Source: Methanosarcina barkeri MS
Lineage (GTDB): Archaea; Halobacteriota; Methanosarcinia; Methanosarcinales; Methanosarcinaceae
Direction of reading: 5' to 3'
DNA: 64,000 bases
NCBI RefSeq assembly: GCF_000970025.1
Contig: NZ_CP009528.1
Span: 2,095,168-2,159,167 of the forward strand
The stretch's first letter is position 1. Each line of letters begins with the position of its first letter. The notes under the pieces were generated by a model that made no database searches, was not told the DNA's origin, and saw only the letters and a list, made by a program, of their open reading frames with translations. This document shows positions 1 through 64,000 of this stretch, piece by piece. Made by a program: the position numbers and the translations under genes.

Positions 1-854
1 ATCAGAATGCCAGAACCGCCTGCACTCCAGTGATGAAAGGAGTCGATTACATTATCATGAAACTTTACATGATTTGAATTTAAAACTCTAAGACCGCAAT
101 CAGTCCTGATGGTTATGTTATTGTTCCAGACCTCTAAATTCTGACAACCTTCTGCAAAAAGAGCATTATGACCAGTTTTATATATAGTGTTGTTGTAAAA
201 TTGAACATTGTAACTGCGCTCTACTTTCAATCCTTCTCCATGTCCATCATGCATGTACATATCATGAACTTGGATGTCTGTGGAATTGCAGAAATGGATC
301 ATATTGTAAAATCCGTACCCATTCTCTTTATCTCGATTATTGTCATGGTTTCCGTTGATTTCAAATCCTTTTATAGTTACTCCATTTATTTCATTACTGT
401 CCATCTGCGTTATAAGTGGCTTATCAACTGGCCAGCTAGCCTTATCTATAAGTTTAATTACGGCTGTAGGATCGCCTTCCACGGTCGTGTTATTTCCAAT
501 AAAAATACTATCTGAGATAACGTATGTATATGGGCCTTTTAAATGAACAGTTGTAAACTGCGGATTTTCCGCAACATATTTAAGAGCTTGATTTATCTCT
601 ACCTGATCATTACTTCCATTACAGTTGAAATCTCCACTTCCATCTCCAGCTACATACACCGTCTTATTCTGTATGAGGTTACTATAGCATAGATTATCTA
701 AATATAATGGATTGTACGTAGTATTATTTTCCGCCATTATAGCCGTACTATTTTGTTCGGTAACTGCAGATGTCGTAGATGAAAAGACAATTAGGAATAA
801 AATCAGAATTGATGACATTAAGCTTACTGAAAAATACTTATCCACTCGTTTCAT
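1..854 (-). CDS. Secreted right-handed beta-helix protein (3' end cut by window)
   Basis: The frame is open from an ATG at 854 to the window edge, giving about 284 residues with the C-terminus missing. The N-terminus has a basic start (MKRVDKYF), a hydrophobic stretch and a small-residue cleavage region near residue 30, so it is probably exported. Later sequence is rich in short Asn-containing turns (FYNNTIYK, VWNNNITI, FHDNVID), the pattern of NosD/pectate-lyase-like parallel beta-helices. It is clearly homologous to the protein at 26924-28201: both carry the succession FYNN, TGH/LGH, RT..GLR and KFHDNVID/RFHDNVID. Such proteins usually sit on the cell surface and may bind or process polysaccharide; the substrate is unknown. 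It is transcribed divergently from the aldo/keto reductase gene. Confidence 0.85.
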   Translation of the reverse strand, partial: MKRVDKYFSVSLMSSILILFLIVFSSTTSAVTEQNSTAIMAENNTTYNPLYLDNLCYSNLIQNKTVYVAGDGSGDFNCNGSNDQVEINQALKYVAENPQFTTVHLKGPYTYVISDSIFIGNNTTVEGDPTAVIKLIDKASWPVDKPLITQMDSNEINGVTIKGFEINGNHDNNRDKENGYGFYNMIHFCNSTDIQVHDMYMHDGHGEGLKVERSYNVQFYNNTIYKTGHNALFAEGCQNLEVWNNNITIRTDCGLRVLNSNHVKFHDNVIDSFHHWSAGGSGIL

Positions 855-1346
855 TATAATATGCCCTTATCATTTATTATTTATTAAAGAATGTTAATAT
901 TATCTTGGAAAATTATATAGTTAAACTTTTCCATTAAAGCACAATATTTTAAAATTAATATAATTTAAGAGAATTTATAGTATTGTTTTAAATTTGCTGT
1001 AAATTAGAAGCCAACTTTTTGTATGCCGAAGGATAAACAGGTCTTTTGATATTGAATTTTCCAAACAATAACTTTTGAGATTTCTAATTTTCTAGAAAAT
1101 CCGGCACATTATGAAATGGCACACTACCGAATTCTTTATGGCAAAAAGCCCTGTCCTCCTAAAGTGCAACTATGGCTGTTCTCCCGAAGCTAAATTAGTG
1201 TCTTTATCTAAAAATTACCTCTCTTGAGCGAACGAAGTGAACGAAAAGAGCCCCGTCCTCCCGAGACGGGACTCGGGTGACGAAGCGCAATTTGGAGGTA
1301 GAACCCTTAAAATAATGTAAACGCTTAAAATAGAAGGGTAATAAAA
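855..1346. other. Divergent intergenic region with GC-rich hairpins
   Basis: This gene-free spacer separates divergent genes. The first part is AT-rich and should hold the promoter of the beta-helix gene. The segment 1221-1277 is unusually GC-rich for the window and forms overlapping inverted repeats: CTCTT/AAGAG (1221-1225/1246-1250), CCCGTC/GACGGG (1252-1257/1265-1270) and CCCGAG/CTCGGG (1260-1265/1272-1277). The last two share bases and so are mutually exclusive. I see no coding potential. Confidence 0.5.
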
Positions 1347-2543
1347 ATGCTGTACCGAAAAGTGCCAAAGAACGGAGATGAACTTTCAATACTGGGATTC
1401 GGATGCATGCGCCTTGCAGTCAGGGACGAAAAGATAGATGAAGAAAGAGCTACCCGGCAAGTTAGATATGCAATCGATCACGGAGTAAACTATATCGACA
1501 CGGCCTGGCCGTATCATATGGGAGAAAGCGAGCCTTTCCTTGGCCGGGCCCTTGCAGATGAATATCGAGAAAAAATCAAACTTGCTACAAAACTTCCTTC
1601 TTGGACAATAAAGAGGAAGGAGGATATGGACAGGATCCTGAATTCCCAGCTTGAAAGGCTGAAGACTGACCATATTGATTATTACCTTGTGCACGGGCTT
1701 GTAGGGCTTTTATGGGACAAAATGGAAAAGCTTGAAGTGCTGGATTTTCTTGACAGGGCAAAATCTGACGGCCGAATTATAAATGCAGGTTTCTCCTTCC
1801 ACGGATCGTCAGAGGATTTCAAACGGATTGTGGATGCATACCCCTGGACTTTCTGCCAGATTCAATATAATTTCCTTGATGAAGAGAACCAGGCAGGAAC
1901 GGAAGGGCTTGAGTATGCTGCTTCAAAAAACCTGGGTATTATTATCATGGAACCCCTGCGCGGAGGAAAGCTGACAAATCCCGTACCTCCTGAAGTTCAG
2001 GAGACCTGGAATGAAGCTCCTGTAAAGCGCACCCCTGCAGAATGGGCCCTTCGCTGGATATGGAACCGTCCTGAGGTTACGGTTGTGCTTTCGGGCATGA
2101 ATGAGGAGTCTCATATTGAAGAAAACCTGAAGATCGCATCTGAAGCCTATCCCAACTCCCTGACTGACGCCGAACTGCAGCTTGTTAATAAAGTTGAGCA
2201 AAAGTACCGTCAACTCATGAAAATTGGCTGTACTGGCTGTCGGTACTGCATGCCCTGTCCTTCAGGCGTGGATATTCCTAGCTGTTTTGAGATCTTCGAT
2301 AACTTTTACCTGTCAGGCAATGAAAGGGAAGCAAAACTTATGTATGTATCAAAACCCGGAGGAATAATAAGAGGCGACGTGCCAGGGTATGCTTCCCAAT
2401 GCGTCCAGTGTGGACAATGCGTTGAAAAATGCCCACAGCATCTGGATATTCCTTCCCTGCTTGAAGCCGTAAAGGAAAAATTTGAGGGAAAAGACCTCAG
2501 AGGATGGAAGATTTTCGCGAAAAAGACGTTTAGGAAGGAATAA
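1347..2543 (+). CDS. Aldo/keto reductase with C-terminal 2x[4Fe-4S] ferredoxin domain
   Basis: 398 residues. Residues 1-280 form an AKR TIM barrel with the expected tetrad positions: D51 (DTAWPY), Y56, K82 (LATKL) and H116 (YLVHG). Residues 290-375 add a ferredoxin-like tail with two cysteine clusters, CTGCRYCMPC from C295 and CVQCGQCVEKC about 60 residues later, each followed by a VDIP/LDIP turn. This fusion is common in anaerobic bacteria and methanogens, where it is annotated as a predicted oxidoreductase; the tail suggests electrons come from or go to ferredoxin as well as NAD(P)H. The natural substrate is unknown. The ATG at 1347 has AAGGGT about 9 bases upstream. It converges on the flavoredoxin-like gene, with 73 bp between the stops. 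Confidence 0.92.
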   Translation: MLYRKVPKNGDELSILGFGCMRLAVRDEKIDEERATRQVRYAIDHGVNYIDTAWPYHMGESEPFLGRALADEYREKIKLATKLPSWTIKRKEDMDRILNSQLERLKTDHIDYYLVHGLVGLLWDKMEKLEVLDFLDRAKSDGRIINAGFSFHGSSEDFKRIVDAYPWTFCQIQYNFLDEENQAGTEGLEYAASKNLGIIIMEPLRGGKLTNPVPPEVQETWNEAPVKRTPAEWALRWIWNRPEVTVVLSGMNEESHIEENLKIASEAYPNSLTDAELQLVNKVEQKYRQLMKIGCTGCRYCMPCPSGVDIPSCFEIFDNFYLSGNEREAKLMYVSKPGGIIRGDVPGYASQCVQCGQCVEKCPQHLDIPSLLEAVKEKFEGKDLRGWKIFAKKTFRKE

Positions 2544-2616
2544 AAAAGTATTTGAATGCCTAATTTTTGGTACTTTTAATTACGTTACTTTTTAGTTTTT
2601 TATATTGCTTTTTCGT

Positions 2617-3183
2617 TCAACACTCCTTACCTATCGAAAAAGCTTTTCCAAGCTTACATCCGATGCCATAATAGTCTCTACTTCCCGGGTTATATATAAC
2701 GGGCTTGATTTTCTCAATATCAGGATTTCCTTTTTCATCGAGTACGGATTCATCGGCTTTGATATCCAGGATTTCTCCTACAAATATGGTATGAAGCCCT
2801 ATCTCAAAGTTATGCAGAAGTTTGCACTCAAGGACAACCGGAAACTCACCCACATAAGGGGCAGGTACAAGCTCACTTCTTACCGGCGTAAGGCATGTGG
2901 CCTCAAACTTATCCTCATCCCTTCCACTTGCTATTCCAAAGTGATCGGCCTGTTTTACATAAGCTTCTGATGGGATACTGACCGTAAATGCTTTGTTTTC
3001 CATGATCCCGGCATAGGTATAAGTGGCTTTTCTTAATGATACGCTGACACATGGAGGATTCGAACAGCAGATTCCTCCCCAGGCTACAGTCATGGCATTT
3101 GGCTTTCCATTCATGTCATAGGTGCCGACAGCCCAGGTTGGAGTCGGAAATGAAAGTGGCTTTGCTCCGAGTGATTGTTTCAT
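2617..3183 (-). CDS. Flavin reductase-like / flavoredoxin family protein
   Basis: 188 residues, the usual length for the FMN-binding split-barrel flavoredoxin family. Typical features are the opening around [19 protein letters not shown], the [18 protein letters not shown] segment that contacts FMN, and [22 protein letters not shown]. Family members bind FMN and pass electrons between flavin, ferredoxin and other partners in the cytoplasm of strict anaerobes; the partner here is not known. It is monocistronic and convergent with the ferredoxin-tailed aldo/keto reductase. A redox link between the two is possible but only inferred from proximity. The start ATG is at 3183. Confidence 0.88.
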
Positions 3184-3710
3184 GTTTTTCCATTTCTTTT
3201 CGATAATACAAAATGCTTTCGTGACCTATCATCCTGTATTTTTATTACCCTGAACGCTTTCTGGAAAAATTCTAATTCTTTTCTTGGAAAAATTCTAATT
3301 CTTTTCTTATATCTGCAACAGTATGCTATTTTTAAGCACTTATATCGATACCCCACTTTTCATAATGATTTCATCTGTACTTATCCACGGAACTTATCTG
3401 TACTCTATAAATGGAGACCGTCTGTACTTAAATTAATAAAAAGTATTTTTTCTTTACTGTTTCTTTTCTCTCCTGTTTCTTTTCTCTCCTGTTTATAAAG
3501 ATTTTTTTTCTGCATGGACTTAAAGACAGTTTTTCAATGAAGGTTGCTGCACCAATTCCAATAATTTCCAGTTTTTTCTCTGGGCATCTGACAGCTTCAC
3601 AAACCGGCGTTCAGTTAAAAATTATTTAATATTCTACACAGTTGTCGTTAAATAATATGCGAGCCATAGGATATATATAGGAGTATTAAATTTATTACTC
3701 ACCTTTCCGG
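3184..3710. other. Gene-free spacer with short direct repeats
   Basis: No convincing gene. Two perfect 23-bp direct repeats lie at 3263-3285 and 3286-3308 (unit starts GGAAAAATTC). A 16-bp unit (TTTCTTTTCTCTCCTG) is doubled around 3460-3495. A TATA-like ATATATATAG lies near 3670, about 40 bp before the next ORF, and could be its promoter. Confidence 0.45.
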
Positions 3711-4118
3711 ATGAAATTGATACAAGGGGCTTTCCGGTTAGGGAAAAATTATGGGGGTTCAAGGTTGAAATATATAAACAAATATGGTAAGCTATTACTC
3801 AGTGCATATGTCATGAAGAAAATGAAGTCAGTTAAATCTCCAGGGAAAAAGGGAATATTACGTAAATATGCTAAGCTGGCCCTTGGCGCATATCTTCTGA
3901 ATAAACTTCGGTCAGGGGGACTTGAAAAGGAAGTAGAAGCCGAATTAGAGCCGGAAGAAATACTGTTTGGTGAAGCAGATGAAGCTGAAAAAGGTAGGGG
4001 GAGACCTTTAATGACAATGGGTAAAATAATTCTTGGTGTTCTTGCAGGCGCAACACTTTTATACGCTATTAAAAGGCGTGCTGCTAAAAAAAGAGGTCAT
4101 AGAGTCGAAGTGGGATGA
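3711..4118 (+). CDS. Hypothetical protein with repeated amphipathic/hydrophobic segments (possible 5' part of a frameshifted gene)
   Basis: 135 residues, not recognised. It has three related segments: YGKLLLSAYVMKKMK (about 24-38), YAKLALGAYLLNKLR (about 50-64) and MGKIILGVLAGATLLYAIKR (about 102-121), separated by basic linkers and one acidic stretch. The third is hydrophobic enough to be a membrane helix. A fourth unit, CKVLLGVLAGAAIIHAVKK, lies just downstream in another frame, inside the next ORF. The two frames would join if one A were lost from the seven-A run at 4084-4090. This may therefore be the first part of one protein of about 313 residues, broken by a homopolymer indel or sequencing error, or translated by frameshifting. 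Confidence 0.55.
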   Translation: MKLIQGAFRLGKNYGGSRLKYINKYGKLLLSAYVMKKMKSVKSPGKKGILRKYAKLALGAYLLNKLRSGGLEKEVEAELEPEEILFGEADEAEKGRGRPLMTMGKIILGVLAGATLLYAIKRRAAKKRGHRVEVG

Positions 4119-4653
4119 GGCTTGGGGGAGGGTAAACCTGCACAAAATAAGTAAATGGTGTAAAGTTCTTCTGGGCGTTCTTGCAGGAGCTGCCATTATA
4201 CATGCCGTTAAAAAACATAGGTACTTCAACAGTTTCCTTCCAGAAGCTTTAAAATCGTTTTTCATTCCTTTCAAGCACAAACAGATTCTTCCGAAGGTAA
4301 AATCCATCTATCCTGACAGGCAGACATTTGCTTTCAGGCATGACCACCCTATCTGGGTCGAGTTCAATAAGCCTATGAACAATGCAACCATTACGAAAGA
4401 AACCGTAATAGTTAGAAGTTCTGCATCAAAAGAACCTGTGGCTGGATTACTGAACACAGGAGCCAGAATGCTCATGTTTCGTCCTTATAGCAAATACCCT
4501 ATGGACAAATCAGGTGCCGAAATAACAATTACTCTAATTGGGAGCGAAACCGGATCAGGATTCATAATGGATGAGCATGGTATTGCTCTGGATGGAAATG
4601 AAGACGGAAAGCCTGGCGGAAACTATGAATACACTTACAGGATTATAAGATAA
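4033..4653 (+). CDS. Protein with C-terminal SbsA/Big_5-type Ig-like domain (overlaps preceding ORF)
   Basis: Open for 206 codons from 4033, but the first ~35 codons read another frame of the preceding gene and are probably not native. A credible N-terminus begins with the hydrophobic unit VLLGVLAGAAIIHAVKK, matching the repeats of the upstream ORF. Residues about 85-206 look like an SbsA-type Ig-like domain: a PxVxSIYP entry, IWVEFNKPMNNATI, a RMLMFRP strand and a YTYRI end. Such domains occur in surface proteins. There is no good start codon with a ribosome binding site in this frame after the overlap, which supports a single gene covering 3711-4653 with a frameshift near 4084-4090. Confidence 0.6.
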   Translation: MVFLQAQHFYTLLKGVLLKKEVIESKWDEAWGRVNLHKISKWCKVLLGVLAGAAIIHAVKKHRYFNSFLPEALKSFFIPFKHKQILPKVKSIYPDRQTFAFRHDHPIWVEFNKPMNNATITKETVIVRSSASKEPVAGLLNTGARMLMFRPYSKYPMDKSGAEITITLIGSETGSGFIMDEHGIALDGNEDGKPGGNYEYTYRIIR

Positions 4654-4865
4654 AATCAAAATATCGTATAAAAATGGGATACCTACTGAAATAAGCCAAT
4701 TTGTAACTTATTTTAGGCTATTTCTTTTTATTTTTTAACTTTTCAACTTTTTACTTTTTCCTGTTCAATTTTTTACTTTTTTTCTATGGAGTAGCAAAAA
4801 TTCTGTAAATTCCTATTGCCTATGTGTTTCTTATACATTTTTTACATTTTCTTAATCGAATGAAA

Positions 4866-5306
4866 AAATTTGTATTTCTCTTCATTCTTGTACCTTAATC
4901 CTCCATGAACTCTACATAAGTTAAAATGCGTGCAATATAACTTCATTTGATACTCTAATCATTCTTTCACTTTTGAAAACCCTATTGTTTTTCTTGAAAC
5001 TCTGTTGTTATCCTGCCTAAAAGTCAGATTTTGTCTTTCAAGTAAAGTAGTTGAGATTCCGCTTTGTTCAATGTCTTTTCCAAAGAGATATTCTTCTTCT
5101 CTACTTTCTTAAGTATCCAATTTATTCTTGTCTTGATTATCTGTGCAGAATTCAAATCATCGAAAGGAAAAATTTTTGGTTTCCTTGGTCTTCTTCTTTT
5201 TCCAGTTCTTGGAAACTCAATCAAAATTCTAAAATGTTTCAAAAGAGCTTTTCTATAAAAGTCAGTAGTTCCGATCAAACTGACTTCCGAATGATAAAAA
5301 CAAATT
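4866..5306 (-). pseudogene. Decayed IS1-like transposase, C-terminal part
   Basis: Read leftwards from about 5306, the frame gives VSLIGTTDFYRKALLKHF, EFPRTGKRRRPRKPK and FDDLNSAQIIKTRINW. After a frameshift near 5050 it continues LLERQNLTFRQDNNRVSRKT, IGFSKVKE, a TGA, then LEYQMKLYCTHFNLCRVHGG. The ERxNLTxR..NRRxxRxT..FS block is the diagnostic C-terminal part of IS1-family transposases. At least one frameshift and one stop make it non-functional, and no inverted repeats were identified. It lies next to a second transposase relic, so this stretch has collected mobile-element debris. Confidence 0.7.
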
Positions 5307-5525
5307 GAACTTACATTTTATCCATTAATTTTCAAAGTAGACTATATTATTGATCAGATTTTAAAATTCTTAAGCTATAACTTTCACTTACATTTTTCAA
5401 AAAATAATATTACACTGAGTAATTTTATAGCATTCGCTATTAAGTTCTCAAATTTTAATTTGAAATAAGTTCTATTATAGTTAATCGAGTGCGTAGCGCT
5501 CGATTTCTTTCTTCATAGACCCATC

Positions 5526-5880
5526 TCAAACAATCCAGTAACACATTGACCGGAATAAAATTAAGCGATTTAGTCTATATCTTACAGCTTTGTTTATGTC
5601 TTCATTTATTAATGATTTTAGCTCATAAGCTGTAATTTCTAGAACTGACTTTAGCATATTTAGGACATTGTACATTATACATTGAATAATAAAGAACAAT
5701 ACTCTTGCTACTGGAAATTTTGTACATGATCGTATCTTGAACTCGTTTTTCACTCTATATCCAGTTTCTATATTCCATCGTTTTCTATATTCTTCAGGAA
5801 TCATCTTTTCAAATTTTTCAATTGATTCTGCTTTTTTGTTTGTAGCAGAAAGTAAAAAATCAAATTGAAGGTGACCACCT
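5526..5880 (-). pseudogene. Truncated ISH3/IS4-type transposase, C-terminal fragment
   Basis: The frame is open leftwards from about 5880 and reads FDFLLSATNKKAESIEKF followed by EEYRKRWNIETGYRVKNEF. The YRKRWxIETxYR block carries the last acidic residue (E) of a DDE transposase of the ISH3/IS4 type. The N-terminal two thirds are absent, because sequence right of 5880 does not continue the protein. The end near 5526 (CYWIV) is close to the natural C-terminus. It cannot encode an active enzyme. Confidence 0.75.
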
Positions 5881-5980
5881 CATCCTAAACAGGCTCTCCG
5901 ACAATTCAGTTTCAGAGAAAAATACGCAAAATAAGGTATCTAAATCCTCTAAATCAAAAAAAAGGCGTTTTATGATAATT

Positions 5981-6019
5981 ACTACTACTACTACTACTAA
6001 TAATAATAATAATAATAAT
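5981..6019. repeat. Compound trinucleotide microsatellite (ACT)6 then (AAT)7
   Basis: Six ACT units run directly into seven AAT/ATA units. The same compound order, ACT then AAT, occurs within the GDSL lipoprotein gene near 53888-53941, where it encodes Thr then Asn. Here it lies outside any convincing gene, just beyond the 3' end of the protease-like ORF. Confidence 0.85.
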
Positions 6020-6029
6020 ATTTTGCCAC

Positions 6030-6506
6030 TTACAGGCTACGGAGAATCTTCGAGGAAACCGCGATTCCCATGCAGGTATCCAGGATTGTCGAGGTCATCA
6101 TTCCTATTACCTTTCCTCCCTGCAAGACAGGAGTTCCACTATCCTCAGGTTCAGGCATATCATGGCATTGGAAGCCCAGAAAAAGTAAGGAAGCTCCAGA
6201 ATTAGCCACCCTGCAGTAATTAATAGTGCGAGTATCGTTAACAAGAACAGCCAGCTCCAGTTCGGCCGGGCTTCCAAATTCCGTGATCTCAATCTCAGTG
6301 TAAGGAGGAAGCTTTATCAAGGCTATGTTGTAGCCTTTTAAAATTCTTGTAACAACGAGTTTCATTCCGTCAACTGTCAGACGGTCTCCTTCTCCCTAAA
6401 ATATATGAGAAACCGTAACCATGTAAGGCAATCCTTTGAGTGAGATAACCGCACCAATAGTACAGCGCTTTCCATTGTGAAAAAAAGAACTACCTGCTTT
6501 TATCAT
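6030..6506 (-). pseudogene. Trypsin-like serine protease-like ORF with an in-frame TAG at codon 37
   Basis: An ATG at 6506 preceded by AAGGAAC starts a frame of 158 codons interrupted only by TAG at 6396-6398. The order of features follows a chymotrypsin-fold protease: KRCTIGAV, the histidine strand VTVSHIF directly before the TAG, YNIALIKLP where the catalytic Asp strand DIALIKL is expected (here N), and PEPEDSGTPVLQGGKVIGM for the serine motif GDSGTP (first G replaced by E). With the Asp and Gly changes, a decayed gene is most likely. Methanosarcina can decode UAG as pyrrolysine, so read-through to a full protein cannot be excluded. Without read-through, only the downstream ATG at 6365 (111 residues lacking the histidine) is open. 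Confidence 0.65.
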
Positions 6507-7420
6507 AAGTTCCTTCAACCTGCAGATTTTGCCTGGGGATTGTTTATGTATTTCCGTTTATAAATTAATAGTGATTTAATTATATTTAGCGTTATATATT
6601 GGATGAAAATTTGTTTGTTGCCTAAGAGGATACCAGAAAACTGAGTTTTGTTAACCCTTAATTTAGGGTTCAGAGGATAGGTTCTCAAGAAATTAATCAA
6701 AAAATATTGAATGTTTCATATGCTAATATGCTAATATGCTAATTGGAGAAATAGGGTGCTTGAAGGCAACTTTACATAACATGAAACAAAATGCAGAAAG
6801 TGATAAGCCTTTCACTCTTAACAGTCATGTTTTAGAAAGAGTTAAAACTTGTGAAAACCTGGTTTTGGATGAGCCCACAAACAAAATGAACAAATTCCAA
6901 TTGGAATTACAATAAATTGGAAATTACAATAACAAGAGTGCATTTCGACCTTTTGCCTTCGTTGAAAACTTCCATTACCCATTTTTCCCGAAGCTTAATT
7001 TGAGATAATAGATGCAGATTTTCGATTAGTTCCCCAAAAACGACAACAAGAAAAAAGTTATTTTTTGAAGACCTCTGAGAAAGTCGGTTTAAATTGAATT
7101 TTCAATTTTCTTTTTTTAATTTGATATTTTTATATAATATCATATCAATCCCTTTTCATTCCATTACGCAAAAATCAGGCCTTAAGGAATTACTATCTTG
7201 CTGAACTGAACATTATTTCACTGAACTGAGTAAGAACTGAGTGAGAACTGAGTGAGTTATGCACAAAGGCATGGGGAAAAACTTGCAGGTCTGTAAAAGC
7301 AATTTAAAGGATAAAACAGGAATTCCGGAAAACCTTAAGATTTAGTAAACAATTCACGGTATAAGTTCACAGGTATAGACCGCTGATTGGTATATACCGA
7401 TTTAGTTGGGGGTTAGTATA
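6507..7420. other. Gene-free spacer with relic-like sequence and a dispersed repeat
   Basis: A 9-bp unit (TATGCTAAT) is repeated about three times near 6720-6740. A short open frame at about 6739-6915 (57 codons, reading HVLERVKTCENLVLDEPTNK) is not recognised and has no clear start. The segment 7027-7085 (AACGACAAC, then GTTATTTTTTGAAGAC) matches 15597-15665, so it is a dispersed repeat. The end of the spacer should carry the DUF2173 gene promoter. Confidence 0.4.
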
Positions 7421-7771
7421 ATGATTGTACAGGAATGCAATTTATCGTTAGATGAACTTCTGAAGTTTGATGGGGTAATGGCAGCCGGGATTTTCAGTCC
7501 CGAAGGAAAGCTTGTGGAGTATAAGTCCAGGGATGAAATGCCAAAAGAGATGGCTGAGATGACTGCCAAGTTCTGCGGAGCCGTGAACCTGATGTTCGAT
7601 GCTCTGGCCAGTGCTTACACGCAACTCTACAAGATGAACTGGGTACCTCAGCAAAACTGGATGTACAGCGGCGGCGACTGGACTGTTATGATCTCGGGAA
7701 CAAGAGGGGTTTTTGTTGAGAAGTCAAAGGCGGATTTAAAAAAGCTCTTTACGGCCTTGGGAATGTGTTAA
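7421..7771 (+). CDS. DUF2173 family protein
   Basis: 116 residues from ATG 7421, chosen over an in-frame TTG at 7406 because GGGGG lies about 8 bases upstream of the ATG. The sequence (LDELLKFDGVMAAGIFSPEG, MTAKFCGAVNLMFDALASAY, GDWTVMISGTRGVFVEKSKA) is typical of DUF2173, a small cytoplasmic family with a roadblock/profilin-like fold found in methanogens and sulfur oxidisers. Its biochemical role is unknown. It stands alone. The spacer that follows (1.95 kb) holds tandem repeats and a kinase relic. Confidence 0.85.
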   Translation: MIVQECNLSLDELLKFDGVMAAGIFSPEGKLVEYKSRDEMPKEMAEMTAKFCGAVNLMFDALASAYTQLYKMNWVPQQNWMYSGGDWTVMISGTRGVFVEKSKADLKKLFTALGMC

Positions 7772-7803
7772 CGCCTACAAACTCTGGCTGTCCGGTCCGA
7801 TTC

Positions 7804-7902
7804 AGGTAATCTGATCAGGTAATCTGGTCAGGTAATCTGGTCAGGTAATTGGGTCAGGTAATCGGGTTAGATAATTGGGTTAGATAATCGAGTCAGGTAA
7901 TT
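7804..7902. repeat. 13-bp tandem array, about 7.6 units
   Basis: The unit AGGTAATCTGGTC is repeated with increasing divergence toward the right (GGTAATTGGGTC, AGATAATTGGGTT, AGATAATCGAGTC). It starts 33 bp after the stop codon of the DUF2173 gene. The sequence drift from left to right suggests successive slippage duplications. Confidence 0.9.
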
Positions 7903-8190
7903 ATTTCATTTTTATCAGGCAGGTCTGCCTGCATTATGGGCAGTTTGCCGAATTTATCTGTAATCTTTGCCGAATTTATCTGTAACCCTTTTATAGCTTG
8001 CCTGTATCTTGCCCAAAGCCTTAATTCAAGCCTTTAAATTAGGTTACACTTTTCTTACAACACAGCTAATAAAATGATATTGTCTTTGATTATACCATCA
8101 CTTATATACCATTACTTACATAGTAATAATTGGTCCATAGGGTCAGTCCCGATGTATAAAGAAGACGTACAAAGAAAGTATGTAACTTGA

Positions 8191-8414
8191 CTAAGGTAAC
8201 TTAACTAAGGTAACTTAACTAAGGTAACTTAACTAAGGTAACTTAACTAAGGTAACTTAACTAAGGTAACTTAACTAAGGTAACTTAACTAAGGTAACTT
8301 AACTAAGGTAACTTAACTAAGGTAACTTAACTAAGGTAACTTAACTAAGGTAACTTAACTAAGGTAACTTAACTAAGGTAACTTAACTAAGGTAACTTAA
8401 CTAAGGTAACTTAA
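8191..8414. repeat. 14-bp tandem array, 16 identical units
   Basis: Sixteen perfect copies of CTAAGGTAACTTAA, flanked by degenerate copies on both sides (TAACTTGA on the left, TAACTATAAGTAACTTAAAT on the right). Unit homogeneity points to recent expansion or active maintenance. The unit contains the near palindrome TTAACTAAGGTAACTTAA, with TTAA at each end. It lies mid-way in a gene-free region, far from the neighbouring genes. Confidence 0.95.
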
Positions 8415-9119
8415 CTATAAGTAACTTAAATAAGTACTAACTTAACTGAGTACAGAACTAAACTACATTAAAATTGGACCAGGCCTTATGGATCACTTTA
8501 TAAATCTAAAAGGTTCTTATTATCTGATTTTTGACAATTATTTTAATAACTCTTCTGACTATTCTTTTGGTAGCCTCTTTTCGTTAAACTTTAATTTAAA
8601 CTTTAATTAGTAATATTTCCATACTTACATTTTCCCTTTGTTTCATCTACTTTACCTTTGTTTCACCTGGTGGTTGCTTTCGACTGAATCAGTTTTTAGG
8701 ACTTGAGAATTTGAAAAACAAAATCAATTATGGCAAAGACTGTGGATTAAAGTCACGGTATAGACAGTTAACGATCTGATGCTATTGATTTTTCAGTTCA
8801 ACTGCGTAAGTCCTACAGTTTTATTATCAGAGCAGGCAAGTTTTTTCTTTGTATCTATAGACAGGACAGAATTACCTGATCGAGAAGTCAAAAAGAGAGA
8901 TAATTGCCAAAGATCTGGCTGAAGCAATAAAACTGATGGAATAAATCTCAGATAGGATACCACTGTAGAACAATTTAAAAAATAATGCAATATAAATCTG
9001 CAATATAAATCTGGAAACTACGGGAAAAGTATAGAATTATGATAACTGCGGGAACAGTAGATGAACCTGAAAAACGAGCCTTTATGAGCAGGCATTTTCC
9101 CTGAATATTATCTTGAATT
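8415..9119. other. Gene-free spacer
   Basis: AT-rich, with no convincing gene. A short open stretch near 8875-8943 would encode LIEKSKREIIAKDLAEAIKL. It resembles the end of the DUF2173 protein (FVEKSKADLKKLFTALG) and may be a relic of a paralogous copy. Confidence 0.3.
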
Positions 9120-9327
9120 AGGTTCCTGCTCCTCTTACAAGCTCAATACTGCCTTCAATCTAATCCACAAGTATGTTTACAGTTGAAGCCCCAGAGGAGA
9201 GGTGTGCCTGAAATCAATTTTCTCTGGAATTCCAACTTCGTGATCTGAGACGACCAGCAAAAATTCAGAGATCTTAATCTTGCCGGTATCTCTATCTTCT
9301 CCGCTGATTTTTCCACTTCCTCTCCCT
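9120..9327 (-). pseudogene. Sensor histidine kinase relic (HATPase fragment)
   Basis: Read leftwards from 9327 the frame gives KISEFLLVVSDHEVGIPEK, then IDFRHTSPLGLQL, a stop, and after a one-base shift VNILVD, TAG, IEGSIELVRGAGT. These are the N-to-C elements of the ATP-binding domain of the large family of Methanosarcina PAS kinases: DxGxGIP (G1 box), LGLQLV (G2 box) and the LEGxIEL...GT end. A frameshift and two stops show it is dead. No H-box or PAS domains remain nearby. Confidence 0.75.
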
Positions 9328-9722
9328 ATTTTATGGAGCCTACTCTGGATTTTGAGTACTTAATGACAGGATATACTCCAGAGAGACGAGTTTTACAGGC
9401 AATTAGATAGCTCTTAAAGAACTCCTATCTTGCATTTCATTTTTAATTTACTCGAAATTTATCCTGATTTTTAACTTGACTTTGTTTATTACCTTAAAAT
9501 GTCTAAGCTCTGAAATGTCTCATTTCTGAAGCATCCAGGTTCTAAATTCCGGTCTGTCAACTTTAGATATATAGGTATGATGTAAAGTTTAAAGATTTTC
9601 TATCTATATAGTGTATTAGGATAATCTCTATATATTTGATATGCAAATATAGTGGTTGGGGAGAAGAGAAATCGAACCAAAATGAAGAGAAAACTAAAAA
9701 CAATAAAAAGAGGTGATAAAAA

Positions 9723-9935
9723 ATGGAGAGACTAAGGAATTTGATCCTCGAAAACGTAGCAATATTCAATAAGGCGTTTCCGAACAGATTCTGCCATAGT
9801 CCGGATGTCATCTCCGCAATCTCACACGACTATAAGTTCACTTACGGACAGGTTGAAAACGAGATCGAGAAGATGGTTCATGAGGGGGTTCTTGATGCAG
9901 AACTCTCGGACTGGTATGGAATAAAGCTCGTATAA
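9723..9935 (+). CDS. Small conserved hypothetical protein
   Basis: 70 residues from ATG 9723, preceded by a strong ribosome binding site (GAGGTGATA, 6 bases before the ATG). The sequence (NLILENVAIFNKAFPNRFCH, VISAISHDYKFTYGQVENEI, VHEGVLDAELSDWYGIKLV) alternates helices and ends in a short beta-like segment, compatible with a small winged-helix fold. No family could be named. It is monocistronic. Confidence 0.7.
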   Translation: MERLRNLILENVAIFNKAFPNRFCHSPDVISAISHDYKFTYGQVENEIEKMVHEGVLDAELSDWYGIKLV

Positions 9936-10268
9936 GGAGCTTGCTGCCTTTCGAGTAAAAATTGAAAAAATAGAAATCACAAAACACCGCACGACGACAA
10001 AAAGGACTAACTGAGAAATAATAAATCGGACTGAATATCTAAGAACTTAACTGGATATTTGGCCGCTTAGTTAAGTATTTGCACACCAGATCAGGTGTCC
10101 AAATCGGATAAAGAAGTGACATACAGCGAAAACTTCCATACAGATATAAACTCATTTGAAGTTTCGTAGGTAGCTAGATTCTTTTTCCTAAAAACCTTTT
10201 TTAATCTTAGATAATTTTAAGAAACGGGTATTTTGAATAACTGCTTTTTTCTGATAATGCTTTTTAAG
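9936..10268. other. Gene-free spacer
   Basis: No gene or strong motif seen. The segment 9985-10060 is slightly richer in GC than its surroundings and holds short inverted matches around ACTTAACTGG. The MITE-like element follows directly. Confidence 0.3.
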
Positions 10269-10400
10269 TGAGCCTATCCCGAAACTCAGAATTTGGTTTT
10301 TGAATCTCGTGTTTGGAACAATCAATTGAATACTTAATCACTAAAATAATCCCGAAAACTCATGATGATTTAGAATAAAATAGATTTTGGGATAGGCTCA
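10269..10400. mobile_element. MITE-like element, copy 1 (132 bp)
   Basis: It begins TGAGCCTATCCCGAAAC and ends with GATTTTGGGATAGGCTCA, so the first 12 bases are a perfect terminal inverted repeat. The interior (TTTGGAACAATCAATTGAAT, AAAACTCATGATGATTTAGA) is shared with the copy at 14823-14985. It encodes no protein. It is a non-autonomous element; the mobilising transposase was not identified in this window. Confidence 0.8.
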
Positions 10401-10505
10401 ATAAAAAAGTAATTTGAGGTCGGGCATAGGGAACAGCTAATTCCTTTGAGTGAACCATATGAAAGTATTGAAAGAATTTAAACTAATTCAAGACTTTTTG
10501 TTGTA

Positions 10506-13241
10506 TCATGAACCGATTTTTCTATCTGATGTTTTCAGTTTTTTAAATTCTTCAATTGCATTTTCTATCAACTTTATGATTTCATTATGTTCAGACTCTT
10601 TAATCTCATATTCCTTTATCATTTCTAATATTCTCTCAAATTTATCTTCCACATGAAATATATTGTGATATTTTCTCTGTATACGTATTAAACACTCAAC
10701 CTGTTGATGGAGCGTATCAAAATCTACAAATTTGTATTTTAATGATTCAATTGCTAATTTATAAATAGAGTTCGAAACAATTTCTGTCACGAAATCTAAA
10801 TACTCCCAAGCTTTATTGTCTTTATTATATTTTGAGTACTTAAAATCATCAAACGAGTCTCCAATTTCAACAAGAGAACGTATAATTATTTCGTTTAATG
10901 AAAATTTATTTCGGAAATGAATAGACATTATTCCAAAATTTTCAGAACATTCGATTATCATAGTTAAGGGTTTTATCGTTTTATCAGATGGCGATTTTAA
11001 TGCGTACTCTAGAATAGGGTTAGTAAGTTCTTCTAATAATTCTGGTATTCTGTAATATGCTTTCCCTGTATCTTGGAAATCACTACATTTAAATAATTTT
11101 GTAGTTCTATACCCATCATTTATGTCTTTAAGAGAAAGGCATTTTATATCTCTTTTCTCTTCGTCACCAATTATTAATGTCTTTTCTCCATGAATTATAT
11201 CATCCAGATACATTGTATAATTAGAGTCCCCAATATCCTTAAAGTCCGCAGAATTTGCAAAATTAGAATAGCTATTTTGTAATCCCTTTGCTAAATAACC
11301 ACTATACTCTTTCTCTAAAAATTCTTGTCGTTTTTCTAGATCCCGGTCCCAATCAAACATGTAGCCAAATTGCAATATTCCTATTGAGTATAGAGATTTA
11401 ATTATGTCTTTCATTAAGGGAAAAGTTTGTTCTTTTTTTACTACTTCTAGTCCAAGGTTTCTTATATGCTCACTAATAATCCTTGATTCAGTATCGTCTT
11501 GAAGAATTCTTTCAATAATTTCAAGTGAAATAAGACACTGCCTTGTTGCGTCTAACAGGTTATTTTTAATAGATTCTATGGCAATGGTATACACATCAGA
11601 GGAAATTGCTGTAATTATAGATTCTACTCTATCATTCAACTCTTTCAATGCATCTTCTGTTGTTTTATATTTATACTTTAATTTAATATATTTGTGATAT
11701 TCAATGACTTGATTTTGTGTTTTGCCTGAAAATGTTTCTGAATTGACATTTATTTTAGATGCTAAGTTTTCTAAACACTCCACTATTTGCTTAGTTGAAG
11801 ACTCAAATTCCACTCCTTTTTTCGCGGATTCTTTACCAATAATATTTAAATTTTTAATAATGTGTAAAAAACTATGTATGAGATTCTTATCAATAGACTC
11901 TTTTCCAATATCATTAAGAGCATAAATAACTTCATCTAATGCAGGCTTTGAATCTGAATTAATTGCAGCGACTCCTATATCGCCTAAAATATATGATAAT
12001 TCAGATATTGAACTTTCTACACTTTCCACAGCTTGAATATGTGTATCTGGCTCTGGATAAATAAAAGTAGATATTTCAACTTTATGAAAAGTAAACATTC
12101 CAATATCATGAATACAGTTTATCAAGTCTTTTGATAATCCAATAAAGTCATCGTTTTTTATTTTTATAATTGACTTAAAAACTTCTTTTAGATAATACTC
12201 GGATAAAAAAGTGACATATGACATCATTAGAAAATTATTTTGTGTTACTCTTTCTTCAGATCTTTGTATACCCAAAGTGTCATATACTGAATTTAAAATT
12301 TTTAACCCTTGTTTTAAGAAATAATTGATACATGGCGAATTTAGATTTTGTGAATTAACAATATAAATTCTCCCTAACATATCATAATATTTTAACATTA
12401 TATCAACAGAATTGACATCTTTTTTGTTCAATGCTAACTGACAGACTTTAAATATGCGATCAAATACATGCTCTGATATTTTTTTTATTTGTGTCTCACT
12501 AAGTGTATTATTTATAATAATATCTGAATAATGTGTTAATACTTTTTTGAGTCCATAACTTACTGTAGCGTAATCAGATCGTACAATTGAAGCATTTATA
12601 ATGTCAACAACTGGAAGAATTGGGTCTATCTCATCGTTTTGTTTTGTAGTAATTCTATCAATTCTTGGTTCATCTTTAGAAATCCTACTGGGTAATTCAA
12701 CTTTGGATATCCAGGAATTAGATAAGCTTTGTATACTAATTTTCGTAACTAAAATATTTATTATTGAATCTGGTTTCATTAATTTCAAGAAATGTGAAAC
12801 TGAATTGATTAAACTTATATGTGCAATAATTGAAACTGTGAGAATCAGACTATACCAATTTTCCAACATTGGATACTTATTATCTTGATCTATCCATCTA
12901 ATAAGACAAAGAGAAGAAACTATAGAAATCCCATATAATATTATAGGTATCCAGAGCTTTTTATCATTTATTAATATATCAATAATTCTTGACGAGTATG
13001 AAGATGCATAATATTGTATCACAACTACACTTAAACTGATAATTATAGCAACTATAGTAACCTCACTTTGGACTATGGTGGTCAATAGATATAAAGCACT
13101 ATTTGGGTTAGTAGTTATAGACCCACTAAAATGTTTAAGGTAAACAATATAATATTTAACTAAAAGAAAAAGAGGTATTAAGAGCCAAAGTCTTTTTATT
13201 TTTGGTTTGAGATTATCAATTATTCTACACACTCTCATCAT
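10506..13241 (-). CDS. Large DUF2254-like membrane protein with long helical cytoplasmic region
   Basis: 911 residues. About four membrane helices lie in residues 18-150. The second (LTTIVQSEVTIVAIIISLSV followed by VVIQYYASSYSSRIIDIL) matches the pattern of DUF2254 membrane proteins, where a conserved helix ends in QxxSSQxSPRxL. Residues 160-911 are hydrophilic and mostly alpha-helical, rich in I, K, S, D and E, and much longer than in typical DUF2254 members (about 400-450 residues). The N-terminal family link is moderate; the C-terminal part is unrecognised. The gene is more AT-rich than the enzymes nearby, which fits acquisition. The start is one of two adjacent ATGs (13241 or 13238), with no clear ribosome binding site. 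Confidence 0.75.
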   Translation of the reverse strand: MMRVCRIIDNLKPKIKRLWLLIPLFLLVKYYIVYLKHFSGSITTNPNSALYLLTTIVQSEVTIVAIIISLSVVVIQYYASSYSSRIIDILINDKKLWIPIILYGISIVSSLCLIRWIDQDNKYPMLENWYSLILTVSIIAHISLINSVSHFLKLMKPDSIINILVTKISIQSLSNSWISKVELPSRISKDEPRIDRITTKQNDEIDPILPVVDIINASIVRSDYATVSYGLKKVLTHYSDIIINNTLSETQIKKISEHVFDRIFKVCQLALNKKDVNSVDIMLKYYDMLGRIYIVNSQNLNSPCINYFLKQGLKILNSVYDTLGIQRSEERVTQNNFLMMSYVTFLSEYYLKEVFKSIIKIKNDDFIGLSKDLINCIHDIGMFTFHKVEISTFIYPEPDTHIQAVESVESSISELSYILGDIGVAAINSDSKPALDEVIYALNDIGKESIDKNLIHSFLHIIKNLNIIGKESAKKGVEFESSTKQIVECLENLASKINVNSETFSGKTQNQVIEYHKYIKLKYKYKTTEDALKELNDRVESIITAISSDVYTIAIESIKNNLLDATRQCLISLEIIERILQDDTESRIISEHIRNLGLEVVKKEQTFPLMKDIIKSLYSIGILQFGYMFDWDRDLEKRQEFLEKEYSGYLAKGLQNSYSNFANSADFKDIGDSNYTMYLDDIIHGEKTLIIGDEEKRDIKCLSLKDINDGYRTTKLFKCSDFQDTGKAYYRIPELLEELTNPILEYALKSPSDKTIKPLTMIIECSENFGIMSIHFRNKFSLNEIIIRSLVEIGDSFDDFKYSKYNKDNKAWEYLDFVTEIVSNSIYKLAIESLKYKFVDFDTLHQQVECLIRIQRKYHNIFHVEDKFERILEMIKEYEIKESEHNEIIKLIENAIEEFKKLKTSDRKIGS

Positions 13242-14008
13242 ATTATTACTGACATATATTACATATAAATATTATTTTTTGTGACTATTAAACCAACTCA
13301 AAATTAGCTTCTATAAGCTTCTTACTGAGTCTTGTTAAAATTATAATCTAGCTCTATCAGGCTGAACAGGAGATAGAACATATTAGTCTTGAATCTATTC
13401 TGCACATCGAGAAAGCTGGTTACTGTACGTTACGTAGATCCACTGTAGTGGGTTTGTAAGATATGCTTAGAGTAAATCTCAACTAAGTCAATATCCTTGA
13501 GCCAAAAGATTGCAGAAGTATAGGCAAATATATGTAGAAAGTTAACATAACCAAAATCGGTGAAGAATATGATAAGAAATAAAGTACTAGCTTTACTCAT
13601 GGTGATGCTAGCAGTTTCTTAAAGGGTTGACGTGCCCGATTGTTCTCCCAAAAGGGCTGTGTAGGATTCGCTTTCCTAATAAAAAGTGAATGCGTCAATG
13701 AAATTGACGTGCATGGATACTTCGCCAATAATTCAATAGATGAAGTGTTCTGTTTTATAACAATAACAGTGAAAAAAATTAGATATATCAATGGATGTTC
13801 CTTTGCCTTCTCATAGAGTTGTCTCGCATCTTGTTTTGTACCTCTTAAGTTGTTTTAATTCTTCTTTTAATGCCATAGCCTCTTGCCTTTCCATAAAATG
13901 TTTACTTGTCCTTTACAACTGTGAACTAAAATAAATATTGCCATCTATAACTAGCCCAGCACATATATCCCAGGACCCAAACAAAATTTACCAACCCCAA
14001 ACTAACTA
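13242..14008. other. Gene-free spacer
   Basis: No convincing gene. An imperfect hairpin, ATGCGTCAA/TTGACGTGCAT, lies at about 13691-13715. The region around 13610-13740 is richer in GC and could be the worn end of a mobile element, but I could not assign it. Confidence 0.3.
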
Positions 14009-14728
14009 TCATACAGATCTGTCTAATTCTGAATAAAATCGATCCTCATTAGATGCGCTGCCATAAATATAGAAAGCAATTAGGGTAAACCAGATATCAC
14101 CTACGTAAATTCCATAAATCGCCATGAGAATAGCAATAAACTTTCCGATGGAAGCTGCACTATGAGTAGCCTTTACATACGACATTTTCCTGGCAAAAAC
14201 TGAACGGAGTATCCTGCCTCCATCCATAGGAAAAGCAGGCAGTAAATTAAAGATCCCAAGCACTAAGTTCATTGATCCAAGGATCCAGATAATAAGAAAT
14301 ATAGGGCTTTGAGAAAGCGCAGAGTTAGAGGATATTACGAAATTGTATGTGAACAGGCAGATAAAACCTATTACGAGGCTCATTAAAGGCCCTGCAAAAG
14401 CTATTTTTGCTTCCTGTCCGGGTTTCTGCGGGATCTCCATAGAGGCTACACCTCCAAAAAGGAGAAGAGTGATGCTATAAATATTGGCCCCGTAACGCTT
14501 TGCAAGATAAGCGTGTGAAAGTTCATGTAAAAGTACTGAGACAAAAAGGAAGATAGCAGAAAGAGTAGAAAGAGCGTATCTAACTATAGTTGGCTCAACT
14601 CCCGCAAAACCATATGGCTGTGAATTGATCGCGAAAAAATATGCAGATATCGGAAGTGCCAGAAGGAAGGATGTATCCAGTTTGATAGGTATGTCCATTA
14701 TGTTTCCGATTTTAAAAGATGACTGCAT
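14009..14728 (-). CDS. Site-2 protease family (M50) zinc metalloprotease
   Basis: 239 residues from ATG 14728, which has GGAG ten bases upstream; an in-frame TTG at 14767 is less likely. A multi-pass membrane protein. The zinc motif HELSH (H68-H72) lies in a hydrophobic helix, and the third ligand is in NLLPAFPMDGGRILRS (D169). Members cleave transmembrane substrates within the bilayer, often anti-sigma or regulatory proteins; some archaeal ones carry CBS domains, which are absent here. The substrate is unknown. It is monocistronic. A MITE-like element lies about 95 bp upstream. Confidence 0.9.
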   Translation of the reverse strand: MQSSFKIGNIMDIPIKLDTSFLLALPISAYFFAINSQPYGFAGVEPTIVRYALSTLSAIFLFVSVLLHELSHAYLAKRYGANIYSITLLLFGGVASMEIPQKPGQEAKIAFAGPLMSLVIGFICLFTYNFVISSNSALSQSPIFLIIWILGSMNLVLGIFNLLPAFPMDGGRILRSVFARKMSYVKATHSAASIGKFIAILMAIYGIYVGDIWFTLIAFYIYGSASNEDRFYSELDRSV

Positions 14729-14822
14729 GATGAAAAAACTCCGTTTTATTTCTATAAAATCAAACAATTAATATTTTAAACTTGAGTTCTAAAGAATCTC
14801 TAAAATTTATATCCTTACTCAA

Positions 14823-14985
14823 TGAGCCTATCCTGAAACTCAATATTTGATTTTTGAATTTTGAATTTTTGAATTTTTGAATTCTGAATTTCGTATTTGG
14901 AACAGTCAAGTTGAATACCTAATCAATAAACTGATCCTGAAAACTCATGTTTATTTAGAATAAAATAGGTTTTGGGCTAGGTTCT
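14823..14985. mobile_element. MITE-like element, copy 2 (163 bp)
   Basis: Homologous to copy 1 at 10269-10400: left end TGAGCCTATCCTGAAACTC, right end TTTTGGGCTAGGTTCT, interior TTTGGAACAGTCAAGTTGAA. The extra 31 bp come mainly from expansion of a TTTTTGAA unit near 14850-14885. Ends are less perfect than in copy 1, so this is the older copy. Its right part supplies the stop codon and last residues of the adjacent ORF. Confidence 0.8.
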
Positions 14986-15452
14986 GAATGTAACTCCATC
15001 GTTGTGTCCAATTGCGCAGGTTCTTCCTCGGCAGCTGGTGTACACTCTCGGCAAATATATTTCAGTTCATATTGTTTATCTATGTCAATACGGTCCAGGT
15101 ATTTATCAAATTTTTTGCACATCCGATATTTGCAGTCGCTGAACGCAGTCTGTATTTGCTCCTCTATCGATTGTGAGGACTCAAGAATATATTCCTTCCA
15201 ACACTTCTTACATACCGTTTTCGTGATGCATAGCAGATGTACAGTTTCAACGCCAGTCGATGACGATTTTTCAGATGCCAGAGCGACTGCTTTAAGCACA
15301 ACTCTGGCTGCGTCATTGTTTAGCTCGGAGCCGCAATCGCAAAGTTTGCTGTTCTCGAAAACTTCACTATAATCAATTTCAATACATTTGCCGTTCAGCG
15401 CTTTCTTATAATCTGCACATACATACACATCCATCGTATCTGTCTCGTCCAT
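14955..15452 (-). CDS. Cysteine-rich (zinc-ribbon-like) hypothetical protein whose 3' end is MITE-derived
   Basis: 165 residues, not recognised. Cysteine pairs CDC (about 38-40), CKKC (about 83-86), CKYRMC and CREC (about 136-139) suggest one or two metal-binding ribbons. The ATG at 15452 is preceded by GTGATA. The last nine residues (EPSPKPILF) and the stop codon lie inside the MITE-like element, so the original C-terminus was replaced or truncated by the insertion. The protein may still be functional because all cysteines lie upstream. Confidence 0.6.
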   Translation of the reverse strand: MDETDTMDVYVCADYKKALNGKCIEIDYSEVFENSKLCDCGSELNNDAARVVLKAVALASEKSSSTGVETVHLLCITKTVCKKCWKEYILESSQSIEEQIQTAFSDCKYRMCKKFDKYLDRIDIDKQYELKYICRECTPAAEEEPAQLDTTMELHSEPSPKPILF

Positions 15453-15596
15453 ATTATCACAGTGAAATATTATACACTGTTTACAGTATAAACTTTTTCA
15501 TAAATTTATCAATCTCTCAATATTAAATATCCTGAGGTCAAACACACAAAATAGACAGCTAAATAAGATTTGTTCTTACCCTAAAGGGACTTAAAT

Positions 15597-15665
15597 CGCC
15601 AAAGTCACAAAAACGATAACAGAAAAAATGTTATTTTTTGAAGACATCTGCGGAAGGCTAGGTAA
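15597..15665. repeat. Dispersed ~65-bp repeat (partner at 7027-7085)
   Basis: Contains AAAAACGATAACAGAAAAAA then GTTATTTTTTGAAGACATC. The segment at 7027-7085 has the same order (AAAAACGACAACAAGAAAAA, GTTATTTTTTGAAGACCTC). Both are intergenic. The rest of the 15453-15890 spacer shows nothing except a doubled CCTAAAATTTACC near 15797-15830. Confidence 0.6.
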
Positions 15666-15890
15666 AAAATTAGCAGAAAAATTAGTTCTGAGAGAAGATG
15701 GTAATTAAAGTAGTGATAACTGGTCAGCTTTTCTCCATCAAAAAAGGATTTACTAAACTTTTGCAGTAGTTTACAAAAGTTTGACTTATTTGTATTCCTA
15801 AAATTTACCTATATTCCTAAAATTTACCTGTACCCCCATAAAGGAAACAAAACTATAGCTCACAAAATCCCTCTGAAAAATCAAAGTACA

Positions 15891-17567
15891 TTATAGATAG
15901 GCATGTGTGACATAACGCCTCATCATTCTGTGGCTGTTGAAATAGTAAGCTATCATGCCTATGGAATTGTTGATTAGCTTAACCCACTCATCCTTGCGGT
16001 CGTAGTACATGGGAATTATAATATAATACAGCTTATTGTAAAGGTCACTGAGTTCGGCTGCTTTTGCTTCTTCTTCGGAAAGTTTTTCTTCGGGCTGAGG
16101 GCCTATTGCCCAGCCGGTCACGCCTTCAATCCAGCCTTCAATCCACCATCCATCGAGTACGCTAAGATTTACAACTCCATTGTGTGCAGCTTTCATGCCG
16201 CTTGTGCCTGAGGCTTCATAGGGGCGGGTTGGCGTGTTCAGCCAAATGTCAACCCCGGAGACCATTTTTCCGGCAATGTCCATATCATAGTTTTCCAGAA
16301 AAACAATCTTTATTTCTTCCCTCAAAATTTCAATGTTTTTAAAAATGTCTCTGATAAGCTGTTTTCCGGCTCCATCATTCGGGTGAGCTTTGCCTGCAAA
16401 AATAAGTTGAATTTTACCCCGTCTGTTTATTTTTTTGAGCATTTCAGGGTCGGACAGAGCCATGGTTGCCCGCTTGTATGCGGTCATGCGCCGTGCAAAG
16501 CCGATTGTCAGGGTCTCATAGTCCATACCCACGCCTGTCCTTTTGTTCACCTCATCGATAAGGGCTTTTTTTGCGTTCCAGTGAGCTTCCCAGATCTCAG
16601 TGTCCGGAATTCCATCTATCCTTACCAGAAGTTCAGGCTCATTTGCCCAGCCAGGCAGGTAGCGGTCGTACAGTTTCCTGAAATAAGGAGAAGTCCAGGT
16701 ATATGAATGGACGCCGTTTGTAATCGCCTGGATTTTGTAGCCCGGAAAAAGCTCGCTTGAGATCAGGCTATGCCTCTTTGTGACTCCATTGACATAATTC
16801 GACAGGTTAAGGGCAAAAAGGCTCGTATTAAAGCGGTCAACGCCTCCGAATCTTCTGAGGACATCCACACAGTTTTTGTCCTGGATAAGGTCTTCTACAA
16901 GCCCGTAATCAAATTTATCATGCCCTGCTTCCACAGGGGTATGTGTTGTAAAAATACATAACTCCTTAACTTTCACAGGGTCAATGCCGTTACACCTAAG
17001 GAGTTCCAGGCCGAGCAGGCTTGAGTGACCTTCGTTCATGTGGTACTTCCTTATTTTGAAACCCAGTGCATCAAGCATTCTTACTCCCCCGATCCCAAGT
17101 ACTATTTCCTGCTTGAGCCTGTAGCGCTGGTCTCCCCCATAGAGAAAATCCGTAATTCTGCGGTCTTCCCAGTTATTCTCCTCGACATCAGTATCAAGGA
17201 AAATAATGGGTACACAGCCTCCTGTAAGGCTTTTACAATTATGTAGCCAGGCCCTGATTTTAACGTCCCTGTTTTGGATTTTGACGCTTACCTCTTCTGC
17301 AAGAAGCGTCATAAAACGGGCAGGATTCCATTCTTCGGTGTGCTCTATCTGGTTTCCGGAAGAGTCCAGAATTTGCCTAAAATAGCCTTTATTGCTCACC
17401 AGTGTTACTGCTACCAGTGGAATATTCAGATCCGCTGCCGAGCGAATAGTATCCCCTGCAAGTATGCCCAACCCTCCAGCATAAGTCGGGATTTCACTGC
17501 TGAGGCCTATTTCCATAGAAAAGTAAGCAATCTTCTGTCCTTTCAATACTCCCTGAAGGTCATCCAT
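15891..17567 (-). CDS. glgP: Alpha-glucan (glycogen) phosphorylase, GT35
   Basis: 558 residues, the short archaeal/bacterial form of the family. It releases glucose-1-phosphate from glycogen-like polymers in the cytoplasm. Landmarks are AYFSMEIGLSSEIPTYAGGL at the start, GYFRQ, KYHMNEGHSS and TTHTPVEAGHD in the middle, and the PLP site RPYEASGTSGMKAAHNG with K459 as the expected Schiff-base lysine. ATG 17567 has GGCGAG eight bases upstream. It is monocistronic and divergent from the PAS-GAF pair, with no other glycogen gene nearby. It probably mobilises storage glycogen, which Methanosarcina is known to make. Confidence 0.93.
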   Translation of the reverse strand: MDDLQGVLKGQKIAYFSMEIGLSSEIPTYAGGLGILAGDTIRSAADLNIPLVAVTLVSNKGYFRQILDSSGNQIEHTEEWNPARFMTLLAEEVSVKIQNRDVKIRAWLHNCKSLTGGCVPIIFLDTDVEENNWEDRRITDFLYGGDQRYRLKQEIVLGIGGVRMLDALGFKIRKYHMNEGHSSLLGLELLRCNGIDPVKVKELCIFTTHTPVEAGHDKFDYGLVEDLIQDKNCVDVLRRFGGVDRFNTSLFALNLSNYVNGVTKRHSLISSELFPGYKIQAITNGVHSYTWTSPYFRKLYDRYLPGWANEPELLVRIDGIPDTEIWEAHWNAKKALIDEVNKRTGVGMDYETLTIGFARRMTAYKRATMALSDPEMLKKINRRGKIQLIFAGKAHPNDGAGKQLIRDIFKNIEILREEIKIVFLENYDMDIAGKMVSGVDIWLNTPTRPYEASGTSGMKAAHNGVVNLSVLDGWWIEGWIEGVTGWAIGPQPEEKLSEEEAKAAELSDLYNKLYYIIIPMYYDRKDEWVKLINNSIGMIAYYFNSHRMMRRYVTHAYL

Positions 17568-17993
17568 ATTCTCAACTCGCCTCTTTTTATTTTTTGTGGA
17601 GATATATCAAAAAATATATCATCGGTTATATATCAAATTGACCTTGGAAATTCATATAGAAATAGAATTAGATCTGAGGCAGAGAGAATAAGAACCGTTA
17701 CAAACGTGAGATAATAAACAGGTCTAGAAATTGAATGACTATTAACTAGGCTGGTTTTCAATCTTAATATAATATATACTTTTCTTTAAGGTTTTCTCAT
17801 ATAGTGTATTCCTTTCGATAAAATCATTATATAGATTCTAACTTTCAAGTCTCTGCCTTCTGATGCATTCCAGAACTCAAATCACAAGCTTTTTAATTTA
17901 TTGCGTACTTTTATATTTACGGCGCAAAAAATGTAAATATCTGAAATATATTCAGAGCTTCCTGTAAAAGATTTTTAAACTACAAAGAACGGG

Positions 17994-18983
17994 ATGTCCA
18001 AAGTGGTTTCGAATTCGGCTAAGAATGGGAGCGGCAAGCAGAAAGCCCGTAAATACATGAATGAAGTAGCTTTATGTAACGCTCTTGAGATGGCAAAGGA
18101 GCTGATCTCGGTAATAAATAAAGTTCCTGTCACGGTTTTTCTCTGGAGGCCGGAGAAGTACTGGCCTGCCGAGTTTGTCTCAGAAAACATAAAGAAATTC
18201 GAGTATACTACCGAAGAATTTACATCCGGAAAACTTCTTTATGGCAATATCATACACCCTGATGACCTGGGAATGGTTGAAAGAGAACTCTCAAGAAGAA
18301 TAGAAGAAGGTTACGTGGACTATTCTCAGGAGTATCGTATCCTGACGAAATCAGGTGAGATACGCTGGGTTGATGAAAGGACTTTCATTGAAGCGGATAA
18401 AAATGGGACTGTAAAGTACCTTATGGGAATAGTTATGGATGTTACTGAGCGGAAAAGAAAAGAAAAATTGCTCTACATCCAAAGAGACCTTGGAATCGCA
18501 CTCAGCACTTCCAGTTCCCTGAACGAGACTCTTGAAAGACTACTGGATTCCTGCCTTCAGATAGATGAGATCAATGCCGGAGGTATTTATCTTATCGATG
18601 AAGAAACAGGAGATATGACACTTGCAATTCAACGTGGTTTTTCACCTAATTTTGTCGAGCATGCTTCCAGTTACACTGTGAATTCCCCTAATGCGAAACT
18701 TGTTGTGATAGGGCAGCCGGTTTATAAACAACACATAGACCTTCTTCTCACTTCGAGAGATGACGCACTCCGACATGAAAATCTCAGGGCTACCGCAATT
18801 ATCCCCGTAAAATCAGGAAAAAAGGTTATTGCAGCTTTTTATCTTGCTTCGAGCCTTGAACTCGAGTTTCCAGATAGCGTACGCACTGCACTCGAAACCA
18901 TTGCAACGCAATTCGGAGTCTTTATATCTCGTATCCGCCTGGAAGAAAAACTAAAAGAATGCAGAAAGAGGAAAAAATCTTAA
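17994..18983 (+). CDS. PAS-GAF sensory protein, copy 1
   Basis: 329 residues without an output domain. Residues about 45-155 form a PAS fold with its PAC end (EYRILTKSGEIRWVDERTF, GIVMDVTERKRKE). Residues about 160-320 form a GAF domain (LGIALSTSSSLNETLERLLD, AGGIYLIDEETGDM, ATAIIPVKSGKKVIAAF). There is no H-box or HATPase domain, so it may act as a detached sensor or partner for a separate kinase. It is nearly identical in structure to the copy at 19678-20667 and arose by tandem duplication of about 1.4 kb including the promoter region. Confidence 0.88.
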   Translation: MSKVVSNSAKNGSGKQKARKYMNEVALCNALEMAKELISVINKVPVTVFLWRPEKYWPAEFVSENIKKFEYTTEEFTSGKLLYGNIIHPDDLGMVERELSRRIEEGYVDYSQEYRILTKSGEIRWVDERTFIEADKNGTVKYLMGIVMDVTERKRKEKLLYIQRDLGIALSTSSSLNETLERLLDSCLQIDEINAGGIYLIDEETGDMTLAIQRGFSPNFVEHASSYTVNSPNAKLVVIGQPVYKQHIDLLLTSRDDALRHENLRATAIIPVKSGKKVIAAFYLASSLELEFPDSVRTALETIATQFGVFISRIRLEEKLKECRKRKKS

Positions 18984-19282
18984 ATAAGACTTCTTTTTGC
19001 TCTCTCAATCCTTTTTAACTCTCTTCAGTCTTATTGGCAAATTAGACAAATTACTTCACTGATTGTAAGTTCACAATTTTAGTCTTGTTTTTTATATATA
19101 CATGAGATAACCAGTATTTTAGTGTGAGAATATTTCGTAACGCTTTTGCTTTCATATTTTATTATTTCTAGATAGATTATCAAGTGGCTTATTATGGCTA
19201 TCGGTGAGATCTCAAATTGACCTTGGAAATCATTAAAAAATAGAACTTATGCCTGAAGTAGAAGTCAAGAACCTTTACAAAT

Positions 19283-19402
19283 GTGAGATAAAAAATAGTG
19301 AGATAAAAAATAGTGAGATAAAAAATAGTGAGATAAAAAATAGTGAGATAAAAAATAGTGAGATAAAAAATAGTGAGATAAAAAATAGTGAGATAAAAAA
19401 TA
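19283..19402. repeat. 15-bp tandem array, 8 units, upstream of PAS-GAF copy 2
   Basis: Eight perfect copies of GTGAGATAAAAAATA. The equivalent site upstream of copy 1 (near 17707) has a single related unit, GTGAGATAATAAACA. The expansion therefore happened after, or together with, the gene duplication. It lies about 275 bp before the start codon. Confidence 0.95.
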
Positions 19403-19677
19403 GGTCTAAAAATTGAATAGTTATTAACTATACTAACCATTAGTTTCGATGTTACATATATATTTTTCCCTAAAATGATTTCATATCTGTGTGCTATTTT
19501 TTGTAAGATCTATTTATAAATATTAACATTCAAGTCTCTGCATTCTGATACGTTTGGAATCTATAATCACAAACTTTTTAATTTATTGCGTACTTCTATG
19601 TTTACAAAGCAAAAAAAGTAAATATTGGAAATGTATTCAAAGCTTCCTGTAAGAGATTTTAATCTACGGAGAATGAG

Positions 19678-20667
19678 ATGTCTAAAGTGGTTTCAAACTC
19701 GGCTAAGAAGGGGAAGAGCAGGCAAAAAGCCTGTAAATACATGAATGAAGCAGCTTTATGTAACGCTCTTGAAATGGCAAAGGAGCTGATCTCGGTAATA
19801 AATAAAGTTCCTGTCACGGTTTTTCTCTGGAGGCCGGAGAAGTACTGGCCTGCCGAGTTTGTCTCAGAAAACATAAAGAAATTCGGGTATACCGTAGAAG
19901 AGTTTACGTCAGGAAAAGTCATGTATGGCAATATTGTGCATCCTGATGACCTGGAAAGAGTGGAAAGAGAACTCTTAAGAAGGATAGAAGAAGATTACGT
20001 GGATTTCTCCCAGGAGTACCGCATCCTGACAAAATCAGATGAGGTGCGCTGGGTTGAAGAAAGGACTTTCATTGAAGCCGATGAAAATGGAATTGTAAAG
20101 TACCTTAAGGGAATAATCCTGGATATCACTGAACGGAAGAGGAAAGAAAAACTGCTCTATATCCAGAGAGACCTTGGAATCGCACTCAGCACTTCCAGTT
20201 CCCTGAACGAGACTCTTGATAAACTGCTGGATTCCTGCCTCCAGATAGATGAGATCAATGCCGGAGGTATTTATCTTATCGATGAAGAAACAGGAGATAT
20301 GACGCTTGCCATTCACCGTGGTTTTTCCCCTAATTTTGTCGAGTATGCCTCCCATTACAGTGCCAATTCCCCTAATACGAAACTTGTTATGATAGGGCAG
20401 CCGGTTTATAAACAGCATATAGACCTTCTTCTCACTTCGAGAGATGACGCACTCCGGCATGAAAATCTCAGGGCTACCGCAATTATCCCCGTAAAATCAG
20501 GAAAAAAGGTTATTGCAGCTTTTTGTCTTGCTTCGAGCCTTGAATTCGAGATTCCTGACAGCGTGCGCACTGTCATTGAAACCATTGCAACGCAATTCGG
20601 AGTCTTTATATCTCGTATCCGCCTGGAAGAAAAACTAAAAGAATGCAGAAAGAGGAAAAAATCTTAA
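19678..20667 (+). CDS. PAS-GAF sensory protein, copy 2
   Basis: 329 residues, the same length and domain layout as copy 1 (PAS about 45-155, GAF about 160-320, no kinase domain). Differences cluster in the PAS region (GYTVEEFTSGKVMYGNIVHP against EYTTEEFTSGKLLYGNIIHP) and the GAF surface. The GAF core is strongly conserved, so the copies may sense different signals with a shared output. The start has GGAG nine bases upstream, better than copy 1, which has only GAACGGG; copy 2 may be translated more efficiently. Confidence 0.88.
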   Translation: MSKVVSNSAKKGKSRQKACKYMNEAALCNALEMAKELISVINKVPVTVFLWRPEKYWPAEFVSENIKKFGYTVEEFTSGKVMYGNIVHPDDLERVERELLRRIEEDYVDFSQEYRILTKSDEVRWVEERTFIEADENGIVKYLKGIILDITERKRKEKLLYIQRDLGIALSTSSSLNETLDKLLDSCLQIDEINAGGIYLIDEETGDMTLAIHRGFSPNFVEYASHYSANSPNTKLVMIGQPVYKQHIDLLLTSRDDALRHENLRATAIIPVKSGKKVIAAFCLASSLEFEIPDSVRTVIETIATQFGVFISRIRLEEKLKECRKRKKS

Positions 20668-20716
20668 ATAAGACTTCTTTTTGCTCTCTCAATCCTTTTT
20701 AACTCTCTTCAGTCAT

Positions 20717-21168
20717 TTTTTATTTTCTGTTGACCTTTATTTTAACTTCCTACGGCCCTTCTTTAACTATTTCAGTCCTTCATTATCTCTGTAAGCCTTA
20801 TTCCACTATTTTTTTGATATACTCTAGGAAAAATCATGAAGCTATAACCTTGATACTACCACCAACTGCAGATATAAGTAAAATTTATAAATTTTGTCCC
20901 TCTAAACTGTATGGGGGAAAGACAGAATGAATCGCGTTTTTCCTTTTTGTATTATAGGACTAAAAGTTTGTTTAAGGACTTTTAATTATTACATGACTTA
21001 ATACTTATTACAGAGTCTATTACAGAGTCGGAAATTGTACCAAAATTGGAAATTATATCACGGGATTAGAAAAACTATGCCGAATTTACAGTATTCTGGC
21101 AGACCCGGAGTAAAAATCCAATCAAATGGGGTTTTAGCTAAGAGTTATCAAAATTTTGGTGGGGGACT
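20717..21168. other. Gene-free spacer
   Basis: No gene seen. A short repeat, TTACAGAGTC, occurs twice near 21010-21030. The region should hold the promoter of the following gene. Confidence 0.3.
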
Positions 21169-21609
21169 ATGGCAGAAGAGCTTAAAGATAAGATTTACGA
21201 GTACCTTTCAAATCATTACTACCTGAACCTTGCAACCGTAAGTCCGCAGGGCAGGCCAATGGCCCATACAATGGCATATGTATCCGAAGACGCTGTTGTA
21301 TACGTGGCAACCAATAAGAATACCCGGAAAGTCCAGAATATTATGCAAAATCCTTATGTAGCATATACTGTCGACGAGGATGATCCAGATTGGTTTGAGA
21401 TGAAAGCCCTTCAGATTGAAGGCAAGGCATCAATAGTTGCCAATGAAAATGAATTACGAGAAGTAGGGGAAATAATGGCAGCCAAATTTCCGGTTGCTGC
21501 AGACATGCCCCCTGACCCGGAGAGTATCATGATAAAAATTGAGCCAGAAGTTATCTATTATCTTGATTACAGCATTAAGTTCGGGTACAGGGAGCAGGTG
21601 AACCTATAA
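21169..21609 (+). CDS. Pyridoxamine 5'-phosphate oxidase-like FMN-binding protein
   Basis: 146 residues with the PNPOx-like split barrel: NLATVSPQGRPMAHTMAYVS, VVYVATNKNTRKVQNIMQNP and ALQIEGKASIV. Proteins of this group bind FMN, F420 or heme; without a full PdxH motif set a role in vitamin B6 synthesis is not supported. Acts in the cytoplasm. ATG 21169 is preceded by GGTGGGGGACT. It stands alone; a second, distinct member of the superfamily is at 24127-24531. Confidence 0.87.
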   Translation: MAEELKDKIYEYLSNHYYLNLATVSPQGRPMAHTMAYVSEDAVVYVATNKNTRKVQNIMQNPYVAYTVDEDDPDWFEMKALQIEGKASIVANENELREVGEIMAAKFPVAADMPPDPESIMIKIEPEVIYYLDYSIKFGYREQVNL

Positions 21610-22009
21610 AACCTGTGTTTTAATTTTTGGTAAAAGCCAGTGCTGAAAATAATTCCTTCGTACTTAATGTGACATATTCTCATGCTTCTAAGATATCTAA
21701 ACTCTGCTATGCAATTGTCTTAACGTTTGTGAGCAATAAGACGATAAAGGCTTTTGACTGACTAGACTAAATAAAAGCTTGGCTAATAGAGCAGGATAAT
21801 AATTAGCTAGCAAAACTGAACAAAAAGTTAACTGGCAGGAAGCTGACTGACAGGATAATTATCTAAGACGTAAGGTAAAAAAGGAATGAAAGAAGCAAAT
21901 CAAAGTGATCTTTAAGTCAATATGATCTTTAAATCGATATGATCTTTAAATCGATATGATCTTTAAATCAACATAAGCTTTGCTTCTATTCCGGGTTTCT
22001 ATTTCAGAT
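21610..22009. other. Gene-free spacer with a 17-bp tandem array
   Basis: Four units of 17 bp (GATCTTTAAATCGATAT and close variants) lie at 21907-21974, 35 bp before the 3' end of the fasciclin pseudogene. The rest shows only short imperfect repeats around CTGACTGACAGG. Confidence 0.7.
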
Positions 22010-22768
22010 TTATAATGGAATCAATACTTTGTCAATTCCATGTATTACTCCATTAGCTGCAAAGATATCAGGCTCTATTACAGCTGCATCTCCTACTATT
22101 ATTGTTCCGTCAGTTGTAGCATTCACAGCCAGCTTTTTGGTCTCCAGGGAAGCCAGTGAATTAATGTTTTTAAGATCTGCGGCCCTGTATTCTCCACTGA
22201 TTACATAATAGGTCAGCACACGGTTCAGTCTCTCTTTATCATTACGAAGGTCATCAAGCCTGCCTTATGGAAGGCTCTCAAAGGCTATGTCAGTAGGAGC
22301 GAAAACAGTATAAGTTCCTCCTTTATTAAGAGTGTCTTCAAGTCCTGCATCCCTTGCAAGTGAAGCAAAGGTAGTATATTCTGTCCCTTCTGCAATCTGA
22401 ACAATTGTCTGATTGTTATCCAAAGATTGGTTTGCAGAAGAAGTTTCATTGCCCTGGCCCGAGTTTTCTTCATCCAGCATTCCCTGGCTCGAGTTCTCTT
22501 CACCCGGGATTATGACTTCTTTACCTTCATCCGGGGAAGTTTCTTCCTGACCAGACAGTGACCCTTCTCCAGTGTTTCCACCTGCCGATTTTGTAACTTG
22601 TTCTGTTACGCTAGGGGTAGCACCTTCTACGGAAGTTACCTTTTCTTCACTCTCTATCTCATTTTCCTGAGCATTTTCCGCACAGCCGGAAATAAATACT
22701 ATTGCTAAAAGTAAAACTACAAGAATTCCAGATTTCCTAATATCTTTTCCCCCCAAATATATATTCAA
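22010..22768 (-). pseudogene. Fasciclin (FAS1) domain lipoprotein gene with one nonsense codon
   Basis: The frame runs 252 codons and is interrupted only by TAA at 22265-22267. The N-terminus has a hydrophobic stretch and lipobox FISGC, so the product would be a lipid-anchored surface protein. A Ser/Glu/Asn-rich linker follows (residues 35-125). The FAS1 domain covers TTFASLARDAGLEDTL, TYTVFAPTDIAFESLP, stop, GRLDDLRND, LTYYVISGEY, and GVIHGIDKVLIPL. The stop replaces what is usually E in SLPEG, so one base change (GAA to TAA) explains it. The rest of the frame is intact, so the lesion is recent or a sequencing error. FAS1 proteins mediate adhesion. The start is uncertain: only TTG codons lie before the signal peptide. 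Confidence 0.85.
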
Positions 22769-23139
22769 AAGATCTACTTTATAATTAAATTTTCATTTTA
22801 TAATACATGTTCTTTTGATATAATCTTATCTATATTTGCAGAAAAATTATGTTAAAAAGACAGCAAGGACACTGAAAAGTAAATTCTCATTTACGTTGGT
22901 GCCCAACGAGTTGGAGATCTATATTTAAATATAATTTTGTTAGCTTGGATTTTGAGACAGCCTCTAAACCTGGTTAAACCTGGTTATTTTTCTAACCATA
23001 ATTAATGATAAAGTTTTAAAACAGTTTTAAAACTTTATTAAAACTTTATTGATTTAATGGCAAAGTTGGTTTTTGGATTGGCTCATTATTGAAGAATACT
23101 AATTTATCTATTTTGTATATGTACTATAGTGTACAGATT
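22769..23139. other. Intergenic region between divergent genes
   Basis: AT-rich with a repeated AAACCTGGTTA near 22971-22990 and an AAACTTTATTAAAACTTTATT direct repeat near 23033-23052. No gene seen. Confidence 0.3.
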
Positions 23140-23817
23140 ATGGCAATTAGGTATTATAATATCAAGCCATGGGGAAGGTCTCTCAAAGAATATGTCAGAA
23201 TGTTTAACTTAACACCTGACGATCTCGAGCGAAAGATCCTGGGCTGTGGAGACGGATCTGCAAGCTTCAATGCAGAGCTTACAGAGCAAGGTGGAAATAT
23301 CACATCGGTTGACCCTGTCTACATTTTCAGTGCTGATCAGATTAGACAGAGAATTGATGAAACCTATAATGACATTATTGATCAGACCCAGAAAAACCAG
23401 GATAAATTTATCTGGCAAGAAATTGGCTCAATTGAAGAACTTGGAAGAATAAGGATGTCAGCTATGGAGAAATTTCTGAAAGATTTTGCAGGAGGCGTGA
23501 TGCAAAATAGATATATGCCTGGTGAACTTCCCTTTCTGCCTTTTAGTGATAAAGAGTTTGATCTGGCACTGTGCTCGCATTTGTTATTTCTCTATACAGA
23601 GAACCTGTCACTGGAGTTTCATTTGAAATCGATAGAGGAATTATGCAGGGTTTCAAATGAGGTCAGAATATTTCCGTTGCTGGACGCAAACGCCGACCGA
23701 TCACCATATGCCGAGCCTATAATTGATTATTTAAGGGCAAGAAATCGAAATGTAAAAGAAATAAAGGTAGCATATGAATTTCAAAAGGGTGGAAATACAA
23801 TGTTAAGAATTTGTTGA
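23140..23817 (+). CDS. SAM-dependent methyltransferase-like protein
   Basis: 225 residues from ATG 23140 (a TTG at 23089 would add 17 residues that look unlike the family). The segment KILGCGDGSASFNAEL is a Rossmann motif I, the glycine loop that binds S-adenosylmethionine, followed by ITSVDPVYIFS with the acidic residue at the end of strand 2. FDLALCSHLLFLY matches motif IV, and REVRIFPLLD-like sequence (NEVRIFPLLDANADR) the later strand. Similar proteins are annotated as class I methyltransferases. The substrate cannot be predicted. Monocistronic. Confidence 0.8.
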   Translation: MAIRYYNIKPWGRSLKEYVRMFNLTPDDLERKILGCGDGSASFNAELTEQGGNITSVDPVYIFSADQIRQRIDETYNDIIDQTQKNQDKFIWQEIGSIEELGRIRMSAMEKFLKDFAGGVMQNRYMPGELPFLPFSDKEFDLALCSHLLFLYTENLSLEFHLKSIEELCRVSNEVRIFPLLDANADRSPYAEPIIDYLRARNRNVKEIKVAYEFQKGGNTMLRIC

Positions 23818-23921
23818 AACGTTATGAGATGACAGATTTTGAGTTAATATCGGAGTAGAAATCAAGATTTAAAAAATATTCTTAAACTTGATTTTTTGAA
23901 TATTTCTACTTTGAGATTCTC

Positions 23922-23979
<58 letters not shown>

Positions 23980-24126
23980 GAGCTTTAATATTTTCCCTTT
24001 TTTGCTTAAAAGCCCAAGTTAACCTTTTTCCATGAAGGTTATTAAAATACACAAATCCAACATTAGATACACAATTCTGACGCTTAAATATATAAATTTA
24101 TACTGCAACCATCTTGATGTGATATC

Positions 24127-24531
24127 ATGGTAAAATTAAGCGAAGAGATGAAAACTGCTTTTTCGAAGGTAAAGATCTTTCCCGTAGCTACGGCCTCAAA
24201 AGAAGGAATTCCGAATGTGGTACCTATAGGGTTCTGCCAGCTTGTAGATGATGAAACAATCTGGATATCAGATAACTTCATGTCCAAATCCCTGGCAAAC
24301 CTGAAGGAAAATCCAAATGTGGCAATATATGTTTGGGGACCAGACACCGGTGGCTGCTTCCAGATAAAAGGTAAAACTGAAATTATCAGTTCCGGAGAAA
24401 AATTTGAAAAAATGAAAGCAAACGTGAATGCGGCAAAACCCGGACTTCCTGCAAAGAACCTTATCGAAGTAAAGATTAGCGACGTATTCCAGTGCGCTCC
24501 CGGCCCTGACGCAGGAAAGAAGTTACTCTAA
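24127..24531 (+). CDS. Pyridoxamine 5'-phosphate oxidase-like FMN-binding protein
   Basis: 134 residues. The pattern KIFPVATASKEGIPNVVPIG, TIWISDNFMSKSLANLKENP and FQIKGKTEIISSGE is typical of the small split-barrel flavoproteins frequent in methanogens (FMN-binding, homodimeric). The physiological reaction is unknown. GTGATATC lies just before the ATG. The small Cys-rich ORF follows 93 bp downstream on the same strand and could be cotranscribed. Confidence 0.87.
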   Translation: MVKLSEEMKTAFSKVKIFPVATASKEGIPNVVPIGFCQLVDDETIWISDNFMSKSLANLKENPNVAIYVWGPDTGGCFQIKGKTEIISSGEKFEKMKANVNAAKPGLPAKNLIEVKISDVFQCAPGPDAGKKLL

Positions 24532-24624
24532 TCAAATTAAACCATATCTTATCAGCATAATATCTGGATAAGCACCCATAAGTACCCGGATAAGAAGAAT
24601 AAACTATGGCTGGGAAGTGTCAAA

Positions 24625-24864
24625 ATGGTTGAAAATGAGGATAACGCCCCTGTTTTTTGTGAAAAGTACTGTATAGTCTGCAAGGGTGCAAGAGAAGGAA
24701 ATAAAATTTGCAAGGCTATCCAGAATATTGAGTTGAAAATCTTCGGGAAAAACGGCTGCATCTGGGGAGCTGCAAGGACAAAATATTACGGAGTCACTCC
24801 TGATAAAAAACTCCCTGTGAATTCAAAAAAAAATAAACAAAAACAGAACGGTAGAAGTAAATAA
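24625..24864 (+). CDS. Small cysteine-rich basic protein
   Basis: 79 residues, not recognised. The cysteine pattern C-x3-C-x2-C near residues 12-19 (CEKYCIVC), then C at about 29 and 45, could bind a metal or cluster. The tail is very basic (KKNKQKQNGRSK) and could contact nucleic acid. GGGAAGTG lies about five bases before the ATG at 24625. It follows the FMN-binding protein gene. Confidence 0.55.
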   Translation: MVENEDNAPVFCEKYCIVCKGAREGNKICKAIQNIELKIFGKNGCIWGAARTKYYGVTPDKKLPVNSKKNKQKQNGRSK

Positions 24865-25186
24865 GGAACAGAGAATAAGATCCAGTATTATAAAGAGATA
24901 TGGTGCACTTAATCTCTGATAGTAACAAATTAAGAGAATAAGTACCTGAAAATCAAGTAAAAGTAACTGAATAGAATTGAGACAGGTATCTATTATTTCC
25001 TGTTCCTATTTACTCTCTTTCGTTTTTTTCGAGAACTTCTGTTATTAACAATGCTTTTTATCTGTAAATAGTGGTAAATTTTCTATAATTGTTTTATAGG
25101 CAAATTTGTTAATACCTGGATTTTAACATACAAAATTATCTGGAGATAAAGATCTACGGGAAAAGATCTCAAACATAAAATTACAT

Positions 25187-25437
25187 GAAAGAATCCCGGA
25201 AACAAAGATTTACCAGAAAGAATCCCAATAATAAAAACTTACCAGAAAGAATCCCAATAATAAAAACTTACCAGAAATAATCCCAATAATAAAAATTTAC
25301 CAGAAATAATCCCAATAATAAAAATTCATCAGAAAGAATCCCGAAAATAAAAATTCATCAGAAAGAATCCCGAAAATAAAAATTCATCAGAAAGAATCCC
25401 GAAAATAAAAAATTACCAGAAAGGATTCCAGAAAAAG
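25187..25437. repeat. 29-bp tandem array, 8 full units plus a partial
   Basis: Units start GAAAGAATCCC or GAAATAATCCC and end TTACCA or TTCATCA; the period is exactly 29 bp from 25187 to 25418, with a worn ninth copy to about 25437. Neighbouring units are most alike, indicating stepwise expansion. There are no spacers, so it is not a CRISPR. The array ends about 24 bp before the DUF1638 start codon and so sits in its promoter/leader. The rest of 24865-25186 shows no gene. Confidence 0.92.
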
Positions 25438-25460
25438 TTACAAGGAAGGATATCCGAATT

Positions 25461-26315
25461 ATGTCTGTACTGGGCATTATTGCCTGCGGGATGCTCGAAG
25501 ACGAGCTTGTACATGTATTATCAAAAGACCGTGAGTTACAGCAGCTAATCATTGTGGAAAACAGGGAAAGCTCAGTTTTCCTCCGTAAGCTCAGGTTGAG
25601 AAATTGCAACCCAAGAACAGCTTTTCTGGACCGGATCCCGATGCTCCTGAAAGGCTATTCCAGCTCTGGTTTTAGAGTTCCTGCAAGGCTTATTTCAAGC
25701 TTTCCTATCCTCAAAAAGTTTTGCAGAAAAAGGAAACACAGTGAAGAGGTAAGTGTTGTCGTAAACCTGTTAAGCTTGGGCCTACATGCCGATCTTGAGA
25801 TTTTAAAGGCTGAAGTTTACAGAAATATCCGTGAGATGGTGTCTTTTTCAGATAGAATCCTGGTTTTTTATGGGATCTGCGGGCATGCACTTGGAAAACT
25901 GGAAGAAGATTTAGCTGATCTCGAATGCCCGCTTTTCTTCCTGAAAGACCAAAACGGAGAAACCATAGAGGACTGCATCAGTCTGGCACTTGGAGGAAAC
26001 GAAGCTTATGCAAGGGCCATGGCCAAATTCCAGGGTATGGGAACGATCTACCTGACCCCAATGTGGGCTTCTAGCTGGAAGAAGCTGGAAAATGAAACAG
26101 GGAACCGGGACTTCAACAAGCATTATCTGAAAAATCCACTCTACTGCCTGGCTGCAAAAATAGATAGCGGACTTGCAGACAATCCGGAGTTTCATGCAAA
26201 TGTTAAAGAGTTTGCCTTCACCTTTGATATGAAAGTTGTGAATCTCAGAGGAAGTCTGGAAATTACCGAACAGTCTTACATGAATGCCCGAAACGGCGCA
26301 ACTGAAAAACAATAA
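25461..26315 (+). CDS. DUF1638 family protein
   Basis: 284 residues. The opening VLGIIACGMLEDELVHVL, the central VSFSDRILVFYGICGHALGK and the HADLEILK segment match DUF1638, a family common in methanogens and anaerobes that often lies near methylamine or methoxy corrinoid methyltransferase genes. Conserved Cys and His residues (ACGMLEDE, YGICGHAL) suggest metal or corrinoid chemistry, but no function is proven. The ATG at 25461 has GGAAGGAT upstream, just after a 29-bp tandem array. No methyltransferase gene is adjacent here. Confidence 0.88.
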   Translation: MSVLGIIACGMLEDELVHVLSKDRELQQLIIVENRESSVFLRKLRLRNCNPRTAFLDRIPMLLKGYSSSGFRVPARLISSFPILKKFCRKRKHSEEVSVVVNLLSLGLHADLEILKAEVYRNIREMVSFSDRILVFYGICGHALGKLEEDLADLECPLFFLKDQNGETIEDCISLALGGNEAYARAMAKFQGMGTIYLTPMWASSWKKLENETGNRDFNKHYLKNPLYCLAAKIDSGLADNPEFHANVKEFAFTFDMKVVNLRGSLEITEQSYMNARNGATEKQ

Positions 26316-26344
26316 AGAAGCTGGTTTAAGCTTTCATTGGAAAC

Positions 26345-26690
26345 CTATTCATTTTTACGGAAAGTAAAGCTACAGAAAACCTTCTTCAGGAAAAACAAAT
26401 TGCAGAAGCCGCAAACCGTACCAAGAGCGAATTTCTGGTGAATATGAAGGGAGATATGGTAGAAATAACTGTCACAGATACAGGAATTGGGATTAAACCT
26501 GAGGACCAGGGTAAACTTTTCAAGCCTTTCAGCCAGGTTGATTCCTTTTTGTCCAAGCAATATCAAGGAACCGGGCTGGGGCAATTCGCTGGTTAAGCAG
26601 TTGTACAGTTACACGGCGGATATGTATGGTTCAGGAGCAAAACTGAAGAGGAAGGCATCTTTGCTTTCGTGATTCCGATAAAAGGTAATG
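26345..26690 (+). pseudogene. Histidine kinase relic with internal deletion
   Basis: In the + direction the frame gives [29 protein letters not shown], and jumps directly to [41 protein letters not shown]. After a frameshift LVKQ, VQLHGGYVWFRSKTEEG and FAFVIPIKG are recognisable. The H-box that should follow FLVNM (SHELRTPL) and the first part of the ATPase domain are deleted. The gene is dead; it is the second kinase relic in the window. Confidence 0.8.
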
Positions 26691-26923
26691 AAGTCGAAGA
26701 TGGAACTACCAGGTGATATTTTTTCACCACAACCGAAAATACATGTTAATTTGCTAATCAGCATCATATTTAATTTTTTAATTAACATTGCACATAATTT
26801 GTCAATCAACATATGGAATTGTTTAAATAATTACTATAAGAATTTGTAGTTACTATAATTCATTGTTGAATTACTTCCTTGGTTTGTCTACGCATCTCAC
26901 AGCATATCTTAGGAATCTAAAAA

Positions 26924-28201
26924 ATGAAAACATTTCCCGTTGTCATCTTATCTATCATTCTATTTATGTTACTGTCACCCATAGCTGGAGCAGCAAACCA
27001 AACTGATATTAACCAGGAGCTTCAGCAGGGAGGTATAATTCACCTTCCTGCTGGGAATTATACTTTGACAGACTCAATAATTCTTCAATCGAACACTATT
27101 CTGGAAGGTGAACCCGGAACTGTAATTACAATTCCGGATCACGCCGGATGGCCTGCATGGAAACCTTTAATCTCAGGAAATGGTGTTCAAAATGTCACAA
27201 TTCAAAATGTAGAAATTAATGCAAACAGTAACGGAAATTCCGAAACTCCGCATGGCGCAGGATATTATAACTGCATCTATATGATCGATTGTGATAATGT
27301 ACAGGTGTATAACTGCACTTTTCACGATGGTCTGGGAGATGGCCTGAGAATTAAAAGAAGTAAAAACATCGAATTTTATAATAATCTTGTTTACAGACTC
27401 GGACATGAAGGTTTCTTTGGCATTGAGAGTCAGTACATTGAATGCTTCAATAATCGAATAACTACAAGAACAAACAGTGGTCTCAGGATCTGGAACTCTG
27501 CAAATGTCAGATTCCATGACAATGTTATAGATGCACAATTGGATGCTGGCGGTGGTGATCCTGGCATCCAGATCGAAGATTCCAAAGGCACTGTAAGTAA
27601 TGTAGAAATCTATAATAATGTCCTTAATAGAACATGGGGAAAAGGTGTCTGGTTAGTTGCCTATGATGCAGGAGTCTCAAACACTCAGAAGGTTCTGATC
27701 CATCACAATTTGTTCTATGAAATAGGACAGAGTTATAATATTCCATCTACAGGAGGCATAGTCAATGATGGATTCCAGGGCACTCAGATTTATAACAATG
27801 TTTTTGATGGGGTAAAAAATAACGCCTTTAGAAATCAAGCTGGAGGGCAAGGTACACTAATAAAAGACAATATTTTTACAACTACAGTTCAACATACTGC
27901 AATTTATCAGACGGGAACAGGATACGCGATCGCTGATCTTGTAGGAGCAAACCTTTCTGTAACTAATAATACTTTTTACAATAACGAAAAGGGGGATGCA
28001 TATCAAACGAGTTTTTCTAATGTCGATTTTAGAGATCCTGAAACTCATCAGACTTCTTCCGGTTGGACCTGGACAGGCTCAACATGGACATGTAAGTTTG
28101 TAAAACCAATGGAATTGGGCTCTATTCCACTTACTACAACCATCAGGTTACGACTAATGTCAATAATATACAGAGTATATTATATTACAAATTATTTTTA
28201 A
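26924..28201 (+). CDS. Secreted right-handed beta-helix repeat protein
   Basis: 425 residues. Signal peptide at residues 1-25 (VVILSIILFMLLSPIAGA). Then GGIIHLPAGNYTLTDSIIL and repeated coils such as NVTIQNVEINAN, NVQVYNCTF, NIEFYNNLVY, NVRFHDNVID, VEIYNNVLN and TQIYNNVF, typical of NosD/pectate-lyase-like parallel beta-helices on the cell surface. It is a paralogue of the gene at 1-854. The last ~30 residues (PMELGSIPLTTTIRLRLMSI) look out of frame: shifting one base near 28105 gives NGIGLYSTYYNHQVTTNVNN, a more natural extension. The C-terminus may therefore be frameshifted. Confidence 0.88.
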   Translation: MKTFPVVILSIILFMLLSPIAGAANQTDINQELQQGGIIHLPAGNYTLTDSIILQSNTILEGEPGTVITIPDHAGWPAWKPLISGNGVQNVTIQNVEINANSNGNSETPHGAGYYNCIYMIDCDNVQVYNCTFHDGLGDGLRIKRSKNIEFYNNLVYRLGHEGFFGIESQYIECFNNRITTRTNSGLRIWNSANVRFHDNVIDAQLDAGGGDPGIQIEDSKGTVSNVEIYNNVLNRTWGKGVWLVAYDAGVSNTQKVLIHHNLFYEIGQSYNIPSTGGIVNDGFQGTQIYNNVFDGVKNNAFRNQAGGQGTLIKDNIFTTTVQHTAIYQTGTGYAIADLVGANLSVTNNTFYNNEKGDAYQTSFSNVDFRDPETHQTSSGWTWTGSTWTCKFVKPMELGSIPLTTTIRLRLMSIIYRVYYITNYF

Positions 28202-28403
28202 ATTTTTTAAACTAAGCGTAATATAAAGTTGTGATGTTACAATATTTTTTGTACCACAACTGTTTTAACCACAACCATTTTAACTACAACCGTTTAAACC
28301 GCAACCGTTTTAACTTCAAATTAATATTTTTTGCATTTGATGGAGAATCGATTGTTAGATGACTAATCGATTGTTAGATGACTAATCGATTGTTAGATGA
28401 ATA
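28202..28403. repeat. Two minisatellites between convergent genes
   Basis: Four 15-bp units of type CACAACCATTTTAAC lie at 28255-28314, and three 19-bp units of AATCGATTGTTAGATGACT lie at 28346-28399. The second array runs up to the stop codon of the GNAT gene. Both arrays sit at the 3' ends of convergent genes. Confidence 0.9.
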
Positions 28404-29042
28404 TTACTTTAGGTATGATCTGATTGAAATTGAGAATATTTCCTGGGAAGGGTTGTATCCTTTTTCTTTATGTTCAAATTTTTTGTCATATTCTTCTGCA
28501 TCAATTTCATTAATTTCCAATACTGGACTATATTTATACTTCCAGTTATGCCCTTTAACAGCTCCTTCTTTTAATTCCAAAGCGAGCATGCCGTAAGGGT
28601 ATTCACCATTCAGATCACTAATATTGAAATCTTTGCTGCTTTTAAAGCCGTGCTTGCAATAGTTATGGGGATCGCCGAATATAACAATTATATTTATTCC
28701 ATCGTTTTTAGCAATATCAATTGTGTGGTGAATTAATGCACTGCCTACACCTTTCCGCTGATATTTTGGTAATACACTTATGGGGCCAAAACTCGCAATT
28801 TCCATCTTAATTCCATCTTCCGAATACAACCAGGCTTTGGTGTACATAATGTTGCCAATTATTTCACCATTATATTCTGCAACAAAATCAAGTTTCTTAA
28901 TAAAATCAGGATGATCTCTCATAATATGTACTAAATAATGTTCATTACAGCCAGGTACATAGAGATTCCAAAATGCTTCTCTCGTTAAGTTTTCTACTTG
29001 ATTGAAGTCCTCTACTTTTTCATTGCGAATTGTAATATCCAT
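28404..29042 (-). CDS. GNAT family N-acetyltransferase
   Basis: 212 residues. The GNAT acetyl-CoA site is clear: FGPISVLPKYQRKGVGSALI contains the Q/RxxGxG/A pyrophosphate loop (QRKGVG). The opening (MDITIRNEKVEDFNQVENLT) and IIVIFGDPHNYCKHGFKSS match the YhbS-like predicted acetyltransferases. It acetylates an amine on an unknown substrate in the cytoplasm. ATG 29042 follows AAGGAATTTATC. Monocistronic. Confidence 0.9.
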   Translation of the reverse strand: MDITIRNEKVEDFNQVENLTREAFWNLYVPGCNEHYLVHIMRDHPDFIKKLDFVAEYNGEIIGNIMYTKAWLYSEDGIKMEIASFGPISVLPKYQRKGVGSALIHHTIDIAKNDGINIIVIFGDPHNYCKHGFKSSKDFNISDLNGEYPYGMLALELKEGAVKGHNWKYKYSPVLEINEIDAEEYDKKFEHKEKGYNPSQEIFSISIRSYLK

Positions 29043-29498
29043 GATAAATTCCTTTTTATTGTTTTATTTGGTTATGTGAGTAGTATTAATTACAGCAATT
29101 CAATGATATTAAATATCAGTATATTGGGCTTTATATCGTTTTAAGGCAATGGTTTTTGCCTAAACTTACGGTATTTTTCCTTTTATCTCAATCAATAATT
29201 CTCAATTATAACTCTACTTAAGCGAAAATAATGTAGTTTTACGAAAACAACTGTGTACTACATAATATAGAAACTTTGCAGCTGCACAGGATTACCAGAT
29301 CACATAGATTAGTGAAGTTACGCAGAAACAGGCTGTTCATATCCAGAGCTTAATATAGGAAAACAGTAAAAAGTCATTGAGAAAAAACCTGGTGACATTT
29401 TTGGTAACAGTTTCCATAGGACTTACACAGTAGAATTGGGAAATAAGTATAATTTAATATACAACTGTATAAAACAGAACATTAGATTACGACGGCTA
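29043..29498. other. Gene-free spacer
   Basis: AT-rich, no gene seen. It should hold the GNAT promoter and the 3' region of the disrupted pentapeptide gene. Confidence 0.3.
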
Positions 29499-29844
29499 TT
29501 ATGATTTAAACTGAATAAAGTTTTCTCTATACCATTTATGGTCATCTGTCTCTTCAAAAAGTTCAGGGCGATTCTTTCTTAGTGTTTCGAGTTCATGATT
29601 CAAGTTTTTTGCTCCATAAAGCGATTTTATGTTAGAAAGTTGGTCGATGGTTAAGTTATGTTTATTGAAAAGCTCAGGGAATAATGAATCATCGATATTA
29701 TCCTCTTCAAAGTCAACCTCTGTAAAATCAGCTCCTTCAAGGTTAGCCCCTTTAAAGTTAGCTCCTTTAATATTAGCCCCATTAAGGTTAGTTCCTGTTA
29801 GATCTGCTCCACAAAGGTAAGCTCTTTCAAGGTTAGCTCCTTCA
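29499..29844 (-). pseudogene. Pentapeptide-repeat protein, 3' fragment beyond the insertion sequence
   Basis: The C-terminal part of the gene that starts at 32171. Removing the insertion sequence and one copy of the 5-bp target duplication joins GANLEG from the 5' fragment to [13 protein letters not shown] here without a frame change. This fragment carries six pentapeptide units (A(D/N)L/F xx) followed by a non-repeat tail: [50 protein letters not shown]. Any product would have to start inside the insertion sequence or at a weak internal codon, so it is probably not expressed as a functional protein. Confidence 0.9.
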
Positions 29845-31123
29845 GAGGCTCTCAAATTAGAATTTTGACTTAAAAACTTATTCTTTTTTCCACTAACTCT
29901 GATAGCACTTGTCTCTGTTTGGTAGTGGCAACTTAAAACAATACCTTCTATGCCTTTCTCATGTCAAAAAACAGTATGTTATACAAAGGAGTCCTCTTTG
30001 AGGACTCCTTCGATAATTATTTGAGCAGAGAAAGTACTTCAATTTGCCAATTCCTGTACTTTCTTTGCATTGACGATATTGCAAAGCACGTCGAACGTAC
30101 TTTTTACACCAACAAAAGTTGGCACTTTAAGTACAGTGTTTCTTCTATGATAAAACTGTTTGTTGTGAAGTGTTTCAGGCAACTCTCATATGATAAAACC
30201 ATTTCTTCCTTAACAGAAGAAGAAGCTATCCTGCTTTCTTTTTATGATGAAAATGGCCAGATTAAACTTCCTTCAGGTGGAACCCTTCATCATTTTATGA
30301 AGTATAGACTTGGAGAAAAAGGAGTCAATGAGATAATGATGCTTATAGGTGAGAAAATTCTCAAACTTTCTCAGGAAAAGGAAGCAAAAATTGATTCCAC
30401 TCCACTTGAAGCTTCAAGATACGACAAACATGCTGATTATAATCCTCATTATGAATGCAAAATGGATAAGGCACATATTACAATGGTTGGAACTTATCCA
30501 ATTTTCATGACTCATACAAAAGGACTTTCTGGTGACTCTCCAGAACTTATCGACCATATTGAGGCTCTAAAGAACATGAACGCTAATCTGGAATTTTATT
30601 CTGCTGACGGAGGTTATGATTCATTCCTCAATCATTCTGATATTTGGTATAATCTGAACGCAAAACCGATTATTTCCTACGCTTCAAATGCAGTAATCAA
30701 TCAAGAAGGTGAAGAGGAACGAATCGATCACTGGGTGAATAAAAAGTGGAAACTCGGTGGAGATATTCATGCACCAATGGAAAACAAACTCAGATTTCTA
30801 TATGAAATTGGAAGGAAAGAACAGGTAGGAATGTACCTAAGAAACCAAAATATCAGAGATGAGACTTTTGATGATCAGTATAAAAAGAGAGCTGAATGTG
30901 AAAAGATACATGGACATATTAAAGGTACAGTAAAGTTCGATATCAGAAGAGTGAGAAATCAGAGTAGAAAACTCTACTCTCTATTGAGTTTCATAGCATA
31001 TCAACTACTGGTGTTGACAGAAATGCAAAATAAAGTTGAGGATAAGAATTCGTTTGGGAGATACTTTTAAAAAAGTGAGTATCAAATTAGATTTGAGATT
31101 TTAAAAGCTAATTTGAGATTCTC
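29845..31123 (+). mobile_element. Insertion sequence, copy 1 (1279 bp, IS4/IS5-type DDE), inside a pentapeptide gene
   Basis: Ends were set by comparison with copy 2 at 55752-57030. Terminal inverted repeats are GAGGCTCTCAAATTAG at the left and GAGAATCTCAAATTAG at the right (as read inward), 14 of 16 identical. The target duplication CTTCA flanks it at 29840-29844 and 31124-31128. One transposase gene fills most of the element. Both ends are intact, so it may be mobile. Confidence 0.95.
29961..31070 (+). CDS. IS4/IS5-type DDE transposase (copy 1)
   Basis: 369 residues. The catalytic region is seen in order: [20 protein letters not shown] (first D), [20 protein letters not shown] (second D) and [20 protein letters not shown] (E), ending with [21 protein letters not shown]-terminal residues 50-130 form the helical DNA-binding part. 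The copy at 55805-56914 differs visibly at only one residue (SLTEEEA here, SLTDEEA there), so the two copies are recent. An inverted repeat of GGAGTCCTC/GAGGACTCC near 29989-30010 lies at the start of the coding region and could form a hairpin limiting translation. Confidence 0.93.
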
Positions 31124-32171
31124 CTTCAAGGTTAGCTCCTTCAAAGTGAGCTTTTTTAAGGTTAGCTTCACAAAGATAAGCTTTTTTAAGGTTAGCCCCT
31201 TCAAGGTGAGCCTCTTCAAAGTTAGCCTCTTTGATAATACTATTACCACTGAAGCAAATCTCTGTAAAATCGGCTCCTTTAAGGTTAGCTCCCTGAAGGT
31301 TAGCTCCTTTAAAGTTAGCTCCTTCAAGGTTAGCTCTTTCAAGGTTAGCTCCTTCAAGTTTAGCTTCTATTAAATTCGCTCCATAAAGGTCAGCTCCTTT
31401 AAGATGAGCTTTCCTAAGGTCAGCCCCTTCAAGATGAGCTTTCCTAAGGTTAGCCCCTTCAAGATGAGCCTTCTCAAGGTCAACATCTTGAAGACAAGCA
31501 CCTTGCAAATTTAGACGATTGACCTCTCCACAATTAAAATACTTTTTGCATCTTTCAAGAATCATAAGAACTGCTGGAAAACGACTCTTTTGCAAATTTG
31601 CAAGGTATGTCTCCCCACCATTAAAAGATTTTTTGCGCCTTCCAAGAACCGTAAGAACTGCTTGAATATCTAAAGGCACTTTCTTTGTTTCTAGGACTTC
31701 TTTTGTTGTGCTTTCGTTAGCTTGAATATCCATGGAGAGGTATGTAATTTTTTTATTTTCAAATATTTCAGCACTCGAATTCTTTCTAACGTAAGCTGTT
31801 AGAATTTCCATAATTGGCCAATAGTCACTTTCAGATTCATTTGCAATTCTTTCAAGGGCATATATCCCACCCAATTTTAATTCCAACTGATCCTTTCCTA
31901 GTTGTTCGATCGCGTTAGTAAAACGCTCAGTGACCTGACCATCCTTAAGCGTTAGAATTTTTTCGTAAGTAAAAAAAAGCCCAGCTATGACCACAAGGCT
32001 TCCAAGCGTCTGGATAATAGTTATACGATACTGGTTTTCTAAATTCGCTCTCTCTACTGTGTTGTTCATGCTGATATTGAGTTGATTAACTTGCCATTGT
32101 GGAAAATACCACCACATCAACAACCCAGCGGCGAGAAGAATTAAGCCAATTGTCTGATAACTTTTCTTCAT
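31124..32171 (-). pseudogene. Pentapeptide-repeat membrane protein, 5' fragment, interrupted by insertion sequence
   Basis: Begins at ATG 32171. Two membrane helices (about 7-24 and 50-70) are followed by a conserved cytoplasmic segment: ERFTNAIEQLGKDQLELKLG, GIYALERIANESESDYWPIM, EILTAYVRKN. This is typical of membrane-linked pentapeptide proteins. From about residue 225 the protein is a long run of A(N/D/H)LxG/K units, a quadrilateral beta-helix. The insertion sequence breaks it after GANLEG; the fused ORF then adds a few IS-encoded residues (ESQISF) and stops. The uninterrupted gene would have encoded 462 residues (joined to 29499-29844). A truncated but folded product is possible. Confidence 0.92.
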
Positions 32172-32309
32172 TTATCTCAACGCGATTAATAATAAATTGA
32201 ATAAAAATGGAAATAGTTCCAATATATTATAAATCTCTCGAAAAAATTGAAATTAATCAGGCTTCTCCTATGCAGGCTCTAGATAAAGCAAAAGCCATGT
32301 TCTCGTTTT

Positions 32310-32747
32310 TTACTCTGGATTTTTTGAAATCTTTTCCATTACGTGTTTTCCAACATACGTCAATACAATTAAGTATATACCAAAGAATTGGTCGGATTCT
32401 GGGAAAAATATCTGTGGAACTGACATCATAAGAACAAAGATTCCAAATGCAAGCCACTTAAATGCGTTCATTATTCCTGTTGACGGATCATTGGAATAAG
32501 CGCGCTTTATTTGATATTTTGTCCACATTCCGAGAAGGATAGACACCGTAAAGCAAAATGCAGCTAGAAACAATATTACTTTTATTAATGAACCGCTTTC
32601 GTATTCGTTAAAATTGATTGTTTGGATCGCGTATACTACGAACCATAATAATAATGCAGCGAACCCAATAATTTGGATCATTCTGTCTTTTATGAAACAT
32701 GAAGATGGTTCGATTTTATTATAAGCTCGAAGATTTTCAGTACCCAA
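32310..32747 (-). CDS. Four-TM membrane protein, copy 1 of a tandem pair
   Basis: 145 residues, family not recognised. Four hydrophobic helices (about 24-42, 56-75, 92-110, 118-136) are preceded by a conserved hydrophilic N-terminus (NLRAYNKIEPSS). A TTG start at 32747 is supported because the paralogue at 33106-33564 keeps the same TTG and the same upstream AGGTGATTGA box. The downstream end (GKHVMEKISKNPE) is charged. It lies between two pentapeptide-repeat genes. Confidence 0.75.
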   Translation of the reverse strand: MGTENLRAYNKIEPSSCFIKDRMIQIIGFAALLLWFVVYAIQTINFNEYESGSLIKVILFLAAFCFTVSILLGMWTKYQIKRAYSNDPSTGIMNAFKWLAFGIFVLMMSVPQIFFPESDQFFGIYLIVLTYVGKHVMEKISKNPE

Positions 32748-33105
32748 TCAATCACCTTTCTTAACACTTAGCGATTTTAGCGATTAATCTTAGGTACGTC
32801 TTAATAAATTTATCTTTCTATTTTTAAACAAATTTTTACTGGAGCTCTTCTAAACTCAATTGTTCCATAACAATATGAATATCAGAGTTTTCACCGATTA
32901 ATAGATGGTTAAATATCTAAAACACAGGAAAATAAGCCCAAAAGCGAAGTATTTCTAATCTGGATAAGGGATTATGGGAGCTTCTTATTAAAACACAGGG
33001 ATTTAGAATAAGCCGTCTTTTACTCTTAAGTTCAGCCAGGATTTACTCCAGGTTTTTTGAAATCTTAGACAGCTTTTTCCGTTCTTACATGCAGATTCTT
33101 TCTTG

Positions 33106-33564
33106 TTAGTTTTCTATTTTTTTTAAAAGCTCCTTTGTGACATATTTTCCCGCATACAGTAATAAAATTAAGTACATCGCAAAGAGTTTGTCGGATTCTG
33201 GGAATGATATAAGTGGAAGTGATATCGTGAGAACAACAAGTCCTAATGTAAACCAGACAATTATATTAGTTATCCGATCTGACGGATCATTAGAATAAAC
33301 GCGTTTTATTTTATAATATGTCCACGTCCCTAGAAGAATAGACACTGTAAAGGAAAACGCTGCTAGAAATAATATTGCTTTTATTAATGAACCATCGTCA
33401 ATTAATGTGCCATTTTCATATTCGTTAAAATTGATTGCCCTGATCGCGTATACTACGAGCCATAATAGTAATGCAGAGAACTCGATAATTTGGATTATTC
33501 TATCTTTTATCGAAAATGAAGATGGTTCAATTTTATTATAAGTCCGAAGACTTTCAGTATCCAA
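33106..33564 (-). CDS. Four-TM membrane protein, copy 2 of a tandem pair
   Basis: 152 residues, a paralogue of the neighbour at 32310-32747 (SLRTYNKIEPSS, LLLWLVVYAIRAINFNEYE, FTVSILLGTWTYYKIKRVYS). It has six extra residues (NGTLIDDGS) between helices 1 and 2. The upstream flanks are also duplicated (CTTAGCGATTTTAGCGATTA, TTAGGTACGTCTT), so about 0.55 kb including the promoter was duplicated with an offset of 817 bp. The TTG start has AGGTGATTGA directly upstream. Function unknown. Confidence 0.75.
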   Translation of the reverse strand: MDTESLRTYNKIEPSSFSIKDRIIQIIEFSALLLWLVVYAIRAINFNEYENGTLIDDGSLIKAILFLAAFSFTVSILLGTWTYYKIKRVYSNDPSDRITNIIVWFTLGLVVLTISLPLISFPESDKLFAMYLILLLYAGKYVTKELLKKIEN

Positions 33565-33863
33565 TCAATCACCTATCTCAAAACTTAGCGATTTTAGCGA
33601 TTAACCTTAGGTACGTCTTCCTAAATTTATCTTTTGATTTTAACCAATTTTTACTGAAGATTTACTGAACTCGATTATTCCATAGACAATAGAAATCAAG
33701 GATTTTTATTGATTAGTAGAATTAGTTAAAGCAAAAAAGCATAAGGAATGCAGAAGCAAAACTAAAAGCATCTGGAAGACACGATTTTGCCATAAACAAT
33801 TTTCAGATCTACTCTCCTCTGATAGATCTACTTTCCTCTGATTTATGTGCATAAGCCAATGCC

Positions 33864-34487
33864 TTACACAATTTTGATTCCCAGAATCCGCGCAAGTTCT
33901 ATTGCTTGCTCTGCATTGACTATAGCCCCTCTTAGTTCCTTGCATGTATCGGATACTGTAATCCCATCAATAATACAATCCGTTAAATCGATGTCTTTGA
34001 GTAAGGTTTTAAAGAAATCCGCACCTGTGAAATTAACCACTTTCAGCTTTGGTTTCTTTAGCCGAATCTCAGATAAGAAGGCTTCCGTAAAATTGCAGTC
34101 ATAAATGGTGCAGTTCTCCAGTACAGAACTTGAAAAATCTGCATATCGAAAAGAATCGTCCGTTAAAGAGGTTTCTTTCATGCAGCTCTTGCTGAAGTTA
34201 CCGCCATCGCCCTTGCATTTTAACATTTTGGAGCCTTTCCAGTAGCTGTCCATAAATCTGCAATTCGCAAAATTACAGCTATCAAACACCGAATTGTAAA
34301 AGAGGGCTTTTGAAAAATCACAATTGTTGAACTGGCATTGTATTAACTGTACCGATTCAAATTCTATCCTTGCGATATCGACGTCCGAAAGCGTCTCGCC
34401 TTCAAAGAGCATATTTTCTATATAATTGTCATCAGATTTTGCGGCTATAATTTTGCTTTCCAACATATTTCCATCACTTTCCAACAT
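33864..34487 (-). CDS. Pentapeptide-repeat protein (Qnr/McbG-like)
   Basis: 207 residues from ATG 34487, which has GGAG eight bases upstream. An in-frame TTG at 34517 and an ATG at 34466 are also possible, because a 21-bp unit encoding (G/S)(S/N)MLES-type sequence is doubled here and duplicates the start context. The body is a run of pentapeptide coils with a C/N bias (CQFNNCDFSKALFYNSVFDS, CNFANCRFMDSYWKGSKML), ending in ITVSDTCKELRGAIVNAEQA, a tail seen in soluble Qnr/McbG-like members. Some relatives protect gyrase from inhibitors; that function is not established here, although gyrBA lies in the same window. Confidence 0.85.
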   Translation of the reverse strand: MLESDGNMLESKIIAAKSDDNYIENMLFEGETLSDVDIARIEFESVQLIQCQFNNCDFSKALFYNSVFDSCNFANCRFMDSYWKGSKMLKCKGDGGNFSKSCMKETSLTDDSFRYADFSSSVLENCTIYDCNFTEAFLSEIRLKKPKLKVVNFTGADFFKTLLKDIDLTDCIIDGITVSDTCKELRGAIVNAEQAIELARILGIKIV

Positions 34488-34801
34488 GCTTCCATCTCCA
34501 TATATTGATGTTTCCAAATGATTATACTAAATAGGACTTGTGTACCAGTAGGCTACATCTACTGTTTTGCTTTTCGACCTTTCTTCGTACTATACTTTTC
34601 TAAACCCAATTATTCTATATATTATAGAGTATAGAAGAAAAAACCCTAAATAATATTAACAAATTCAACTGGTAAAATAGTAGTTTCTGACGTCACATTT
34701 CAATTATTTATATAACACACAAATAAATAGAAATTTCATGGTTTCTCTATCGAAGTCACAATGTCAAAAATTAATATTTGAGAGATGGAGGAAACTCTCA
34801 G

Positions 34802-35443
34802 ATGAGAGAAGAAGAAAAGATATTTTCGGGCAAAATGTTTGATCCACGCAAAAAAGAACTGAAAGACATCAAGCATAAGGCGCACACTGCATGTCAAAGA
34901 TACAATGCAATGGACGAATATGATCCCGACCGTTTGCCAGTTATCGAGGAATTCATCGGCGGCATCGGCAAGAAATATTATTTTCAAGGACCTATCCAGT
35001 TCAATTACGGCTGTCACACCTTTATTGGAGAAAACTTTTTTGCAAATTTCAATCTTATGGTGATGGACGACGCACGTATTTATATTGGTGACAATGTATG
35101 CTTCGGGCCAAATGTTTCGTTAATGGCCACTTCTCATCCCCTGATCGCCCAGGAACGTATGGGAATAGATGAAAACGGAAACACAACAATGGCTGAATAC
35201 GCCGAAGAAATCCATATCGGCAACAATGTGTGGATCGCATGTAATGTTGTTGTATTGGGCGGCGTACATATAGGAAACAATGTAGTACTCGGTGCCGGCA
35301 GCGTCGTAACAAAAGATATTCCGGATAACCATCTTGCTTTTGGCGACCCTTGCCGTCCGGTTCGTCCGATCACCGAAGCCGACAGTAAAAAGCATTTGAT
35401 TTTAGAAGAAGATCTCAAGCATTTTGGATATAACATTAAATAA
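34802..35443 (+). CDS. Maltose/galactoside O-acetyltransferase-like hexapeptide-repeat enzyme
   Basis: 213 residues from ATG 34802 with GGAGG ten bases upstream; the TTG at 34778 is less likely. The N-terminal helical cap (KHKAHTACQRYNAMDEYDPD) and left-handed beta-helix (IYIGDNVCFGPNVSLMATSH with catalytic His, then IHIGNNVWIACNVVVLGG, VHIGNNVVLGAGSVVTKDIP) are those of the LbH_MAT family. It transfers acetyl from acetyl-CoA to a sugar hydroxyl. The natural acceptor is unknown, perhaps a surface glycan. GC content is higher than in neighbours, which may indicate transfer from bacteria. An 11-bp tandem array begins at its stop codon. Confidence 0.92.
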   Translation: MREEEKIFSGKMFDPRKKELKDIKHKAHTACQRYNAMDEYDPDRLPVIEEFIGGIGKKYYFQGPIQFNYGCHTFIGENFFANFNLMVMDDARIYIGDNVCFGPNVSLMATSHPLIAQERMGIDENGNTTMAEYAEEIHIGNNVWIACNVVVLGGVHIGNNVVLGAGSVVTKDIPDNHLAFGDPCRPVRPITEADSKKHLILEEDLKHFGYNIK

Positions 35444-35564
35444 TTAAGGTCAAATTAAGGTCAAATTAAGGTCAAATTAAGGTCAAATTAAGGTCAAATT
35501 AAGGTCAAATTAAGGTCAAATTAAGGTCAAATTAAGGTCAAATTAAGGTCAAATTAAGGTCAAT
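35444..35564. repeat. 11-bp tandem array, 11 units
   Basis: Eleven copies of TTAAGGTCAAA begin immediately after the acetyltransferase stop codon and end in CAATATG. The copies are identical. The array lies between convergent genes, together with the cobN-like gene terminator. Confidence 0.95.
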
Positions 35565-35597
35565 ATGTACCTGAATTTCAGAAAAACAGAAAAGAAA

Positions 35598-35618
35598 AGA
35601 GCATCAAACGAAAGCTCT
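35598..35618 (-). terminator. Candidate terminator of the CobN-like gene
   Basis: On the minus strand AGAGC, an 11-base loop and GCTCT are followed by a T-rich run (TTTTCTTTTCTGTTTTT). It lies about 30-50 bases past the stop codon. T-rich tracts are the main terminators in archaea; the hairpin is short, so confidence is moderate. Confidence 0.5.
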
Positions 35619-35646
35619 CTTCTTTCAATATTCTTTTAACAAATTT

Positions 35647-38600
35647 TTACATTTTCTTTTTATAGAACCCGAAATAGATTCCACCAATGGCTGCTATCAC
35701 GAAGAGAATTCCAAAAATATCGGAACCCGAAAATGAGAAACCGCTATTATCTGGCTCTTCTGCAGAATCTTTCTGCATCTCATAGCCTTCAACATAATCC
35801 GGGTCAGCAGATGATTTCGAGACCTCAGGTGCAGGTTCGGGAGAATCAACCCCATATCCTGCATCGCTCTCTACAACAGTCTGATTGCTGCTCTCCGTAC
35901 TCCGAATTACAGGTGTCGAACTTCCTTTATTACCACCACTGCTGTGTTTTTCACCACTGTTGCTTTGTTCTTCAGTATCTTCTTGTTCAAGGGATTCCTG
36001 CGTAGCATTTTCTATTGCTTCGCTAAAACCTGGGACCGAGACCATGCCTGATACATAGCTGTTGAGAAGGGGATTTCCGCAGGTATGGTGGCAGCAGGTA
36101 ACTCCATCTTCGACTACGGAGTCTTCATATTCCGTAGCAAGGCTTTCGAGTACCTCATCAGAGGCATCCCAGTTGCCTTTGCGTGCAGTCTCCAGCATTC
36201 TGGCTGTCATGGACTGGTAAGCATAAGGATTATTCTTCTTAATCCAGTCGCTAAGTTCCTGGTTCGCTACGTACGTCTTATACACCTGGTTCCACATGTC
36301 ATCACTGATCAAATCCGGGTTCGTTGCTTCCCAGCCCCAGAGATTCTCAACGAAATCCGACATTTCCCTGGCTCCTGCATAACCGCTTCCCTGCATACCT
36401 TCAATCCACTTTGAATTGAAATATCTGGAGTAGGTTTCCCTTGTAAGAAACTTTTCCAGAGTTTCGGTTTTCTCGTCCCCGTTTGTCAGCATGTTCGTAA
36501 TATATGAATCAGGGTACTCTCCTCCCGAAACGGAACTGATCGCAAGATTTAGCCCTCCAAGGTACTGGAAGAAATCGTCATTATCCAGAGTCCCGTAGAG
36601 GTTTGTACTCCGGCTGTGCACTGTAACTTCAACCCCTTCAAGGTTCTCTTTAAAAAGATCCTTCAGGTCTTCGCCCCACACGTCTTCTCCATAGGCATTA
36701 CACATCTTGTTGATGTAAAGCTCTGCAAGAGCGTCGTTGCTTTCCCAAGTATCACTTGAAGAGATCGCATTTGGAAGGCCTGTACCGTAGGCGCCGTCCG
36801 AAGACCCAAAAATCCTGAGCAGGGCAAGGTCCAGAGCCTCACTATCATTAAGAGAACCTTCACTCGTCAAAGAAGATTTCAGAGCATCTGCATTTTCCCG
36901 GACATAGTTAGGAGAGTCTTCCTGGGCATAAGCTAGTTTTACGGCCTTGTCCAACAGGCGAACCTTGTCAGGGTACATGTCCCTGTAGAGTCCGGAGATC
37001 TGCATTACCACATCAATTCTTGGCCTTCCCAGTGTCTCCATTGGAATAGCCTCCACATCAACTACTCTGCCGCTGTTCCATACAGGCTTAACCCCGAGCA
37101 GGTAGAGGATCTCTGATTCCATAACCCCTTCATGCCTTGTGGTTTCCCCTGCCCAGAGTACATAAGCCACCTTTTTCGGATAGGTCCCATGCTCGGCAAC
37201 ATAAGCTTCAAGCATCTGGTCAGCCATCTCCTGCCCTAAATTCCAGGCAGCTTCTGTTGGCACTATCCGCTGGTCAAACGCATAGAAGTTTCTTCCAGAC
37301 GGTAGAGTTTCCGGATTTCTAACAGGATCTCCTCCCAGGTTTCCAGGGATAAACTTGCCGTCCAGGGCATTGAGAACCTGATCGATTTCCTCTTCCCCAA
37401 GAGACAGGTTTGCAGCATAGTCTTCCGCATTGGAAAGGAAAGTACTGACGGTTTCATTGCTTTTTCCGAGCACCTGCTTCTGGGCGTTTGTGGAATTGAC
37501 TCCCTGGTTAAGGACAAGGTCAAGCAAATAAAGCTGGGATCCTTCGGTTTTATTGAATTCATTAACCGAGTCGGCAAAGTCAGTTCCAAGCATTGAATTT
37601 ACCATGCCAACAAGCTGCTCTCCTTTAGGGCTTGTACCCAGGATATGCAGCCCGTAAGGCATGGACTGGTTCTTATACTCGTCCAGAAGATCTTCAAGCC
37701 TATCCAGGAAAGTTGTATTAAAGTAAGTCTCATTATTTTCTGCTTCTGTCATGTTAAGTTCTTTATCCAGAGAAAGAGATTGGGTCAGGTTTAAGACTTC
37801 AGACCTGTGAGCCGCTTTAAGAGAGGCATCTGCCTCGGCCTGTTCATAATTCTGGATAGCTTCACTCAGGTTTGAATAATTTCCATAGCTTCCTGCTGAA
37901 AGAATCGGTGGAACAAGATGGTCGACTATGACTGCCCCTCCTCTGCGTTTTGCCTCATTGCCTTCCCCAAGCCCGTCCATAACATAAGGATAAATCACAG
38001 GCTTATCACCTATCATCAGGGAAGGCCAGTCGTACCGAGAAAGCCCGAACTCCTTTCCAGGAAGCCATTCCTGAGTCCCATGCCTGCCGAAGTGAACAAG
38101 GGCATCACTGTCGAATCCTCCTTCTTCCTCGGAATGCTGGAGCCAGAGATAGAAAGCAATGTACTGGTGGTGAGGAGGTAAATCCTTGTCATGATAGAGA
38201 GCCTCGTTATCATCAAGCCAGCCTCTTGAAGGTTGTGGAGCCAGAATTACGTTCTTCCCTACCTCGATTCTGGGAATCACGAGATATTTTCCAGTCTCGT
38301 TTTCCCAGACCATAATTTTTCCAGGTGCAGGGCCCCACTGGTCAATAACTTCCTGCTGTCTCTCTTCAGGTAGTTCCGAGAACCATTTTTCATAGGTACT
38401 TTCTGGGAGAAGAACGACTTTGCCGGTATCAACCATTTTCTGGAGTTCCCCAGGCGCCCAGGTCCCTATGTTTATACCCTGGGTAAGCATCAAATTCAGG
38501 AGTTCAGTTTCGTTTAAGGTCTGGTTTTTATTCACGGCATATCCGTCTTTAGCCATAGCGTCAAGAAGGTTGGACAAACTTGGAATGACATCGAGATAAG

Positions 38601-40326
38601 AAGCCCCTATGTTATCCTTCCCTCCTCCGTGATTATAATAGATTATAGCAACTTTTTTGTCCGACTCCGGAATTTCACTGAGGTTCACCCAGCTTTCCAC
38701 ACGGTCAACAAGCCAGTCTACCTGGTAATCTAAGGAAACCGAAGTTTCAGTCTCGGTTTCGGGATCTACTTCCGTTGCAGCCATTATTACCGGGTCAATA
38801 GCTCCCCAGAGTTCCTGCAAATCGAGCTTCATCATCTTATCCGAAGGAAGCGGTCTGCTGCTTGCCTCATACTCGGTCCTGTTCATGTAATTGTCAACAA
38901 TGCCGTTGATTACAGGCACACCGAGCTCTTCGGCATCAAATTTGTTGCCAAAGTATGTAAATGAAATAATTGCATCCACAAGGACCTCATCCCCCTGCTT
39001 GAAAAAGTCGCCGGAGGAAAGATTATCAGATCCGTATGTGGCAATAACATTGTAGCCTTTTGCTTCTAGTTTTGAGATCAGGGCATCAATTGGCTCAATC
39101 TGGAATGGGAAATAGCTCTGGTACATGGTAATTGCAATTGTAGGCTTTGCAGGATCGTATACATGCCCTCCATCGCTTCGGTTTGAATACCAAGCAAGAT
39201 AGGAATCCAGAGAATCGGTAAAGTAACCTGTCATGTTTGTGTGGTATATCGCCCTTTCTGGAAGCGTATGCGGCTCCTCATATAGCAGGTCAGATCTACC
39301 GCAGCAGTCACTGGCGATGCAGAATATAAGATTTTTCAAGTTTTTCTGATCGTAAGCCCCATTACTCCAGTAGTTGTTCAGTTTTTCCCTGTAGCTTTCA
39401 ATCTGGTCTTCAGGAAGCGGGATGCTCTCATTCAGAAGGGTGTCATCATCAATAACCACACACCCATTAGCAATTGCACTGTCTACTGTCGGTGTGAGCT
39501 TCTGGGCTGTTGAAGGACTGAGCATGTTGATGTAGATTATGTCCATTGCGCTCAGGTCAACGTCATTTTCCATTACGTAGTCAGCCATAAAGCAGCTAAG
39601 AGTAAGGTTCAGGCTGCTGTTACTGTTGACCTCTTCCGCCAGGTTTTTTAGTGGAAGCTCGTGGCTCCTGTATCCGGTCACAATGGCAATGTTCAGATGC
39701 TGGCTGCTGCCGGAGTTACTCTGGACCTGGCTGGAGTTATCTTGAGTTTCACCGGAATTACTCTGAGCCTCACTTGAGTTATTCTGAGTCTCACTGGAAT
39801 TACTCTGAGTCTCACTTGAGTTATCCTGAATCTGGCTGGAGTTATCCTGAGTTTCTGTTCCAGCTTCCTTTAACAAAAGAACGTTTGTGGAACCCAGAGG
39901 TATAGGGTCCGCATTCATCTGTTTCTGGCGGGTAAGTCCACTGATTTTGGCACTTCCAGACAAGCCAGCCTCACTGACAGACAGGTCAAGAAGGGCCTGA
40001 GACTCATCTTCATCGATATTCCTACTGGAGGTATCAAGAGTCACTATAAGGTCCGTTCCGTTTTGAACCTGAATTTGTTCATCGGCACGGCGCCATTTGT
40101 CCTCATTATAAAGAGCTATAAGTGTATAGTTTCCGTCTGGAACGTCGGAAAGCAGGTAGTTGCCTTCGGCATCACTGGTTGTACTGGCAACGAGTTCATA
40201 CTGAAGATCTCCGCTTCCAGCCGCCGGAGAAATCGAAAACAACGTTAAAAGCATAAAAAATGCCAGTATTGAAACCTTAATTTTTTTGTTCAAAAGGCTC
40301 GTTTCGTTATTCAACTGTTCATTCAT
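35647..40326 (-). CDS. Secreted, C-terminally anchored CobN-like (cobaltochelatase large subunit-like) protein
   Basis: 1559 residues. Signal peptide about 15-38; a short carboxypeptidase-regulatory-like beta domain (TTSDAEGNYLLSDVPDGNYT, about 48-95); a linker of seven heptads of type TQDNSSQ (about 155-207), each with an N-glycosylation sequon except the NSG-bearing ones; a CobN domain from about 210 to 1430 with the hallmark VHFGRHGTQEWLPGKEFGLS (about 744-763) and EGNEAKRRGGAVIVDHLVPP; a Ser/Asn-rich stalk; and a C-terminal helix (IFGILFVIAAIGGIYFGFYK) ending in KKKM. Classical CobN works in the cytoplasm with CobS/CobT in aerobic B12 synthesis. Here the domain faces outside and no partner subunits are visible, so a role in metal or tetrapyrrole handling at the cell surface is inferred. 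The start has GGAGTAGG upstream. Confidence 0.9.
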   Translation of the reverse strand: MNEQLNNETSLLNKKIKVSILAFFMLLTLFSISPAAGSGDLQYELVASTTSDAEGNYLLSDVPDGNYTLIALYNEDKWRRADEQIQVQNGTDLIVTLDTSSRNIDEDESQALLDLSVSEAGLSGSAKISGLTRQKQMNADPIPLGSTNVLLLKEAGTETQDNSSQIQDNSSETQSNSSETQNNSSEAQSNSGETQDNSSQVQSNSGSSQHLNIAIVTGYRSHELPLKNLAEEVNSNSSLNLTLSCFMADYVMENDVDLSAMDIIYINMLSPSTAQKLTPTVDSAIANGCVVIDDDTLLNESIPLPEDQIESYREKLNNYWSNGAYDQKNLKNLIFCIASDCCGRSDLLYEEPHTLPERAIYHTNMTGYFTDSLDSYLAWYSNRSDGGHVYDPAKPTIAITMYQSYFPFQIEPIDALISKLEAKGYNVIATYGSDNLSSGDFFKQGDEVLVDAIISFTYFGNKFDAEELGVPVINGIVDNYMNRTEYEASSRPLPSDKMMKLDLQELWGAIDPVIMAATEVDPETETETSVSLDYQVDWLVDRVESWVNLSEIPESDKKVAIIYYNHGGGKDNIGASYLDVIPSLSNLLDAMAKDGYAVNKNQTLNETELLNLMLTQGINIGTWAPGELQKMVDTGKVVLLPESTYEKWFSELPEERQQEVIDQWGPAPGKIMVWENETGKYLVIPRIEVGKNVILAPQPSRGWLDDNEALYHDKDLPPHHQYIAFYLWLQHSEEEGGFDSDALVHFGRHGTQEWLPGKEFGLSRYDWPSLMIGDKPVIYPYVMDGLGEGNEAKRRGGAVIVDHLVPPILSAGSYGNYSNLSEAIQNYEQAEADASLKAAHRSEVLNLTQSLSLDKELNMTEAENNETYFNTTFLDRLEDLLDEYKNQSMPYGLHILGTSPKGEQLVGMVNSMLGTDFADSVNEFNKTEGSQLYLLDLVLNQGVNSTNAQKQVLGKSNETVSTFLSNAEDYAANLSLGEEEIDQVLNALDGKFIPGNLGGDPVRNPETLPSGRNFYAFDQRIVPTEAAWNLGQEMADQMLEAYVAEHGTYPKKVAYVLWAGETTRHEGVMESEILYLLGVKPVWNSGRVVDVEAIPMETLGRPRIDVVMQISGLYRDMYPDKVRLLDKAVKLAYAQEDSPNYVRENADALKSSLTSEGSLNDSEALDLALLRIFGSSDGAYGTGLPNAISSSDTWESNDALAELYINKMCNAYGEDVWGEDLKDLFKENLEGVEVTVHSRSTNLYGTLDNDDFFQYLGGLNLAISSVSGGEYPDSYITNMLTNGDEKTETLEKFLTRETYSRYFNSKWIEGMQGSGYAGAREMSDFVENLWGWEATNPDLISDDMWNQVYKTYVANQELSDWIKKNNPYAYQSMTARMLETARKGNWDASDEVLESLATEYEDSVVEDGVTCCHHTCGNPLLNSYVSGMVSVPGFSEAIENATQESLEQEDTEEQSNSGEKHSSGGNKGSSTPVIRSTESSNQTVVESDAGYGVDSPEPAPEVSKSSADPDYVEGYEMQKDSAEEPDNSGFSFSGSDIFGILFVIAAIGGIYFGFYKKKM

Positions 40327-41633
40327 GATTCCTACTCCAGAAAATAATTTAATATACCGAGTTGTGAGGATATTATTCCTAATCTTGAGACTGCACGCTG
40401 ATTTGAAGAAATACCTTACTGATTAACTTTCAAATTTTTTATTAGTAAGCATGAAAAAATAAATCAATAAGAACAAGAAATTGCATTATACACAAATAAA
40501 TAAAGTAAACTTTACTTATCAATACAAAGAAAAACACCGTTTAACACCTGTTATTAAAGGGCATTTTAAATAACAATAGCCTCACAAATTCTCAAATGCT
40601 CACCTCAATATCGTAAACAATTACGTAATTTCAGCTCAATTTTAGTTTACTTGTATAAAAGACTAAGATTTTAGATAATAATCATTAGCCAAAAAGGTAA
40701 TAATAACTAGAAAATAGACCAAAAATAACATCGAATGCTATTTATTGAATTGTGATAAATTTAATAGACGAATTGCAAATCAGATAAAAATATTTTAAAA
40801 AGTTAAACAAAGAAAGCATATTCTGTGAAAAAATTGAATTTTGTAGGATGTTACAGTAACGAGAAAATTAAATTTTGAAGAAAATTATAATTCCGTGAAG
40901 GAAAGAAGTAATTACTGAGTATAAAATTGTATTGTACCCATTATATATTAAAATTTTAACAGTGTGCAAAAATAAACATAAAAATAATTATAAAGATTTT
41001 ATGGGAAATTCAAACTGATGGAAAAAATGATTACAAAATGCATTACTTTTGACTGTTGTATTTCTTTCCTTATGACAAATTTATGTAAGCAATATTAATA
41101 GAGAGAATTTTGTGGATAATTTTTCAATGTTACCTCTAAGGCTCAAACTTATTATCGATTTTGTTAGATTTATATCCAATTATTCAGATTACAATGTATA
41201 GATTCCAAAATAAATCCATTATTAATGTGAAATCCATTGATCCATAGATAGATTCAAAATTTCAGATTTGTGGACATAATTTGGAATCGGTGTGCTGAAA
41301 AATGGAAGTAATGGGTAAGCTAATTTAACTCATTATGACCATCTGCTAACTGAGGATACAAAGTTAAGCAGTATACCTCCCATAATACCTCTTTAATAAC
41401 TGTTAGTTAAGCCCAGATGAAAAAATCAAATGCAGTCAGCACAGCCAGAGTTTATGTGGAAGATACTAAAAGATGTATCAACTGCATAAACCTATAAACT
41501 TCACCGAAAAAAGAGTTTCATAAATATTCCCTCAAAGTTCGAAAAAACGCAAAAACAGCTTGGAAGCAAATTCAGGGCTCATTCTAAGGAGTCCTAAATC
41601 TTCTCATTAATTTCACATTTTTCCCGGATAACA

Positions 41634-41736
41634 GTTAGCCTGCCACTTCAAGGAGTCCGAATTCCTTTCCCGAGTACACCTTTTATGGGATACGCAGGTT
41701 CCGCACAGGCTAACCTAACCCCTATGAAAACATAGG
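41634..41736 (+). ncRNA. Candidate structured RNA element A (homologue of element B at 45956-46069)
   Basis: A perfect 9-bp outer stem, GTTAGCCTG (41634-41642) with CAGGCTAAC (41706-41714), encloses the core CTTCAAGGAGTCCGAA, which begins three bases after the 5' arm. A terminal hairpin CCTATG-AAAA-CATAGG (41721-41736) and AGGAG follow. Element B keeps the same order and spacing. Two stem positions differ by compensatory pairs (C-G to T-A, A-T to G-C). The strand is a guess: the + strand reading keeps GAAAA and AGGAG like a leader. It could instead be a transposon-derived hairpin. No known Rfam class was recognised. Confidence 0.45.
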
Positions 41737-41848
41737 AGAAATTATATAACGAAATAGGAAAATATATCTTTTTCGTATGGATTTAAAGTTTTTTTGATAA
41801 TGGTAGTGCATTGATTCCAAAGTATGTCCAAAATGACTTATTTGAAAC

Positions 41849-41922
41849 CCACGGGAGACATGGAAGACACGGAAATAAGTAGTAAAGGCGTGGTTCTTCC
41901 GTGATTTCCGTGTTTTCCGTGG
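41849..41922. repeat. Long imperfect inverted repeat
   Basis: The left arm CCACGGGAGACATGG... (41849-41874) pairs with the right arm ending TTTTCCGTGG (41897-41922), about 20 of 26 positions matching. The arms contain internal direct repeats of CACGGAA/TTCCGTG. A further TTTTCCGTGTTAC lies at about 41962. It has the look of a REP-like or worn transposon end. No coding potential. Confidence 0.6.
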
Positions 41923-42205
41923 TTATAATATCCAGATCAAATCATTTTGCTACAGGTTGTGTTTTCCGTGTTACAGAATTCTATATGGCTTTAAAATAAT
42001 ACCTGCGTCATCAGCTGTAATTATTTTCTTATTATGTATTTATTTGAGATCGATGAATTAGATTATTAAAAAAGCAATTTCAAGTCTGGAGATTCTAGAA
42101 AGCCGATGAAACAGAAAATACGGAATAAAACTAAAAAGGTCTTCATTTTTTTATAATTAAGAGAGCAGGTTATTATCCAACAAGCTATGAATAATTAACC
42201 ATAGA

Positions 42206-42265
42206 ATTTTATTTCAGGCAAATACCTTCTATAGTTTGCTACAGAGTATTTGCCTGAAATAAAAT
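42206..42265. repeat. Perfect 20-bp inverted repeat with 20-base loop
   Basis: ATTTTATTTCAGGCAAATAC at 42206-42225 is the exact reverse complement of 42246-42265. The perfect arms suggest selection or recent origin, for example a small mobile element or a strong RNA hairpin in the 3' region of the propeller gene. Confidence 0.85.
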
Positions 42266-42328
42266 ACTGAATTTTCATTAAAATGATGAACAGTTCTTTG
42301 TAAAACGAACCTAACAAAAAAGTAATAT

Positions 42329-42348
42329 GCAAAGGTTTGCACCTTTGC
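42329..42348 (-). terminator. Candidate terminator of the propeller protein gene
   Basis: An 8-bp stem GCAAAGGT/ACCTTTGC with a 4-base loop, 10 bases after the stop codon at 42358. On the minus strand it is followed by ATATTACTTTTTTG. This is a better intrinsic-type terminator than most in the window. Confidence 0.6.
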
Positions 42349-42357
42349 AAAATCTTT

Positions 42358-43626
42358 TTAATTAACCTGGTAAAGGTATCCGTCGTCATTTCCGAAGTAT
42401 GCATAGTTGTCGGATATTGCCACACCTGCAAGGCTGTATGTAGCATTTGGTGGTCCGTTGGATGTGATGCTATAGCCGTTACCTAAATCTGTTATGCGAT
42501 ATACAAGCCCATCTCCATCATTACCTGTAACAAATATCAGTGGGTTGTTTATACCGTCATCGGCGACTGCTGGTGAGGACTGGATATTGCCAATCTCATC
42601 CTCCTCCGTCACCCAGTGACTAGCCAATGTGGTAGCATTCAAACAGTACAAATAGCCACCATTAATCATAGAGCCACACCCCACATAAATCCTGTCATCA
42701 GCTGCGTTGTACGCTGGCGTTGAAGTGCTACTATATACCATTTGGGAGCTTGTTGTGTGTGTGCTTAAATTACCGGTGTTTGGATCAATTGCAACAGCAT
42801 GCACATATTTGTCCTTCCCAGCGACATATATAAGGTGATCATCCGCGTTATAAGTAGCAGATGATCGTATCTGTTTATTGGACAGATCTGTCTCATTAAC
42901 TTTTGTTCCATCGGAGATACTGACAGATGTCAATGTCCCAGCATCGTCAGGATATACTAAATAGTTTCCCACAACTGCGGCGCCTGCCCAGTAGTAGCCA
43001 CCACCTGTAGTAGTTTCTCTACTCCATATCTCAGTACCATTATCTGCATAAAAAGCAAAATATGTACCATCATCGCTCAGGTTAACAGGGTCGGTCGTGC
43101 TCATGTTAACGGTTCCTACGAAAAGTTTTCCTACGCCGTTGTCATTATAGTATGTGATGGGACAGGAACACTGCTGTGATGCCGGAGCAAAGTTTGTACT
43201 CCACTTTTCAGTCATGTTGCTGGCATAGACAGCTGTAATCTTTTGTTGATTAGAACCATAGCCTGTGTCCACGACATAAATGATATTGTTACCATCTGAA
43301 GCGGGGTTAGCATTCTGGATTCCTGTTGCTGCCACTGTACAATCAGCTACATAATTAAGTGTAGATTTGTCATATTTGTAGAGCTTGCTTGCTCCTTCCA
43401 CATATACATAGTTACCCAGTACAACAGGAACAGTTTCAATTCCACTACCGACAAGGGTGTTCCCGTTTACGGAAATGGTGGCATCATCAGGTCCTTCATC
43501 GCTTGTTATACCCGTATGTTTTTCATTTTTCTGGAACTGTGACCAGTTACTTGCGGCTGCTACCGATGCAAATGCCACAAGCATTATCATTACACATACT
43601 AATAGTGAAAAATGTTTATTTTTCAT
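42358..43626 (-). CDS. Secreted PQQ-like beta-propeller protein
   Basis: 422 residues. Signal peptide 1-25 (LLVCVMIMLVAFASVAAA). The mature protein begins NWSQFQKNEKHTGIT, the entry strand typical of these propellers, then has blades of the form GNYVYVEGASKLYKYDKST, KITAVYASNMTEKWSTNF, GTLTSVSISDGTKV, YVHAVAIDPNTGN and GYLYQVN at the end. It is not an enzyme by sequence: no quinoprotein dehydrogenase motifs are seen. The same propeller type occurs twice in the 2183-residue protein at 46422-52973 (FIWSGAVVVGNYLVYP there, YYWAGAAVVGNYLVYP here). It is probably a surface-binding or scaffold protein. ATG 43626 follows AGAGGAATAGGCGA. Divergent from the DUF4430 gene. Confidence 0.9.
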   Translation of the reverse strand: MKNKHFSLLVCVMIMLVAFASVAAASNWSQFQKNEKHTGITSDEGPDDATISVNGNTLVGSGIETVPVVLGNYVYVEGASKLYKYDKSTLNYVADCTVAATGIQNANPASDGNNIIYVVDTGYGSNQQKITAVYASNMTEKWSTNFAPASQQCSCPITYYNDNGVGKLFVGTVNMSTTDPVNLSDDGTYFAFYADNGTEIWSRETTTGGGYYWAGAAVVGNYLVYPDDAGTLTSVSISDGTKVNETDLSNKQIRSSATYNADDHLIYVAGKDKYVHAVAIDPNTGNLSTHTTSSQMVYSSTSTPAYNAADDRIYVGCGSMINGGYLYCLNATTLASHWVTEEDEIGNIQSSPAVADDGINNPLIFVTGNDGDGLVYRITDLGNGYSITSNGPPNATYSLAGVAISDNYAYFGNDDGYLYQVN

Positions 43627-44209
43627 TCGCCTATTCCTCTCTTTTTTCTTTAAAGATCAGTAGAATAGCTATTCCAACTATGACCCTCTCCTCCCCTGGA
43701 AAGCCTTACTGGTCCAAACCTACGATTTTGAAATGCCTCACACTTTTCAACTTCATTCTTTTATTGAAAGTTTCCAACTCTTGTTTTTCGACTATCCAGT
43801 AAAAATAATAATCGTGGATTTTTGAGCGATCATTAAAAAATAATGGTAAGCGTATTGTTATTTATGAGGACATCTGGGGAAAGATCAATTAAACAAGGTC
43901 ATTTTTATATACTCTTCAAAAGTATATAGTTCAATTTTTTTGGATGATAACTGTAACTCAAAAGAATAATATCATGTCTCTAATTTCTTATTTTTTATTT
44001 AGGCTAAATAGAAGCCATACCTATGAAGAATACATAACCAATAGCAATAGCAATAATCTTTCATTTTTAACTAACACTTATGATCTAAATTAAAAGAGCT
44101 ATAGGTATAAAAATAACATATATGTAAATATGTGAGGATCGAAGTATAAAATAAAACATTTACTATATTTTTGTTATATCCGCGCATATATCCTAGAAGA
44201 GGACTAAAT
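43627..44209. promoter_or_regulatory. Divergent promoter region between propeller and DUF4430 genes
   Basis: 583 bp without a gene, so both divergent surface-protein genes must be driven from here. TATA-like sequences are present (TTTTTATATACT near 43903 and AACATATATGTAAATATG near 44125). Their use is inferred. No clear operator was found. Confidence 0.4.
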
Positions 44210-44965
44210 ATGAAAAATAAAATAACAAGTATAGTCTTAATTGCACTCCTCAGTGCAATAATGATTGGTACAGCAGCAGCACAACCTGCCGAGATATTTA
44301 ATGGAACTGTTGCGTTAGAAGACGGTACGTTTACCTTTGTTCCATCAAACGATCCTTCTAACAGTTACCAGGTGGAAAACCTTACAGATCACGGTGCACT
44401 TGATGCGGCTTCAAATGATGAGACCAGCGGATTCACGTATAATGCATCTGACGAGTACTATGAGGACTATGGTTCTTTTTACCTTACTGATATTAACGGA
44501 GTGCAAGATAATTATGGAGCAAGTACATCTTGGTTTGTTTACATAAACGGTGAGCTTGCTCCACTGGGCCTCAGTCAGAACGTAATTAAAGATGATGATC
44601 AGGTTACATTCATGTATGCTCCTTATGAGTATACAGCGAACGAAGTCACTGTGGATACAGCAAATGCGTCATATATTGTTGATATAAAAGTAGAAGTTGA
44701 GGATGCATTAACATCTATTGAAGATCTCCAGGGATACATTGATAACCTTGACACTCCCTCTCTAACAAAATGTATTTTTACAGCAAGCCTTGACGGTGTA
44801 GTTTATTCACTGGAAAATGGCCGGGATCAGATAGCCATCTTTAAACTCCAGTGCTTTAAGAATATTGTCCAAAGGCAGGAAAACTGGGGCAATCTTTCTC
44901 CCGAAGAAGCGGAATATATTAGTAATGAAGCAGACCACATTATTGAACTGATACAAAATTCCTGA
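44210..44965 (+). CDS. Secreted DUF4430 (transcobalamin-like) domain protein
   Basis: 251 residues from ATG 44210, which has GAGG seven bases upstream; a TTG at 44171 is less likely. Signal peptide 1-24 (SIVLIALLSAIMIGTAAA). Residues about 30-155 contain the DUF4430 pattern: SFYLTDINGVQDNYGASTSW, FVYINGELAPLGLSQNVIKD, DDQVTFMYAP. This domain is related to the C-terminal domain of transcobalamin and intrinsic factor, which contacts cobalamin, although binding is not shown for DUF4430. Residues 165-251 are helical and unrecognised. The position between propeller proteins and near the CobN-like gene suggests a shared surface role. Confidence 0.85.
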   Translation: MKNKITSIVLIALLSAIMIGTAAAQPAEIFNGTVALEDGTFTFVPSNDPSNSYQVENLTDHGALDAASNDETSGFTYNASDEYYEDYGSFYLTDINGVQDNYGASTSWFVYINGELAPLGLSQNVIKDDDQVTFMYAPYEYTANEVTVDTANASYIVDIKVEVEDALTSIEDLQGYIDNLDTPSLTKCIFTASLDGVVYSLENGRDQIAIFKLQCFKNIVQRQENWGNLSPEEAEYISNEADHIIELIQNS

Positions 44966-46421
44966 AGGGTAAGCCCTTCTTTAACTTTTTTGGAAAAAAT
45001 TTCATATCTTTTCTCGCTCTACGTAATTTTTAATGTATTTGAGGTTTTGCCATTTTTCACATAATCCCTTTATTTCCGCTAATATTAAATAGCATAGCTT
45101 ATTTCTTGAAAAATTTATATAATAATTACTTAAAATCTATTTAATTCTTTGTTTTTATTTAAAGTTGGAATTAGAATAATAAATAGCTTATTAATTAAGA
45201 AATAAACTTTATTTGAGTTTTCAAAACATAATAAATATGTATATATATATATATTTTTATGCAAGTTATAACTATAAATTGCAATAAATTTTAATTTTGA
45301 AAGTAAATGTAATATTATATCAATTTTTGAACTTAATTAGTATTCAAAGGCATTTTGAAGTATTATTTTAGAGGCTTAAAAAGTAATTTTATGTCAAAAT
45401 ACGTGATTTTGACTGATTTTTTAGATTTTAGAGAATTTTTATCAACTTTGGCAGAGCCTCATTTCATTCAAAATATCCTTTAATATTTGTAACTTATGTG
45501 GCACTTTTTGTATTTCGATGTTTTTCCATTTACATCAATTAATTTTACTCAATTTTATTTGTTTTATCTTTTCTTTTTTTTATAAATATGTTAATAAACA
45601 ACGAAAAATTCATATATTTCATATGTGTTTTCTATAAATAAATAAATATTACTTTATTTAGATTTTAAATAGAATTTGCCCCCAAATCTTTAATCTTAGC
45701 AGGGGCGTCAAACAGAAAAATTATTTGTATACAGTCAACACTCGAAAATGTCATACAGCATCAGATTTTGTGTCGAAATTTTAAATATAAATTATGAAAA
45801 TTAGAAAGTTGCCAGTCAAGTTAGAAACTGTTATTGGTAGTTTTCAAACTTACGTATTATCACCGATAATTGAATATAAATACCACAGATATAATGAAAG
45901 TTCAGGAAGCTAAAAATTTCCTGCAACATATGTTTCAAATAATCTTAAAACTCGATTGGTCTGACGCTTCAAAAGGTCCGAAACTCGATCCTGCCGCATC
46001 CACAATACCAAAAATGCGGTCAGATTCTTCTGCCCAGACCAACCGATAACCCTATGAAAATACAGGAGGTCTTCAAAAAAAACTGAAACTACTTGTTTTT
46101 CTTTATATAGATCTTACTTTTAATTTTTGCTTTTTGTTTTTTGTTTGAGCCATATTGGAAGTGATTGAAATTTTTGAAACGATGTTAACTCTATAAACGG
46201 TAGTACATTGCCATAAATGAGGTCATAGCTGCCTGTAATTGCTGGAGGTACTCATCAGCAACACCAGAATACTGATAGACCTATTTCTAGAGCTAATGCA
46301 ACTGCCATGTAGATATCTGGAGATTCACCAACTTAATGGACTGAACCTAAAAACCTGGCAGCAGGAAAAAATGTTGCTGCCTCCTTATTTAATAATATCA
46401 AAAATAATGGAGTAACAAAAT
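44966..46421. other. 1.45-kb gene-free region with RNA-like element B
   Basis: No gene. Very AT-rich up to about 45660, including a TATATATATATA run near 45241. A GCCCC...GGGGC inverted pair lies at about 45680-45708. Element B follows at 45956-46069, then 350 bp of leader before the giant protein. Confidence 0.5.
45956..46069 (+). ncRNA. Candidate structured RNA element B (homologue of element A)
   Basis: An outer stem TTGGTCTG (45956-45963) pairs with CAGACCAA (46035-46042). Three bases after the 5' arm comes CTTCAAAAGGTCCGAA, matching element A. An internal hairpin CCGCAT/ATGCGG (45994-45999/46014-46019) is perfect. After the outer stem, TAACCCTATGAAAATACAGG and AGG resemble the A terminal hairpin. 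It lies in the same direction as, and about 350 bases upstream of, the 2183-residue surface protein, so it could be a leader element; a free small RNA or mobile-element end is also possible. Confidence 0.5.
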
Positions 46422-49400
46422 ATGTTAAAAATTATGAAAAATGTGATAATAAATAGGACACAAAATAGTACACAAAACAGAATAAAAAATATTACCAAAA
46501 ACGGCTTTCTTTTAAGTATATTCTTTATCCTGTTGTTTGTCTTTGTCGGATCTGCGTCGGCACAAACTATTGAAGTCAACCCTGGGGCTGATATCCTCAC
46601 AAAAATTGATGAAGCACAGGCTGGAGATGTCATATACTTCAACCCCGGAACTTATGATATAAGTCAGAATTGGAATATATACAACAAACCTCTATCGTTT
46701 ATAGGGGCAGGTGCAGATAAAGTAACTTTTAATTTTAATGATTATACTGACCTAAATTTTGACTTCTCTGATATCGAAACTGCCCATGATATTCTGATTG
46801 AGAACATAAGCTTTTCAGCGTCCACTTCGCCCAGTATGAGATATGTCTCTGTCCGTGGATCAAATTCTTATTCTACTAATGTAATAATCAGAAACTGTAA
46901 AATTAACCATATGCGTTTAAGTTCAACTATACTGAACAATATTGAACTTTCGAATAATACATACATATCCGACTCATCAAGCAGCACTGGTAATGTTTAT
47001 GGGAAACTGATAATTACCGAAAATCAATTTGATAATAGTCCTTGTAGCGTGAGCAGGATAAATAATGGTGGTGTGATTGCAGGCAACACCTTTACAAACA
47101 TTACTTCTGACTATGCATTTTCTATTAGTAGGGGAGACGACATAACATTCAGTGATAATGTAATTTCACACTGCACCGGAGGAGGTTTATCGATAAATTC
47201 TTACTGTGATCGCAATATTATTACAGGGAACACCTTTGACTCCAATTCTGTAGGGATCACTTTTGAATTGAAAAATGGAAAAACTGGCACCGGCAATAAG
47301 ATTTACCACAACAACTTCATTAACAACACCGTCAACATCAATGACGATTCACCGGCTGGTTCCGTCCAGTACGTCAGCGATGCTGTAAAATATAGCTACA
47401 AGAACAAGTCCTATACCTCCTCTCTCGGCAACTACTACAGCGACTACACTGGCGCAGATGATGATAACAATGGAATCGGTGACACTTCTTATGCATTTGG
47501 CTCCTCAAGTGACACTGCGCCCCTTATGGGTAAGATCACAGTCAGTGGAGATAATATAACAATTGCAGTACCACCGAATGCTTCCGTTCCAATAGCCGAT
47601 TTCACGGCAACACCGACTTCTGGGAATGCTCCTCTAACAGTTAATTTCACAGACGCTTCAACTGGTGACGTTTCTTCCTATTCATGGGACTTTGATAACG
47701 ACGGTACGGTTGATAGCACGGAGCAAAACCCCTCGCATACTTACGAGACTGCGGGTACCTACTCTGTTAACCTCACAGTTGTCAATACAACCATAAGTAG
47801 CACAAAAACAAAGACTGACTATATTGAAGTAATAAACAAAGAGAGCCTTGGATCCGAATGGCCGGAGTTCCAGAAGGACAGCTCAAACAGTGGGTATACC
47901 CTCAGCTCTGCTCCAACCAGGGACCCGGAACTCATCTGGCAAAGTCTTACTTCTTCAAATCAGGAACCCTGCGGGAGCGGGGGTGTCAATGTACCACCTC
48001 TGATTTCAGGAAACAAGATCTTCGTAACTGCTGGTAATGCCTCTGTCTGGGCCTTTAACAAAGATACCGGATCTCTTATCTGGTCAAAGGAGCTTGGTGG
48101 TGGTCTGGTACAGACAGCAACTCCTGCACTGGGAGATGGAAAACTCTTTGTCCCTACCCTTGAAGGAGACCTCTATGCCCTTGATCCAGAAACTGGAAAT
48201 AAACTCTGGAAAACACACGTAACAGAAAGTAACTTTGAGTGTCCCATTACCTATTACGACCATAAACTCTACATCGGAGACGGTCTTGAAGGAGGAAGTG
48301 GAGACAAATATTACTACTGTTACGATGACAGCGGGAACTTAGTATGGAAGCACAAAAACACAAACACTTCCGGCTTTATCTGGAGTGGGGCAGTAGTTGT
48401 CGGAAACTATCTGGTATACCCTGTTTTTGAAGGTAAACTGGTCTGTCTCGATAAAGACACCGGAACTTTTGTAGATGAAGTTGACTTCAGCAAGAGTTCA
48501 GATGTATCCTTTGCACTAACCGATCCCGGAATGTTCAGAAGTTCCGTAACCTATGCTGACGGCGCTCTGTACACATCCTCTGAAAGAGGACAGGAAACCG
48601 GCTACTGCTTCAAAGTAGGTTTTAACCCTGATACAGGTCAGTTCCTCAACACCGGCTGGGCAACGTCAATAGGATTTTCCACATCAACTCCGGTAGTGTA
48701 TAACGGAAGGGTCTACGTGGGACACGGGGAACACGGAGAATCCGGGTCCATGTTCTGCCTGAACGATTCCGATGGATCCGTCATATGGGAAACCCCAGTT
48801 AGTGGAGGTGTAAAGTCCTCACCTGTCGTTTCTATCAAGAATGGAAAACCATACATCTACTTCACAGAAGCTATCGTGGACGGATCTATTTACTGTCTGA
48901 ACCCTGACGGAACACTTGCCTGGCACTATAACCCACCTGCAGATGATGCATACACCCTTCAGGGAGCGGCTCTTTCCGACGACAAGGTCTACTACGGAAC
49001 TGATAACGGGTACCTCTACTGCATAGGACAGGGTGAAGCCCTCTCTCCAGCGGCAAACTTCAGTTCGGACAAACAGACGGGCTCCTTCCCACTGACTGTT
49101 TCCTTTAAAGATACATCCCTTAACGCCAATAAGTTCCTCTGGGACTTCGGAGATGGGAACACCTCAACCGAAGTAAATCCGGTTCATACATATATCACAG
49201 TCGGAAACTATACCGTAACCCTCACCGTTAAAAACGAGAACGGTGAAGATACAAAAGTTGCCAAAGACTATATCTACGCAAACAAAGCCCCAACAACATG
49301 GACGGTTAAAAATGGGGAGTCAATACAGGCAGCTATTGATGCAGCAAATTCAGGGGACATAATACAGGTCTATTCTGGAGAATACCATGAAGTCCTGACC

Positions 49401-52400
49401 GTTAACAAGACCCTGACCCTCAAAGGTATAGAAGATCCTGTCCTGAACGCTTCGGGTTTCACAGGCGTATCCGGCGTAACCATCAGCGCTGACGGCGTGG
49501 AGTTCAGCGGGTTTAAAATTATAGGGACAGAAGAGATGTGCTTTGCGATCAGTATTTCTTCAGAAGGTACTCTGATAGAGGACAACCTGATAGATGACTG
49601 CGCTGAAGGTGTATGGTTAACTGGGACTGGAAACACCCTTCAGGGAAACAATATTTCCAATTGCTGGGACTTTGCAGCCGTTCTTGACAACACAGGAGGC
49701 AACAGAGTCTACCAGAACACATTAATTAACAACAACGGCAGGAAGATGGGAGGTTCAAGCGACCACATATCTGGGGGGTCAGGCTCATTCTTCCAGAGCT
49801 CCGAGCCTGTGGAATATTTCTGGAATGGAACAAAACTGACCGGGTATATGGGTAATTACTACGATGACTATACCGGAAAAGACTTAAACGGGGATGGAAT
49901 AGGAGATACGGCTTACAATGCTGATGCTGGAACAGACCAGTACCCGCTGATGCTTCCTTTCTCGAATTATGGTGAAGAACAGGAAAACAACTCTATCCCC
50001 GAAGACTCCTGGTTCCAGTTCCACGGGAAAGTAGACCATCTTGGCTACTCTGAGAGCGGACCCAAAACCAACCGGACTGAATGGATAAGTGAAGACATAG
50101 ATGCTATCAGCAGTTCCTCACCGGTAATTGCAGGAGGGAAAGTCTTTGTTGTATGCGGTCCCGGATCAATGAGTGGTAGTACGGAAGATATTCCTCAGTT
50201 AGTAGCCCTGGATGAGTCTTCAGGAGACATAATCTGGAACGTCAGTATCCCTGCAGCAGTATACGGTTCCTGGGCTTCTCCTGCTTACGATAATGGTATG
50301 GTCTTTACGGCAACTGGACCTGAACTCGGATGTTATAATGCAAAAACAGGAGAAAAACTCTGGAGCTTTGACGACACGCTTGGATCTCAGGGTGTGGTCG
50401 GTAGCGGGCCTGCTATTGCTGATGGTAAGGTGATCTTTAACGATTGGGACGGAAGCCATTATTACTGTCTTGACGAGTACACTGGAGACCTGCTATGGAG
50501 CTTTAAAGTGAAGGGCGATGCTCAATCCGTACCTGCCTATGCGGACGGGAAATTCTACCTGACAAGCTGGGAATATGGTTCTTCCTACCAGGGAAATACT
50601 TACTGCGTGGATGCAGCAACCGGAAAACAGATCTGGCACACCAATAATGTCGTTGCGAGTTTATGCGGTTCTCCGGCTTACAAGAATGGAATCCTTTACC
50701 TGACAACTTACAACTTCTACGGAAATGGAGAGCTTCTTGCCTTAAATGCAGCTGATGGCCAGATAGTCTGGAAACAGTCAATTGAAAGATCGGATTCAAC
50801 TCCTGCTTTTGCCTATGGAAATGTCTACGTTTGCGGAGGAGCAAGTGGTTATAGCAATTTGCAAACTTACTGCTTCAATGCGACTACAGGCTCACCGGTC
50901 TGGTCAACGCCTTCAAAGACAACAGATGAAGGAGGTATCGGAGGTTGGACCTGCTCAGTAGCTGTTGCAGATGGGCTCGTTTATGTGGGAAGTGAAGGAA
51001 ACGGGTATTTCGGCTATGAAAACCTTTATGCTCTGGATGCCTTCACTGGCGATGTTATATGGAATGCTCCTTATGCCGGTTCTTCACCTGCACTTTCAGA
51101 CGGTATGCTTTTCAGTATAGGAGGCGACCAGAAAGTCTATGCCTTCAAGGACTCTTCCGCCTCACCTGTTGCGAACTTCATCGCAAATGTGACAAGTGGT
51201 AAAGCACCTCTGACGGTACAGTTCAATGACACGTCCTCAGGTTCACCGGCATCATGGGCCTGGGACTTTGAAAACGACGGCACTATTGACAGTACCGAGC
51301 AGAACCCAGTATATACCTATACTGAGGCAGGTAACTATACCGTAAATCTCACTATCAAGAACTCCGTCGGCAGCAACAGCACTGTAAAGACGGAATATAT
51401 CACTGTTTCTGAAACCTCAATACCTGCAGAACCGCCAGTTGCTGTATTCATAGCTGATGTAACGAGCGGTACTGCGCCTCTAACTGTCAACTTTACGGAT
51501 CAGTCCACAGGTTCTCCAACTTCCTGGCTCTGGGACTTCGGAGACGATGCTAACTCTACAGAGCAGAACCCAGTGCACACATACACATCAGCCGGTAACT
51601 ATACAGTCAACCTTACAGTTGCAAATGCAAATGGCACAAATTCAACCTCTGCTTTGATAACTGTTTCAGAAACATCTGCAATAGCACTTCCTGTAGCCAA
51701 TTTCACCAGTAATGTCAGCGAGGGTTCTGCTCCTCTCTCAGTCCAGTTTACAGATATATCTGAAAATGCAACAGAATGGAACTGGGACTTTGGAGACGGA
51801 GGTTCTTCAGATCAACAGAATCCGACACATCAGTATTCAAAAGCAGGAAATTACACAGTAGCACTTACAGCAATAAACGATGCAGGCAGTAATACAACAA
51901 CAAAAACAGATTATATAAAAGTGACAGAAATTACAAAACCTGTTACAAAACCTGTTGCAAACTTCACCAGCAGTGTTAGATCAGGAAAAACACCATTAAA
52001 GGTTGCCTTTACTGATACGAGTACTGGCTCCCCAACTTCCTGGTTCTGGAGCTTTGGAGACGGATCAAAGTCATATTTCCAGAATCCGACTCACAAGTAT
52101 TCAAAGGCAGGAGTATATACTGTTAACTTAACAGTAAAGAATGCTGCAGGCCGTAATACGGTAACAAAAACAGATTATATAAAAGTAGTAACAAAACCTG
52201 TTGCAAACTTCACCAGCAGTGCTACATCAGGAAAAACACCATTAAAGGTTACCTTTACTGACACAAGCACAGGCTCTCCAACTTCCTGGAAATGGGACTT
52301 TGGAGACGGATCAAAGTCATTCCACCAGAATCCGATTCACAAGTATTCAAAGGCAGGAATATATACTGTTAACTTAACAGTGAAGAATGCTATAGGACGT

Positions 52401-52973
52401 AACACGGTAACAAAAACAGATTATATAAAAGTGACGGGAGTTACAAAACCTGTTGCAAACTTTACCAGTAGTGTTACATCAGGAAAAGTACCATTAAAGG
52501 TTGCCTTTACTGATACAAGCACAGGAATACCTGCTAAATGGAAATGGGACTTTGGAGATGGGTCTAAGTCATACCTCCAGAATCCGACTCACAAGTATTC
52601 CAAAGTAGGAAGTTATACTGTTAACTTAACAGTAAAGAATGCTAAAGGCAGTAACACGGTAACAAAAACAGAATATATAAAAGTTGTAACAAAACCAGTT
52701 GCTGATTTCTCTGCAACTCCAACCTCTGGGAAAGCTCCGTTAAATGTTACCTTTACTGACAACAGTACAGGAGTTCCTACTGCATGGAAATGGAGTTTTG
52801 GAGATGGAACAACTTCCAGAGAACAGAATCCAGAACATCAGTATGTGCAGGGAGGAAGCTATAAGGTTACACTTACAGTGGTCAACGTTGCAGGCAGCAG
52901 TACTACAACGAAGAAAAACTACATAAAAGTGACAACAAATACAAGACCAGGCATATATTCTGAAAGCAAATAA
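46422..52973 (+). CDS. Giant secreted surface protein: NosD beta-helix, PQQ-like propellers and nine PKD domains
   Basis: 2183 residues. Signal peptide ends near residue 48 (FVFVGSASAQ). Domain order: NosD-like beta-helix (about 50-370), PKD 1 (389-470), propeller 1 (477-865, starting WPEFQKDSSNSGYT), PKD 2 (877-950), second beta-helix (957-1185), propeller 2 (1197-1575, starting WFQFHGKVDHLGYS), then seven PKD domains at about 1580, 1672, 1757, 1843, 1925, 2009 and 2091. The PKD units keep the WxWDFGDG and YTVNLTVKN strands; the last four are nearly identical, pointing to recent internal duplication. There is no C-terminal membrane anchor or sorting signal. Long repetitive proteins of this kind belong to Methanosarcina cell envelopes and may mediate adhesion. 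GGAG lies 11 bases before the ATG. Confidence 0.92.
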   Translation: MLKIMKNVIINRTQNSTQNRIKNITKNGFLLSIFFILLFVFVGSASAQTIEVNPGADILTKIDEAQAGDVIYFNPGTYDISQNWNIYNKPLSFIGAGADKVTFNFNDYTDLNFDFSDIETAHDILIENISFSASTSPSMRYVSVRGSNSYSTNVIIRNCKINHMRLSSTILNNIELSNNTYISDSSSSTGNVYGKLIITENQFDNSPCSVSRINNGGVIAGNTFTNITSDYAFSISRGDDITFSDNVISHCTGGGLSINSYCDRNIITGNTFDSNSVGITFELKNGKTGTGNKIYHNNFINNTVNINDDSPAGSVQYVSDAVKYSYKNKSYTSSLGNYYSDYTGADDDNNGIGDTSYAFGSSSDTAPLMGKITVSGDNITIAVPPNASVPIADFTATPTSGNAPLTVNFTDASTGDVSSYSWDFDNDGTVDSTEQNPSHTYETAGTYSVNLTVVNTTISSTKTKTDYIEVINKESLGSEWPEFQKDSSNSGYTLSSAPTRDPELIWQSLTSSNQEPCGSGGVNVPPLISGNKIFVTAGNASVWAFNKDTGSLIWSKELGGGLVQTATPALGDGKLFVPTLEGDLYALDPETGNKLWKTHVTESNFECPITYYDHKLYIGDGLEGGSGDKYYYCYDDSGNLVWKHKNTNTSGFIWSGAVVVGNYLVYPVFEGKLVCLDKDTGTFVDEVDFSKSSDVSFALTDPGMFRSSVTYADGALYTSSERGQETGYCFKVGFNPDTGQFLNTGWATSIGFSTSTPVVYNGRVYVGHGEHGESGSMFCLNDSDGSVIWETPVSGGVKSSPVVSIKNGKPYIYFTEAIVDGSIYCLNPDGTLAWHYNPPADDAYTLQGAALSDDKVYYGTDNGYLYCIGQGEALSPAANFSSDKQTGSFPLTVSFKDTSLNANKFLWDFGDGNTSTEVNPVHTYITVGNYTVTLTVKNENGEDTKVAKDYIYANKAPTTWTVKNGESIQAAIDAANSGDIIQVYSGEYHEVLTVNKTLTLKGIEDPVLNASGFTGVSGVTISADGVEFSGFKIIGTEEMCFAISISSEGTLIEDNLIDDCAEGVWLTGTGNTLQGNNISNCWDFAAVLDNTGGNRVYQNTLINNNGRKMGGSSDHISGGSGSFFQSSEPVEYFWNGTKLTGYMGNYYDDYTGKDLNGDGIGDTAYNADAGTDQYPLMLPFSNYGEEQENNSIPEDSWFQFHGKVDHLGYSESGPKTNRTEWISEDIDAISSSSPVIAGGKVFVVCGPGSMSGSTEDIPQLVALDESSGDIIWNVSIPAAVYGSWASPAYDNGMVFTATGPELGCYNAKTGEKLWSFDDTLGSQGVVGSGPAIADGKVIFNDWDGSHYYCLDEYTGDLLWSFKVKGDAQSVPAYADGKFYLTSWEYGSSYQGNTYCVDAATGKQIWHTNNVVASLCGSPAYKNGILYLTTYNFYGNGELLALNAADGQIVWKQSIERSDSTPAFAYGNVYVCGGASGYSNLQTYCFNATTGSPVWSTPSKTTDEGGIGGWTCSVAVADGLVYVGSEGNGYFGYENLYALDAFTGDVIWNAPYAGSSPALSDGMLFSIGGDQKVYAFKDSSASPVANFIANVTSGKAPLTVQFNDTSSGSPASWAWDFENDGTIDSTEQNPVYTYTEAGNYTVNLTIKNSVGSNSTVKTEYITVSETSIPAEPPVAVFIADVTSGTAPLTVNFTDQSTGSPTSWLWDFGDDANSTEQNPVHTYTSAGNYTVNLTVANANGTNSTSALITVSETSAIALPVANFTSNVSEGSAPLSVQFTDISENATEWNWDFGDGGSSDQQNPTHQYSKAGNYTVALTAINDAGSNTTTKTDYIKVTEITKPVTKPVANFTSSVRSGKTPLKVAFTDTSTGSPTSWFWSFGDGSKSYFQNPTHKYSKAGVYTVNLTVKNAAGRNTVTKTDYIKVVTKPVANFTSSATSGKTPLKVTFTDTSTGSPTSWKWDFGDGSKSFHQNPIHKYSKAGIYTVNLTVKNAIGRNTVTKTDYIKVTGVTKPVANFTSSVTSGKVPLKVAFTDTSTGIPAKWKWDFGDGSKSYLQNPTHKYSKVGSYTVNLTVKNAKGSNTVTKTEYIKVVTKPVADFSATPTSGKAPLNVTFTDNSTGVPTAWKWSFGDGTTSREQNPEHQYVQGGSYKVTLTVVNVAGSSTTTKKNYIKVTTNTRPGIYSESK

Positions 52974-53169
52974 AAAGTCAAGCATAAAAGGAGTGGGGAA
53001 CTTTTTATGATGTCCGCCGATGTGAGACTAAGTAAGAGATAAGAGGACGGGTGAAAACTTATGACAAGTTTCATCCTACCTCAATTTTTTTGCTGCCTTC
53101 CTCATACCTTGGCATCAACTCCAGCGATCGAGATCAAAATTAGGGCACCTATAGCTTATGACGTCATAA

Positions 53170-53500
53170 TCTATTTTATTCCATGACCGAGAATGGCTGG
53201 GATCTAGAATCAGGCTTCCGGACATTATCTTTACCGGCAATCTCAGGCTCTTGAACCATTACTTCAGGCTCTGATATTGGGTTTGCATTGTGGAATTTTA
53301 AGCAGGTCGGTTAAATTCATGTGCGGTTCTGGTGCTTGATTCTTGGATATCTTGTCTATTGCTTTCACCTGATATTTTGTGAGTGCCTGAGATTTTGCGA
53401 TTGTCAGTGCGTGCGTGTCGACTGTATTAAGCATAATCGTGAGTGTTTTGTTCCGTGGTAACCTATGTTTCCTTCGCCCATCTCCTATCGTGCGTTTCAC
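53170..53500 (-). pseudogene. Degenerate ORF of unknown family
   Basis: Open leftwards from a GTG at 53500 (KHRLPRNKTLTIMLNTVDTH, ALTIAKSQALTKYQVKAIDK), with a one-base shift near 53285 extending it as ANPISEPEVMVQEPEIAGKD to a TAA at about 53170. The shifted part is a plausible hydrophilic tail. I cannot name the family. It may be the end of a lost transposase or another accessory gene. The rest of 52974-53736 shows no gene. Confidence 0.3.
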
Positions 53501-53736
53501 AGTAAGAATCCTAAAATCCTTAACATAGAGGTGTAGAGGGTTTCAGGATTTTTCTGGTACCCTGACACTGTATATCTATTTTCCATTAATACTCACTGTA
53601 TAGCGTTATTGAAGCCGATGAAGCAAGCTTAACGCATGGCACATCTTGTTCGAACAATGCATATGAGGTTGTGTGAAGATACGTTCATCAGCCCTGAGAA
53701 GATAGAAGAAGCTTTGTAGCTAATCCAGATTTGACG

Positions 53737-53796
53737 AGTCGAATATCAGAGGAAATAGTCGAATATCAGAGGAAATAGTCGAATATCAGAGGAAAT
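53737..53796 (+). repeat. 20-bp tandem triplication containing the ribosome binding site
   Basis: Three perfect copies of AGTCGAATATCAGAGGAAAT end two bases before the GDSL lipoprotein start codon. Each unit includes GAGGAAAT, a ribosome binding sequence, so three such sites are spaced 20 bases apart; only the last is at a usable distance from the ATG. Confidence 0.92.
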
Positions 53797-53798
53797 TT

Positions 53799-54488
<690 letters not shown>

Positions 54489-55117
54489 AGGTAACTGGTG
54501 CCATCTGTAGCTGTTAGAAAAATGAAACAGATAACGAAACAGATGCAAAAAAGAGTGATCACATTGCAGGACCTGCTCTCTATATTGGATTTACCGTGAT
54601 ATTCTTGCTGCCTCAATAATTTTTTCGCACTCTTCCTGCATCTGGTTGACATGATTTTCTTCGTGAGTGAATTACCTCTGGGAGTGCCACCGATATAATA
54701 ATAAAGGAAATAACACGCAAAAGCACAAGGTATCTATGTACTCTATGTACTTTGTAAATATAGACTGAACGCCATTATCCATATAGGTAATTTAGTGATA
54801 TACATCCTTGCTTTCCTTGCGTTTTCGGGTTCTGTCAAGTTGACGGGTGCTGGACATTTTATAGGCTCAACCCTCTCTGGAAAAATTCCTTAGCACCTGT
54901 AGACTTGACAGTATCAAATTTGTCAATAATAGTGAGCTTGATAAAGCAAAGTGTGGGTCATTGACTTATTTTGACAAAATGAGGACATCTCTTTTTAGTT
55001 ATATTTGAGAACCAATCGCTGAGATGCCAGCAATTCTTCGCATCCTCTTCCTTTTGGAATTTAGTCTGTAATGATTTACTGGCTCAAGGCTGCAAGATCT
55101 GGATTCGAGTAGACAAT
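54489..55117. other. Gene-free spacer with an inverted repeat
   Basis: No intact gene. An inverted repeat lies at 54832-54851 (CTGTCAAGTTGACGGGTGCT) and 54892-54911, 17 of 20 positions pairing, with a 40-base interval. It may be a small transposable element end pair or a hairpin. The part nearest 55117 probably belongs to the IS66 relic. Confidence 0.45.
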
Positions 55118-55468
55118 TTGGATTGCTCTGGATGGAACGTGGTTGTTTTATCCCTAAATTATTTCAGGATAAAACAGAATAATCCTCCATCTGAAATACC
55201 TAAAGACGATGTGTGGTTAAAAGAGGAATACAAGCACAGATCAAGGCAAAAAATCTTCTCGATAGACTTGCAAAGCATGAGAAACAATCTTGAGGTTTGC
55301 TATAAATTCTTGAGATTTGATACGTATCTGAGAGTTCCTTTTAGCAACAACCAGGCAGAAAGAGACCTCAGGATGATAACAATTCAACAAAAGATATCGG
55401 AAAATTTTAGAAGGATACATGGGCAGATGTGTTTTGTAGATAAGGGTATACATATCCACACTAGTTAA
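55118..55468 (+). pseudogene. IS66-type transposase relic, C-terminal end
   Basis: The frame reads KQNNPPSEIPKDDVWLKEEY, KHRSRQKIFSIDLQSMRNNL, LRFDTYLRVPFSNNQAERDL, RMITIQQKISENFRRIHG. The VPFxNNQAERDLRM..QQKISG..R signature holds the last acidic residue of the IS66 transposase. The preceding catalytic region is missing and the helical stretch before it is compressed, so it is a fragment. It lies just left of the second insertion-sequence copy. Confidence 0.7.
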
Positions 55469-55751
55469 GAATAACATGCCTGTTATAGGTTCACTTGATA
55501 CTGCGATTGAAGATATGCCTCCATTAACCTGAATAGATACAAATTACCTGATTAATCTTTTGTTTTTAATTTAATGTGTCAGTCAATAATCATACTTCTT
55601 TTCGGTCTTAGCCGCCTGCTTCGCAGTCGTATGGTATCCCGTTTTAAGATTCATCGAAACTCAAACCGGTCCTGAATAGTGAAAATTCTGAACATTAAAC
55701 TCTCGGGTATCTAATTATTGAACATATTTTAAGGTTGTTCGTTTTCTAGAA

Positions 55752-57030
55752 GAGAATCTCAAATTAGCTTTTAAAATCTCAAATCTAATTTGATACTCAC
55801 TTTTTTAAAAGTATCTCCCAAACGAATTCTTATCCTCAACTTTATTTTGCATTTCTGTCAACACCAGTAGTTGATATGCTATGAAACTCAATAGAGAGTA
55901 GAGTTTTCTACTCTGATTTCTCACTCTTCTGATATCGAACTTTACTGTACCTTTAATATGTCCATGTATCTTTTCACATTCAGCTCTCTTTTTATACTGA
56001 TCATCAAAAGTCTCATCTCTGATATTTTGGTTTCTTAGGTACATTCCTACCTGTTCTTTCCTTCCAATTTCATATAGAAATCTGAGTTTGTTTTCCATTG
56101 GTGCATGAATATCTCCACCGAGTTTCCACTTTTTATTCACCCAGTGATCGATTCGTTCCTCTTCACCTTCTTGATTGATTACTGCATTTGAAGCGTAGGA
56201 AATAATCGGTTTTGCGTTCAGATTATACCAAATATCAGAATGATTGAGGAATGAATCATAACCTCCGTCAGCAGAATAAAATTCCAGATTAGCGTTCATG
56301 TTCTTTAGAGCCTCAATATGATCGATAAGTTCTGGAGAGTCACCAGAAAGTCCTTTTGTATGAGTCATGAAAATTGGGTAAGTTCCAACCATTGTAATAT
56401 GTGCCTTATCCATTTTGCATTCATAATGAGGATTATAATCAGCATGTTTGTCGTATCTTGAAGCTTCAAGTGGAGTGGAATCAATTTTTGCTTCCTTTTC
56501 CTGAGAAAGTTTGAGAATTTTCTCACCTATAAGCATCATTATCTCATTGACTCCTTTTTCTCCAAGTCTATACTTCATAAAATGATGAAGGGTTCCACCT
56601 GAAGGAAGTTTAATCTGGCCATTTTCATCATAAAAAGAAAGCAGGATAGCTTCTTCGTCTGTTAAGGAAGAAATGGTTTTATCATATGAGAGTTGCCTGA
56701 AACACTTCACAACAAACAGTTTTATCATAGAAGAAACACTGTACTTAAAGTGCCAACTTTTGTTGGTGTAAAAAGTACGTTCGACGTGCTTTGCAATATC
56801 GTCAATGCAAAGAAAGTACAGGAATTGGCAAATTGAAGTACTTTCTCTGCTCAAATAATTATCGAAGGAGTCCTCGAAGAGGACTCCTTTGTATAACATA
56901 CTGTTTTTTGACATGAGAAAGGCATAGAAGGTATTGTTTTAAGTTGCCACTACCAAACAGAGACAAGTGCTATCAGAGTTAGTGGAAAAAAGAATAAGTT
57001 TTTAAGTCAAAATTCTAATTTGAGAGCCTC
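55752..57030 (-). mobile_element. Insertion sequence, copy 2 (1279 bp), inverted relative to copy 1
   Basis: Same length and ends as copy 1: GAGAATCTCAAATTAG at 55752 and the complement of GAGGCTCTCAAATTAG ending at 57030. It is flanked by a 5-bp target duplication, TAGAA, at 55747-55751 and 57031-57035. The right edge lies 41 bp before the start codon of the Yip1-like gene, so it may alter that gene's promoter. Confidence 0.95.
55805..56914 (-). CDS. IS4/IS5-type DDE transposase (copy 2)
   Basis: 369 residues, identical to the copy at 29961-31070 except for D instead of E in the SLT(D/E)EEA segment as far as I can see. Catalytic blocks are [21 protein letters not shown] and [10 protein letters not shown]. 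The start and its GGAGTCCTC/GAGGACTCC inverted repeat are conserved. Near-identity with intact ends on both copies indicates recent transposition. Confidence 0.93.
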   Translation of the reverse strand: MSKNSMLYKGVLFEDSFDNYLSRESTSICQFLYFLCIDDIAKHVERTFYTNKSWHFKYSVSSMIKLFVVKCFRQLSYDKTISSLTDEEAILLSFYDENGQIKLPSGGTLHHFMKYRLGEKGVNEIMMLIGEKILKLSQEKEAKIDSTPLEASRYDKHADYNPHYECKMDKAHITMVGTYPIFMTHTKGLSGDSPELIDHIEALKNMNANLEFYSADGGYDSFLNHSDIWYNLNAKPIISYASNAVINQEGEEERIDHWVNKKWKLGGDIHAPMENKLRFLYEIGRKEQVGMYLRNQNIRDETFDDQYKKRAECEKIHGHIKGTVKFDIRRVRNQSRKLYSLLSFIAYQLLVLTEMQNKVEDKNSFGRYF

Positions 57031-57071
57031 TAGAAAATTTAATTTATGTGCGTAAACATTTAAAATAATGT

Positions 57072-57602
57072 ATGAGTGTTTCCATGAATTATTTTACTGC
57101 ATTTATGGATGTGTTGCTGAAACCTTCAGAATTCTTCAGAAAAATTTCCCCTGAGAATAATTTTATTCATGCTTTGATTTTCAGCATAGTATTTCTGTTA
57201 ATTACAACATTGGTAGGAGACTTTTTTGAAACTATATACATAATTGAAGAATTGACAATTCCCGGAACGATCTTTTTTACAGAAATGCTACACCTTTTGG
57301 TTATTAATGCATCTTTTACAATGGGTAATATTATCTCATTTAAACTGCTAGGAGGTGAAGGAAGTTATAAAGACACCTTCATTATAATGGCCTACTCAAC
57401 TGCGGTTATGCCTATAGAATATTTACCAATGTCTCCGATAAATATACTGATGGGTATTTACTGGGTACATATTTGCAGCCGGGGAGGACAGTTTGTTCAT
57501 AACTTGAGCTATTGGAAGTCATTCTTTACTGTATTGGCAGGGTCATTTGTCTTTTCGTTTCTGTTCGATTTCACAATAATTGGCTTCTTTTATGCTTTAT
57601 GA
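57072..57602 (+). CDS. Yip1 domain-like membrane protein
   Basis: 176 residues. A short N-terminus with the motif FMDVLLKPSEFFRKISPENN is followed by about five hydrophobic helices (ALIFSIVFLLITTLVG, VINASFTMGNIISFKLLG, DTFIIMAYSTAVMPIEYLPM, ILMGIYWVHICSR, FTVLAGSFVFSFLFDFTIIG). The KPxxFF...A....FSI opening and the central GG..SYKDTFIIMAYS segment are typical of prokaryotic Yip1-like proteins, whose function is unknown. The ATG lies 41 bp right of an insertion sequence, and no ribosome binding site is obvious (possible leaderless transcript). Confidence 0.8.
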   Translation: MSVSMNYFTAFMDVLLKPSEFFRKISPENNFIHALIFSIVFLLITTLVGDFFETIYIIEELTIPGTIFFTEMLHLLVINASFTMGNIISFKLLGGEGSYKDTFIIMAYSTAVMPIEYLPMSPINILMGIYWVHICSRGGQFVHNLSYWKSFFTVLAGSFVFSFLFDFTIIGFFYAL

Positions 57603-58124
57603 AACCGAAATTCATCGAATCTCCACGTTCTATTCTTCAATTGTCAGAACTCATCCTGTTTTATGCATGTAAAAAAATTTGAAAAATACAGGTATATCGA
57701 AACAACCAGAAATTTCACTCAATTTTTAACCTTACATTGCTATTTCACATTTATAAAAAGTAGTGAAATGCCAACGAAAGCTATATGAATAAACTTTTAG
57801 ATCCGCAGCACAAGGTTTCTAATAATTCCAAAAAATTATACCTTTCGATACCTAATCCCTCAAATAAATCAACCCAAAAAATTCGTCTCCAAAAATAAGT
57901 CCACCGCCCGGCTTCCCTCCGAATAAAAAGCCCACCGCCGGAAATTTCATAAACGTTTTCACTCCTGCGGAATCTCGTTGATTTTTGTCAGAAATAGTTG
58001 GCTCTGGATAAAAAATCCGCAAAAAAATAGGTTGAGGTGTGGTAACTGACTGAAACTTAACGTAAAAAATTATGAACAGCTATGACAAAAAATGGAAGAT
58101 AAATGACAAAATAATGCCATTTCA
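57603..58124. other. Gene-free spacer with a dispersed repeat
   Basis: No gene. The segment 57893-57952 (AAAATAAGTCCACCGCCCGG, CTCCG, AAAAAGCCCACCGCCGGAAA) has a partner at 58862-58916, so the chagasin-like gene is bracketed by the two copies. Confidence 0.5.
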
Positions 58125-58439
58125 TTACTCTACTATAACAAACCGTTGTTGCATAGGATTAGGTTCCAATATATCCAGAGGATGAGAGAACTTTACGCTA
58201 TGGAAAATAATTGGGCCTTCACCTTTCTCGACTGCAACAAACTTGAACTTGCTGGTTCCACCTTTTCCTGTCATGACAGGTTCATCGGGTATGTACGTTG
58301 ACTCTACAAAGTAAACACAATCTGGCATCTTTGACAGTAAGCAGTTGTAGCCCGTAGAAGAAGGATTCGACGGTATTGAAATTTCGAATATATCTCCAAC
58401 TTTCGCATTTATAGGTGGCAATACTTCTAATTCTTGCAT
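58125..58439 (-). CDS. Chagasin-type (I42) cysteine protease inhibitor-like protein
   Basis: 104 residues. The three inhibitor loops are visible: NPSSTGY (consensus NPTTGY) at about 26-32, GKGGTSKFKF (GxGG) at about 58-67, and a worn third loop SHPLD in place of RPW. Chagasin-like proteins inhibit papain-family cysteine proteases. There is no signal peptide, so it would act inside the cell, unless the N-terminus is truncated. A strong ribosome binding site, AAAGGAGGAATC, lies just before ATG 58439. Monocistronic. Confidence 0.85.
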   Translation of the reverse strand: MQELEVLPPINAKVGDIFEISIPSNPSSTGYNCLLSKMPDCVYFVESTYIPDEPVMTGKGGTSKFKFVAVEKGEGPIIFHSVKFSHPLDILEPNPMQQRFVIVE

Positions 58440-58948
58440 TCTTTGATTCCTCCTTTATATCAACTCTCTCACCATTTTTCTGAAAATTTCTGTGTATAGT
58501 AGTACTTTAAACAATTTATTTAAGTGATTGAGTTATACGTTAGAATGTTGGTTCAAGTATATACAACTTCCTAACTTTGTATATCATATTATTATGTAAA
58601 TAATAATATTTGATACTCCTTACGAAAAACAGTATAAGTCTGTTATGGAAAATTAGTCTCAAGTATTCCAGAATTTCTCTTTATTCGTTCTGTGATTTTT
58701 TTGTGATTTTTTCTGTTATCCGTCTGTGAGCTCAACTATTGTATAGCAGCTTTTTTTACGAAAAATCAAAACTTAAATTGACTAAATAGTAAAAATTCTA
58801 AAAACTGTACCTCCTGGTACTCATTGTTTTAAAAATATCTATTCAAAAAATCCAACCTTAAAAATAAGTCTACCATCCGGCTCTCCTCCGGAAAAAAAGC
58901 CTGCCGCCGGAAACAAATCTCCAAAAATCATGATTCTAGCAGCAGTTT
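58440..58948. other. Gene-free spacer with second copy of a dispersed repeat
   Basis: No gene. It contains the repeat partner at 58862-58916 (AAAATAAGTCTACCATCCGG, TCCGG, AAAAAGCCTGCCGCCGGAAA). AT-rich near the chagasin-like gene, where its promoter should lie. Confidence 0.45.
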
Positions 58949-58974
58949 GAGTGAAGAATCATAGTTCTTCACTC
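58949..58974 (-). terminator. Hairpin downstream of gyrA
   Basis: A perfect 10-bp stem GAGTGAAGAA/TTCTTCACTC with a 6-base loop, about 45 bp past the gyrA stop codon. It could end the gyrBA transcript or stabilise its 3' end. No long T-run follows on the minus strand. Confidence 0.5.
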
Positions 58975-58983
58975 GAGTGTGTT

Positions 58984-59049
58984 ATTCAGTCTTCTTCATT
59001 TTCTTCTACTTCATACATTCAGTCTTCTTCATTTTCTTCTACTTCATCC
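58984..59049. repeat. 33-bp tandem duplication across the gyrA stop codon
   Basis: Units 58984-59016 and 59017-59049 match in 32 of 33 positions. The right unit encodes the last residues (DEVEENEED) and stop of gyrase subunit A; the left unit repeats the same sequence just after the stop. Confidence 0.93.
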
Positions 59050-61868
59050 TCTTCTGCTTCATCCTCTCCTATTTCTTTGGTTTCCTCGGTTTCTTCGGCT
59101 TCGCTAGAAGCTTCAAAGTCTTCTAATTCGTCAAACTCATCGCGATCTTCGGCTTCGCCCTCCGGAACCTCGGCTTCATCTTCGGCTCCAGTTGCTTCTA
59201 TGGTTTCTTTACCTTTGAAAGCTGTGAGTTTCAGATTCTTTTCGGCTTTTCCGTTTTGAATTCTTGCTACACCTGCGACTTTGTCGCCGAGTTTAAGATT
59301 AATGATCCTTACGCCCTGGGTGTTTCTGCCCTGGATTGAGATATCTTTCGCAGGGATACGGATAATGATGCCGTCGGCACTGGTAAAGATAAGTTCATCG
59401 TCATCGGCTACGGACCGGACTCTTGAGACCGGACCGTTCCTCTCGTTGGTAATGATTGTTATCACGCCTTTTCCGCCGCGGCGGTGCGCAGGGTACTGGG
59501 AGTACTCGGTTCTCTTGCCAAAGCCGTTTTCAGTTACGGTCAGGAGGGTCGTGGTTTCATCGACAATGTCCAGACTGACAACCTCGTCGTCCGGGCCGTC
59601 AAGAGCCATACCCCTGACCCCTCTTGCAGTTCGGCCCATAGGACGGACATCTTCTTCAGAAAAGCGAATAGCTTTACCTTTCTTTGAAACCATCAGGACT
59701 TCCTTTTTCCCGTTGGTAAGGAGAACTCTTACGAGCTCGTCATCTTCATCAAGGGTGACCGCAATTATGCCTGATTTCCTCGGGTTCTTGAATTCCGATA
59801 GAGGAGTCTTTTTGATTGTGCCTGCCCTTGTTGCCATGAGCAGGTAGTGATTTTCGTCAAACTCCTTGACCGGGATCATTGCATTAATTGTTTCGCCTTC
59901 CTTAAGCTCCAGAAGGTTTACTATGGCTTTGCCTCTGGACTGCCGTGAACCTTCAGGGATCTCATATACTTTTTCCCAGTAGATCCTGCCAAGGTTTGTG
60001 AAGAAAAGGATATAGTTATGGGTTGAGGAAATGAAGAGATTTTCCACGAAGTCTTCTTCCTTCATTTCCATGCCGATTATACCCCTGCCTCCACGGCGCT
60101 GCATAGTGTAAGTCCTGAGTGGGATACGCTTTATGTAGCCTCCATTAGTAATCGTGACAACAACTTCTTCTTCATGAATCAGATCCTCTTCTCTAACTTC
60201 GGCAGCAGACTGCACGATTTTTGTTCTGCGAGCATCTCCATACTTTTCCTTGAGCTCCAGAAGTTCATTTCTGATTATTTCGTACTTGAGTTCATCACTC
60301 TCAAGGATTTCCCTAAGTTCACCTATCAGCTTTACAAGCCCTTCCAGCTCCTCAAGCACCTTCTGGGTTTCAAGTCCTGTCAGGCGCTGCAGGCGCATAT
60401 CAAGGATAGCCTTTGACTGAATCTCATCAAGGGAAAAATTCTCCATTAAACCCTGCTTTGCTTCATCAGCATTTGCCGAACCCTTTATCAGAGCGACAAC
60501 TTCGTCGATATTATCAAGGGCAATCTTGAGCCCGTCAAGGATATGAGCTCTCTCCTCGCTCTTCTTGAGGCCATAAAGGGTTCTCTTCTGGATAATTTCC
60601 ATCCTGTATTCAAGATAGATCTCAAGAAGTTCCTTCAGGTTTAGCTCTTTTGGTTTTCCGTCAACAAGAGCCAGATTGATTACCCCAAAAGTGGTCTCCA
60701 TTTGAGTATGCTTATAAAGCTGGTTTAAAACAACCTTTGGGTTTGTACCTCGAGAAAGCTCGATAACTACCCTGATTCCTTCCCTGTCAGACTCGTCACG
60801 AAGGTCGGAAATTCCCATGATTATCTTATCCCGAACTAGCTGAGCAATATTTTCAATCATCCTGGCTTTGTTTACCTGATAAGGAAGCTCGGTTACGATA
60901 ATTCGCTGTCTGTCTTTTTTAAACTCCTGAATCTCGGCAACTGCCCTTATTTTTAAAGCCCCTCTTCCGGTCATATAAGCCGATTTTATACCTGCTGTCC
61001 CAAGAATATGAGCACCTGTAGGAAAATCCGGCCCTTTGATTACGGTCATGAGCTCAGGAATCGTGATGTCAGGATTTTCAATAAGCATAAGAATGCCGTC
61101 AATGACCTCCACGATGTTATGAGGGGCCATGTTTGTTGCCATCCCTACTGCAATACCTGTGGACCCATTTACAAGAAGGTTCGGAAGTTTTGCAGGAAGG
61201 ACTTCAGGCTCTTCCATTGACCCGTCGTAATTTGGCATGAAGGGAACTGTTTCCTTGTCGATGTCTACCAGCATCTCTTCTGCGATTTTGTCCATACGGA
61301 CTTCAGTGTAACGCATGGCAGCAGCCGAGTCACCATCTATTGACCCGAAGTTTCCCTGCCCGTCAATTAAAGGATAACGAAGGGAGAAATCCTGGACCAT
61401 ACGCACAATAGTGTCATAGACTGCAGTATCCCCGTGAGGGTGATATTTACCGAGAACGTCTCCCACCACACGGGCTGACTTCTTGTAAGGCTTGTCATGC
61501 GTGATCCCTGCCTCTTTCATGGCAAAAAGGACCCTGCGGTGAACTGGTTTCAAGCCATCCCTTGCATCGGGAAGAGCTCTTCCAACGATCACACTCATCG
61601 CATAGTTAATGTAAGAGCGTTTCATCTCATTTTCGATAAGAATGGTAGTAACCCCACTCTGACCTGGCTCCATACCTTTGTCTTCGGGATCATCTGAAGC
61701 AGGGTCGGACACGTTTAATTCCAGTTTTTTGCCCGAGTCTTCCAGTGTAAGGGGGGCCGAAACGTCCTCATTTTTCATCCTTTCATCTTTCTCTTCGGGG
61801 ATAAGGGTAGACTGATAAGATTTTTTCAATTCATCTTCGAGTTTCTTCTCATCTTCATATTTTGCCAT
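59019..61868 (-). CDS. gyrA: DNA gyrase subunit A
   Basis: 949 residues, longer than the usual 800-880. It cuts and passes DNA with GyrB to introduce negative supercoils. The breakage-reunion domain starts near residue 75 ([20 protein letters not shown]), with [20 protein letters not shown] (Thr where many bacteria have Ser83) and the active tyrosine Y187 in [10 protein letters not shown]. The C-terminal pinwheel has the GyrA box QRRGGRG at 590-596. Two additions stand out: a charged N-terminal extension of about 75 residues ([26 protein letters not shown]) and a strongly acidic tail of about 60 residues. Acidic tails can tune supercoiling activity in other gyrases. It starts 12 bp after gyrB, with AAGGTGG upstream, so the two are one operon. 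Confidence 0.97.
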
Positions 61869-61879
61869 TTTTAGCCACC

Positions 61880-64000
<2,121 letters not shown>

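Follow-up and report, generated by a model that had tools for sequence, protein, structure and literature searches.

To our knowledge, archaea have so far yielded few families of structured regulatory RNA. Within the genus Methanosarcina, sRNA162 and sRNA154 of M. mazei are regulatory RNAs that act on mRNAs. Among riboswitches, the glycine and cobalamin switches are examples of tandem arrangements. In archaea, intrinsic termination is signalled by U-tracts.

In this study, we analysed a stretch of 64,000 nt from Methanosarcina barkeri MS (the window), in which a first-pass annotation had pointed out two copies, A and B, of an undescribed RNA-like element whose pairing appeared to be under selection. 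Both parts of that description hold, given the covariation found on a larger alignment and the absence of a match in Rfam. No Rfam 15 family reached the gathering threshold in the window, and none matched A, B or a third type of copy, C, in six related loci. At relaxed thresholds no credible Rfam 15 match appeared in the A/B region or in the A-B-C leader of one relative (G001), and the Rfam cobalamin models matched neither strand. A, B and C are almost certainly members of a real structured RNA family that Rfam has not catalogued.

Elements A and B in the window

Two elements with a common architecture are indeed present, A at 41630-41741 and B at 45951-46071, both on the forward strand. The 3-base gap, CTTCAA...GTCCGAA and CCCTATGAAAA...AGGAG described earlier are found in each, and both retain CUUCAA, GUCCGAA, UUCCGC (UUCUGC in B) and CCCUAUGAAAA...AGGAG. 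The two compensatory differences between their outer stems are real (A-U versus G-C and C-G versus U-A). The supposed worn core copy at 41583-41601 did not survive: its aligned counterpart in other species (GGCCCCTTTTCTGGGGTCT, for instance) is unlike the core, and no model reports the site.

Element A is free-standing and has the full fold, P1-P2-P3-P4. The 5' arm of its outer stem P1, GTTAGCCTG (41634-41642), pairs with the 3' arm, CAGGCTAAC (41706-41714), as judged from inspection and covariation, and for the 5' arm also from folding. The P2 hairpin, placed by folding, carries the UCCGAA loop at 41650-41667. The P4 hairpin, CCTATG-AAAA-CATAGG (41721-41736), overlaps a ribosome-binding-site-like AGGAG at 41734-41738. 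A U-tract follows at 41769-41773, approximately 30 nt past the GGAG, and is a possible transcript end.

Element B is the distal leader copy of a giant PKD gene. Its P1 arms, CGATTGGTCTG (45953-45963) and CAGACCAACCG (46035-46045), were located by inspection and covariation, with folding as further support for the 5' arm. The P2 region with its UCCGAA loop (45974-45986) was taken from the alignment of B copies, and P3, CCGCAT...ATGCGG, spans 45994-46019. Inspection and a survey of start codons showed that the P4 region, CCCTATGAAAATACAGGAGG (46050-46069), contains GGAGG without a start codon. The U-tract after B, TTTTTCTTT (46096-46104), is a putative terminator or attenuator. As noted earlier, B lies in sense, and its end is approximately 350 nt upstream of the gene that it probably serves (46422-52973, forward strand). 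This gene encodes a single giant surface protein of 2183 aa, in which a domain search found nine PKD stretches, a PQQ propeller and NosD. The window holds A and B only; C is absent.

The proposed covariance-model check was carried out with two models. R1 was built from 32 aligned B-type copies with no A copy included, and R2 was built from A, B and C. R1 recovered A with E=3e-9 in a 414-kb search, and R2 matched A with E=1.8e-14; both matched B. The third-best match of R2 in the window reached only E=8.2. The folding z-scores were -3.6 for A and -2.9 for B. The resemblance of A and B is more than chance.

The elements do not coincide with transposase ends, an outcome that the annotation had named as contrary to its proposal. 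The copies lie between surface-protein genes, and the two transposase genes of the window are about 10 kb away. No insertion-sequence or transposon ends were matched in the examined flanks, which consist of surface proteins, propellers and CobN-like proteins. The two transposase genes are DDE_Tnp_1 reading frames with identical Pfam scores and lengths (29961-31070, forward; 55805-56914, reverse), one on either side of the region and oppositely oriented. A near-perfect inverted repeat with arms of about 27 nt (42203-42268) separates A from the propeller gene; it is single-copy in the genome and without a match in the 30 other genomes of the genus (E<=1e-5), possibly a bidirectional terminator or a remnant. 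A DUF4430 protein is encoded between the propeller gene and B (44171-44965) and is mostly missing from the otherwise matching locus of G003.

Fold, covariation and family

The fold consists of an outer stem (P1), a hairpin with the UCCGAA loop (P2), a variable stem (P3) and a terminal GGAG hairpin (P4). Loss of covariation in a larger alignment had been set as a test against the structure; instead, the covariation grew. In the alignment of A, B and C, two-sided changes occur at 24 of 28 pairs. Doubly changed cells numbered 204; shuffles gave 74 +/- 8 and slid partners no more than 60. The covariation score was 0.31, compared with at most 0.11 for slid partners. Because this alignment had been adjusted to the model, two further checks matter. 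With a MAFFT alignment of A and B that had not been fitted to a structure, RNAalifold found P1 and its two-sided changes. When all column pairs were ranked by mutual information, the proposed structure accounted for 8 of the 13 strongest. Within B copies alone, two-sided changes are seen in P1 and in P3 (5 of 8 P3 pairs).

P2 is short, is common to A, B and C, and has a nearly invariant UCCGAA loop, which appears from its sequence to resemble a tRNA T-loop. The unpaired strands CUUC, UCCGAA and UUCCGC are conserved in all three subfamilies. In A and C, P4 forms a nearly perfect hairpin; in most B copies it has imperfections, which make the pairing of the Shine-Dalgarno-like sequence weak. UUCC and GGAG could form a pseudoknot (CUUCC:GGAGG in B, UUUCC:GGAGA in C); this proposal rests on one subfamily-level change, and the position fails in A. 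A mini-ORF within P4 (AUG AAA ACA UAG) was also considered and rejected, since no Shine-Dalgarno sequence precedes it and many B copies have AUA for AUG.

With B as query, BLAST returned copies in 6 of the 31 Methanosarcina genomes, clustered and on the same strand. R2 finds approximately 72 copies: 2 in the genome of the window, 27 in G001, 5 in G003, 20 in G004, 9 in G024 and 9 in G028. Multi-copy arrays occur in other species; like the C copies of relatives and the conserved U-tracts after A and B, they had escaped the annotation. R1 also recovers the A copies of the relatives, and it recovers C weakly (E about 1e-3 to 0.6), always immediately upstream of a surface-protein start codon. No copies beyond the same six genomes were found in the order (186 genomes, R1), in the remaining 232 of 238 genomes of the class (R2), or in the viral contigs and plasmids searched. 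A pattern scan of genome contigs returned two expected contigs of Methanosarcina spelaei, one Euryarchaeota MAG and scattered single bacterial matches, the last in about the number that we estimate to arise by chance for such a gapped pattern.

In a FastTree phylogeny, A (support 0.995, copies from 5 genomes) and C (0.973) separate from the B copies, and each clade spans several species, so that the three positions are old and distinct. The tree indicates that the subfamilies are older than the species splits. Three copies (L087:7659-7771, L135:488-600 and L088:2187-2308) are intermediate between A and B, score 42-59 bits with R1 and may represent a fourth subfamily.

Several other features were observed at the arrays of G004. 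Tandem repeats of 19-20 bp, AATTAGTTCAATCAGATAC, lie directly upstream of some B copies in L085 and L083 and are possible regulator sites. In L084 (about 7840-8050, reverse strand), an insertion of about 190 nt with inverted ends, TTTGACAG/CTGTCAAA, splits one leader between B and C and is apparently a small mobile element. Next to one A copy, at L086:16056-16204 (reverse strand), is a fragment of a group II intron (RF02012), whose score of 35.5 bits barely exceeds the gathering cut-off.

Placement in surface-protein leaders

The full leader has a distal B followed by a proximal C, about 300-600 nt apart. A sense gene lies downstream of B in all 33 assessable copies, with its start codon about 260-760 nt away. 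In all 19 C copies, AGGAG or AGGAA stands 5-10 nt before the ATG of a long surface-protein reading frame, and the GGAG of P4 occupies the position of the ribosome-binding site. The sampled B copies have no start codon at the position of this ATG. Likewise, A has no conserved start codon and no conserved reading frame; most A copies carry ACG where C carries ATG, and two copies in G001 retain ATG and an ORF of 9-12 codons. The retention of GGAG in A and B without a start codon suggests that GGAG is part of the core and that C has borrowed it as a ribosome-binding site.

No recognisable C precedes the PKD gene of the window or the genes of G003. Leaders that lack C (46105-46421 in the window, and L080, L081 and L090) share another conserved block before the start codon, which in G003 and G028 reads ...TGAACCTAAAAATCTGGAGACAGC...ATGGAGTAACAATATG and may be either a C that has diverged greatly or a module unrelated to it.

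There are one or two A copies per genome, at the head of an array or close to it. This subfamily is the most tightly conserved, and its block has sharp limits: conservation is strong between P1 and the U-tract and slight beyond them. The first run of four T residues after GGAG begins at 28-31 nt in 8 of 8 A copies and at 25-33 nt in 32 of 34 B copies; in both cases the U-runs lie outside the aligned core. Since such tracts signal termination in archaea, it is plausible that A ends at its tract and that B has an attenuator. A hairpin before the U-tract (P5) is modest in A (mean z -1.7); the corresponding hairpin before the U-tract of B is unsupported (mean z -0.2) and was discarded.

The genes downstream encode surface proteins of the PKD, PQQ-propeller, NosD or LRR kind, with PQQ_2 in 23 and PKD in 22 of 28. 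These proteins are paralogous and 25-84% identical to the protein of the window, and part of the similarity among their leaders is therefore shared ancestry. Homologues of the N-terminal 350 residues of one member (E<=1e-20) occur in exactly the six genomes that bear the RNA; that is, the RNA and the giant PKD/propeller protein family are found in the same 6 of 31 genomes.

In each of the six genomes, one array or more is flanked by divergent CobN-like genes, which represent two different CobN paralogues. The annotation had implied a partnership between the element and CobN. However, G030 and G026 lack the element and yet encode orthologues of CobN (95% and 90% identity). We therefore rejected control of CobN by the RNA; adjacency is not dependence, and CobN is neighbourhood context rather than a regulated partner. 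In G030, the neighbour of CobN reads as a cbiM-like cobalt-transport gene.

Proposed function, alternatives and relation to known systems

Given its place before surface-protein genes and within their ribosome-binding sites, the motif probably acts as a switch for these genes. We favour, as reasonably likely on the sequence evidence, a single family of cis-regulatory leader RNAs, comprising A, B and C, of the paralogous giant surface proteins of Methanosarcina. The core, formed by P1, the UCCGAA-loop P2, P3, the CUUC and UUCCGC joining strands and GGAG, would bind a small molecule or a protein. In C, binding would alter the pairing of GGAG, either with CCCUAUG in P4 or with UUCC in the pseudoknot. 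Because the ribosome-binding site is part of the C fold, opening or closing either pairing could switch translation. In B, the core is followed by a U-tract, so that early termination of transcription could be set there. A may be a short RNA that shares this fold and terminates at its U-tract. As a first candidate for the trigger we would name, with low confidence, a metal or tetrapyrrole signal, because of the CobN neighbours and a proteome study reporting that, in M. barkeri, both the PKD surface proteins and the CobN-like BtuS proteins change with the iron and sulfur source (PMC10846266).

The element might instead be a constitutive structured leader that stabilises or processes very long mRNAs, or fixes their level of translation, without sensing. 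The copies lie in sense upstream of very long reading frames, and the fold as such requires no partner. We nevertheless think this unlikely: conserved unpaired strands in three ancient subfamilies suggest a binding core, and stability alone would explain neither a ribosome-binding site within the element in every C copy nor the upkeep of A without a reading frame.

It is also possible, though again doubtful, that A is a trans-acting small RNA or a decoy, which either titrates the binding partner of B and C or pairs through its CCCCUAUG arm with CAUAGGAGG of the leaders. The conservation of A, its sharp bounds, its U-tract at a fixed distance, its lack of a conserved start codon and its place near array starts are consistent with such a role, and its P4 arm is complementary to the ribosome-binding site of C. 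However, any copy would be complementary in this way, since the near-palindrome is common to all of them, and A could be a leader that has lost its gene, given the two G001 copies with a short ORF. A trans-acting A would add to the leader RNA reading and would not exclude it. Both might be joined in a three-part circuit, in which A acts in trans (as a partner decoy or by pairing with ribosome-binding sites), B attenuates and C gates the ribosome-binding site. We regard this combination as rather speculative; if it is true, one signal would coordinate the whole surface-protein array at both transcription and translation.

A role at the DNA level, as a transcription-factor operator or as a recombination site that shuffles or converts surface-protein genes, appears improbable. 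Same-strand repeat arrays before paralogous genes might be expected of such an element, and P4 of A is a perfect DNA palindrome. However, the palindrome is broken in B, and the P1 arms differ among A, B and C while their pairing is kept, which argues against a sequence-specific operator. In addition, C overlaps the ribosome-binding site, inside the predicted transcript, and no recombinase or transposase lies beside the copies examined. Passive hitchhiking, in which the leaders are alike solely through recent gene duplication, is in line with the paralogy of the downstream proteins and the co-occurrence of RNA and genes, but is very improbable in view of the doubly compensated changes and the shuffle and slid-partner controls, the age of the subfamilies, the conservation of A without a gene and the constant distance of the U-tract.

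If the leader RNA reading is true, a genetically tractable methanogen would gain a shared control, at the RNA level, over giant adhesin-like surface proteins, and a switch of this kind, covered by no current Rfam family, would be a rare archaeal example. It also raises a testable question: is the same signal read by the same core in a free RNA, in a putative attenuator and at a ribosome-binding site?

As in riboswitches, a conserved and covarying structure is present in an mRNA leader together with an expression platform, namely the ribosome-binding site within P4 of C and the fixed-distance U-tract of A and B as a putative terminator. C resembles translational riboswitches and protein-binding leaders that mask the ribosome-binding site in its multi-stem core, its unpaired conserved strands and the Shine-Dalgarno sequence in the last hairpin. 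It differs from them in belonging to no Rfam 15 family and in being confined to one archaeal genus; moreover, A and B keep a Shine-Dalgarno-like GGAG without a start codon. The cobalamin riboswitch may share a tetrapyrrole or metal theme through the CobN-like genes beside the arrays, but its Rfam models found no match and CobN orthologues occur without the element. sRNA162 and sRNA154 are likewise archaeal regulatory RNAs of the same genus, whereas the present family, compared with them through the Rfam library alone, is found in 6 of 31 species-level Methanosarcina genomes. Like tandem riboswitches and attenuators such as those of glycine and cobalamin, the full leader contains one fold twice, B and then C. 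However, B and C belong to separate ancient subfamilies with different outputs (a U-tract and a ribosome-binding site), several hundred nucleotides apart, and a third, free-standing subfamily, A, accompanies them here.
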